Positions 1 through 39,357 of a stretch of DNA of 39,357 bases are shown here, piece after piece. A model generated the notes under the pieces. The model was not told the DNA's origin. It saw nothing but the letters and a program-made list of their open reading frames with translations, and ran no database searches. The stretch's first letter is position 1. Each line of letters starts with the position of its first letter. The stretch is from Flavobacteriales bacterium (GTDB lineage: Bacteria > Bacteroidota > Bacteroidia > Flavobacteriales_D > Sanyastnellaceae): the NCBI GenBank assembly GCA_029238785.1, contig JAQWFN010000093.1, positions 1 through 39,357 of the forward strand. Direction: 5' to 3'. The position numbers and the translations under genes were made by a program.

Positions 1-48
1 TGTTGATGCTGAACTCGGGATGATTTCACAATGCCTTTAGACTCAACT

Positions 49-270
49 CGCGCAAGCGTCTAAACAGGAGCAAAGCGACCCCTAAACAGGCGAAGCCCTA
101 AACTAAAACATCAACCCAAGCCTAAACAAATCCGCGCAAGCGTCTAAACAGGAGCAAAGCGACCCCTAAACAGGCGAAGCCCTAAACTAAAACATCAACC
201 CAAGCCTAAACAAATCCGCGCAAGCGACTAAACAGGAGCAAAGCGACCCTAAACAGGCGAAGCCCTAAAC
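49..270. repeat. 84-bp tandem repeat array punctuated by CTAAAC
   Basis: Three copies of an 84-bp unit start at 49, 133 and 217; the first two are complete and nearly identical, the third is truncated after about 54 bp. Each unit contains the hexamer CTAAAC four times (GTTTAG on the other strand), separated by short spacers such as AGGCGAAGCC and AGGAGCAAAGCGACCC. The unit length is a multiple of three, but no credible ORF runs through it. It lies directly downstream of the minus-strand gene ending at 306, so relative to that gene the punctuation reads GTTTAG. A related element occurs at 35338-35708. The first 48 bases of the window hold no recognisable feature. Confidence 0.9.
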
Positions 271-305
271 CAAACCGCTCTAAACAAAAAACGTCTCCCG
301 AAAAA

Positions 306-1181
306 CTACTTCAACACCAAATCGGTACTTCCAATCAAGCTTGAACCTTCATAAACGAAGATCTTGTAATCGCCCTTTTCCAATTCCGCTTCTGGACTAT
401 AGAAAATACACACGTCCATCTGATTGTTGTTGTAGTCAATCTCACGGCTTACAGAGTAGAAATCCGAACCACCGTCGAAATCATACTGCATGGCCCCGTT
501 CTTTGTTGGAAGCACTTGTCCGTTTGGAGCAATAATACGCATGTACAAGGTCTTGCTGCCTGGCTTTGCAATGCGGTTCTCCACAACGGTGAAGCACGAC
601 TTAATCATGTCGGAACGCTTCGCACGATTGGTTTCCGACTGCTTTCCTCCGCTCGATAAGCGAATACCTTCAGCAACCAAGCCTGTACTTTGTAAACGTT
701 GACCACTAGCTATGATGGTTTCCATATTCTCTTGGCGCTGTTGTAAATTTTCATTGCGCTTGGTCACATCCTCAACCGTTTGTTTCATGGCCAAGTTCTC
801 TTCCTGAAGTGCTATGTTCAACTGGTTCAATGAATCGATGGTAACCACATAACCTTTCATGATTGATCTCAAGGTTTCGGTTTCTTTTTTCAACTTGGAA
901 ACACTCCAATTTCTATCCTTCACCTTCTTCAACAAATCTTCAATTTGTCCGCGCTGATCAGCCATCTCCGCCATCAAAAACGAGTTCTCCGTTTTCAAAG
1001 TGTCGTAGCTAAACATCATCTTCTGAAGATCTAATTCCAACTGGTCGCGCTCAATACCGAGTTCGCCAATGGTCTCTACTTGATCAGTCACTGTGTCGCT
1101 CGAGTTCTTCAATTTGAAACCGAGGTAAGCACACACAATCAGCAGCAAAGCAATAATTACGAGGGATGTCTTGTTGTTCAT
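306..1181 (-). CDS. Membrane-anchored coiled-coil protein of unknown function
   Basis: 291 residues from the ATG at 1181; a TTG nine bases further upstream is possible but less likely. One hydrophobic helix (about residues 6-25) is followed by a charged, heptad-rich region to about residue 160 (many Leu/Glu/Lys/Gln, few Pro), which predicts a long coiled coil. A linker around residues 165-190 leads to a C-terminal part of about 100 residues that looks beta-rich and contains IIAPNGQVL and DYKIFVYEG. The layout suggests a single-pass inner-membrane protein with a periplasmic coiled coil and a small C-terminal beta domain. Proteins of this general layout occur in Bacteroidetes without known function; I do not recognise a named family. 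A -7-like sequence TAACTTCG (minus strand, 1201-1208) lies about 20 nt upstream. The gene is transcribed away from egtB. Confidence 0.85.
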   Translation of the reverse strand: MNNKTSLVIIALLLIVCAYLGFKLKNSSDTVTDQVETIGELGIERDQLELDLQKMMFSYDTLKTENSFLMAEMADQRGQIEDLLKKVKDRNWSVSKLKKETETLRSIMKGYVVTIDSLNQLNIALQEENLAMKQTVEDVTKRNENLQQRQENMETIIASGQRLQSTGLVAEGIRLSSGGKQSETNRAKRSDMIKSCFTVVENRIAKPGSKTLYMRIIAPNGQVLPTKNGAMQYDFDGGSDFYSVSREIDYNNNQMDVCIFYSPEAELEKGDYKIFVYEGSSLIGSTDLVLK

Positions 1182-1458
1182 GTTTTTCAACTTTAGTATA
1201 CGAAGTTAACGCTCTCTCAAGACCTTACAATACATGGCGCAGAAAATTGCGAGCAGATCTTTGTTAATCGATGTGAACTTTCCAATAATCGTATTCCAAA
1301 AGGGAAAATACTCGCCATTTCCACCTGCTTCAACAAGCAAAAATTCATCTTACACCAGCAATAAATGAACAAATAGCCCGGATTTCATGTCATTATACCA
1401 AGTACATGCGCTTAACAGAACTTGACTAAATTGTGATTTCTACTTTCCACAAACCAAG

Positions 1459-1466
1459 TATATTCG
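1459..1466 (+). promoter_or_regulatory. Putative -7 promoter element of egtB (TATATTCG)
   Basis: TATATTCG fits the Bacteroidetes -7 consensus TAnnTTTG with one change and ends 6 nt before the egtB ATG at 1473. No TTG occurs at the expected distance upstream. Its position predicts a 5' UTR of only a few bases. The rest of the 291-bp divergent gap (1182-1472) shows no other clear signal. Confidence 0.4.
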
Positions 1467-1472
1467 CCCTAA

Positions 1473-2663
1473 ATGAATGCACCATCCTCCACCCGAACTG
1501 AAACCCTCGATCGAAAGAACCGCCTTTTGGTGTCTTACCGCGAGGTGAGGCAACGCACGGTCTCGCTTTGTCAACCACTTGAAATTGAAGACTTCGTAGT
1601 TCAACCTTGTGTTGACGTTTCTCCTCCAAAATGGCATTTGGGACATACCACTTGGTTCTTCGAAAATTTTATACTCGCTAAAGACGATTCCTATAACCTC
1701 TACAACGATCAATTCAACTTTGTGTTCAACAGCTACTATGAAAGCGAAGGTGCAAGGGTTTTGAGAACTGATCGGGGGAATTTGAGCCGACCAACAGTAG
1801 CGGAAGTTGCCGCTTATCGCATATATGTGAACGAAGGAATGGAAAGGCTTCTTGCTGAAGAGGTGAGCGACGAGGTGCTGGATTTGATTGAAATCGGACT
1901 GCAACACGAGCAACAACATCAAGAGCTCCTGCTTACCGATATCAAATACATCCTTGGACACAATCCTTTATTTCCTGTTTATAACGACTTCCACGAACAT
2001 CCCGATGCGCAAAAAGCAAGCTGGATTGCTATTGAAGAAGGTTTGTATCCCATCGGTTTTCGGGGTGATGGCTTTTGTTTTGATAATGAATTGGGCGCAC
2101 ATCAGGTCTTTATTCCTGCTTTTGAAGTGAGCTCTGCCCTAGTATCGAACAAAGAATACCTCGAATTTATCAAAGCTGGTGGCTATCAAAAGTTCGAATT
2201 TTGGCATGCTGAAGGATGGGATTGGGTGAAGAAAAACAACATTTCTGCGCCGCTCTATTGGCACAAAATCGATGGTGCTTGGATGAACTATACTTTAGAC
2301 GGACTCCAGCCCATCAACCCGAAAAAAAGCCTTTCTCACATCTCATTTTATGAAGCCGCGGCCTTCGCCGAATGGAAAAACGCCCGTTTACTTACGGAGT
2401 TCGAATGGGAAGCAGCACACGAACACTTGAACATTGGCGATCGTTGGGAATGGACCAACAGTGCCTATTTGCCCTACCCCAATTATAAAAAAGCCGAGGG
2501 TGCTCTGGGTGAATATAACGGTAAGTTCATGGTGAATCAAATGGTGCTTCGCGGAGGTTCTGTAGCTTCACCACCAAGACATTTAAGACCGAGCTACCGG
2601 AATTTCTTTCACCCCCACTTACAATGGCAATACACTGGAATTCGACTCGCTAAAAAACACTAA
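1473..2663 (+). CDS. egtB: EgtB-type non-haem iron sulfoxide synthase
   Basis: 396 residues. The N-terminal DinB_2 domain carries the iron-binding motifs of the family: WHLGHTTWFFE (residues 54-64) and HEQQHQE (145-151). By family comparison, His58, His145 and His149 are the likely Fe(II) ligands. The C-terminal half is an FGE-sulfatase domain (GAHQVFIPAFEVS, RLLTEFEWEAA, LRGGSVASPPRH, near-terminal TGIRLA). EgtB enzymes use O2 to join a thiol donor (Cys or gamma-Glu-Cys) to hercynine, giving the sulfoxide intermediate of ergothioneine. The methyltransferase egtD starts one base after this stop. No gamma-glutamylcysteine synthetase (EgtA) or EgtC amidohydrolase gene lies in the window, which would fit direct use of cysteine, though this is inference. 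SenA-like or OvoA-like activity cannot be excluded, but the C-terminal methyltransferase domain of OvoA is missing. Confidence 0.93.
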   Translation: MNAPSSTRTETLDRKNRLLVSYREVRQRTVSLCQPLEIEDFVVQPCVDVSPPKWHLGHTTWFFENFILAKDDSYNLYNDQFNFVFNSYYESEGARVLRTDRGNLSRPTVAEVAAYRIYVNEGMERLLAEEVSDEVLDLIEIGLQHEQQHQELLLTDIKYILGHNPLFPVYNDFHEHPDAQKASWIAIEEGLYPIGFRGDGFCFDNELGAHQVFIPAFEVSSALVSNKEYLEFIKAGGYQKFEFWHAEGWDWVKKNNISAPLYWHKIDGAWMNYTLDGLQPINPKKSLSHISFYEAAAFAEWKNARLLTEFEWEAAHEHLNIGDRWEWTNSAYLPYPNYKKAEGALGEYNGKFMVNQMVLRGGSVASPPRHLRPSYRNFFHPHLQWQYTGIRLAKKH

Positions 2664-2664
2664 G

Positions 2665-3639
2665 ATGAATACTTTACCAAGCCAAATCAACCAACGCTTC
2701 GCGCAAGATGTGGAAGAGGGCTTATCGCTTCAACTCAAAAAACTTCCTTCAAAGTACTTTTACGACAAGAAAGGAGACGAACTCTTCGTAAAAATCATGC
2801 ATTGCGAGGAATACTACCCCACCGACTGTGAGTTGGAGATTTTAAAAGAACAATCGACTCAAATTATTCAGGCTTGTGAACTCCCGAAAGACCGGATAAA
2901 TGTGATTGAACTGGGTGCGGGAGACGGACTCAAAACAAGAGAATTACTTAAAGCTCTAGTACAACAGCGCATTGAAACGCGCTACATGCCAGTAGACATC
3001 TCTGCCAATGCCGTTGAGGGGTTGGTGAGCAAGTTGAAAAGGGAGATTCCTCAAGTGGAAACAAGCGGACAAGTAGGCGATTATTTTGAGATTTTGAATG
3101 AGGTGAATGCCCGTTCAGAAAGAGCAAAGTTGATTCTTTTCTTGGGGTCGACCATTGGAAACATGATGGATGAAGTGGCCCACGGTTTTGTGAGGGCGAT
3201 TGCTGAAAACATGAAAGAAAACGACCGCTTGCTCATTGGCTTCGATTTGAAAAAGGAGCCCGACATTGTGCGTGCGGCATACAATGATAAAGAAGGTTAT
3301 ACCCGAGCTTTTAACATGAACCTCTTGGAGCGCATCAATCATGAGTTGGGAGGGAATTTCGATTTAAACAAGTTCAAACATTACCCCGTTTACAATCCGC
3401 AAACAGGAACGGCCAAAAGTTACCTCATCAGTCTTTGCGACCAAGAAGTTTATATCGAGGCGCTTCAAAAAACCTTCTCCTTTGAAGCTTGGGAAAGCAT
3501 TCACACGGAAATTTCTCAGAAGTACAGCAAATCTGGAATTGAGGCGATTGCAAAGGCAAGCGGACTCCAAATTGAACAAACATTTTTAGATCAGCGGGCT
3601 TATTTTGCTGATGTACTCTTCAAAAAATTAAGCACATGA
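2665..3639 (+). CDS. egtD: L-histidine N-alpha-methyltransferase EgtD
   Basis: 324 residues, the usual length for EgtD (DUF2260/TIGR03438-type SAM methyltransferase). It shows the family's N-terminal signature PSKYFYDKKGDELF followed by EEYYPTDCE (about residues 28-54), the SAM-binding glycine loop NVIELGAGDGLKTRELL (about 78-94), and LFLGSTIGNM further on. EgtD trimethylates the alpha-amino group of histidine to hercynine, the substrate of EgtB. It starts one base after the egtB stop and overlaps the next gene by 4 nt (ATGA), so the three are almost certainly cotranscribed and translationally coupled. No anomalies were seen. Confidence 0.95.
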   Translation: MNTLPSQINQRFAQDVEEGLSLQLKKLPSKYFYDKKGDELFVKIMHCEEYYPTDCELEILKEQSTQIIQACELPKDRINVIELGAGDGLKTRELLKALVQQRIETRYMPVDISANAVEGLVSKLKREIPQVETSGQVGDYFEILNEVNARSERAKLILFLGSTIGNMMDEVAHGFVRAIAENMKENDRLLIGFDLKKEPDIVRAAYNDKEGYTRAFNMNLLERINHELGGNFDLNKFKHYPVYNPQTGTAKSYLISLCDQEVYIEALQKTFSFEAWESIHTEISQKYSKSGIEAIAKASGLQIEQTFLDQRAYFADVLFKKLST

Positions 3640-3917
3640 AAGCCATTTGGAACAAAACCATTATTGCAGAAAGCGACGACACCGTGGTGATCGAAGGAAA
3701 CCACTATTTTCCGCCTAAGGCATTAAAACAAGAATATTTCAAGAGCACCGACCACCACACTGTTTGTCCGTGGAAAGGAACAGCCAACTACTACAGTTTG
3801 GAAGTGGACGGAAAAACCAATGAAAACGCCGCATGGTATTATCCTGAAGTGTCAGAATTAGCTAAAGGTATCAAAGGACGGGTAGCGTTTTGGAAGGGCG
3901 TTGAGGTGGTGAAGTAA
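3636..3917 (+). CDS. DUF427-family small protein
   Basis: 93 residues matching the DUF427 fold by pattern: an N-terminal strand AIWNKTIIAESDDTVVIEGNHYFP, the core CPWKGTANYYSLEV (about residues 47-60), then AAWYYPEVSELAKGIKGRVAFW. The family is a small beta-barrel of unknown biochemical role. Its start overlaps the egtD stop by 4 nt (ATGA), implying translational coupling and possibly a role linked to the ergothioneine-type pathway; that link is inference from position only. Confidence 0.88.
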   Translation: MKAIWNKTIIAESDDTVVIEGNHYFPPKALKQEYFKSTDHHTVCPWKGTANYYSLEVDGKTNENAAWYYPEVSELAKGIKGRVAFWKGVEVVK

Positions 3918-3950
3918 GCACTCTTTTTAAAAATCTATACCTTCCCCATC

Positions 3951-4727
3951 ATGACGCAAACCCACCTCCATATTGCTGCGCAGTATTTGGCATCAGCGGC
4001 AGATCTTGTACTGCCAAAAGAAGACGATGATAACCACCGTAACTTCGCTTGGAACCCCATTACCTCGGCGCTTGAAACGCACTATTTTAGCGATCAACAC
4101 CTGAGAATGGTGCTCTCCTACGAAGATTTTGCACTGTTCTTCGTGAATCAAAACAATGAAATTCTGGTGGAATTCGACCTGGGTGGGTCGAAACACAGCG
4201 AAGTGATTGCATGGATTGAACGTTCGTGGAAAGAACTGAATTTAAAAGGAAATTTCCGTTTTCATTGGCCAGAGAACCTGCCCCTTAAGGCCATTGATGC
4301 GCACTATACTTTTCCAAAACCAGACGAAGACCTCTTCGAAATGTTGGAGATCTATGCCGAAGAACGAACCATGGCCCAACGCGCTATGATCGATGCCATC
4401 AAACCCAACAACATCCGGGTTTGGCCGCACCATTTCGATACGGGGGCGTTGGAAGTGCTTGAAATGGACGAGAAGGGTGAACTTTTGATGAGCATTTCTA
4501 GCGGACTAGCCATTGCAGATGACTTGGTGAACGAAGACTATTGCTATGTGTCTGGATGGAAAAAGTCAGGAAAAATTGGATTAAACACAGCACTGCCTTG
4601 CGGCGAAGGCACTTGGTTAGATGAGGGGCATTTTCAAGGCGCCGTGTTGAAGATGCTCGACCCCGAGCCGGAAATGCTCAAGACCTTTTTCGAAGAAGCT
4701 CACGCTTCGATGAAGTCGCTCTTTTAA
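3951..4727 (+). CDS. Conserved unknown protein at the end of the egt operon
   Basis: 258 residues, soluble, no signal peptide. I do not recognise it with certainty. The segment around residues 160-166 (VWPHHFD, followed by TGALEV) and the later GLAIADD, YCYVSGW and GTWLDEGHFQGAVL resemble the WPHHFD...PYFYV layout I associate with DUF5996-type proteins, but that assignment is tentative. The paired histidines in WPHHFD could bind metal (inference). It follows the DUF427 gene by 33 bp. A weak -7-like TACCTTCC (3938-3945) ends 5 nt before the ATG, so it may also have its own promoter. Its stop lies 11 bp from that of the convergent PLP enzyme. Confidence 0.8.
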   Translation: MTQTHLHIAAQYLASAADLVLPKEDDDNHRNFAWNPITSALETHYFSDQHLRMVLSYEDFALFFVNQNNEILVEFDLGGSKHSEVIAWIERSWKELNLKGNFRFHWPENLPLKAIDAHYTFPKPDEDLFEMLEIYAEERTMAQRAMIDAIKPNNIRVWPHHFDTGALEVLEMDEKGELLMSISSGLAIADDLVNEDYCYVSGWKKSGKIGLNTALPCGEGTWLDEGHFQGAVLKMLDPEPEMLKTFFEEAHASMKSLF

Positions 4728-4738
4728 AGGCACTGCAC

Positions 4739-5845
4739 TCACTTCGAAAATACTGCTAGTAAAGCATCCACATCTTCCTCGTTGTTGTAGGCGTGAATGC
4801 TGAAACGGATGGCCTTTCCGCGCACAGAACAATCGATCTTGGAAGCAGCTAGGGCCTCGGCGTACTCCTTTTTGTTCGGGATGCACAAGATGTTGGCACG
4901 GTCAAAATCATCCAAATCAGGATCTCCAATCAGCTCAATAGATTGTGCCTTTAATCCCGCGCTTAGTCGGACACTTAAGGCACGAATGCGCGCTTCGATG
5001 TCTGAAATGCCTATGTGATGTGTCAGTTTCAGCGCTTCCAAGAGTCGGGCAAACACCTCATGATCTTTATGCCCCGGTTCAAACATTTTAATGCCCGGCT
5101 CGTAGTGCATCGCCCCATCATCATCAAAAACCAAATTGTTCTGACTCGCCATACAAAATGAAAAATCGGCCAAAAGCGCCTCACTGATGTAGGCTATTCC
5201 AGCACCGTATCCGCCCATCAACCACTTGTAGGTGCTGGCTAAGTAGGCATCAACATGGAGTCTGTTTAAATTCGTTTCAATAGCGCCAAAAGCTTGAGTT
5301 CCATCAACAATTAGCTTTACGCCATACTTCTTTGTAATAGCTGAAATTCTTACTAAATCAACACACCAACCAGAATTGTAATGCACTTGAGAAATCGCAA
5401 AATAAGGGGGCTGATGTGCTTTAATGGCCGCTTCGATTTCGGCGTAACTCACCTTGCCGTTTTGTTGCTCTCCAATATAGGTGATCTCAAAACCCGCTGT
5501 TTGAAAAGGCAAATAGAGGCTGGGATAATCCTCGCGCATCATCATCACCTTTTTGTTTTTTAGGTTTTGGGTGATGACGTTCATCCCGCTAGAATAATTG
5601 TGTAACAAGGCCATATTGCTTGCTGATACCCCTAAAATTTCAGCAGACAGCGTACGAATTTCATCCTTCATCGCCTCAAATTCATGCAGCCGATAATGAG
5701 TCAGCTCCTGCATGTATTGCTTGCGAACGGCGACGAGTTTTTCCTCCACAATTGGGTGAATTAAACCCGCAAAAGCCGTGTTGAAATATGGTCTTTTCTC
5801 TAAAACAGGGAAGTAAGCGCGCAGTGCTTGCCAAGTTGCATTCAT
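4739..5845 (-). CDS. Class-V PLP-dependent aminotransferase/lyase (candidate EgtE-like C-S lyase)
   Basis: 368 residues, fold-type I PLP enzyme of the class-V aminotransferase/NifS group. Asp181 in IVDGTQAFG should contact the pyridine nitrogen, and Lys207 in STYKWLMGGYGAG is the expected Schiff-base lysine. No NifS-type catalytic-cysteine loop (RTGHHC) is visible, so cysteine desulfurase activity is unlikely. EgtE, which cleaves the hercynyl-cysteine sulfoxide to ergothioneine, belongs to this fold, and the gene ends 11 bp from the egt operon on the opposite strand. A role as the missing C-S lyase is therefore plausible but inferred only from fold and position; other class-V enzymes (kynureninase-like, isopenicillin-N epimerase-like) are alternatives. 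A -7-like TATCTTCC (minus strand, 5850-5857) ends exactly 4 nt before the ATG. Confidence 0.85.
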   Translation of the reverse strand: MNATWQALRAYFPVLEKRPYFNTAFAGLIHPIVEEKLVAVRKQYMQELTHYRLHEFEAMKDEIRTLSAEILGVSASNMALLHNYSSGMNVITQNLKNKKVMMMREDYPSLYLPFQTAGFEITYIGEQQNGKVSYAEIEAAIKAHQPPYFAISQVHYNSGWCVDLVRISAITKKYGVKLIVDGTQAFGAIETNLNRLHVDAYLASTYKWLMGGYGAGIAYISEALLADFSFCMASQNNLVFDDDGAMHYEPGIKMFEPGHKDHEVFARLLEALKLTHHIGISDIEARIRALSVRLSAGLKAQSIELIGDPDLDDFDRANILCIPNKKEYAEALAASKIDCSVRGKAIRFSIHAYNNEEDVDALLAVFSK

Positions 5846-5961
5846 GATGGGAAGATAATAAAGTCAAATGGAGCGTTTTTTCCTGAATCAAAATAGGAGC
5901 AAAATCAGTTTTTGGAAATTTGTGAATGACCCTTTTCAGTTTAGCACTGAAATCAAGACTT

Positions 5962-5996
5962 ATTCTCAATTCGAATATTTTTAAGGAAATGAGAAT
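5962..5996. repeat. Inverted repeat ATTCTCA / TGAGAAT upstream of the toxin gene
   Basis: ATTCTCA (5962-5968) and TGAGAAT (5990-5996) are perfect 7-bp inverted arms around an A/T-rich 21-bp spacer. They lie between the divergent PLP-enzyme and higB promoters. The role is unknown; regulatory site or chance. Confidence 0.3.
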
Positions 5997-6012
5997 ACGC
6001 GGAGATTTTACT

Positions 6013-6043
6013 TATCTTTAGCATTAGTATCGCAACACGATAC
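6013..6043 (+). promoter_or_regulatory. higBA promoter and palindromic operator
   Basis: TATCTTTA (6013-6020) fits the Bacteroidetes -7 element. Just downstream is the perfect palindrome GTATCG-N5-CGATAC (6027-6043), which ends one base before the toxin ATG at 6045. A palindrome over the start site is what is expected for autorepression by an XRE-type HigA antitoxin, alone or complexed with its toxin. Confidence 0.6.
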
Positions 6044-6044
6044 C

Positions 6045-6326
6045 ATGATTAAAAGTTTTAAAGACAAGACAACTGAAATGCTTTGGTTTGGAGAATATAA
6101 TCGTAAACTAGACATCAAACTTCAGCGGATGGCACGAATGAAATTACGAATGATGAACAGTGCTCAAGACCTCAATGATCTGAAAATTCCACCATCCAAT
6201 CATTTAAAAAAACTACATGGAGATCGGCAAGGGTTCTTCAGTATCAGGGTGAATAAACGCTGGCGACTTGTCTTTGAATTTGATGGAAAAGACTGCTACA
6301 AGGTAGAATTTGTAGATTATCATTAA
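6045..6326 (+). CDS. higB: HigB/RelE-superfamily toxin (probable mRNA interferase)
   Basis: 93 residues, basic, the typical size of the HigB 'plasmid maintenance killer' family. The recognisable core is in the second half: IPPSNHLKKLHGDRQGFFSI, then VNKRWRLVFEF and a C-terminal strand ending VEFVDYH. The RWRLVF strand is characteristic. HigB toxins cleave mRNA on the ribosome. The antitoxin gene starts 9 bp downstream, the toxin-first order usual for higBA. The pair sits alone between a PLP enzyme and an epimerase gene, with no integrase nearby. Confidence 0.9.
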   Translation: MIKSFKDKTTEMLWFGEYNRKLDIKLQRMARMKLRMMNSAQDLNDLKIPPSNHLKKLHGDRQGFFSIRVNKRWRLVFEFDGKDCYKVEFVDYH

Positions 6327-6335
6327 AGTGCAATT

Positions 6336-6635
6336 ATGGACCAACTCAAAAACATACATCCAGGTGAAATCTTAGCACAAGAGTTTCTCAAGCCAATGAA
6401 GATCTCTGCTTACAAATTAGCACAAGCTACCTTCATACCGCAAACGAGAATTAGCTTGATTATTCAAGGTAAACGCAGAATAACAGCAGACACAGCACTT
6501 CGTTTTTCACGTTTCTTTGGTAACAGTGCTAAATTTTGGATTGGCTTGCAAACCGATTTCGATATGGAAGAAGAACTCTTGAACAAAGGAGACGAAATCA
6601 ACGCTATCAAGCCATTCAAGGACAATGCCGCTTAG
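6336..6635 (+). CDS. higA: HigA-family XRE antitoxin
   Basis: 99 residues. It opens with the HigA signature NIHPGEILAQEFLKPM (residues 6-21) and then a helix-turn-helix: ISAYKLAQATFIPQTRIS (23-40), IIQGKRRITADTALRFSRFF, and SAKFWIGLQTDFDME. HigA binds and neutralises HigB and represses the operon, here probably through the palindrome at 6027-6043. Its stop overlaps the stop of the convergent epimerase gene by 4 nt, leaving no room for a terminator between them. Confidence 0.93.
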   Translation: MDQLKNIHPGEILAQEFLKPMKISAYKLAQATFIPQTRISLIIQGKRRITADTALRFSRFFGNSAKFWIGLQTDFDMEEELLNKGDEINAIKPFKDNAA

Positions 6636-7636
6636 CGCGTGCTCATAAAATACGCCCCCGTTTCTTCAATCACTTCATCGAGGTTTTGGAATTCGAACTT
6701 GAGTTCCTTCTTCACTTTTGATGCGTCGTAACTGTAGTTTTGATTTGAATTTCGAACGCTTTCCTTGGTTACGAAGGCGCGTTTTCCTGTGAAGAATTCT
6801 GTTACTTGTTGTAATCGCTGAAAGGCCTTCATGAGCCAAAGTGGGGCTACTTTTTTTGGTGCTGATTTTTTGAGTGATGCCGCTACCTTTTGGAAAAGCA
6901 ATTCATAGCTCCAGTTTTCGTGCACCAGCAAGTACCTACGTGAGGGCGCTCCTTCGTCCATCATCTTCCTCAAAACCCTCACCACATCGCCCACAGCAAC
7001 AAAACCATTATGTCCGCCCGGATAATAAGGAAAACCCTTGTGCATTTGTAAAAACAATTCCGCGCTGCTTCGTTTAAAATCGCCAATGCCTAGTATAATT
7101 CCCGGGTTCACCATATAGGCGTTCAAACCCTCCTCTATGCCGCGCCAAACTTCAAGCTCCGAGTTGTACTTGCTCCCCGCGTAGGTGCTGTTTTTACTGT
7201 CGTACTTCCATTCGGTTTCTTCGGTAATGGGCGACCTATCGTCTCTTCCCAAAGCCGCAACAGACGACACATAGCCAAAGCGTTTCACTCCTTGAGCCAA
7301 AGCCAAATTCACCATGTTAGCCGTGCCTTCAACGTTCACCTCCAGCATTTTTTTGTGATCTTTTGGATGAAAAGAAACCATTGCCGCCGCGTGGTACACT
7401 TCTTCGCATCCCTCCATCAAGTTTGAAAGTAGAGGTACATCTAAGAGCGCACCATTGACCCATTCAATTTCATCAAAGGCCTCAGGCTTATTGGGGAAAC
7501 TGTAGGCAAAGAACTCCTTAATCGGACCCAAATCGCTACTCGGTCTTTTCAAAGCCCTTACTACTTTTCCATCCGCCCTCAAAGCCGCCAGCAAATGCAT
7601 GCCCACCAATCCTGTTCCTCCTGTTACAAATACCAT
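6632..7636 (-). CDS. NAD-dependent epimerase/dehydratase (extended SDR)
   Basis: 334 residues. N-terminal Rossmann motif VTGGTGLVGMHLL (about residues 4-16, TGxxGxxG) and the catalytic pattern of extended SDRs: YVSSVAALG (Ser) and YAGSKYNSE (YxxxK). The closest general match is the dihydroflavonol-4-reductase-like group, which acts on varied sugars, steroids or ketones; the substrate cannot be told from sequence. The ATG at 7636 is preceded by TAATTTTC (minus strand, 7641-7648) with exactly 4 nt between, a leaderless-type arrangement. Its 3' end overlaps higA by 4 nt. Confidence 0.88.
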   Translation of the reverse strand: MVFVTGGTGLVGMHLLAALRADGKVVRALKRPSSDLGPIKEFFAYSFPNKPEAFDEIEWVNGALLDVPLLSNLMEGCEEVYHAAAMVSFHPKDHKKMLEVNVEGTANMVNLALAQGVKRFGYVSSVAALGRDDRSPITEETEWKYDSKNSTYAGSKYNSELEVWRGIEEGLNAYMVNPGIILGIGDFKRSSAELFLQMHKGFPYYPGGHNGFVAVGDVVRVLRKMMDEGAPSRRYLLVHENWSYELLFQKVAASLKKSAPKKVAPLWLMKAFQRLQQVTEFFTGKRAFVTKESVRNSNQNYSYDASKVKKELKFEFQNLDEVIEETGAYFMSTR

Positions 7637-7725
7637 GGGGGAAAATTACGAAATTGATTGATGTAGGAATGATAAAAAAATGAACCCTCGGAGCCAAGTA
7701 CAACTCAGAAAATTCGAACTTCGCA

Positions 7726-9573
7726 ATGAGAAATTCAGCGCATTCACATATTAATAAATTCTACCCGCTCGTGTCCGCTCCCGACCATCTCCGTGAAAAA
7801 ATTCAGAAGCTCCCTTTAAAACCGGGGGTTTACCAGTACTTTGATAAGGACGGGAAGCTGCTGTATGTGGGAAAAGCGAAGCAACTTCGTAAACGAGTAA
7901 GCTCTTACTTCACAAAAAATCACGACAACGGAAAAACACGAATTTTGGTCTCGAAAATTGCTGATGTAAAGGCGATTTTGGTGGAAACGGAATTGGACGC
8001 TTTGCTGTTGGAAAACAGCCTCATCAAAACCCACCAGCCGCGCTACAACATCAACCTAAAAGACGATAAAACCTACCCGTGGATCGTCATTAAAAAAGAG
8101 CGTTTCCCAAGGGTTTTTCCAACCCGACAAATGATTAAGGACGGTTCGGAGTACTTCGGTCCCTACGCCTCGGTGAAGTTAATGCACCAAATTCTCGACC
8201 TCATCAAAAAGCTCTATCCCATCAGGAATTGCAGCTACAACTTGAGTGAGGCCAACGTTAGTGCTGGAAAATTTCGGGTGTGCTTGGAATATCACCTGAA
8301 GAATTGTTTGGGTCCGTGCGAAGGAAAAATGCTCGAAAGCAGCTACGACGCAAACATCGATGCCATCAGAAACATCATCAAAGGAAATCATCAAGATGTG
8401 ATTAAAACCCTCACTGAAATGATGCAAAAGGCGGCAGAAAACTACCAGTTTGAAGAAGCACAATCGCTAAAAACACGGCTCGACGCCCTCAAGCGTTTCC
8501 AAGCGAAAAGCACCATCGTTAACCCGAGCATTCACAATGTGGACGTGTTCTCCATTGTTTCTGATCAACGCAGTGCCTACGTGAACTTTTTGAAGGTAAT
8601 GAACGGCATCATCATCCAAAGCTACACTACCGAATTGCGAAAGCGTTTGGACGAAAGCGAAGAAGACTTGCTGGCCTACGTCATCATCGATATCCGCGAA
8701 AAATACAGCAGTACCGCTCGGGAAGTTTTGGTGAACATTGAGCCCGACCTCAGCCTGCCCGATGTGCAATTTGTGGTGCCAATGCGGGGCGATAAAAAAA
8801 ACTTGCTCGATCTTTCCGACCGCAATGCGCGTTACTATCAGCGGGATCAGCAAAAGAAACAAGAACAAATCGACCCAGATGCCCATAAAAATTTGGTGCT
8901 CTCCAGCTTGAAAGACGACTTGCGACTAAGCGAATTGCCCGAGCACATTGAGTGTTTCGATAACTCCAACATCCAAGGAACGCATCCTGCCTCGGCCTGT
9001 GTGGTGTTCAAAGGTGCAAAACCCAGCAAGAAAGACTACCGAAAATTCAACATCAAAACCGTGGAGGGTCCGAACGACTTTGCTTCCATGGAAGAAGTGG
9101 TTTACCGCCGATACAAGCGACTTCGCGATGAAGGAGAACCCTTGCCACAACTCATCATTATTGACGGTGGTAAAGGTCAGCTCAGCTCTGCGTTAAAGGC
9201 ACTTGACCAACTTGGTTTGCGGGGTAAAATCGCCATCATCGGCATCGCGAAACGCTTAGAAGAGATCTTTTTTCCTGGCGATAGTATTCCGGTTTACATC
9301 GATAAACGATCGCCCAGCTTGAAGCTCATCCAGCACTTACGAAACGAGGCCCACCGCTTCTCCCTCAGCCATCACCGCGATCGTCGATCAAAAGCAGCGC
9401 TGGAAAGCTCCCTCACTTCTGTTCCAGGAGTGGGCTTTAGAACTGCACAAAATCTGCTGTATGAATTCAAAACCATCGACGCTATAAAAGCCGCTAGCAT
9501 TGAAGATCTTGAAAAAGTGGTGAACAAAAAAGTAGCCCGAGCTGTGTTCGAATACTACGATGAAGTGAAATAA
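7726..9573 (+). CDS. uvrC: Excinuclease ABC subunit UvrC
   Basis: 615 residues, normal for UvrC. Domains in order: GIY-YIG nuclease (KPGVYQYFDKDGKLLYVGKA, about residues 32-51) for the 3' incision; a Cys segment (FRVCLEYHLKNCLGPC, about 184-199); the UVR/UvrB-binding motif (NYQFEEAQSLKTRLDAL, about 240-256); the RNase H-like C-terminal nuclease (ECFDNSNIQGTHPAS and LIIIDGGKGQLSSA) for the 5' incision; and terminal helix-hairpin-helix motifs (LTSVPGVGFRTAQNLL). It acts with UvrA and UvrB in nucleotide excision repair. No anomalies seen. The gene is followed by a nested inverted repeat (9580-9648) and a plus-strand gene of unknown function. Confidence 0.97.
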   Translation: MRNSAHSHINKFYPLVSAPDHLREKIQKLPLKPGVYQYFDKDGKLLYVGKAKQLRKRVSSYFTKNHDNGKTRILVSKIADVKAILVETELDALLLENSLIKTHQPRYNINLKDDKTYPWIVIKKERFPRVFPTRQMIKDGSEYFGPYASVKLMHQILDLIKKLYPIRNCSYNLSEANVSAGKFRVCLEYHLKNCLGPCEGKMLESSYDANIDAIRNIIKGNHQDVIKTLTEMMQKAAENYQFEEAQSLKTRLDALKRFQAKSTIVNPSIHNVDVFSIVSDQRSAYVNFLKVMNGIIIQSYTTELRKRLDESEEDLLAYVIIDIREKYSSTAREVLVNIEPDLSLPDVQFVVPMRGDKKNLLDLSDRNARYYQRDQQKKQEQIDPDAHKNLVLSSLKDDLRLSELPEHIECFDNSNIQGTHPASACVVFKGAKPSKKDYRKFNIKTVEGPNDFASMEEVVYRRYKRLRDEGEPLPQLIIIDGGKGQLSSALKALDQLGLRGKIAIIGIAKRLEEIFFPGDSIPVYIDKRSPSLKLIQHLRNEAHRFSLSHHRDRRSKAALESSLTSVPGVGFRTAQNLLYEFKTIDAIKAASIEDLEKVVNKKVARAVFEYYDEVK

Positions 9574-9579
9574 ATAAAA

Positions 9580-9648
9580 GTTCTTAGAACTGATATTTTT
9601 TGGAATAGTGAAAAGTATTCTTACATTCCAAGCAGCAATTCTAAGAAC
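9580..9648. repeat. Nested inverted repeat between uvrC and the next gene
   Basis: Outer arms GTTCTTAGAA (9580-9589) and TTCTAAGAAC (9639-9648) are perfect 10-bp inverted repeats; inner arms TGGAAT (9601-9606) and ATTCCA (9625-9630) are nested inside. The second outer arm abuts the ATG at 9649. There is no T-run, so a simple terminator is unlikely. A regulator site or a 5'-UTR/cruciform structure controlling the following gene is possible. Confidence 0.5.
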
Positions 9649-11208
9649 ATGAGTAACAAAGCATCTGATCACCTCCACCGCCTCATTAAGTCGCTTTCAA
9701 AACCAGAAAAGCGCTACTTCAAAGTGTTTTCATCTCGCCATGTCATTGGCGATCAAAACAACTACCAACGCTTGTTTGACGCTATCGACAAGCAGGCAGA
9801 ATACGATGAAGCCGCCATTCTAAAGAAATTCGCGGGAGAGGCCTTTGTGAGCCGATTCAGCATTGCGAAGAGCCGATTGTACCAATCAATTTTAAAAAGC
9901 CTTGATGCCTACCATGCCAACAGTTCTATCGAAGCGCAGTTGAAGCGACAAATTCATTGCGCTGAAATTCTTTACAACAAGTCGCTCTATCAACAAAGTG
10001 GAAAAATCCTTCATTCAGCAAAAAAAGTAGCTGAGAAGCACGAAAAAATCACCACGCTCATTGAAATCCGCAGGTGGGAAAAGCGCCTTTTAGAACAACA
10101 GAATTATGAAGGCGTAGAGAAAAAAGAACTTAAGTTGATCTTGAAGGAAGACCAAGAACTCATTCAACGTGCAGGACTGTATGACGAATTGTGGAATGCC
10201 AAAAGCAGGGTCTTCAAAAACCTCTACTCCAAAGGGAAGGTGCGATCGAAAAAAGAACAAGGAAAGTTCAAGAAGATCATCGACGACCTGGCCATGGAGA
10301 GCAAATCAGTGCCTCAAATCGCCGAGAACCAATACTTGCTCAACCACACCTACAGCGCATATCATTATGGCGTGGGCGATCATGAAGCTTGTTATACTCA
10401 TTTGTTGAAGAATCTAGACCTCATCAAAAGCAAGCCCCACCTTTTTTCAGAAGAGCCCAATGTGTTCTTTTCGGTACTCACCAACGTCATCAATGTGGCC
10501 ACAAAATTAGGTCGGACAGACGAAGCCTTCAAGTACTTGGCAGAACTCCGCTCCTTGCCTAAAAACGATGAAATCAACACCAAAGAAGACCTCGAATTGC
10601 GGGTGTTCTCGATTTCAAATAGCACCGAATTGGCGCTGTATGCACAAAGTGCCCGCTATGAAGAAGGCTTGAGCTTAATTCCTACCATAGAGGAGGGACT
10701 TTTGCAGTATGAAGATAAACTGAGCTCTGTGAGAAAGGCCTCGTTTTACTTCAACATTGCCGTCTTGCTCTTCGGCGCAGGAAAACCCAATGAAGCCTTA
10801 AAGTGGATCAACCAGCTCTTGAACAACATTGAAATCGACAAAACGCAAGACATCCATTGCATGGCACAACTCTTCAACTTGGTGCTGCACTTGGAGTTGG
10901 GAAACAAGTCGCTATTGCCCTACACCCTCCGCTCTACACAGCGCTACCTGCAAACCCGAGAGAAGGTTTATCAGTTCGAAAATGTTTTCTTGAAATTCGT
11001 CAACGAGCTGCTTAAAGTTCGAAAAGACAAGTCAGACGACGAGCTCTACCGCTTACTTCAAGCAGAGTTGAGCGAACTAAACAAAGACCCCTTTGAGCAA
11101 ACCGTGAACGAGTACTTTCATTTTGAAGTATGGGCACGTGCTTGGGTTGAAAAGCGACCTTTCCAAGAAGTTCAAGTGCAGTGGATGGAAGAGCAAAAAA
11201 AGCGCTAG
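9649..11208 (+). CDS. Large all-helical (TPR-like) protein of unknown function
   Basis: 519 residues, soluble, no signal peptide or membrane segment. The sequence is almost entirely predicted helical with repeated pairs of amphipathic helices spaced like degenerate TPR units (for example GRTDEAFKYLAELRSLP, GAGKPNEALKWINQLL). The N-terminal LSKPEKRYFKVF and the general layout recall a Bacteroidetes-conserved TPR-like family, but I cannot name it. It may be a scaffold or protein-interaction platform. It starts directly at the end of a nested inverted repeat and ends 6 bp from the convergent thiL stop. Confidence 0.85.
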   Translation: MSNKASDHLHRLIKSLSKPEKRYFKVFSSRHVIGDQNNYQRLFDAIDKQAEYDEAAILKKFAGEAFVSRFSIAKSRLYQSILKSLDAYHANSSIEAQLKRQIHCAEILYNKSLYQQSGKILHSAKKVAEKHEKITTLIEIRRWEKRLLEQQNYEGVEKKELKLILKEDQELIQRAGLYDELWNAKSRVFKNLYSKGKVRSKKEQGKFKKIIDDLAMESKSVPQIAENQYLLNHTYSAYHYGVGDHEACYTHLLKNLDLIKSKPHLFSEEPNVFFSVLTNVINVATKLGRTDEAFKYLAELRSLPKNDEINTKEDLELRVFSISNSTELALYAQSARYEEGLSLIPTIEEGLLQYEDKLSSVRKASFYFNIAVLLFGAGKPNEALKWINQLLNNIEIDKTQDIHCMAQLFNLVLHLELGNKSLLPYTLRSTQRYLQTREKVYQFENVFLKFVNELLKVRKDKSDDELYRLLQAELSELNKDPFEQTVNEYFHFEVWARAWVEKRPFQEVQVQWMEEQKKR

Positions 11209-11214
11209 TTAGCC

Positions 11215-12246
11215 TTAAGCGAGGTGATTCCAGCCTTGGGCCGTAAGCTCAATCGCCTGTCCGCTTCTCGTAATGAGCGAATTTTCGATGCCCTCTTCGT
11301 CCATATACCCAATCACCGTTAAGCTCGGATTGCCTTTGATTTTATCGTAATCTTCCTGGCTGATGGTGAACAAGAGCTCATAGTCTTCCCCTCCGCTCAA
11401 TGCGATGGTGGTAGCGTCGAGATTAAATTCTTGGGCCGTTTCCACCGTTTTTGGGTCGATAGGCAATTTGTCTTCGTAAATCTTCACACTCAATTTTGAT
11501 TGCTTCGCGATGTGCAATGCCTCTGAAGCCAAACCGTCTGAAATATCGATCATGGCAGATGGTTTCACTTCCATTTGAGCAAGCAGTTCAATCACATCCT
11601 TGCGTGCTTCCGGCTTGAGTTGACGTTCGAGCATGTAGTCAAAGCCTTCGAATTGAGGTTGAGCACTTGGCGCAGCCTTAAACACTTCCTTCTCTCGTTC
11701 GAGAATTTGAAGTCCCATATAAGCGCTTCCCAAATCGCCAGAAACCACCAGGAGGTCGCCCTTTTTAGCCCCGCTTCGTTTCACCATATCGGCTTCATTC
11801 ACCAAACCGGTTACCGCAACGTTAATTACCAATCCCGCCATTGAACTTGTGGTATCTCCACCCACCAAATCCACCTCGTACAAATCACAAGCCTTGCGCA
11901 TTCCTGCATAGAGCTCATTAACTGCTTCAACGCTAAAACGATTCGACAAGGCCAAAGAAACCACCACTTGCGTTGGAGTACCGTTCATGGCATAGATGTC
12001 AGACAAGTTGCTCACAATGGCCTTGTAGCCCAAGTGTTTCAGTGGAGCATACATCAGGTTAAAATGAACGCCTTCGCAAAGCATATCCGTGCTCAACAAA
12101 AGCAATTGTCCGTTAGCATCAATCGCTGCCGCATCGTCTCCAATACCAAGCACCGTGCTCGCTTGACAATGATTAATTCCATTTGTGAGATGATCAATCA
12201 AACCAAACTCACCAAGTTCTTTTAATTCTGTACGTGTTTCGCTCAT
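11215..12246 (-). CDS. thiL: Thiamine-monophosphate kinase
   Basis: 343 residues, the length and motif set of ThiL (PurM/AIR-synthase-like ATP-binding fold): VLGIGDDAAAID (about residues 34-45), STDMLCEGVHFN, DLVGGDTTSS (metal and phosphate binding), SGDLGSAYMGLQIL and DISDGLASEALHIA. The enzyme makes thiamine diphosphate from thiamine monophosphate. The gene stands alone; no other thi genes are in the window. TACTTTTG, a perfect -7 element, lies on the minus strand at 12251-12258 with exactly 4 nt before the ATG, so the mRNA is probably leaderless. Confidence 0.96.
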   Translation of the reverse strand: MSETRTELKELGEFGLIDHLTNGINHCQASTVLGIGDDAAAIDANGQLLLLSTDMLCEGVHFNLMYAPLKHLGYKAIVSNLSDIYAMNGTPTQVVVSLALSNRFSVEAVNELYAGMRKACDLYEVDLVGGDTTSSMAGLVINVAVTGLVNEADMVKRSGAKKGDLLVVSGDLGSAYMGLQILEREKEVFKAAPSAQPQFEGFDYMLERQLKPEARKDVIELLAQMEVKPSAMIDISDGLASEALHIAKQSKLSVKIYEDKLPIDPKTVETAQEFNLDATTIALSGGEDYELLFTISQEDYDKIKGNPSLTVIGYMDEEGIENSLITRSGQAIELTAQGWNHLA

Positions 12247-12250
12247 GGTG

Positions 12251-12258
12251 CAAAAGTA
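12251..12258 (-). promoter_or_regulatory. thiL -7 promoter element (TACTTTTG)
   Basis: Perfect match to TAnnTTTG on the minus strand, ending 4 nt before the thiL ATG at 12246. No TTG is found 19-21 nt upstream. If transcription starts about 4 nt after the element, the first transcribed base would be at or next to the A of ATG. Confidence 0.55.
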
Positions 12259-12262
12259 GGGG

Positions 12263-12440
12263 ATTTAGGAATTGAGAATTAAGAATTGGGAATGACGAAT
12301 TAGGAATTTGGGGATTGGGCGAAAGTGCTGAGGTGAAATACATCCATAAAACAAGGTATTGCTCGCTTCGCCAACACCACTATAGGAGACTGAGCGAGCC
12401 GAAGTCGGAGGGGGTGAACGTTTGGATGAATGGCGAATTT
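12263..12440. other. Intergenic stretch with GAATT repeats and a GC-rich segment
   Basis: From 12266 to about 12310 the sequence is a run of imperfect GAATT/GGAAT repeats (AATTGAGAATTAAGAATTGG and similar). The following 12345-12420 contains self-complementary fragments (GCTCGCTTCGCC and GACTGAGCGAGCC). I see no gene here; it leads into the decayed four-helix-bundle gene. Confidence 0.4.
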
Positions 12441-12445
12441 TTTGA

Positions 12446-12697
12446 TTTGTTGCAGGGCTTCCTAAGCGGTCAAGGCTATTGAGGTCAGGCACATTCATAG
12501 GGGCAATTTCCAAGAAAGACTTTCTTTATAACATGACCATTGCATAAAAGGAAGCTAGAGAGCGTCATTATTGGCTGAAGCCGATCCATGCGTCGGAAAA
12601 TTTCAAAGAAATCCACGAAGCACCCCCAACAGAACAAGCTATCGAACTTCAAAAAATCATTGGTTCCATCTGCCTGCTCTCGAAAGAAGCTCAATGA
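12446..12697 (+). pseudogene. Remnant of a four-helix-bundle (23S rRNA IVP family) gene
   Basis: One reading frame gives LPKRSRLLRSGTFIGA (from about 12458), then ISKKDFLYNMTIA, a TAA stop at 12545-12547, then KEARERHYWLKPI and a charged helix ending at TGA 12695-12697. This matches the order of conserved pieces in the 23S intervening-sequence/four-helix-bundle family: LPK...QLLRSGTSIGAN..EA, S.KDF..K..IALKEARET.YWL. Compared with intact members, residues are missing between LPK and LLRSG and after SIGA, the Leu in IALKEARE is replaced by a stop (TTA to TAA), and an in-frame TGA (12443-12445) removes the N-terminus. Family assignment is from memory of the motif, not a search. Confidence 0.65.
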
Positions 12698-12796
12698 CGA
12701 CACTAAATAAAATCAAACTCTCACGAATCAAAGCTAACACACATTCAATCCTTCACGAATTCACACATTCACAAATTCCCAATTTATTCCCCTTTA

Positions 12797-12830
12797 TTTA
12801 GAAATATTCTAAACAATATCGGTATTTTTG
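12797..12830 (+). promoter_or_regulatory. suf operon promoter with 17-bp palindromic operator
   Basis: The perfect palindrome TTTAGAA-ATA-TTCTAAA occupies 12797-12813 and is followed by the -7 element TATTTTTG (12823-12830). The palindrome covers the place where a -33 element would sit, and no TTG is present there, which suggests either an activator site or repression by occlusion. A 5' UTR of roughly 35-40 nt precedes sufA. The regulator (for example an Fe-S-sensing Rrf2 protein or a Fur-type protein) is not in the window, so its identity is inference. Confidence 0.55.
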
Positions 12831-12872
12831 CAACATCTAAGCAATTCAGTTGTTTAATGTGCAGATAAGACT

Positions 12873-13199
12873 ATGATAAAAGTAAACGACAGCGCTCGCG
12901 ACCAAGTGCTTAAATTAATAGCTACCGAAGCACACCCGGCCAATGCATTTATACGTGTTGGAGTGAAAGGTGGTGGTTGTTCCGGACTCATGTATGAGCT
13001 GGAATTTGATACCGAAGTGAAAGAAGGAGATCAGGTGTTTGAAGACAATGGAACCAAAGTGGTGGTAGACAAAAAGAGCTTTTTATACTTGGTGGGTACC
13101 GAGCTAGAATATTCTGGTGGTTTGAACGGAAAAGGGTTTGTTTTCGTTAACCCCAATGCAAACCGAACCTGTGGTTGTGGTGAAAGCTTCTCCATTTAA
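12873..13199 (+). CDS. sufA: A-type Fe-S carrier (SufA/HesB/IscA family)
   Basis: 108 residues with the three invariant cysteines of A-type carriers: Cys36 in VKGGGCSGLMY and Cys100/Cys102 in the C-terminal TCGCGESF. These proteins receive Fe-S clusters from the SufBCD scaffold and pass them to apo-proteins. It is the first gene of the suf run; sufB begins 12 bp downstream. Confidence 0.95.
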   Translation: MIKVNDSARDQVLKLIATEAHPANAFIRVGVKGGGCSGLMYELEFDTEVKEGDQVFEDNGTKVVVDKKSFLYLVGTELEYSGGLNGKGFVFVNPNANRTCGCGESFSI

Positions 13200-13211
13200 C
13201 AGAAGGGAATT

Positions 13212-14657
13212 ATGGCATACGAAGGAGACGATTTATTAGAAGAAGTAACGGGGAAGGAGTATGAATTCGGGTTCACCACGAACATTGAATCAGACAAAGC
13301 ACCTCCAGGACTGAATGAAGACATCATCCGTTTAATTTCAGCCAAAAAGAACGAACCAGCATGGTTACTCGAATGGCGACTTGATGCTTTCGCGAAGTGG
13401 AAGGAAATGACAGAGCCTGAATGGGCTCATGTGAACTACAAAAAGCCCGATTTCCAGGCCATTTCTTACTACTCTGCACCAAAGAAAAAACCTCAACTCG
13501 ATAGCCTTGACGATCTCGATCCGGAGATGAGAGCTACGATGGACAAACTGGGCATCAGCATCGAAGAGCAAAAAAGACTCTCTGGTGTGGCTGTCGATTT
13601 TGTAATGGACTCAGTATCGGTAGCCACTTCTTTCAAAAAGAAATTGGGCGAACTGGGCATCATCTTTTGCTCCATGAGCGAAGCAGTTCAAGAACACCCA
13701 GAACTGGTTAAAAAATACTTGGGTACTGTTGTTCCTAAACAAGACAACTTCTACGCAGCTTTGAACTCTGCGGTGTTTACCGACGGTTCTTTCTGCTACA
13801 TCCCAAAAGGAGTGCGTTGCCCTATGGAACTTTCCACCTACTTCCGAATCAACGAATCGGGTACTGGTCAGTTCGAACGCACCTTGGTGATTGCAGACAA
13901 AGGCAGCTACGTAAGCTACCTCGAAGGTTGTACCGCTCCTCAACGAGATGAAAACCAATTGCACGCGGCGGTAGTTGAATTGATTGCTTTGGATGAAGCA
14001 GAAATCAAATACTCTACGGTTCAAAACTGGTACCCTGGCGATAAAAATGGCGCAGGCGGAGTATTTAACTTCGTAACGAAAAGAGGGCTTTGCGAAACCC
14101 GCTCTAAAATCTCTTGGACCCAAGTTGAAACAGGCTCTGCAGTAACTTGGAAATACCCCAGCTGCATTTTGAAAGGCGACCACAGTGTGGGCGAGTTTTA
14201 TTCTGTTGCGGTAACCAACAACTACCAACAAGCGGATACCGGAACGAAGATGATTCACATTGGTAAAAACACCAATTCAACCATCATCTCAAAAGGAATT
14301 AGCGCTGGAAAAAGTCAGAACAGCTACAGAGGATTGGTGCAAATCAACGCATCAGCAAAAAACGCAAGAAACTTCTCGCAATGCGATTCCTTGTTGATGA
14401 CTGACCGCTGCGGAGCACATACTTTCCCGTACATCGAAGTCAACAATGCGAGCGCCAAAGTAGAGCACGAAGCAACCACATCGAAAATTGGTGAAGACCA
14501 AATCTTCTACTGCCTCCAAAGGGGTTTGAATGAAGAACAAGCCATCAGCCTGATCGTTAACGGTTACGCTAAAGATGTACTGAACAAACTTCCCATGGAA
14601 TTTGCCGTGGAAGCACAAAAACTGTTGGCGATCTCCCTTGAAGGAAGCGTCGGATAA
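13212..14657 (+). CDS. sufB: Fe-S assembly scaffold SufB
   Basis: 481 residues, full length. SufB motifs include [80 protein letters not shown] and the C-terminal [21 protein letters not shown]. With SufC and SufD it forms the complex on which clusters are built from sulfur delivered by SufS/SufE. It is second in the suf run; 53 bp separate its stop from the sufC ATG. Confidence 0.98.
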
Positions 14658-14710
14658 ACCAAAAACAACACTTGAACACCGGTCTGTTCAATCAGACAAA
14701 AAAGATACAC

Positions 14711-15472
14711 ATGAAACCATTGTTATCCATCAATAAGCTACAGGCAGAAGTAGAAGGACACGAGATCTTGAAAGGCCTGAACCTCACCATCAACCCAGGA
14801 GAAGTACACGCAATCATGGGTCCGAACGGCTCAGGAAAAAGCACACTCGCTAGCGTGCTCGCTGGAAATGAAGATTACGAAGTAACTGGTGGTTCCGTTG
14901 ACTTCGATGGAGTAGACCTCCTCGACATGGACGCTTCTGAACGCGCTAAAGAAGGCCTCTTCCTCGCTTTCCAATATCCCGTTGAAATTCCTGGTGTGAG
15001 CAACATCAACTTTTTGAGAGCTGCTTTGAAGGAAATTCACGAATACAAAAAAATCGACCAGCTAACGGCAAAAGAATTTTTGGCGAAAGTGAAAGAAAAG
15101 TCGGCCTTAGTAGAACTCGATGGTAAACTCACCAACCGTTCTGTTAATGAAGGATTTAGTGGTGGAGAAAAGAAACGCAACGAGATTTTTCAAATGGCGA
15201 TGTTGGAACCGAAGATGGCCATCTTGGATGAAACCGATTCTGGCTTGGACATCGACGCCCTCCGAATTGTGGCGCAAGGTGTTAACGCCATGCGTTCTCC
15301 AGAGCGCTCGTTCTTGCTGATTACGCATTACCAACGTTTATTAGATTACATCGTTCCTGATTTTGTTCATGTACTGTACAAGGGACAAATTGTGAAATCT
15401 GGACCAAAAGAATTGGCTTTAGAGCTTGAAGAAAAAGGCTACGATTGGATCAAAGAAGAAATGGCCATTTAA
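14711..15472 (+). CDS. sufC: Fe-S assembly ATPase SufC
   Basis: 253 residues from the ATG at 14711, which aligns with the normal SufC N-terminus (LLSINKLQAEVEG); a longer in-frame TTG start at 14672 would add an atypical leader. ABC ATPase motifs: Walker A GPNGSGKST (37-45), Q-loop LAFQYP, signature FSGGEKKRNEI, and Walker B MAILDETDSGLD followed by the switch His in LLITHYQRLL. ATP hydrolysis drives conformational change in the SufBCD complex. The sufD ATG follows 11 bp after the stop. Confidence 0.97.
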   Translation: MKPLLSINKLQAEVEGHEILKGLNLTINPGEVHAIMGPNGSGKSTLASVLAGNEDYEVTGGSVDFDGVDLLDMDASERAKEGLFLAFQYPVEIPGVSNINFLRAALKEIHEYKKIDQLTAKEFLAKVKEKSALVELDGKLTNRSVNEGFSGGEKKRNEIFQMAMLEPKMAILDETDSGLDIDALRIVAQGVNAMRSPERSFLLITHYQRLLDYIVPDFVHVLYKGQIVKSGPKELALELEEKGYDWIKEEMAI

Positions 15473-15483
15473 AGCACCAAAAC

Positions 15484-16755
15484 ATGGAAACTACAACAGT
15501 AAAAGACCATAAGAAAGGTGCATTTTTGGAGCGCTTTTCCAATGCCGATGCACTGGTAAATCAACTCCCGAAACTACAAGAAGAAGCGAAAATTGCCTTG
15601 GAGCAAATTGAACTTCCTAACCGTAGAACAGAAAGCTGGAAATATACCCGAGTTAATAAAATCATCAAGCAGGAATGGCATGCTGGTGATAGCAGCATTG
15701 ATATAGACAAAAGCCTTTTTCTAAACTGGAATGCCTCTCGAATCGTTTTGGTGAACGGTTTGTATAGAGACGACCTTTCAAACATCATGGCAGAAGACGG
15801 CCTCTCTGTTTCAAGCATGAAAAGCGCTTTGGCACAACAACGCGACTTGATTCATTCGCACTGCGGAAGCCTTTCTGCTCATAAGGAAGACCTTTTCGAA
15901 GCCCACAACTTGGTGAGCGCGGAAGACGGTTTTTGCCTTTTAGTAGGTAAAAACGCTTTGCTTAAAGAATCGGTTTTGGTAGAAAACTACATCAGTGGAA
16001 ACGATGTTGCAGCCATAAATAGAAACCTCATCATCCTCGAAAAAGGTGCACAATTAAACATGATTGTTGCGAACTACAGCGATGAGAACGAGGTGATTTT
16101 TAGCAACGACCTTAGTGAGGTTTTTGTGGGCGAAAATGCACAGTTTACCTGCGATTTGGTTCAGAACCATTTAGGACAAGAGCAATTCGCCATCAATACC
16201 ATTTGGGCAAACCAAGAACGCAATAGCCGATTTACACTCAGCACCTCCACCTTGAAAGGAAACTGGGTGCGCAACAACGTTAATGTTCGCGTGAGTGGAG
16301 AAAACTGCGAAACGAACCTGTTCGGCACTTATCAATTGCGTGGAAAACAGCATGTGGACAACCACACCATGATCGACCACAAAGTGCCGCATTGCGAATC
16401 AAACGAGCATTACAAAGGCATCTTGTATGATCAATCTACAGGCGTGTTTAACGGAAAAGTGTTTGTGCGACAAGACGCTCAAAAAACCAATGCCTTCCAG
16501 CAAAATGCCAACATCGTTATGAGCGATGAAGCGCACATGAACTCCAAACCAGAGTTGGAAATCTATGCAGACGACGTTAAATGTTCGCACGGATCAACCA
16601 CTGGTCAGTTCGATGAAGAAGCCGTGTTCTACCTCATGGCAAGAGGTATTTCTGAGCAAAATTCAAGAGAATTGTTGGTGAAGGCCTTTATTGGCGAAGT
16701 GTTGGAGAAAATCCATCACCCAGAAGTGAAAGCCCTCTTCGGAGAAGAAGAATAA
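15484..16755 (+). CDS. sufD: Fe-S assembly protein SufD
   Basis: 423 residues from the ATG at 15484; an upstream in-frame start inside sufC is unlikely. It shows SufD features: an N-terminal helical part with LPNRRTESWKYTRVNKI, a central right-handed beta-helix rich in N/I/V, and the C-terminal signature DVKCSHGSTTGQFDEEAVFYLMARGIS (in pieces), with the conserved His in CSHGSTTG. It pairs with SufB and binds SufC. It is placed between sufC and sufS with short spacing, consistent with one operon. Confidence 0.97.
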   Translation: METTTVKDHKKGAFLERFSNADALVNQLPKLQEEAKIALEQIELPNRRTESWKYTRVNKIIKQEWHAGDSSIDIDKSLFLNWNASRIVLVNGLYRDDLSNIMAEDGLSVSSMKSALAQQRDLIHSHCGSLSAHKEDLFEAHNLVSAEDGFCLLVGKNALLKESVLVENYISGNDVAAINRNLIILEKGAQLNMIVANYSDENEVIFSNDLSEVFVGENAQFTCDLVQNHLGQEQFAINTIWANQERNSRFTLSTSTLKGNWVRNNVNVRVSGENCETNLFGTYQLRGKQHVDNHTMIDHKVPHCESNEHYKGILYDQSTGVFNGKVFVRQDAQKTNAFQQNANIVMSDEAHMNSKPELEIYADDVKCSHGSTTGQFDEEAVFYLMARGISEQNSRELLVKAFIGEVLEKIHHPEVKALFGEEE

Positions 16756-16769
16756 AGAAGAAGTCCTCG

Positions 16770-18014
16770 ATGCAAGAAAAAACCATGGACATACCCGCGT
16801 TTGATGTGGCTCATGTTCGCCAAGAGTTCCCCATTTTGGAACGAAAGGTGAACGGACAGCCCTTGGTGTATTTCGATAATGCCGCAACGGTTCAAAAGCC
16901 CCAAAGCGTGATCGATGCCCTCGTGCATTATTACTCGCATTACAACGCAAACATTCACCGTGGTGTTCACAGTTTAGCGCAAGAGGCAACCCAAGCCTAC
17001 GAAGATGCGCGCAAAACCATTCAGCAACACATCAATGCTGAACATGCGCACGAAATCATCTTCACCATGGGAACTACAGACGCCATTAACTTGGTGATGC
17101 AAAGCTGGGGAAGAAGCGAACTTCATCAAGGAGATACGGTACTCATTTCGGCCTTAGAACACCATTCAAACATGGTTCCATGGCACCTGTTGAAGCAAGA
17201 AAAAGGCATTCATATCGAGGTCATTCCCATTCATGAAGATGGAAGCTTGAACATGGAGGCCTATGCAGAATTGCTTCAAAACGGAGTGAAATTGGTTTGC
17301 GTTAACCACGTTAGCAACGCCTTGGGAAGCATCAACCCGATAAAAAAAATGGTTCAACTGGCGCACGAAGCAGGTGCCAAAACCATGATCGACGGTGCTC
17401 AAGCATTGCCCCACGCTAAAGTAGATGTGCGCGATTTAAATGCCGATTTTTACGCCTTTAGTGGGCATAAGGTGTACGGACCAACAGGCATTGGTATCCT
17501 TTATGGAAAAGAAGCCCTATTGAATCAAATGCCCCCCTGGAGAGGTGGAGGAGAGATGATCGCTTCGGTAACTTATCAGTCGTCTACCTACAATACCTTG
17601 CCTCATAAATTCGAAGCGGGAACACCAAATATCGCCGGCGGAATTGTCCTCGGAAGCGCCATTGATTTTGTCAATACTCTGGGTGTCGAAAACATTGAAC
17701 GCCACGAAGCCCAGCTTTTGAATTATTTGGTCGAAAAAGCTGCTCACATTGATGGTTTGAAGGTGTATGGAACGGCAAAAGAAAAGGCAGGCGTTTTTTC
17801 TTTTCTGGTTGATGGCACGCACCCTTATGACGTGGGAACCCTCCTCGATCAAATGGGTGTTGCCGTGAGAACCGGACACCATTGCGCTGAGCCTTTGATG
17901 AATCATTTCGGTATTCCAGGAACCATTCGCGCGAGCTTTGCTTGCTACAATACCTTCGAAGAAGTGGATGTTTTTGTGCATTCCTTAGAACGCGCTTTGA
18001 AGATGCTTCGTTAG
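16770..18014 (+). CDS. sufS: SufS-type cysteine desulfurase
   Basis: 414 residues from 16770; Met6 at 16785 is an alternative start. PLP enzyme of the SufS (group II NifS) type: YFDNAATVQKP near the N-terminus, IDGAQALPH (Asp208), Schiff-base Lys234 in FSGHKVYGPTG, and the catalytic Cys372 in the short RTGHHCAEPLM loop typical of SufS rather than IscS. It takes sulfur from cysteine and passes it to SufE. It lies 14 bp after sufD. Confidence 0.97.
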   Translation: MQEKTMDIPAFDVAHVRQEFPILERKVNGQPLVYFDNAATVQKPQSVIDALVHYYSHYNANIHRGVHSLAQEATQAYEDARKTIQQHINAEHAHEIIFTMGTTDAINLVMQSWGRSELHQGDTVLISALEHHSNMVPWHLLKQEKGIHIEVIPIHEDGSLNMEAYAELLQNGVKLVCVNHVSNALGSINPIKKMVQLAHEAGAKTMIDGAQALPHAKVDVRDLNADFYAFSGHKVYGPTGIGILYGKEALLNQMPPWRGGGEMIASVTYQSSTYNTLPHKFEAGTPNIAGGIVLGSAIDFVNTLGVENIERHEAQLLNYLVEKAAHIDGLKVYGTAKEKAGVFSFLVDGTHPYDVGTLLDQMGVAVRTGHHCAEPLMNHFGIPGTIRASFACYNTFEEVDVFVHSLERALKMLR

Positions 18015-18059
18015 TCACATTTCTTTGCATAAAATAGAACCCCAGCTGTTTGAGCTTGT

Positions 18060-18067
18060 TACCTTTG
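18060..18067 (+). promoter_or_regulatory. Internal -7 promoter element before sufE (TACCTTTG)
   Basis: TACCTTTG matches TAnnTTTG perfectly, lies in the 57-bp gap after sufS, and ends exactly 4 nt before the sufE ATG at 18072. It may give separate leaderless expression of sufE-sufT in addition to operon read-through. Confidence 0.5.
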
Positions 18068-18071
18068 TACT

Positions 18072-18503
18072 ATGGAATCACTAGCAGAAAGAAAAGCGGA
18101 AATTCTCGATGAATTCATGATGTTCGATGATTGGATGCAGAAGTACGAGCACATCATTGAGCTGGGAAAAGAACTACCGCTGATTGATGAACAATATAAA
18201 ACCGAAGAGCACTTGATCAAAGGCTGCCAATCACGAGTGTGGTTGCACGCCAATGAAGGAGATGCCGGTCTGGTTCATTTCACAGCAGATAGCGATGCCA
18301 TCATCACCAAAGGGCTCATCGCCTTGATGATTCGTTACATGGGAGATTTGCCCGCAAAAGATGTGGCGCAAGCAGACATGGGATTCATCCAAGAAATTGG
18401 CCTGCAAGACCACCTAAGTCCTACACGCAGTAACGGACTAGTGAGCATGGTGAAACAAATGAAATTATACGGAATGGCCTTGGCCGCAAAGCAGTCGTCA
18501 TGA
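18072..18503 (+). CDS. sufE: Sulfur acceptor SufE
   Basis: 143 residues. The SufE active-site motif is LIKGCQSRVWL, with Cys52 as sulfur acceptor, preceded by ELPLIDEQYK. SufE takes persulfide from Cys372 of SufS, stimulates its activity, and delivers sulfur to SufB. The stop overlaps the start of the following gene by 4 nt (ATGA), implying coupled translation. Confidence 0.96.
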   Translation: MESLAERKAEILDEFMMFDDWMQKYEHIIELGKELPLIDEQYKTEEHLIKGCQSRVWLHANEGDAGLVHFTADSDAIITKGLIALMIRYMGDLPAKDVAQADMGFIQEIGLQDHLSPTRSNGLVSMVKQMKLYGMALAAKQSS

Positions 18504-18820
18504 CAATAGAAGAAAAAAGGGCATACGAAAAGCAGGTTGTTGAGGTCTTGAAAACCATCTTCGACCCTGAAATTCCAGTCGATATTTACGAACTCGGATT
18601 GATTTACGAAGTAAAGGTATCTGATGAAGGGCATTGCCACATCATGATGACCCTCACCTCACCTTCTTGCCCAGTAGCAGAGTCGCTCCCCGTGGAGGTG
18701 GAAGAAAAAGTAGCTACTATTGATGGCATCAACTCCGCTAAGGTGGAAATCACCTTTGAACCGTCGTGGACACAAGACATGATGAGTGAAGAAGCCAAGC
18801 TTGAACTTGGTTTCCTTTAA
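18500..18820 (+). CDS. sufT: SufT-like DUF59/MIP18-family Fe-S maturation protein
   Basis: 106 residues. The DUF59 pattern is complete: VLKTIFDPEIPVDIYELGLI (about residues 12-31), MTLTSPSCPVAESLP with the conserved Cys, and a C-terminal VEITFEPSWTQDMMSEEAK. Bacterial SufT proteins assist maturation of Fe-S proteins. It overlaps sufE by 4 nt and precedes dxr by 26 bp. Confidence 0.93.
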   Translation: MTIEEKRAYEKQVVEVLKTIFDPEIPVDIYELGLIYEVKVSDEGHCHIMMTLTSPSCPVAESLPVEVEEKVATIDGINSAKVEITFEPSWTQDMMSEEAKLELGFL

Positions 18821-18846
18821 GCCCCCAAAATCTTAACTTGCCCTCC

Positions 18847-20010
18847 ATGACGGACGAAAGTAAAAAACACGTGGCCATCCTCGGTTCAACCGGGTCGATA
18901 GGTACACAAGCCCTCGAAGTGATGTCGGAACAAGCCGATCGTTTCGTGGTTGAAGTGCTCACTGCACATAGCAATTCGGAGCTCTTGATTGAACAAGCCT
19001 TGGCCTACCGTCCCAACGCTGTGGTTATTGGTGATGAAGGAAAGTTTGAGGCCGTTCGCGATGCCCTTTGGGATGCTGGTATAAAGGTGTATGCCGGCGC
19101 TGAGGCTTTGGAGCAAGTGGTAGAAATGGAGGAAATCGATGTGGTGCTTACTGCTTTGGTGGGTTATGCCGGTTTGAAGCCAACCCTTGCCGCTATTCAT
19201 GCAGGAAAACACATTGCCCTGGCCAATAAAGAAACCCTCGTTGTAGCCGGCGAGCTCGTTACCAAATTGGCCCGCGAAAAAGGGGTCAACATCTATCCCG
19301 TAGATTCAGAGCATTCAGCGATCTTTCAGTGCTTGGTGGGTGAATTCCACAATCCAATAGAGAAAATCGTTTTAACCGCCTCTGGGGGTCCGTTTAGAGG
19401 CAAAAGCACCACAGAACTTAAGGCCGTTACCAAGGCCCAGGCCTTAAAACATCCCAATTGGGAAATGGGTGCAAAAATCACCATCGACTCTGCCAGTTTG
19501 ATGAACAAAGGTTTGGAGGTGATTGAAGCCAAGTGGTTGTTTGGTCTTCGTCCTGATCAAATCGAAGTGATTGTTCACCCACAATCGATCGTTCACTCCT
19601 TGGTGCAGTTTGAAGATGGCTCGATGAAGGCGCAAATGGGCTTGCCCGACATGAAATTACCGATTCAATATGCCCTAGCGTACCCTACTCGTTTGCAGAA
19701 CGACTTCCCGCGCTTTAACTTTTTAGATTACCCTCAACTTACTTTTGAGCAAGCTGATACGCGAACTTTCCGCAACCTCCAATTGGCTTTTGACGCGATG
19801 GAAAAGGGAGGAAACATGCCGTGCATCCTTAATGCCGCGAATGAAGTAGCAGTTGCCGCCTTCTTAAAGGAGGAGATTGGCTTCTTGGCCATGAGTGATT
19901 TGGTAGAGCACTGCATGAATACCGTTCCTTTTATAGCCAAACCAAAGCTTGAAGAACTTATCGAAAGTGATGAACAGACGAGACTAGTTGCTGAGGAGTA
20001 TTTAGGCTAA
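18847..20010 (+). CDS. dxr: 1-deoxy-D-xylulose 5-phosphate reductoisomerase
   Basis: 387 residues from the ATG at 18847; an in-frame TTG 9 bases earlier is less likely. Motifs: NADPH-binding ILGSTGSIGTQALEV (about residues 12-26), PVDSEHSAIFQCL (metal and substrate), TASGGPFRG, NWEMGAKITIDSASLMNKG and the EVIEAKWLF helix. It makes 2-C-methyl-D-erythritol 4-phosphate, the first committed step of the MEP isoprenoid pathway. The later MEP enzymes IspG and IspH need [4Fe-4S] clusters, so its place behind the suf genes makes functional sense. TAACTTGC lies 5 nt before the ATG as a weak possible -7 element. Confidence 0.97.
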   Translation: MTDESKKHVAILGSTGSIGTQALEVMSEQADRFVVEVLTAHSNSELLIEQALAYRPNAVVIGDEGKFEAVRDALWDAGIKVYAGAEALEQVVEMEEIDVVLTALVGYAGLKPTLAAIHAGKHIALANKETLVVAGELVTKLAREKGVNIYPVDSEHSAIFQCLVGEFHNPIEKIVLTASGGPFRGKSTTELKAVTKAQALKHPNWEMGAKITIDSASLMNKGLEVIEAKWLFGLRPDQIEVIVHPQSIVHSLVQFEDGSMKAQMGLPDMKLPIQYALAYPTRLQNDFPRFNFLDYPQLTFEQADTRTFRNLQLAFDAMEKGGNMPCILNAANEVAVAAFLKEEIGFLAMSDLVEHCMNTVPFIAKPKLEELIESDEQTRLVAEEYLG

Positions 20011-20023
20011 GTTCTTTACTGAG

Positions 20024-20064
20024 ACAAAAAAGCCAGCTCTTTGGAAAGAAAGCCGGCCTTTTAA
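20024..20064. terminator. Bidirectional terminator-like hairpin between dxr and frr
   Basis: An AAAAAAGCC.AGCT arm pairs with AGCCGGCCTTTT, with small bulges, in the 72-bp gap between two convergent genes. A-rich on the left and T-rich on the right, it can serve both strands. Confidence 0.6.
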
Positions 20065-20082
20065 ATTCATTTTATTGGACGA

Positions 20083-20646
20083 TTACACCGTCATGATGTC
20101 TTTTTCTTTCTCTACGAGGATTTCCTCTACTCTTGCTACATAAGCATTTGTGAGTTCTTGCACTTTCGCTTCTGCAACTTTGGCCTCGTCTTCACTTAAT
20201 CCATCTTTTTCAGCAGATTTAATGAAGTCATTGGCCTCTTTACGTGCATTTCGCAACGAAACTTTAGCATTTTCACTTTCGGCCTTAGCTTGCTTTACCA
20301 AACCTAGACGACGCTCCTCCGTCAATGGTGGAACGTTAATCATGATCACATCCCCGTTGTTTTGTGGATTGAGTCCGAGATTCGCATTGGTGATGCAGGT
20401 TGAAATGGTATCGAGCATTCCTTTTTCCCAAGGCTGAATGGTTAAGGTTCTTGGGTCAGGAGTGGTAACGTTCGCAACCTGTTTGAGCGGAGTGATGCTA
20501 CCGTAGTAGTCGATTTTAACGCTATCGAGCATGCTTGGATGCGCTTTCCCTGCGCGCACTTTTACCAATTCGGCCTTCATGTGAGCAATGGCCTTTTCCA
20601 TTTGTTCTTTGGCCTCATCGAGGGCCATTTGTATCTCCTCGTTCAT
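20083..20646 (-). CDS. frr: Ribosome recycling factor
   Basis: 187 residues, the normal length. RRF motifs: AHMKAELVKVRAGKAHPSMLD (in pieces, about residues 21-41), PLKQVANVTTPDPRTL, IQPWEKGML, INVPPLTEERR and LVKQAKAESENAKVSLRN. It splits post-termination ribosomes together with EF-G. It lies 23 bp downstream of pyrH in the common pyrH-frr order. Confidence 0.98.
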   Translation of the reverse strand: MNEEIQMALDEAKEQMEKAIAHMKAELVKVRAGKAHPSMLDSVKIDYYGSITPLKQVANVTTPDPRTLTIQPWEKGMLDTISTCITNANLGLNPQNNGDVIMINVPPLTEERRLGLVKQAKAESENAKVSLRNARKEANDFIKSAEKDGLSEDEAKVAEAKVQELTNAYVARVEEILVEKEKDIMTV

Positions 20647-20669
20647 AATTTCAACTGTTCAGTCTTGTA

Positions 20670-21377
20670 CTAAAAATTCACTAATGTGCCAATTTGTTCT
20701 CCTTTAATCACCCGCATGAGGTTTCCAGATTCATTCATGTCAAACACAATGATTGGCAGTTCGTTCTCATTGCACAGGGTGAAGGCGGTCATGTCCATCA
20801 CTTTGAGTCCTTTCTCAAACACTTCGTTAAAGGTAATGGTTTCAAAACGCTCCGCATCTGGGTTTTTTTCTGGGTCTTCGGTATAAATTCCGTCAACTCT
20901 CGTTCCTTTAAGGATCACGTTGGCATCAATTTCAATGGCTCTGAGTGAGGCTGCAGAATCTGTGGTGAAGAAAGGGTTTCCTGTTCCTGCTCCAAAAATA
21001 ACTACCCTTCCCTTTTCAAGATGACGGATGGCTCTTCTTCGAATAAAGGGCTCTGCAATTTGCTTCATTTCGATAGCACTTTGCAAACGTGTGCTCACGT
21101 CCATTGATTCGAGGGCGGCTTGTAAAGCCATTGCGTTAATCATGGTAGCCAGCATGCCCATGTAATCTCCTTGGGTTCTTTCCATACCTCCTTCTTCTGC
21201 CTGAACACCTCTAAAGATGTTTCCTCCTCCAATAACAATGGCTACTTCAACACCTGCTTCAACAATAGCCTTTACTTCGCTAGCGTATTGCTTAAGCACC
21301 TTGTTATCGATACCATAATTCTTCTCCCCCATAAGGGCTTCTCCACTTAATTTCAATAGGACGCGATGGTACTTCAT
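20670..21377 (-). CDS. pyrH: Uridylate kinase (UMP kinase)
   Basis: 235 residues of the amino-acid-kinase fold. [11 protein letters not shown] opens the N-terminus (residues 7-17), followed by [13 protein letters not shown] (phosphate binding), [34 protein letters not shown] and a C-terminal [19 protein letters not shown]. It phosphorylates UMP to UDP. It sits downstream of the tsf terminator with a 125-bp gap, so it probably has its own promoter and is cotranscribed with frr. Confidence 0.98.
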
Positions 21378-21445
21378 GCTCGTTAGATATTTGCACTGCG
21401 AAGATGCAAAATTTTCGTGGAATGTAGCAGTAGGTTTTGGACAAC

Positions 21446-21475
21446 AAAAAGGGCTGTTCCAATGAAACAGCCCTT
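21446..21475 (-). terminator. Intrinsic terminator after tsf
   Basis: AAGGGCTGTT and AACAGCCCTT (21449-21475) form a perfect 10-bp stem with a 7-nt loop. On the minus strand it is followed by TTTTTGTTG. It ends the rplM-rpsI-rpsB-tsf transcript before pyrH. Confidence 0.85.
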
Positions 21476-21502
21476 AAAGAGTAGTAATAAAGTTCAAGGA
21501 TA

Positions 21503-22330
21503 TTATCCGAGAGCGATACGTTTGAAATCAGTTACTGTAAGATCTGCCTGTTGGCTCTTCAAGTACTGATCGATAGATAACTTGTTGTCTTTGATGAAAG
21601 GTTGGTTCAACAAAGTAGCTTCTTTGAACCACTTCTTAACACGTCCTTCGGCAATTTTCTCAGCCATATCTGCAGGCTTACCTTCTTGCATAGCCAATTC
21701 CTTGCCTATTTCTCTTTCTTTCTCAATAAGGTCGGCAGGGATGGTATCAGGAGTAACAGCAACAGGAGCCATTGCCGCAACTTGCATTGCCACATCTCTT
21801 GCTACTTCAGCACCAGCATCAGCGGTAAATCCTACGATTGACGCCAATTTGTTTCCTGGGTGATTGTAGGCAGTTACCATTTCAGCAGAAACAGTTTCGA
21901 ATGCAGAAAGGTCGATTTTTTCACCAATCTTACCAATCTCTTCAATCAACTTGTCTCCGATGCTTAGATCAGAACCCGTGTAATTCATTGCTTTCAACTC
22001 GTCCATAGAAGCAGGATTGTTGTTGATAGCGATGTCAAGAATGGTGTTAGCTACGTTACCAAACTGATCGTTTTTCGCAACGAAATCAGTTTCGCAGTTC
22101 AACACGATCAACACAGCGCGTTTTCCGTCTGCCGTAGATTTCGCTAGAACTAGACCTTCAGCAGCATCGCGATCGCTACGCTTAGCGGCTACTTTCTGAC
22201 CTTTTTTACGTAGGATATCGATAGCGGCATCGAAATCTCCATTTGCTTCTTGCAGTGCGTTCTTGCAATCCATCATGCCCGCACCGGTTTGTTGACGAAG
22301 CTTATTTACTTCAGCTGCAGTGATTTTCAT
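21503..22330 (-). CDS. tsf: Elongation factor Ts
   Basis: 275 residues from the ATG at 22330, which gives the canonical start MKITAAEVNKLRQQTGAGMM; the longer in-frame start adds 13 atypical residues. The TDFV motif that contacts EF-Tu appears as NCETDFVAKND (about residues 76-86). EF-Ts is the nucleotide-exchange factor for EF-Tu. It lies 66 bp downstream of rpsB, the standard rpsB-tsf pair, and ends at the terminator at 21449-21475. Confidence 0.97.
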   Translation of the reverse strand: MKITAAEVNKLRQQTGAGMMDCKNALQEANGDFDAAIDILRKKGQKVAAKRSDRDAAEGLVLAKSTADGKRAVLIVLNCETDFVAKNDQFGNVANTILDIAINNNPASMDELKAMNYTGSDLSIGDKLIEEIGKIGEKIDLSAFETVSAEMVTAYNHPGNKLASIVGFTADAGAEVARDVAMQVAAMAPVAVTPDTIPADLIEKEREIGKELAMQEGKPADMAEKIAEGRVKKWFKEATLLNQPFIKDNKLSIDQYLKSQQADLTVTDFKRIALG

Positions 22331-22396
22331 CTCAACAGTATTTAAAAAGTTTTCTAAACGCACAACCACACTGATTGTGCTTACGAATTTGTATGC

Positions 22397-23158
22397 TTAT
22401 TCTGCTGCTTCAGATTTCTCTTCAGCTGCTTTCTCTTTCTTAGGAGCTGCATCTTTCTTGTCCTTGTCGATCTTTCTTTCAGACAAACCTTCTGCGATAG
22501 CTCCAGTAACAACGTCCATGATTTTGGCAATTGATTTAGAAGCATCGTCATTTGAAGGAATAGCGAAGTCAACCGAACGAGGGTCAGAATTTGTATCTAC
22601 CATTGCGAACGTTGGGATGCCCAATTTTTTCGCTTCAGCAAGTGCGATGTGCTCTTTACGAACATCTACCAAGAATACTGCTGCAGGCAAACGTGTCAAA
22701 TCAGCAATAGACCCAAGGTTTTTCTCCAATTTCGCACGTTGACGTGTTACTTGAAGACGCTCTCTTTTCGACAAAATTTGGAATGTTCCGTCAGTTTCCA
22801 TTTTGTCGATTTGCGACATTTTACGGATAGCTTTACGGATCGTAGCAAAGTTGGTTAACATACCACCAGACCAGCGCTCAGTAACGAATGGCATATTTAC
22901 CGCTCCTACTTTTTCAGCAACAATGTCCTTTGCTTGTTTCTTCGTTGCAACGAAGATGATTTTCTTTCCTGATTTAGCAATTTGCTTCAGGGCGTTGGCA
23001 GCTTCATCGAGCTTAACAACGGTTTTATTGAGGTCAATGATGTGGATCCCTTTCTTCTCATCGAAGATATAAGGTGCCATATGTGGGTTCCACTTTCTTT
23101 TGAGGTGACCGAAATGAACGCCTGACTCGAGGAGTTCGTCAAAATTGGTTCTTGCCAT
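22397..23158 (-). CDS. rpsB: Ribosomal protein uS2
   Basis: 253 residues. S2 motifs: LLESGVHFGHLKRKWNPHM (about residues 9-27), GIHIIDLNKT, VNMPFVTERWSGGMLTNF, LPAAVFLVDVRKE and IPTFAMVDTNSDP. The C-terminal tail (last about 25 residues) is a low-complexity Lys/Glu/Ala extension, common in this phylum. Part of the 30S subunit. 111 bp separate it from rpsI, room for a leader structure, but none was clearly seen. Confidence 0.98.
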   Translation of the reverse strand: MARTNFDELLESGVHFGHLKRKWNPHMAPYIFDEKKGIHIIDLNKTVVKLDEAANALKQIAKSGKKIIFVATKKQAKDIVAEKVGAVNMPFVTERWSGGMLTNFATIRKAIRKMSQIDKMETDGTFQILSKRERLQVTRQRAKLEKNLGSIADLTRLPAAVFLVDVRKEHIALAEAKKLGIPTFAMVDTNSDPRSVDFAIPSNDDASKSIAKIMDVVTGAIAEGLSERKIDKDKKDAAPKKEKAAEEKSEAAE

Positions 23159-23269
23159 GATAATTGTTTACCTTCCTTTAGGGCAATCGCTGAGTAGCTA
23201 AATTAGATCTGAGCGATTTGGATCCTAAACAATGATTTATAAATGTGTGATAAAATTCTGTTAAGCAGA

Positions 23270-23656
23270 TTAACGCTTCGAGAATTGGAATTTTTTACGC
23301 GCTTTCTTCTGTCCGAATTTCTTACGCTCAACCATACGTGGGTCACGCGTTGTCAATCCTTCAGCTTTCAATGACGGCTTCCATTCTTCGTTGATTTCAA
23401 TCAACGCTTTTGAAATCGCCAAGCGAACAGCTTCTGCTTGTCCGGTGATACCACCACCGTTAACATTAACTTTTACGTCGTATTTACCGACGGTTTCCGT
23501 AATAGCGAAGGGCTGAACGATCTTGTACTGAAGTGTTCCCACTGGGAAATAGTCTTCGTACTTGCGGTTGTTGATCACAACTTCTCCCTTGCCTTCAGAC
23601 AAGTAGATGCGAGCAACAGCGTTCTTTCTTCTTCCGGAGGTATTGATTACTTCCAT
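23270..23656 (-). CDS. rpsI: Ribosomal protein uS9
   Basis: 128 residues from the ATG at 23656 (MEVINTSGRRKNAVARIYL), rather than the start three codons upstream. The conserved core includes VNVNGGGITGQAEAVRLAIS and the basic C-terminal tail KKFGQKKARKKFQFSKR, whose last residues reach the ribosomal P-site. It follows rplM by 20 bp in the usual rplM-rpsI pair. Confidence 0.98.
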   Translation of the reverse strand: MEVINTSGRRKNAVARIYLSEGKGEVVINNRKYEDYFPVGTLQYKIVQPFAITETVGKYDVKVNVNGGGITGQAEAVRLAISKALIEINEEWKPSLKAEGLTTRDPRMVERKKFGQKKARKKFQFSKR

Positions 23657-23676
23657 AATTGGCACCTTATTATTGC

Positions 23677-24126
23677 TTATGCTTTAATTGTATATTCTGT
23701 AGGAGTTTGGGCTTCGTGCTTGTGATTTGCATCGGCATAAACGAACACATTTCTGAAAATGGCTCTACCCAAAGTGTTTTTTGGTAACATCCCTTTTACC
23801 GACTTCTCAACCAAAGCGATCGGGTTCTTCTCATGCACTTCACGCGCAGTTTGAACACGCTGACCACCTGGGTATCCAGTGTGACGGATGTACTCTTTCT
23901 GTGTCCACTTTTGACCAGACAAACTTACCTTCCCTGCATTGATTACAATCACGTAATCTCCACAATCTGCATGTGGGGTAAAATTTGTTTTATGTTTACC
24001 TCTTAACAAAGAAGCAACATTCGACGCCAAACGGCCCAAAGCCTGTCCTTCTGCATCGATGATCATCCACTTTTTATCAGCGTTCTCTTTGTTAGCTGAA
24101 ATTGTCTTGTAACTTATCGTATCCAC
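23677..24126 (-). CDS. rplM: Ribosomal protein uL13
   Basis: 149 residues. The start is a GTG at 24126, and the protein opens MDTISYKTISANKENADKKW. L13 motifs: IIDAEGQALGRLAS, NFTPHADCGDYVIVINAGKV, EYIRHTGYPGG and VEKSVKGMLPKNTLGR. It leads the rplM-rpsI-rpsB-tsf transcript; the promoter at 24171-24178 is 45 nt upstream. Confidence 0.98.
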   Translation of the reverse strand: MDTISYKTISANKENADKKWMIIDAEGQALGRLASNVASLLRGKHKTNFTPHADCGDYVIVINAGKVSLSGQKWTQKEYIRHTGYPGGQRVQTAREVHEKNPIALVEKSVKGMLPKNTLGRAIFRNVFVYADANHKHEAQTPTEYTIKA

Positions 24127-24154
24127 CTCAATTGGTTTTAAAAGGGTTTTTAGC

Positions 24155-24201
24155 GCCCAAAAACGGGCTGCGAAGATAAGACGAATTTTCCTTTATGCCA
24201 A
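24155..24201 (-). promoter_or_regulatory. rplM promoter and short leader hairpin
   Basis: On the minus strand TTG is followed after 20 nt by TATCTTCG (24171-24178), a good Bacteroidetes promoter. The predicted 5' leader of about 40 nt begins with a small hairpin GCCC-GTTTTT-GGGC (24155-24168). In other bacteria L13 represses its own mRNA; whether this hairpin serves that purpose is inference. Confidence 0.55.
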
Positions 24202-24560
24202 GTACCCCTTGAGGAAATAATCCATGAATTATTATCATTCTCATGAAGTTAGGGCTGCCCTTCGACCGCTTTTTCCCATATAATGAGCAATTCAAGCGCA
24301 TCAAGGCCCTAAGAAAAGTAATTCACAAGAAGGAAGAAAACTGTCTTGAGCTTATCAAAATTAAGCCTAAAGTTTTGAACATCTCCAATCGCTTTATACC
24401 TATTTACTGCAAAAAACCGACCCTAAACGCTCCTTTAAGCACGCTGTTTTTGAGATCCTTCTTTCAATCAGAAGCAAAAAAACCATTTACCCCGAAATCG
24501 TGTCCGTTCACCCAAACATCACCACCGCTACCTCATTCCCTCCTATACAAACCCTTGATT
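24202..24560. other. Intergenic region upstream of rplM without a clear gene
   Basis: An open frame from 24243 to 24599 on the plus strand (118 codons) has no recognisable domain and an unconvincing composition: basic, Pro/Phe/Leu-rich, with low-complexity stretches. Otherwise I see nothing here. Confidence 0.3.
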
Positions 24561-24733
24561 CTCGGTAAATTGATACTAAGTTTTGTTTCGAACCTCTAAA
24601 AATACCACAGCTATGAAAATATCTTTTACTCCCACTACAGCGCATTTGATCTGGATTTTTAACGATAAATAATCCATCATTTTGCTTGATTTCCGAAAAG
24701 GCGCTTGCTGCAATTGCACAAGCGCTTTTTTTA
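24555..24733 (+). ncRNA. Possible short transcript with a 19-codon ORF and terminator
   Basis: On the plus strand TTG (24555-24557), a 19-nt spacer and TAAGTTTTG (24777-minus-200, that is 24577-24585) form a near-consensus promoter. A strong hairpin with a T7 run follows at 24697-24733. The predicted RNA of about 145 nt contains one small ORF (24613-24672, MKISFTPTTAHLIWIFNDK). It could be an sRNA or a small-protein gene; neither is established. Confidence 0.3.
24697..24733. terminator. Hairpin terminator next to the outer-membrane protein gene
   Basis: GCGCTTG...CAAGCGC with an inner TGCAATTGCA forms a long stem. It is followed by TTTTTTT on the plus strand and by TTTT on the minus strand. 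It lies 3 bp beyond the stop of the minus-strand gene at 24737 and would end that operon; it can also end the small plus-strand transcript. Confidence 0.75.
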
Positions 24734-24736
24734 TGC

Positions 24737-27700
24737 CTAGAAAAACGCTCTTAACTGAACTCCACCGGTATGAATGGCGTCGATTTCTGGCGATTTCCTC
24801 CCGTTATACACCAAGTTCAACTGCAGGTTCTTGCCCACGGTGCGCTGGATGCTTGCCGACCAGGTGAAGTTTCTCCCTATTTGCAAAGCCTCTAACATCT
24901 CAAAAGCCAAAGCATTGTTGTTCTCGCCGTCGTAGGCAATTTCAACCCAGTGAAAGTCCGCTTGCAATAAGCCTTTACTAGGATCGCTCCATTTTCCTTC
25001 AATTCCAAAATCAATGATCTCGGCCTGCTGCCCACCCAACTCGTCTTCGTTGTTCTTCACCACATACCTTCCCTTCAAACTCACCCGTTGCGTTGGGTCG
25101 GGCTGCCATTGAAGCTCGGGAGCTATTTCCTGGTAGCGAATAAAGTAGTTTCGCCCACTCACAAAATCACTCAAAGCGCGTTTTTGACCAATGCGGTTTC
25201 GCAGCAAGCCGGTGATGCCTTTTGAAACGGTCCAGCGCGCACCTACCTCATGAAAACGGTCGCTCCGCGATTCAAAGCCATTACTCAACAAATTCTTGTT
25301 CCGCTGGTCTTGATAGGTGTAATCTGCACTAAAGACAGCACTGCTTCGGTTAAAAGCAAGGGCATTTCGAAACGAACTCTGAAGCGTGATGAGCGAACTG
25401 TCTGCGATGTTCTGTTCAAAAGGATTGAAGCGAGAAAGCTCGTTCTCATTGCTCGTTTTACGTTCAACACGATAAGCGGCATTGTTACTCCACTTGGCCA
25501 AACTTCCCTTCCAACCCTTTTCATTGCTCCAAATTCGCGCTGGTTGTAATAATAAGGTCTCAGAAAATTGATTGCTGAAGGTTCTGCTGTACTGGTTGGA
25601 AGGCACCCACGAACGAATAAAGTTGGCCTCATAAGCAAAGGCAGCAATTTCAAACTCGTCCAAATCGCGAATGCCGTCGCCGTCATAATCGTTCCACACA
25701 TAAGCGCCTTGACCGGGTTGTACTTCCAAATAAATAAACTCCCTGCGCTGCTCTAATCCGCTTCCTAACTCGTAAAATAGATTGGAAGAAATGGCGCCTT
25801 TGGCCAAGTTCAAACGGTGCTCGAGCCTTCCCAACAAGGTCTCATCGGGTTCAATGTTGCTAAGGTCATCTCGCAACACGTTTAAAGTACGCTGACTAAC
25901 ACTCAGCTGCACAGATTGGGGTCCGTTATTATTATAGCCAAAACGAGCACCGTACTCCTCCGCCCTTGCTACTCGGATTAATGTGGTGCTGTCTGGGAGT
26001 TCATCAACGCGCTGACCGTAAAACATGCGCCACGAAAGCACTTGGTTTTCTTTACTTCCCATACTGCTTTGCCACTCGTGAAATTGGTAGGCATTGAGCT
26101 GAGCTCTTCGTTGTTCGTTAAACTCAAATTCATCTTGATAGCGAAAGAGCAATTTCCCCACTTGCCGCTCAGCAATACTTTTGTGCCTGTAAAAATTACT
26201 GCTCAACTGCTTTGAGGTTCGGGTGTAGCTTCCGTTGTAATTCAAAACACTTTTATCATTCACCCATTTAAAAGCCCCCGCTCCTCTGTAGCCTTCGAAA
26301 TTTCCGCCCGCTTGAAAGGTTTCTCCTGCTAAACGCAGCTCTTTGTTTTTTCCTTTCCGAAGCTCAACACTCAACTCTCCTAAATGCTGGTCTGTGCCTA
26401 AATCGAGGCCAAGGGTGTTCCAATTTCGGTCAAACTCCACGGCTCGAAAGCGTTCAATTGGGGTGAAAAAGCGACTCACATACTCGTGGTTTGCTTGAAT
26501 TTTCACACTGCTCGAATCGGCCTCAATGAGGTGCTGCCATTCTGTATAAATGCCCAAACCATTATCGTCTTGCTTATCAATGTTGGAAAAGGTGTTTTGA
26601 TCGTTCCGCGAAATCGCCAAGCCACTTTGGAGGTAACTTTTCTCTTTGTACGAATAACGCAAAGTACCACTGGCCATTTGTCTTCGCTTGGGCGCTATCA
26701 GCACCCGAACGGGCTCGTGGGTTCCGGTTCTCACGATCACATCGTTAATTGTGTCAGGAGCACTCCACACGAATGTTCGTCCGTTCGCCGTAAAACCGTC
26801 TTCTAAATAATTACCATTTCCCGCACCTACAAAGGCAAAGCTCGCAGCGTAAACGGCCAAATTGGGGTTGTCTGAACGCACCAGAACACTGTCATACCCG
26901 AGGGTATCGCGAAGCATATACAAAACAGCGCCTTCTGAAAAGCCAATGCTATCAATACTGTTTCGTACGGCATTCAAAACCTCATCACCGGCGTCTCTCA
27001 GCACATTGCGGTCTGCCGTTTCTAGCGTTTGTTGCAAGGGCTGGTTTTTGCTGTCTTGCTCGCTATACCCGTGGATGGTCCACGACCATTTATCTTCTTC
27101 GCCCGTGATTTTAGTTTGGAGCATGGTGCGCGCATAATTCTTATCGCTGTATTGAAACTCCACCACAATTCGTCGGTCTTTGGTAATTCGTTTTGTAGGC
27201 ATGAAAGTGATTTCGGCCGAGTTGTAGTCGATGATGTAATCGTAATCCCGACCTCTTTGAAGAAGGAGTCCGTCGATAAAAACGCGCTCTGTACCGGCCA
27301 ACACCACAATAAATAGCTCGTTTTCATCGCCTGTTAATCGATAGGGCCCTTGGTTTCCTTCTACCCCTTGAATCACGTTACGGGCAAACTTTCCTTTCGA
27401 CACTGCCATGCTTGCTTGCACTTGATTCTTGTCCCAAGCCGTTTCAAAATTCGCCCCTCGAGAACGCTTTTGAAAACGCACAAAATGATCGTCGCGCTCG
27501 GTAATTTGAAAATCCCCAGCAACGAGCGAGCTTTGGTCGTTAAACAACTTCACATAAACCTGATCAAAATCTTGGAGCTGGCTAGTGTTTCCATCGGGTT
27601 GAATGGGCAGGTTGTCATCGGTAACACTGGCCAAGATCTGGATGTCGTCTGTGATGAATCCCGACAACTGCAGGTTCAGCGCCGCATTCACCGATAAATT

Positions 27701-28168
27701 TTGGTTATTTCCAAAGACCAAACCACGAGAAAGCGAACCTGATTTATTTAAGCTACTTTGTTCGAGTTCGTCTAAATTTCTTTCGCCCGCGTTAAGAACA
27801 TAAGGACGAAAACTTCCGTCGCTCGTTGGGCGAAAAAGGGAGGTGTCTTTATGATAGAAGTTTAAAGGAGGTAATCTCAGGGCCGAAATTTGGAGGCGCA
27901 AGGAGTCTTTTTGGCCTTCAAATTGGGGAAAATAAAGGCCCGGTAAATTTGGGAAAACTTCGTAATCTGTGCTGTCTAGACTTCCTTCAAGCACCTTTAT
28001 GCTCGCACCAAAGGGGTAATCTCCCTGTAAAACAAGGGTGTCTTTTTGAGCTTGCACCCAAAGGTATTCTGCTCGAGGAATTGATTGAGCGTGATTTTGC
28101 TTCGCGAAGCAAAACAAGAAGCACATCAAGGCCAAAAAAACGATATGTTGACGGCGCGGTCTAAGCAT
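24737..28168 (-). CDS. Very large predicted outer-membrane beta-barrel protein
   Basis: 1143 residues with a signal peptide (hydrophobic core about residues 8-21, then AKQNHAQ, cleavage probably near HAQ-S). The first 150 residues look like a small beta domain, followed by FGNNQNLSVNAALNLQLSG and a GDFQITERDD segment. The remainder is a long series of alternating amphipathic strands with aromatic ends, ending in LRAFF, a C-terminal Phe as expected for BAM substrates. I infer an outer-membrane barrel, possibly with a periplasmic plug, of a type common in Bacteroidetes; I cannot name the family. It is last in a three-gene minus-strand unit after a lipoprotein and a DUF2490 protein, 49 bp after the latter. 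The signal peptide contains a 20-bp DNA palindrome also found in the DUF2490 gene. Confidence 0.85.
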   Translation of the reverse strand: MLRPRRQHIVFLALMCFLFCFAKQNHAQSIPRAEYLWVQAQKDTLVLQGDYPFGASIKVLEGSLDSTDYEVFPNLPGLYFPQFEGQKDSLRLQISALRLPPLNFYHKDTSLFRPTSDGSFRPYVLNAGERNLDELEQSSLNKSGSLSRGLVFGNNQNLSVNAALNLQLSGFITDDIQILASVTDDNLPIQPDGNTSQLQDFDQVYVKLFNDQSSLVAGDFQITERDDHFVRFQKRSRGANFETAWDKNQVQASMAVSKGKFARNVIQGVEGNQGPYRLTGDENELFIVVLAGTERVFIDGLLLQRGRDYDYIIDYNSAEITFMPTKRITKDRRIVVEFQYSDKNYARTMLQTKITGEEDKWSWTIHGYSEQDSKNQPLQQTLETADRNVLRDAGDEVLNAVRNSIDSIGFSEGAVLYMLRDTLGYDSVLVRSDNPNLAVYAASFAFVGAGNGNYLEDGFTANGRTFVWSAPDTINDVIVRTGTHEPVRVLIAPKRRQMASGTLRYSYKEKSYLQSGLAISRNDQNTFSNIDKQDDNGLGIYTEWQHLIEADSSSVKIQANHEYVSRFFTPIERFRAVEFDRNWNTLGLDLGTDQHLGELSVELRKGKNKELRLAGETFQAGGNFEGYRGAGAFKWVNDKSVLNYNGSYTRTSKQLSSNFYRHKSIAERQVGKLLFRYQDEFEFNEQRRAQLNAYQFHEWQSSMGSKENQVLSWRMFYGQRVDELPDSTTLIRVARAEEYGARFGYNNNGPQSVQLSVSQRTLNVLRDDLSNIEPDETLLGRLEHRLNLAKGAISSNLFYELGSGLEQRREFIYLEVQPGQGAYVWNDYDGDGIRDLDEFEIAAFAYEANFIRSWVPSNQYSRTFSNQFSETLLLQPARIWSNEKGWKGSLAKWSNNAAYRVERKTSNENELSRFNPFEQNIADSSLITLQSSFRNALAFNRSSAVFSADYTYQDQRNKNLLSNGFESRSDRFHEVGARWTVSKGITGLLRNRIGQKRALSDFVSGRNYFIRYQEIAPELQWQPDPTQRVSLKGRYVVKNNEDELGGQQAEIIDFGIEGKWSDPSKGLLQADFHWVEIAYDGENNNALAFEMLEALQIGRNFTWSASIQRTVGKNLQLNLVYNGRKSPEIDAIHTGGVQLRAFF
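28095..28114. repeat. 20-bp perfect palindrome inside a signal-peptide coding region
   Basis: TTTTGCTTCGCGAAGCAAAA reads the same on both strands and encodes the CFAKQ part of the signal peptide of the 1143-residue protein. A 16-bp version lies at 28830-28845 in the same position of the neighbouring gene. Confidence 0.9.
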
Positions 28169-28217
28169 TGCCTTGGTTAGCGGTACTTTGGAAACGAAAA
28201 AGCGCCAACTTTATGCA

Positions 28218-28889
28218 CTATTTGAATTCCATTTTAAAATTGAGCAACAAAACGTGCTCAAACATGGGGTTAGCCGTGTTCCATTCGTTCTGAAATTGAT
28301 AGCCCACAGAAACGTAGCGTCTTTTCTTGATTTTCCGTTCCAACTCAAATTTAAATCGGGTGTCTGTGAGTTCATTCGTGCCCTCTCCAGCGGCGAAAAA
28401 GGTTTCACATGCAAAGCTGGCTTGGGTTTTCTTAAACACTTTTCTAGAAGCTCCTAATTTAGCGCGGAAAGCCCTTCTAAAATCGATAAACGACTCGGTA
28501 GAAGCAACTCGCCCGCTTTGATATCGCACACGAAAATCAAACTTTGTTTCTCGCCAATCGCGATCGAATTTTACATCGAAGGCCATTCGCTGACGCAACT
28601 CCGCGAAGCCGTCGAGCTGATACTGCCAACCAAAGCGATAGGTACTTGAAAAGCTCAACCATTTTTTTGCTTTCCACGACCCGCCCAAATCGAAAATCAC
28701 GTCAGCCGTGCGGGTGGCTCCTTGATCTGTTCGCCACTGTGGCTCAAGTCCGATTTCAAAAGGCCCTTTCAGGTTTTGCTTTAGTCCAATCGACGTCCAT
28801 GTACCAAAATCATGATACTGGGCATGAACTTGCTTCGCGAAGCAAAAAGAAAGCAGGACAACAAGTACAAAAAGACTAGTTCTGATCAT
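28218..28889 (-). CDS. DUF2490-family outer-membrane protein
   Basis: 223 residues with a signal peptide (about residues 1-23: hydrophobic core, then FAKQVHAQ). The mature part begins YHDFGTWTSIGLKQNL and continues with alternating beta strands (RTADVIFDLGGSWK, KFDFRVRYQSGRVAS), as in DUF2490, a family of small predicted outer-membrane barrels of unknown function. The last residues (LLNFKMEFK) lack the classical terminal Phe. Its start overlaps the upstream lipoprotein gene by 14 bp, so the two are translationally coupled. A CFAKQ-encoding palindrome is shared with the next gene. Confidence 0.88.
   Translation of the reverse strand: MIRTSLFVLVVLLSFCFAKQVHAQYHDFGTWTSIGLKQNLKGPFEIGLEPQWRTDQGATRTADVIFDLGGSWKAKKWLSFSSTYRFGWQYQLDGFAELRQRMAFDVKFDRDWRETKFDFRVRYQSGRVASTESFIDFRRAFRAKLGASRKVFKKTQASFACETFFAAGEGTNELTDTRFKFELERKIKKRRYVSVGYQFQNEWNTANPMFEHVLLLNFKMEFK
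28830..28845. repeat. Second copy of the signal-peptide palindrome (16 bp)
   Basis: TTGCTTCGCGAAGCAA is identical to the core of the 28095-28114 palindrome and is read in the same frame, giving CFAKQ just before the cleavage site of the DUF2490 protein. Confidence 0.85.
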
Positions 28890-29289
28890 AAATTCGAATT
28901 CGTCCTAAATCAAGTTCTTGTTTGCGATCTGTTATCTCCACTTCTCGAATGATGGGCATTCTGTTAGGGTCGGCATTCACATTTCCGGTGGTGTCGTTGG
29001 AATAAACGTAAATCGTATATTTTCCTTCACGCAAAAAAGTAAACTCAAACTCCCCGTCGTAGTTGGTGTGGATGCGATCGCTTGGCGAAAGGGCATCACC
29101 ATAAACAATAAACACCTCTTGATCAGGAGCCGGATAGCGTGTTTGAAAAGTATTTGGGTTACTTAAAACCAGTCTGATTTCCTTTTCAACAATGCCTCGA
29201 ATCGACGCTCTGCCGCCTTCTCCAGCTTCTTTTGTGCAGCCTGTTGCAAGTACTAAAAAGCACAGGGCAAAACCGTAAATTGTTCTCAT
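28876..29289 (-). CDS. Predicted lipoprotein with a carboxypeptidase-regulatory/Ig-like beta domain
   Basis: 137 residues from the ATG at 29289. The lipobox LATGC (cleavage before the Cys at about residue 17) follows a short hydrophobic stretch, predicting a lipoprotein. The mature part includes [21 protein letters not shown] and a DYDGEFEF-like segment ([22 protein letters not shown] in pieces), which resembles the CarboxypepD_reg-like beta-sandwich. A longer frame reaching 29502 exists but its N-terminus is not protein-like and has no lipobox. It is first in the minus-strand unit with the DUF2490 and large barrel genes, so it may be a partner of those outer-membrane proteins (inference). 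Confidence 0.85.
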
Positions 29290-29306
29290 ATTACCATTTA
29301 AGTTAT

Positions 29307-29332
29307 CAAAAGTACGCTTTTGGCTAACTTTA
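29307..29332. promoter_or_regulatory. Divergent promoters between the lipoprotein gene and tdk
   Basis: On the minus strand TACTTTTG (29307-29314), a perfect -7 element, lies 17 nt before the lipoprotein ATG. On the plus strand TAACTTTA (29325-29332) lies 9 nt before the tdk ATG. The two elements are only 10 bp apart in a 52-bp gap, so the two transcripts may compete for polymerase. Confidence 0.5.
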
Positions 29333-29341
29333 CCCTCCAAT

Positions 29342-30034
29342 ATGTTTTTAGAAAATACGAGTAATAGAGGTAAGCGAAGAGGATGGATCGAAGTGATCTG
29401 TGGATCGATGTTTTCGGGAAAGACCGAAGAATTGATTCGACGGATGAAACGCGCCCGCTTTGCTCGACAACGCGTGGAGATTTTCAAACCCGCGATTGAC
29501 ACGAGGTACAGCCATCAAGAAGTGGTGAGTCATCAAGGAAATGCCATTCAATCAACACCCATTCCGCACAGTTCGCAGCTCTTGTTTTTAGCGAGCGATA
29601 TTGAAGTTGTGGGCATTGATGAGGCGCAATTCTTTGATGATGAATTGCCCAATGTAGTTACCGCACTAGCAAATTCTGGTGTGCGGGTAATCATTGCCGG
29701 TTTGGATTTGGACTTTAAAGGCCGACCTTTTGGTCCGATGCCCCACCTCCTAGCCCTCGCTGAATACGTTACGAAAGTGCACGCCGTTTGTGTTAAAACC
29801 GGCAACTTGGCGCATTACTCCTACCGTTTTAACCAGAACGATGCCCTGGTTGAATTGGGTGAAAGTGAAACCTACATCCCCCTGAGTAGAGAAGCCTTCA
29901 ATGATGCCATGGACAACCCAGAAGCCATGAACTTGGAAGCCAAAGAGTGGGAAATGTGGCAGGAGTCTGAACGGAAAAAAGACCTCGAACGTGCGGCCGA
30001 GCAGCGGCGTTCAAACAAAGAAGATCCCTCATGA
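29342..30034 (+). CDS. tdk: Thymidine kinase
   Basis: 230 residues, type II thymidine kinase (human-TK1-like fold). P-loop [11 protein letters not shown] (Lys27), catalytic Glu94 in [10 protein letters not shown], and the lasso region with [16 protein letters not shown]. The zinc-ribbon cysteines of many members are mostly missing: the first pair is CxxT instead of CxxC, and the later CRxC pair is replaced by PLSREAF, so the structural zinc is probably lost, a pattern I associate with Bacteroidetes members. The C-terminus has a charged tail of about 20 residues. It phosphorylates thymidine to dTMP. The stop overlaps the murF-alr start by 4 nt. Confidence 0.96.
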
Positions 30035-32496
30035 AAAAGCAAAAGCTCTCGTACTGGGCAAAAGCCATTGGTGCTGAATTGCTAGGAGAAGATTTGAGCT
30101 TTTCTGAAATCTCTTTGGACACCCGAAAACTCACCAATGCCGAGGCTTGTTTGTTTGTAGCTCTGCGCGGACAACGGCACGATAGTCATCGTTTTATTGC
30201 TGCAGCATACGAGCTCGGTGCGCGCTGTTTTTTGGTAGAAGAAGTGCCAGAAATGCCTTTGAAAGGTGCGGGATTTTTACTTGTTGACGATAGCCTAGCT
30301 GCTTTTCAGAAGATGGCCGGGCATCATCGCAGGCAGTGGGAAAGCATGGTTTGGGCCATTACGGGAAGCAATGGAAAAACCACCGTTAAAGAATGGTTGG
30401 CACAAGTACTGGCTGCTCACATTCAAGTGGGACGATCACCAAAAAGTTTTAACAGCCAAATCGGTGTGCCTTTAAGCATCTTGCTGCAAAGCGGAAAGCG
30501 CAATTTAAATATCATCGAGGCCGGAATATCCATGCCCGGGGAAATGCAAGCCCTCGAACGCATCATCCAAGCTAACCTTGGAATAATTACCCTGATTGGC
30601 GAAGCACACTTGGAGCATTTTCAAGATAAAAAACACCTTGCCCGCGAGAAGTGCAACCTCTTCGTTCATTGCGAAACCGTGCTTTTCCCTCAAGACGACC
30701 CTTACATCGACGCCGCCCTGAATGAACTCAACTATGCTGGGGAGCGAATTACTTGGGGACGAGGCGAAAATGCCCACTTAAGATTACTTTCTCACAGCAG
30801 GAACTTCGACACCCAAATGCTGGAGTTGGAATGGAAAAGCCAAACATTTGAGCTCACTATTCCTTTTAGCGATAACGCATCAAAAGACAACGCCATGATG
30901 GTGATCTTGGGCATGCTTGTTTTGGACCTACCTATTGAAATCATCAAGAAAGAACTGTCGAAACTCCAGCCCGTGAGCATGCGCATGGAAATCTTGGAGG
31001 GGAAATTTCAGAGCACCATCATCAGTGATGTGTACAGCAACGACCTCGCTTCTTTAGAAATAGCCTTGGATGAATTACGCTGGTTGCGCAATGAAGATGC
31101 TAAACGCACGGTGGTCTTGAGCGACATCATTGGGAGCAGTTGGCCGGAAGCTAAACTCTACGAAAAAGTATTTAAGCTCCTCATTGAAAAAGGAGTGAAC
31201 GAATTGATTGGCGTTGGCGCGTGCATTTCAAAACACGCCTCAAAATCAGGAATCCCCTTCACCACATATCCAAATACCGCAGCGCTTTTAGCCGGCTTCG
31301 ACCTCCGTTCTATTGAAAAAGGAGCGCTTTTGGTTAAAGGAGCGCGTGTTTTTGAACTCGAACAATTCGTTACCCACCTTCAGGAGCAACACCATGAAAC
31401 CGTGTTGGAAATCAACCTCGATCATCTGGTTCAAAACCTGAACCATTACCGAGCAAAAGTGGGTAGAAAAACCAAGCTCATGGCCATGGTTAAAGCCTTC
31501 GGTTATGGAACAGGAGCCAGCGAATTGGCCTCAGCCTTGGAATATGAAAAAATCGACTACCTCGGGGTGGCCTATCCAGATGAAGGTGTTGAATTAAGAC
31601 AACAGGGCATTGAAATCCCCATCATGGTGTTGAACTCACCGGCCTCTTCTGCTGCCTTGTTTGCCAAATACGATCTTGAACCAGTGATTTATTCTAGCAA
31701 ACAACTGGAGGGATTATTGGCTACTTGGGAATTGATGGAACTCAAGTCCCTTCAAAAAATTCACCTCGAATTTGATACCGGAATGCACCGTTTGGGTTTT
31801 GAAGAAGATGAGCTCCCTGCTTTGATTGGACTGCTTGAAAAAAACAAACACCTCGTTCAGGTGAGTTCGGTTTACAGTCATTTCGTTGCTGCCGATGATC
31901 CCGCTCACGATGCCTTCACCCTCAATCAAATTGCCCTGTTTGAAGCCATGAGCGAGCAACTAAAGGGGGCTTTGAACTACCCTTTCATGATGCACTTATC
32001 GAACACCTCGGGCATCGAACGTTGGCCACAAGCCCGCTTTGACATGGTGCGCTTAGGCATTGGCTTGTACGGTATTTCAAACAGTGCCGCTGAAAGGGCC
32101 TACCTCACACCAGTGGCTACACTAAAGTCAATCGTATCGCAAGTTAAAACCATTCGTAAAGGAGAATCAGTGGGCTATGGAAGGAGCTTCATTGCAAACA
32201 AGGACATGGAGATCGCTACCGTGTCTGTTGGTTATGCAGACGGACTCTCTCGCAAGCTTAGCAATGGAAAAGGCGCTTTATTGATTAAAGGAAATAAGGT
32301 GCCTATTTTAGGCCGGGTGTGCATGGATATGACCATGCTTGATGTAAGTGGACTAGGAGTTGAGGCCGGAGATGAGGCCATTGTTTTTGGTGAGATTCCA
32401 AGGATAGAAGAAATTGCTCATCTTCTTGAAACCATCCCGTATGAGGTAATTAGCGGGATATCCAAGCGTGTTAAACGCATCTATGTTCATCTTTAA
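30031..32496 (+). CDS. MurF-Alr fusion: UDP-MurNAc-tripeptide:D-Ala-D-Ala ligase / alanine racemase
   Basis: 821 residues, two enzymes in one chain. Residues 1 to about 440 are MurF, with P-loop [13 protein letters not shown] (Lys116) and [13 protein letters not shown]. Residues about 455-821 are a full alanine racemase, with the PLP lysine Lys488 in [29 protein letters not shown], the catalytic Tyr region SVGYGRSF and [12 protein letters not shown]. Alr makes D-alanine, and MurF adds D-Ala-D-Ala to the cytoplasmic peptidoglycan precursor. This fusion is characteristic of Bacteroidetes. Its ATG overlaps the tdk stop (ATGA). Confidence 0.96.
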
Positions 32497-32551
32497 GAAA
32501 AGACCTACATGCACCCTTGGTATGGAAATACTAAGTTTGATTGTATAAAGT

Positions 32552-32582
32552 TTGATGTTCTTCGGAGCATTCAATTACTTTG
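32552..32582 (+). promoter_or_regulatory. Possible promoter of the T9SS subtilase gene
   Basis: TTG (32552-32554), a 20-nt spacer and TTACTTTG (32575-32582) match the Bacteroidetes promoter except for the second base of the -7 element. It lies 26 nt before the ATG at 32609. Confidence 0.4.
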
Positions 32583-32608
32583 AAAGAAACCTGTATACCT
32601 ATTTACTC

Positions 32609-35239
32609 ATGAGATGTATTGCACTTATTGCTGCAGTGATGTTTTCGACCCTTCTTTTTGGTCAGATGGAACACGCCAGCGGAGAACTTATTGTTCAGCT
32701 TAAAGACAACAATCAAGTTGAAGCCCTTATTCAAGATTTTTCTGAAATCAACGGCAATGACACTGAATTCAGTTTAATTGAAGAACTCAGTGCACCAATG
32801 CACCTTTGGCACTTTAAATTCAACCCAGAGCTTATTGATGAGTCGGTATTACTGCGCTTGGTGAAACAAAACCCCAACGTCAGCCTTGCTCAATTCAACC
32901 ACTTTGTACAAAAACGTGAAACCACACCCAACGACCCGGTTTACGGAAACCAATGGCATCACGAACAAAACAACGATAAAGACATTGATTCTGACCTCGC
33001 TTGGGACATTACAACTGGTGGATTAACGGCTGCTGGTGATGAAATTGTTGTTTGTGTCATCGAGGGAGGTAACCTCAATCACCCCGATTTGATCGATAAC
33101 AAATGGGTGAATGAAAACGAAATTCCAGACAACGGCATTGATGACGATAACAACGGCTACGTAGACGATTACGAAGGTTGGAACGTCAACAACCAAAACG
33201 ACAATTTCGGTGCAACAAATGGTCATGGCACCAACGTATGCGGAATGATTGGCGCTAAAGGAAACAATGAAAACGGTGTTGCTGGAATCAATTGGGATGT
33301 GAAAATCATGGGAATTAGCGGCTACAACATTGGAAGCGAGTCCAACATTATTCAGTGCTATACTTACCCATTGGTTCAGCGTCAATTGTATGCACAAAGC
33401 AATGGAGAATTGGGCGCTTTTGTTGTGGCAACCAACGCCTCTTGGGGTATTGATGGAGGTGATATCAACAGCGTTCCGGTATGGGCGGCGTTTTACGACA
33501 CTTTAGGAACCTATGGTATTTTGAATTGCGGTGCTACAACCAACTCTGCTTTAAATGTAGATGTAGTGGGTGATATCCCAACTGCAGCTCCTAGCGACTA
33601 CATGATTTCTGTTACAGCAACAAATTCAAACGATGTTAGAACTTTCTCTGGCTACGGACAAACAACCATTGATCTTGGTGCTCCAGGGGAAGATGTTTGG
33701 ACCTCCTCTGGATCTGGACAAACAACAAGTACTTCAGGAACCAGCTTTGCTTCGCCCTTAACCGCTGGAGCAATTGCCTTGTTGTATTCTGCTCCTTGTC
33801 CTTCACTCGCGCAAATCATGCATGCCGACCCTCAAGCAGCGGCGGATTTGGTGAGACAAGCTTTATTTGATGGGGTAGACTTGGTACCCAACTTAACTAC
33901 TGAGTGTGTTACCGGTGGGCGATTAAATGTATTCAACAGCTTACAAATCCTTTTGAATAATTGCTCTTTTGACGAATGTTTACCGCCGTTTTCTGTTGCC
34001 GCTACTCCTGCTGCAGATGGTGCTTACAGCATTACTTGGAACGGTTTGGGTTCGATGACGTCTTTTGGTTTGAGATACCGCGAAGCAGGTACTCCTGATT
34101 GGACCAACATCGAAGGCATCGAAGGAAGCACTTACCTTTTAGAAGACCTCCTATGGTGTTCTGAGTATGAGTTAGAAATGTATGCGAACTGCGAAAATGG
34201 AGATAGCGACTGGACCAGCACCTTGACCTTTGAAACCGACGGATGTTGCGAATTACCCGCCGACGATAGTTTGGTGATTTCCAACCTCAGTGAGAATGGG
34301 GTGAGTTTAACTTGGGAAAGCGTTTTAGCAGCGAGCAGTTACCAATTGAGCATTACGCCAGAGGGTGGATCACCCATTCTTGTTGAAGGCATTGAGGTAA
34401 ACAATTACACTTTCAGCGATTTAACGCCTTGTACCGATTATGAAGTGATGATCGGTATCATTTGCCAAGACGGTACGGTGCTCGCTTTAGAAAATTATGA
34501 TGATTTCAGAACTCAGGGATGTGGGGCTTGTACTGACAATGAGTATTGTTTTACATCTGCTGAAGGAACAGAAGAATGGATTGATGAAGTAGGTGTTTCA
34601 AATGTTGTTTCAAACACTGGTTCTGATGGCGGCTATGGCGATTACACTGGCGACGAAAGTCTTGGATGGGTGTATTACAAGCAGAATCCAGAGTATAATA
34701 ACATCACCCTAATTCCTGGTTTTGATGGCAGCACATACAACGAAAACTTTAAGGTTTGGATTGACTTCAACCAAGACGGTGAATTTGGTGATGGAGAAGA
34801 GATTGTTTCTGAAACCAGCAATCAAGGAATTACAGTTGACAACATTGCTATTCCTACTGATGCCTTGGTAGGAAGCACCAGAATGAGAATTTCAATGCGT
34901 TGGAGTTCGTTCAACCAACCTGCTCCTTCGCCTTGCGCCGAGTACGAGTTTGGTGAAGTGGAAGACTATTGCATCTTCATTGAAGAATTCAACAGTGTTG
35001 ATGAAAACGCTGTAAGCACCTTGAACATCTATCCTAACCCGGCCAACGACATGGTGAACTTGCCCATGAATGCTGCGGTGAATTACGAGCTTTGCGATGC
35101 CAGTGGAAGAGTCATACTACGCACCAACGGAACAGTTGGAAGCATTCAGCTCGATCAGCTTTCAAATGGCTTATACTTTTTGAGGTCGATTGGAGCGGAA
35201 GGAATGATTTCGAGCACTAAATTGATTGTTCAGCACTAA
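32609..35239 (+). CDS. Secreted subtilisin-like (S8) protease with T9SS sorting domain; catalytic Asp position is Glu
   Basis: 876 residues from the ATG at 32609 (signal peptide about 1-19, cleavage near FGQ); an upstream in-frame ATG would put a non-hydrophobic leader before it. A propeptide-like region (about 26-115) precedes the S8 domain (about 125-455): the position of the catalytic Asp reads VCVIEGGNLNHPDL (Glu152), the His motif is NGHGTNVCG (His206) and the Ser motif is SGTSFASP (Ser379). A Ca-binding-like stretch DNGIDDDNNGYVDD follows the first motif. Next come two fibronectin-III-like domains (about 465-560 and 565-650), a GEVEDY-type beta domain (FGDGEEIV to EYEFGEVEDYC) and a type-A T9SS C-terminal domain beginning NIYPNPANDMVN. 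It is probably exported and surface-attached or released. With Asp replaced it may be less active or inactive. Confidence 0.93.
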   Translation: MRCIALIAAVMFSTLLFGQMEHASGELIVQLKDNNQVEALIQDFSEINGNDTEFSLIEELSAPMHLWHFKFNPELIDESVLLRLVKQNPNVSLAQFNHFVQKRETTPNDPVYGNQWHHEQNNDKDIDSDLAWDITTGGLTAAGDEIVVCVIEGGNLNHPDLIDNKWVNENEIPDNGIDDDNNGYVDDYEGWNVNNQNDNFGATNGHGTNVCGMIGAKGNNENGVAGINWDVKIMGISGYNIGSESNIIQCYTYPLVQRQLYAQSNGELGAFVVATNASWGIDGGDINSVPVWAAFYDTLGTYGILNCGATTNSALNVDVVGDIPTAAPSDYMISVTATNSNDVRTFSGYGQTTIDLGAPGEDVWTSSGSGQTTSTSGTSFASPLTAGAIALLYSAPCPSLAQIMHADPQAAADLVRQALFDGVDLVPNLTTECVTGGRLNVFNSLQILLNNCSFDECLPPFSVAATPAADGAYSITWNGLGSMTSFGLRYREAGTPDWTNIEGIEGSTYLLEDLLWCSEYELEMYANCENGDSDWTSTLTFETDGCCELPADDSLVISNLSENGVSLTWESVLAASSYQLSITPEGGSPILVEGIEVNNYTFSDLTPCTDYEVMIGIICQDGTVLALENYDDFRTQGCGACTDNEYCFTSAEGTEEWIDEVGVSNVVSNTGSDGGYGDYTGDESLGWVYYKQNPEYNNITLIPGFDGSTYNENFKVWIDFNQDGEFGDGEEIVSETSNQGITVDNIAIPTDALVGSTRMRISMRWSSFNQPAPSPCAEYEFGEVEDYCIFIEEFNSVDENAVSTLNIYPNPANDMVNLPMNAAVNYELCDASGRVILRTNGTVGSIQLDQLSNGLYFLRSIGAEGMISSTKLIVQH

Positions 35240-35284
35240 AAAAGCTAGAATAAGTAAGCAAACCTGCAAGAATGCTTATTGAAG

Positions 35285-35319
35285 AACCCGGAGCACAGTG
35301 GCGTGTTTCGGGTTTTTTT
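35285..35319 (+). terminator. Terminator of the subtilase gene
   Basis: AACCCG..CAC and GTG..CGGGTT form a stem followed by TTTTTTT, 45 bp after the stop. Confidence 0.8.
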
Positions 35320-35337
35320 CTGGTCGAATGAAAATGG

Positions 35338-35708
35338 GTTTAGAGCTGCGCCAGTTTAGGTTGCTCGCGCAACTGTTGAAGCGCTTTCGCGTGGGGGTTT
35401 AGCTTGCTGACACATTGTTTTGAGTAGGCCTATTCAAAAAATACTTCATAAATCGAAATTCGTTAATCCTTGTTCGATATTCTTTTCGATTGATGAACAA
35501 GGCATACTGACTAACGATGGAAAAGGTTTAGGGCTACGCCGGTTTAGGTTGCTCGCGCAACTGTTGAAGCGCTTTCGCGTGGAGGTTTAGCTTGCTGACG
35601 CATCGTTTTGAGCTCTCCAATTCATTAAAAACTTCTAAAATCGATCTTCGTTAATCGATATTCGATATTCTCTTTTCGATTGAAGAACAAGGAACACCGA
35701 TTAGCGAT
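35338..35708 (+). repeat. Two tandem ~180-bp GTTTAG-punctuated elements
   Basis: Copy A starts at 35338 and copy B at 35526 (period 188). Each begins GTTTAG-(AGCTGCGCCA or GGCTACGCCG)-GTTTAG-(a hairpin GTTGC-TCGC-GCAAC plus a GC-rich stretch)-GTTTAG-CTTGCTGAC, nearly identical in both. Each continues into an A/T-rich half with TCGTTAAT, TTCGATATTC and GAACAAGG. In copy A the second half can fold: CCTTGTTC pairs with GAACAAGG, inside TCGTTA/TAACGA. The GTTTAG-GGCTnCGCC module is shared with the array at 49-270. It lies between the subtilase terminator and the 3' end of fic and contains no ORF. Confidence 0.88.
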
Positions 35709-35732
35709 TTTTGAAGTGGATTTGGAGGAGTG

Positions 35733-36851
35733 TTAAAATCTGTTCGAGCAACTCAAATCAAAATTTAGTGCGTAGGATGTACTTCTTCCACCAGATTCAT
35801 TCTTCCTCAAAATTCCTTTTTCGATCAAATCGTTGATGTCTCTTGTTGCCGTCATTTTGGTGCATTTCGTCATTCTAGTCCATTTTGAAGAGGTCATTTT
35901 ACCCTCAAAACCATCGACCAATTTCTTCAGCACCTTTATTTGGCGATCGTTCAATTTTACATGAGCGTTTTTCTGCCAAAATTGTCTTTTGAAATCGACC
36001 TTGATAAGCACCTTTTCTGCATTGGTAATGGCCTCTTTGAGTATTTCAAAAAACCACAAAATCCCGTTTGAAAGGTCTAAATCATCATTACTCGATTTGT
36101 TCAGTTGGTGGTAATATTCTTTTTTATTCAAAAGGATGGTATTGGAGAAACTGTAGAACCGCAATGCTGATTTATCTGCTTCACACAATAATTTATCAAC
36201 TATGGCCCTTCCAATTCTTCCATTTCCATCATCAAAGGGGTGAATAAGCTCAAACCACAAATGAGCAATGGCCGCTTTAAGAAAAGGATGTTGGTTGTTT
36301 TCATTAATGTAAGCAATCAATTCCTGCATCATTGAAGGAACCAATTGTGAATTAGGAGCTTCGTAGTGAACAATTTCTCTTCCCATTGCTCCAGAAACAA
36401 TTTGCATGGGTTCTTTTGATGTTCTCCAATGCCCAACTTCTATTTTTTTGCCTGCTGACCTTCCCGTTGGAAATAGCCCTGCGTGCCAATCAAACATTCT
36501 TTCCTCAGTTATTGGTTCTTGATAATTCCTCGTTGCATCTAAAAACAGATTTACAGCGCCCTCAGCCTCTTCTGATTTTTCGAAAGAACTTTCTTGAATG
36601 TCAATACCTAGATTTTTAGCGATGGAAGATCTAATTTGTGATTCCATGAATACTTCACCCTCAATCTCACTGTTGTTCATCACATCCAAAATCCCAGTCT
36701 CCAAAGCAGACTTCTCTTTTGCTTCAAATCCCAAAATATCTAATTTACCTAACAATTGATTTTGAAGGGCAACGAGTTCCAATAAGCTATTGTTCACCAG
36801 CTTTTCGTCCCAAAAAAAATGAGGCCAATTTCTCAATTTATAGACATACAT
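35733..36851 (-). CDS. Fic-domain protein (probable AMP-transferase) with C-terminal winged helix
   Basis: 372 residues. The N-terminal DUF4172-type region contains NNSEIEGEVF (about residues 59-68), where many relatives have (S/T)xxxE(G/N) as inhibitory motif; here the first position is Asn rather than Ser/Thr. The Fic motif is complete: HPFDDGNGRIGRA, with the catalytic His and the phosphate-binding GNGR loop. The last about 70 residues (DRQIKVLKKLVDGF to a TATRDINDLIEKGILRK recognition-like helix) form a predicted winged helix. Fic proteins usually transfer AMP to target hydroxyls. The DNA-binding end and two palindromes over the start (36851-36911) suggest autoregulation (inference). TATATTCG (minus strand, 36856-36863) ends exactly 4 nt before the ATG. 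Confidence 0.92.
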   Translation of the reverse strand: MYVYKLRNWPHFFWDEKLVNNSLLELVALQNQLLGKLDILGFEAKEKSALETGILDVMNNSEIEGEVFMESQIRSSIAKNLGIDIQESSFEKSEEAEGAVNLFLDATRNYQEPITEERMFDWHAGLFPTGRSAGKKIEVGHWRTSKEPMQIVSGAMGREIVHYEAPNSQLVPSMMQELIAYINENNQHPFLKAAIAHLWFELIHPFDDGNGRIGRAIVDKLLCEADKSALRFYSFSNTILLNKKEYYHQLNKSSNDDLDLSNGILWFFEILKEAITNAEKVLIKVDFKRQFWQKNAHVKLNDRQIKVLKKLVDGFEGKMTSSKWTRMTKCTKMTATRDINDLIEKGILRKNESGGRSTSYALNFDLSCSNRF

Positions 36852-36911
36852 GTTACGAATATAAGCTTTTTCGTAACACTAAATGTTACGATTAAAGGTT
36901 TATTCGTAACA
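36851..36911. promoter_or_regulatory. Double palindromic operator over the fic start codon
   Basis: Two perfect inverted repeats TGTTACGA-N12-TCGTAACA at 36851-36878 and 36884-36911, starts exactly 33 bp apart (about three helical turns). The proximal one overlaps the fic start codon and contains the -7 element TATATTCG. A further half-site-like TTTCGTTAA lies just upstream at 36914-36922. Confidence 0.85.
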
Positions 36912-37007
36912 TTTTCGTTAAAAAACAAGTCAAATTGCTTGTTCACATTCGTTTGAGGTTCATACCGGCAGGGCTGATGACGGGGGTTTAAATCTAAGAA
37001 TAACAAG

Positions 37008-37238
37008 GTGAAGAGCTTGGAAAGAAGGAAAGTGTTTTTATACCCAGACCTTTCAAAAGATGGAAGCTCATTTGACCTTTGGAACAAGAAAGCACAAGAG
37101 TTTAATTCAGTGAATTCAAACATGGACTTCAGTACATCGAAATTCCTTGAGGAGCGAGCTACACCCGAAGAAAAGGAAAGAGGGCTTGACCTTGCAGACT
37201 ATTTAGTTCGGTTTGATTGGAAAAACTTCAGAGTGTAG
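37008..37238 (+). CDS. Small unknown protein
   Basis: 76 residues beginning at a GTG (37008); there is no upstream ATG before an in-frame stop. The sequence is charged and protein-like, mostly helical in its second half (ATPEEKERGLDLADYLVRF), with FLYPDLSKDGSSFDLWNKKA at the front and an aromatic end (FDWKNFRV). I do not recognise it. It starts 157 bp from the divergent fic gene. It could be a remnant of a longer gene, since the start is weak. Confidence 0.45.
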   Translation: MKSLERRKVFLYPDLSKDGSSFDLWNKKAQEFNSVNSNMDFSTSKFLEERATPEEKERGLDLADYLVRFDWKNFRV

Positions 37239-37367
37239 AAAATTTAAAAATGAAGAGCAAACAAAACCTTTTGAAAATTATACGCGCGACAGATGGCAAC
37301 ATAACACACGCGAACAGATGCCCCAATAATAAAAAATACACGCGCGACAGATACCAAGATAAATTTG

Positions 37368-37395
37368 AAAGGCTCTACTTAGGTAGGGCTTTTTG
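37368..37395 (+). terminator. Intrinsic terminator
   Basis: AAAGGCTCTAC-TTAG-GTAGGGCTTTTT gives an 11-bp stem (two G-T pairs) with a T-run on the plus strand. It probably ends the transcript of the small gene at 37008. Confidence 0.7.
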
Positions 37396-37471
37396 CTTGT
37401 ACAATAAATTCAAAATTTATTCAGCCATAAAAAGACGCGGCTTGCATGGTTGTTTAGATAAATCAAAGGGC

Positions 37472-37496
37472 TAAATACCGACCCCTACCCCTTCAA
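37472..37496 (+). repeat. 25-bp direct repeat, left copy
   Basis: TAAATACCGACCCCTACCCC followed by TTCAA, repeated with one mismatch at 39158-39182. The pair flanks the 37570-38835 gene and is 1686 bp apart. Confidence 0.8.
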
Positions 37497-37569
37497 TAAT
37501 TTTCCTTCGGCTCAAGCACATTATGTTCAAGAGATCAAGACATATGAAAAGAAGAATACTCAATTGGTT

Positions 37570-38835
37570 TCATTCACAAGAAGCACCAAAACTTCCTAAG
37601 CACTCAAGCAAGTCCGCTGCATTGACCACTCCATCAATGTTTAAGTCCGCTGGACATATATTCTCAGGAACAGAGGCTACTCCATCAGCAAAAGCTCCAT
37701 CGTAAACCGCTTGGTCATTTGAAGTGATATCACAATCTTCATATACGCATGACCCATCATCAAGAGTCGCATTAGCATTGAAATTAGATGCTTCTTCATA
37801 AGTACATCCAGTGATTTCATTTGAATCACAGATGCCATTTAAGTTATAATCACTAATACAGTCACCACCACATATACCTAGAGCATCAGTAACAATATCA
37901 GGACATCCACACTCATAGATAGCACCAAGGCCATTACATACACCACATTCGTCTAGCTCGCCGCCTATACAATCGTCCACATCGTCGCAGATGCCATCGG
38001 CGTCAGCATCGGCCGCACAAGTACCGCCGCACACACCAAGGGTATCAAGCATATTTCCATCGCAGTCGCAAGCGCCGTCTGGGATACCTGTTCCTCCACA
38101 TACTCCACACTCATCAAATACGTTCCCTTCACAGTCACAAAAACCTTCTGGAATGCCGAAGCAAGAACCATCGTCCATTGTTGCAGTGTCATCGTAGTTA
38201 CAAGCGGTAGTATCTGTGCAACCTAACACAGGGCAGTTCTCGGTTGTGTAGGAGTTGAGGTGTGGCGGTACTTCAATCCATAAGCCGCACTGGTTGATGG
38301 TACTGTAGTTGAAGATGGCACCGTGGTTGAAGATGAGCCCGTTGTTTTCGATGAGCTCGTTGTTGTCGATGAGCCCGTTGTTTTCGATGAGCTCGTTGTT
38401 GTCGATGAGCCCGTTGTTGTCGATGAGCCAGCTGTTTTCGATGAACCCGTTGTTGTTGATGAACCCGCTGTTGTTGATGAACCCGTTGTAGATGAACCCG
38501 TTGTCTTCGAAATTGGATCTGTTGCTGATGAACCCGTTGTTGTTGATGAGCCCGCCGTTGTCGATGTTGATGGTACTGTAGTTGAAGATGAACCCGTTGT
38601 TGTCGATGATCCCGTTGTTGTTGATGATCACGAAGTTGTTGATGATGTCGTTGTTGACGACGGTCAGTCCAGCGGGAATGGTGGCCTCATTAACTAGGGC
38701 AGGCAACCCATTACTCCAGTTACCAGCAATACTCCAATCGGTGCTAATGGCTCCAGTAAAAGTGGTTTGAGAATAAGTAGCAGTTGACAAAAAGCAGAAT
38801 ACTGCTAGAGATAGAAATGAGACTAAGGTTTTCAT
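37570..38835 (-). CDS. Secreted hexapeptide-repeat, Cys-rich protein with dockerin-like C-terminus
   Basis: 421 residues from the ATG at 38835 (signal peptide about 1-22, ending ATYSQ); a start 11 codons upstream is possible. After a short G.W..GLP segment come about 18 six-residue repeats of the form G(F/L)IxNN (residues about 60-175), which should stack as a beta-solenoid. Then follow GCTDTTACNYDDTATMDDGS and a related GCTYEEASNFNANAT copy, CDCxGNxxDxCGVCGG modules, a TSP3-like Ca-binding stretch (ADADADGICDD) and a C-terminal DLNIDGVVNAADLLECLGSF that resembles a dockerin Ca loop. The modules are typical of exported proteins of marine Bacteroidetes. No canonical T9SS domain is present; the dockerin-like end may serve in anchoring or sorting (inference). 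The DNA repeats (18/36 bp) are nearly identical and prone to slippage. Confidence 0.88.
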   Translation of the reverse strand: MKTLVSFLSLAVFCFLSTATYSQTTFTGAISTDWSIAGNWSNGLPALVNEATIPAGLTVVNNDIINNFVIINNNGIIDNNGFIFNYSTINIDNGGLINNNGFISNRSNFEDNGFIYNGFINNSGFINNNGFIENSWLIDNNGLIDNNELIENNGLIDNNELIENNGLIFNHGAIFNYSTINQCGLWIEVPPHLNSYTTENCPVLGCTDTTACNYDDTATMDDGSCFGIPEGFCDCEGNVFDECGVCGGTGIPDGACDCDGNMLDTLGVCGGTCAADADADGICDDVDDCIGGELDECGVCNGLGAIYECGCPDIVTDALGICGGDCISDYNLNGICDSNEITGCTYEEASNFNANATLDDGSCVYEDCDITSNDQAVYDGAFADGVASVPENICPADLNIDGVVNAADLLECLGSFGASCE

Positions 38836-38857
38836 GGCTTTGGTTAAGGTAATGCTA

Positions 38858-38888
38858 CAAAGATACAAAGTGAGTCTAGACTACGCAA
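38858..38888 (-). promoter_or_regulatory. Promoter of the hexapeptide-repeat protein gene
   Basis: On the minus strand TTG (38886-38888), a 20-nt spacer and TATCTTTG (38858-38865): a full match to the Bacteroidetes consensus. The same 20-nt spacing is found at rplM. It predicts a 5' UTR of about 18 nt. Confidence 0.7.
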
Positions 38889-39157
38889 TACCAGGCATAT
38901 CCTCTTGCTTGATCTGAGGGATGTAGAAAATGAAAAAACACATCTCAGGCCTCATATTTCGATCTTACGAAGACCCTTATGTATTCTAAGGTATTTGATC
39001 GGTGTAAAAAGTGAAAAAAGTGAAGCCCTAAAAAAACTTTTTTTTTTCGCAGCCTTGACCGATGGCAGCAACTCTCTTGTTGTTGCAAAAAAACCAAAAA
39101 AAATCAGACTCGAAAAGAGAAACCTTTGCAACGGTTGGCTACAAGTTAAAGCCGTTT
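38889..39157. other. Intergenic stretch with A/T homopolymer runs
   Basis: It contains a T10 run (around 39040) and several A7-A8 runs. An open frame 38905-39186 crosses the homopolymers and has no recognisable feature, so it is not called. Confidence 0.35.
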
Positions 39158-39182
39158 TAAATACAGACCCCTACCCCTTCAA
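39158..39182 (+). repeat. 25-bp direct repeat, right copy
   Basis: TAAATACAGACCCCTACCCC followed by TTCAA; differs from the left copy (37472-37496) by one base. Confidence 0.8.
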
Positions 39183-39357
39183 ATAAATTGGTTTTTGTGC
39201 AAATCGTGTGCAAATGAAAAAGGGCTTCGAACGCTGAAACGCTTGAAACCCTTACTACTCTAAGCTCCTCCTTCCCGAAGGCTTTCGGGATAAACTTACG
39301 CTCGAATCAAGGGGTTGGGTTTTTGGAAAAGATTTAACCCTCACCCAAAATGTTGCG
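39183..39357. other. Window end: short repeat and hairpins, no gene
   Basis: GTGCAAATC-GTGTGCAAAT at 39197-39215 is a direct repeat of GTGCAAAT. AAGGGCTTCGAA.CG (from 39221) pairs imperfectly with CG.TTGAAACCCTT. TCCCGAA-ggc-TTTCGGGA (39272-39290) is a clean hairpin. No ORF or tRNA was seen. Confidence 0.4.

Follow-up and report, generated by a model that had tools for sequence, protein, structure and literature searches.

Polar strings of GTTKAR-tagged mini-hairpins dispersed in a Flavobacteriales genome resemble REP/BIME elements

The window, a stretch of 39,357 nucleotides from a Flavobacteriales bacterium (contig C91 below), contains two distant arrays in which the hexamer GTTTAG separates short, hairpin-like sequences. 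The question raised by this locus is whether such arrays are elements of mRNA 3′ ends, binding arrays for a protein, by-products of mutation or copies of a dispersed DNA element. We lean, at slightly better than even confidence, towards the last of these: the arrays would represent copies of a composite DNA element akin to REP/BIME, polar and interspersed, which acquires and loses units between its tags. Action at the DNA level is more likely than action as mRNA 3′ ends.

The arrays and their grammar

GTTTAG occurs 33 times in the window, against 18.05 ± 4.47 in 100 shuffles, none of which reaches 33. Twelve of these tags lie on the minus strand between 60 and 285 (array 1) and six on the plus strand at 35338–35590 (array 2). 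TRF reports tandem repeats at the same places, with a period of 84 (49–274, 2.7 copies, 97% matches) and of 188 (35337–35692, 1.9 copies, 85% matches), bearing out the original prediction of GTTTAG-punctuated arrays at two loci. The common spacer GGCTnCGCC described for both also recurs, three times as GGCTTCGCC in array 1 and as GGCTACGCC at 35532 in array 2. Array 1 is real, but the limits first given to it were too narrow; it spans 42–285 and its last tag is GTTGAG, at 42–47. GTTGAG, GTTGAA, GTTTAA and GTTTAT also separate hairpins, and the tag consensus is GTTKAR. The features of the two loci are:

42–285, minus strand: array 1, three tandem composites of h1 (head), hB (body) and hE (tail), with 12 GTTTAG and one GTTGAG
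255–264, minus strand: h1 of the first composite, GGCTTCGCCT; other h1 at 172–181 and 88–97
234–248, minus strand: hB of the first composite, GGTCGCTTTGCTCCT, an imperfect hairpin; other hB at 150–165 and 66–81
212–227, minus strand: hE of the first composite, TCGCTTGCGCGGATTT; other hE at 128–143
48–59, minus strand: third hE, shorter and left unlabelled by the labelling script
188–205, minus strand: linker between composites, GCTTGGGTTGATGTTTTA, 18 bases, non-hairpin; a second at 104–121
35285–35319, plus strand: terminator-like sequence before array 2, AACCCG ... CGGGTT and then a T run, kept in the sister species G001; read by eye, its loop exceeding the limit of the terminator scan, and hence not in the scan's list
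35338–35415, plus strand: array 2, copy 1, with h1 at 35344–35353, h2 at 35360–35374, h3 at 35381–35396 and h4 from 35403
35526–35603, plus strand: array 2, copy 2, with h1 at 35532–35541, h2 at 35548–35562, h3 at 35569–35584 and h4 from 35591
35604–35708, plus strand: the 188-bp unit's tail, itself a distinct dispersed sequence of inverted-repeat character with several copies in this genome and G001

Each composite of array 1 follows the formula GTTTAG-GGCTTCGCCT-GTTTAG-(G)GGTCGCTTTGCTCCT-GTTTAG-[A/T]CGCTTGCGCG... Contig C66 ends in the same 141 bases with which the window opens. This places array 1 at a contig junction and makes its copy number uncertain, and the end of C66 is counted as the same array. 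In array 2, h1 is AGCTGCGCCA or GGCTACGCCG, h2 GTTGCTCGCGCAACT, h3 GCGCTTTCGCGTGGNG and h4 CTTGCTGACRCA. The tags of copy 1 are, in order, GTTTAG, GTTTAG, GTTGAA and GTTTAG; since variant tags are part of the same grammar, array 2 has four hairpins per copy.

Several other sequences accompany the arrays or share the window with them. An AT-rich dispersed sequence of ∼90 bp and inverted-repeat character, TTCGTTAATC...TTGTTCGATATTC...GATTGAAGAACAAGG, is found at 35416–35525 and 35604–35708, at L084 and L090 of the same genome and at L351, L352, L354, L355 and L356 of G001, adjoining a hairpin string at some sites and standing without one at others. Array 2 is flanked by genes for a subtilase with GEVED, fn3 and a type IX secretion tail (32552–35239, plus strand) and for a Fic/DUF4172 protein (35733–36851, minus strand). 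A further gene (37570–38868, minus strand) encodes a protein with asparagine-rich six-residue repeats of the LIDNNG/FINNNG type, partly coded by an 18-bp tandem repeat at 38321–38660, and its stretch at about 38158–38235 matches many places in G001. A 21-bp low-complexity repeat, GGAATTGAGAATTAAGAATTG, lies at 12268–12317, and runs like AATTCCTAATT come after some arrays elsewhere in the genome, for example on C15 and C39.

The hairpin loops follow one rule: read along the tag strand they are C-T(N)NY-G, equivalent to cRNAg or cRNNAg on the CTAAAC strand. Cores of the form GC-T(N)NY-GC outnumber GC-R(N)NA-GC on the tag strand by 90 to 1 in 17 array stretches of this genome, and by 30 to 1 in eight array stretches of G001. 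The most frequent loops in this genome are TTC, TTT, TGGC, TGC and TTGC on the tag strand, and GAA, AAA, GCCA, GCA and GCAA, closed by C-G, on the CTAAAC strand. Its hairpins are mostly imperfect: 26 of 62 distinct spacers pass even a lenient stem test, 21 of them with T..C loops and none with G..A loops, and under a stricter test only three arrays have two hairpins. By the stem test, two Saprospirales genomes yield 82 hairpins among 89 distinct spacers (NAT133; 79 T..Y, no R..A) and 33 among 41 (JALWSS; 31 T..Y, no R..A). The loops d(cGNAg) and d(cGNNAg) are among the most stable in DNA. The tetraloops GCCA and GTCA (GNYA) fall outside the GNRA loops of RNA, which mildly favours DNA over RNA.

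The units are also ordered. A typical composite runs from a head hairpin, h1 (GGCTNCGCC), through a variable number of body hairpins to a tail hairpin with a GCTGRCGC or GCTTGCGC core. Two array types, h1-hB-hE and h1-h2-h3-h4, have h1 in common, and the units within an array stand head to tail, with no alternating orientation. In all 15 composites in which the script labelled h1 (11 in this genome, four in G001), it comes first, and none of the eight labelled hE is followed by a body hairpin within the same composite; the starts of composites, taken as the array start or the position after a tail hairpin or linker, leave these counts some freedom. The order prevails with exceptions. The C120 array begins with h2 and repeats it, body hairpins follow a tail-like hairpin in C36b, the C11 array fits neither type, and nine arrays or composites in this genome and four in G001 have no labelled h1.

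Folding energies of 42–187 and 35526–35604, both strands, are no better than those of shuffles for DNA (z 0.74, 0.49, 0.52 and −0.72) and give no signal for RNA (z −0.08, −0.14, 1.13 and −0.20). The predicted DNA fold of the CTAAAC strand of 35526–35604 is four separate hairpins, minimum and centroid being the same. We measured stem covariation on 46 distinct units from NAT133, 12 of them from one array (71 units were found in two genomes; the 25 of JALWSS were left out). In this set 91.3% of cells are paired (shuffles 62.1 ± 2.3; best slid version 46.1), 76 cells are changed on both sides (shuffles 27.4 ± 4.3) and the covariation score is 0.767 (shuffles 0.230 ± 0.029; best slid version 0.194), values reached by none of 500 shuffles. 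The other two of the five measures are weak: 24 of 500 shuffles are as high in both-side-changed pairs, and 100 of 500 in further pair types.

Dispersal and gene context

In the 3.11-Mb genome, GTTTAG-N-GTTTAG-N-GTTTAG with a spacing of 6–36 bases gives 35 overlapping matches, against none for the reversed pattern. A relaxed two-tag pattern gives 67 against 12, and a one-tag pattern 132 against 86, far less clear than the triple pattern. At least 17 loci were read:

C8, C11, C14 (two), C15, C23, C36 (two), C39, C52 (weak), C91 (the window, two), C96, C110, C120, C121 (two)

The arrays are thus found at many loci rather than just two, and the idea of a modular element in which a fixed hexamer stands between variable mini-hairpins holds genome-wide. 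On C36 (L085), a single convergent gap holds two arrays that face one another (3954–4129, plus strand, and 4767–4920, minus strand), starting 20 and 8 bp past the gene ends; facing pairs also occur in NAT133 (L307, L310).

All context counts rest on gene calls from an in-house dicodon script. With rows of one locus merged, one convergent case obtained through the C66–window join, and C52 and C96 left out, 15 loci of this genome comprise seven convergent, three co-directional sense, one co-directional antisense, two divergent and two contig-end placements, and no predicted gene spans an array at any of the 15. Scans for terminator-like sites gave none in 1–1500 of the window and one in 35000–36000, at 35948–35967, outside array 2.

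GTTTAG-GCTTCGC-GTTTAG occurs in at least 113 stretches of GTDB contigs; among the 80 titles listed, 69 are Bacteroidota (Salinivirgaceae and Paludibacteraceae MAGs, Saprospirales, a Flavobacteriales MAG and others), six Cloacimonadota and one Idiomarina, some single matches look like chance, and the clustering by lineage rests on a search selected by the tag. A pattern scan of 296 genomes drawn from the phylum matched only the genome of the window. The Idiomarina locus (L156, I. aquatica, a gammaproteobacterium) has tandem GTTTAG-GCGCTTCGCGCG-GTTTAG units. A scan of viral sequences for the same string gave five stretches, while controls with other tags gave 34, 7 and 5 and a reversed loop 7; this is background only, with no sign of a tag or loop preference, and viral carriage is not supported.

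Among the 80 sites listed, the Saprospirales genomes NAT133 and JALWSS place GTTTAR between many different hairpins, the same architecture as here, whereas Salinivirgaceae have single hairpins inside low-complexity GTTTAG/GTTGAG repeats; the two may not be one phenomenon. Pattern counts, which are mixed with simple repeats, are 191 versus 3 in NAT133, 29 versus 1 in this genome, 105 versus 43 in JALWSS and 4 versus 8 in G434. A model of NAT133 units, R1, gave one match (E 0.52) over 20 stretches of this genome and G001, being a 25-base model of little power, and two over 18 foreign loci, which both fall in L114, one of the genomes it was built from. R1 does not find the arrays of the window, and the likeness shown to Saprospirales is therefore one of architecture.

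The original prediction took the position of both arrays downstream of a gene, with GTTTAG on its sense strand, as a sign of a possible role at RNA 3′ ends, where strings of hairpins in the 3′ UTR would stabilise mRNA or end transcription. Seven of the 15 loci are indeed convergent, a placement that would suit a transcriptional role too; three of the four co-directional ones are sense, and where the gene 5′ of the array is on the same strand (11 loci), the array starts 8–98 bp past the stop codon in nine. However, array 2 (and array 1 too, if C66 joins it) lies in a convergent gap, where the gene on the 5′ side is always sense, so that sense orientation there is uninformative. Only co-directional loci inform on orientation, which leaves four in this genome, three sense and one antisense; few as these are, they show no bias of the kind on which the original prediction had staked the 3′-end idea, and on its own terms the idea fails. 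Two further loci are divergent, the terminator-like sequence at 35285–35319 already precedes array 2, and array 1 has no such site in its surroundings (1–1500).

Other lineages are even or reversed. The arrays of NAT133 and JALWSS together fall into 11 co-directional sense, 10 antisense, six convergent, three divergent and three edge placements, with three of the 14 JALWSS arrays unclassified. The foreign set of 113 loci (119 sites) has 62 antisense sites, a median of 53.5 bases from a start codon, against 14 sense, 16 convergent, five divergent, one inside a gene and 21 at an edge, although related MAGs with orthologous sites dominate this set and the counts are not independent. With RNA folding no better than shuffles and no Rfam family matched at gathering score over eight sources, we consider a 3′-end RNA element unlikely.

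Tag direction bears on another proposal, that the tags or hairpins are binding sites for a nucleoid or replication protein, in the way that BIMEs are bound by gyrase and IHF. In 43 of 46 foreign gaps that hold two or more tags of each strand, many of these gaps being orthologous, plus-strand tags lie left of minus-strand ones, so that tags tend to run from the gene edge into the gap. The corresponding count is three of five gaps in NAT133, three of three in JALWSS and a single gap in this genome, and there is no candidate protein. Of the two array ends, the 5′ one lies closer to a gene in 15 of 19 cases in NAT133 and 10 of 11 in JALWSS, a measure biased where two arrays share a gap, and in eight of 12 loci in this genome, too few to weigh. 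Since the arrays were found by their tag, its constancy is no evidence for protein binding, and we regard a binding array as very unlikely.

Unit turnover and spread

G001, a sister species within the genus that is 77% identical over 16 kb, carries array 2 at the orthologous position. Its copy 1 lacks 43 bases, exactly tag to tag, from the second tag to just before the fourth, and its copy 2 differs by one base in h1-h2-h3. Identity in 50-base windows is 0.96 and 0.94 in h1-h2-h3 of copy 2 and 0.52–0.94 elsewhere, the gap aside. Of the two C14 gaps compared, one has in G001 an array beside the same gene on the same strand, with GTTGAG tags and CTCGG bodies; in the other the G001 array is on the opposite strand. 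Two more copies lie on C68 of G001.

The notion that arrays are confined to one species is therefore wrong in part, G001 carrying arrays with more GTTGAG tags. GTTTAG and GTTGAG number 50 and 9 in this genome and 5 and 14 in G001, a difference biased by the use of GTTTAG to find the former. The body GGTCGCT..CTCC occurs 18 times in this genome and once in G001, and at most three times in any other relative. The triple pattern is present in seven of 59 other relatives; by eye, none of the seven has hairpin spacers.

Among orthologous foreign sites, seven groups could be aligned; three show whole-unit differences (two exact 24-bp units between L168 and L210, and others among L199/L212/L220 and between L148 and L191) and four mixed differences. 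Together with the block missing from G001 and the 84-bp and 188-bp tandems, these unit-wise differences support expansion and contraction between tags.

Such turnover could be all there is: direct repeats and quasi-palindromes may grow in neutral intergenic DNA by slippage and template switching, with no mover and no function. That units differ tag to tag, that Salinivirgaceae hairpins sit in low-complexity GTTTAG/GTTGAG repeats and that no Y1 transposase was found in this draft genome all fit such a by-product. The strict loop polarity does not, and the head-body-tail order at unlinked loci, with the orthologous array on the opposite strand, suggests copying to new places. We therefore find a purely mutational origin rather doubtful.

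For the composite DNA element that we prefer, the CTAAAC strand would fold as single-stranded DNA with loops of the cGNAg/cGNNAg kind. Slippage or annealing between the direct-repeat tags at replication would add and remove units, and either recombination or an activity on single-stranded DNA, provided in trans, might copy composites to new gaps. Any effects on nearby genes are regarded as secondary. This reading builds on the observed loop polarity, prevailing order, dispersal, unit-wise differences and an orientation to genes that is not fixed. Against it count the ordinary folding energies, the imperfect stems of most hairpins in this genome, the exceptions to the order, the two weak covariation measures, the four foreign groups with mixed differences and the failure to find a Y1 transposase in this genome.

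PF01797 (Y1 transposase) has no match at E ≤ 0.001 in the draft genome of the window, while five of 14 control genomes are positive. Among 23 array-bearing genomes, 17 have it at E ≤ 0.001 (16 of them over the cut-off) and six, this one included, do not. Around 12 foreign Y1 loci, out of 29 matches, inspection of ∼1.5 kb flanks by eye revealed no tagged hairpins; for these 12, a simple REPtron/RAYT association is rejected. More speculatively, and with a rather low chance of being right, Bacteroidota and their neighbours might harbour a class of single-strand-DNA elements that spread as GTTKAR-guided strings of cGNAg/cGNNAg mini-hairpins, each string with its head and tail, and that depend for movement on an enzyme outside PF01797.

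Comparison with known systems

The arrays were originally said to fit no CRISPR, REP or known IS. As to REPs this holds for strict membership, but REP/BIME elements are still the nearest known kind. CRISPR arrays have repeats of ∼23–50 bp and unrelated spacers, whereas here the repeat is 6 nt and the mini-hairpin spacers are common to several loci. The scans of 1–1500 and 35000–36000 do not identify the arrays as intrinsic terminators. IS200/IS605 elements have left and right end hairpins that TnpA recognises, and insert 3′ of a short target; head and tail hairpins exist here, no TnpA was found in the draft genome and no clean empty site was obtained. A small palindrome in many intergenic copies, at least 17 loci here, is a REP trait; the unit hairpins are smaller than the 20–40 bp of REPs, the tag is GTTKAR instead of a terminal unpaired GTAG or CGTC, and the draft genome lacks a dedicated RAYT with flanking copies, as the GTAG type has. 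BIMEs have REPs in alternating orientation, whereas here the units of an array stand head to tail; two whole arrays do face each other at C36. By these tests the arrays belong neither to the GTAG/CGTC REPs nor to the BIMEs.

PMC3733652 defines REPs by an unpaired terminal GTAG or CGTC tag, and notes that some GTAG/CGTC families are species-specific and that CGTC REPs also occur without a dedicated transposase. Those REPs and our arrays share short intergenic palindromes, an unpaired tag at one end, clusters and complementary stem variants; in contrast, GTTKAR flanks each hairpin on both sides, and the arrays have a prevailing head-body-tail order and loop polarity. TnpA-Y1 subclass 2.6 of Bacteroidetes, described in PMC6006769, is alike in phylum, which the type IX secretion tail indicates for the window, and in having structures repeated elsewhere in the host genome, but its "atypical secondary structures" flank the gene, and the genome here is without a Y1 gene. 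The short REPs of REPtron Mb in Marinomonas (PMC8266576) are perfect 10-nt palindromes with a 4-nt interruption and a tag two bases off, similar to the units here, but have a GTAG tag and lie near a tnpA gene. TAACTGA repeats of Beggiatoaceae and five Bacteroidetes resemble the arrays as a fixed short intergenic motif sporadic over distant lineages; in some species these direct repeats are oriented toward start codons (PMC4679880), and they are a bare heptamer with no hairpin between motifs, unlike the arrays.

No description of GTTTAG-tagged hairpin arrays was recognised in the literature searched. Such arrays would lend themselves to testing how hairpin DNA spreads and is maintained, and whether the stability of DNA loops is itself under selection; the latter can be tested directly on the NAT133 arrays, in which one tag precedes dozens of different near-perfect hairpins. 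The small dispersed repeats of cyanobacteria are likewise very small, apparently mobile hairpins. Well-studied REPs carry a GTAG tag and often a Y1 transposase, and the arrays described here differ in tag, in order and in the lack of a Y1 gene found in the genome; as dispersed, tagged, intergenic palindromes they resemble REP/BIME elements and look like an undescribed cousin of them.
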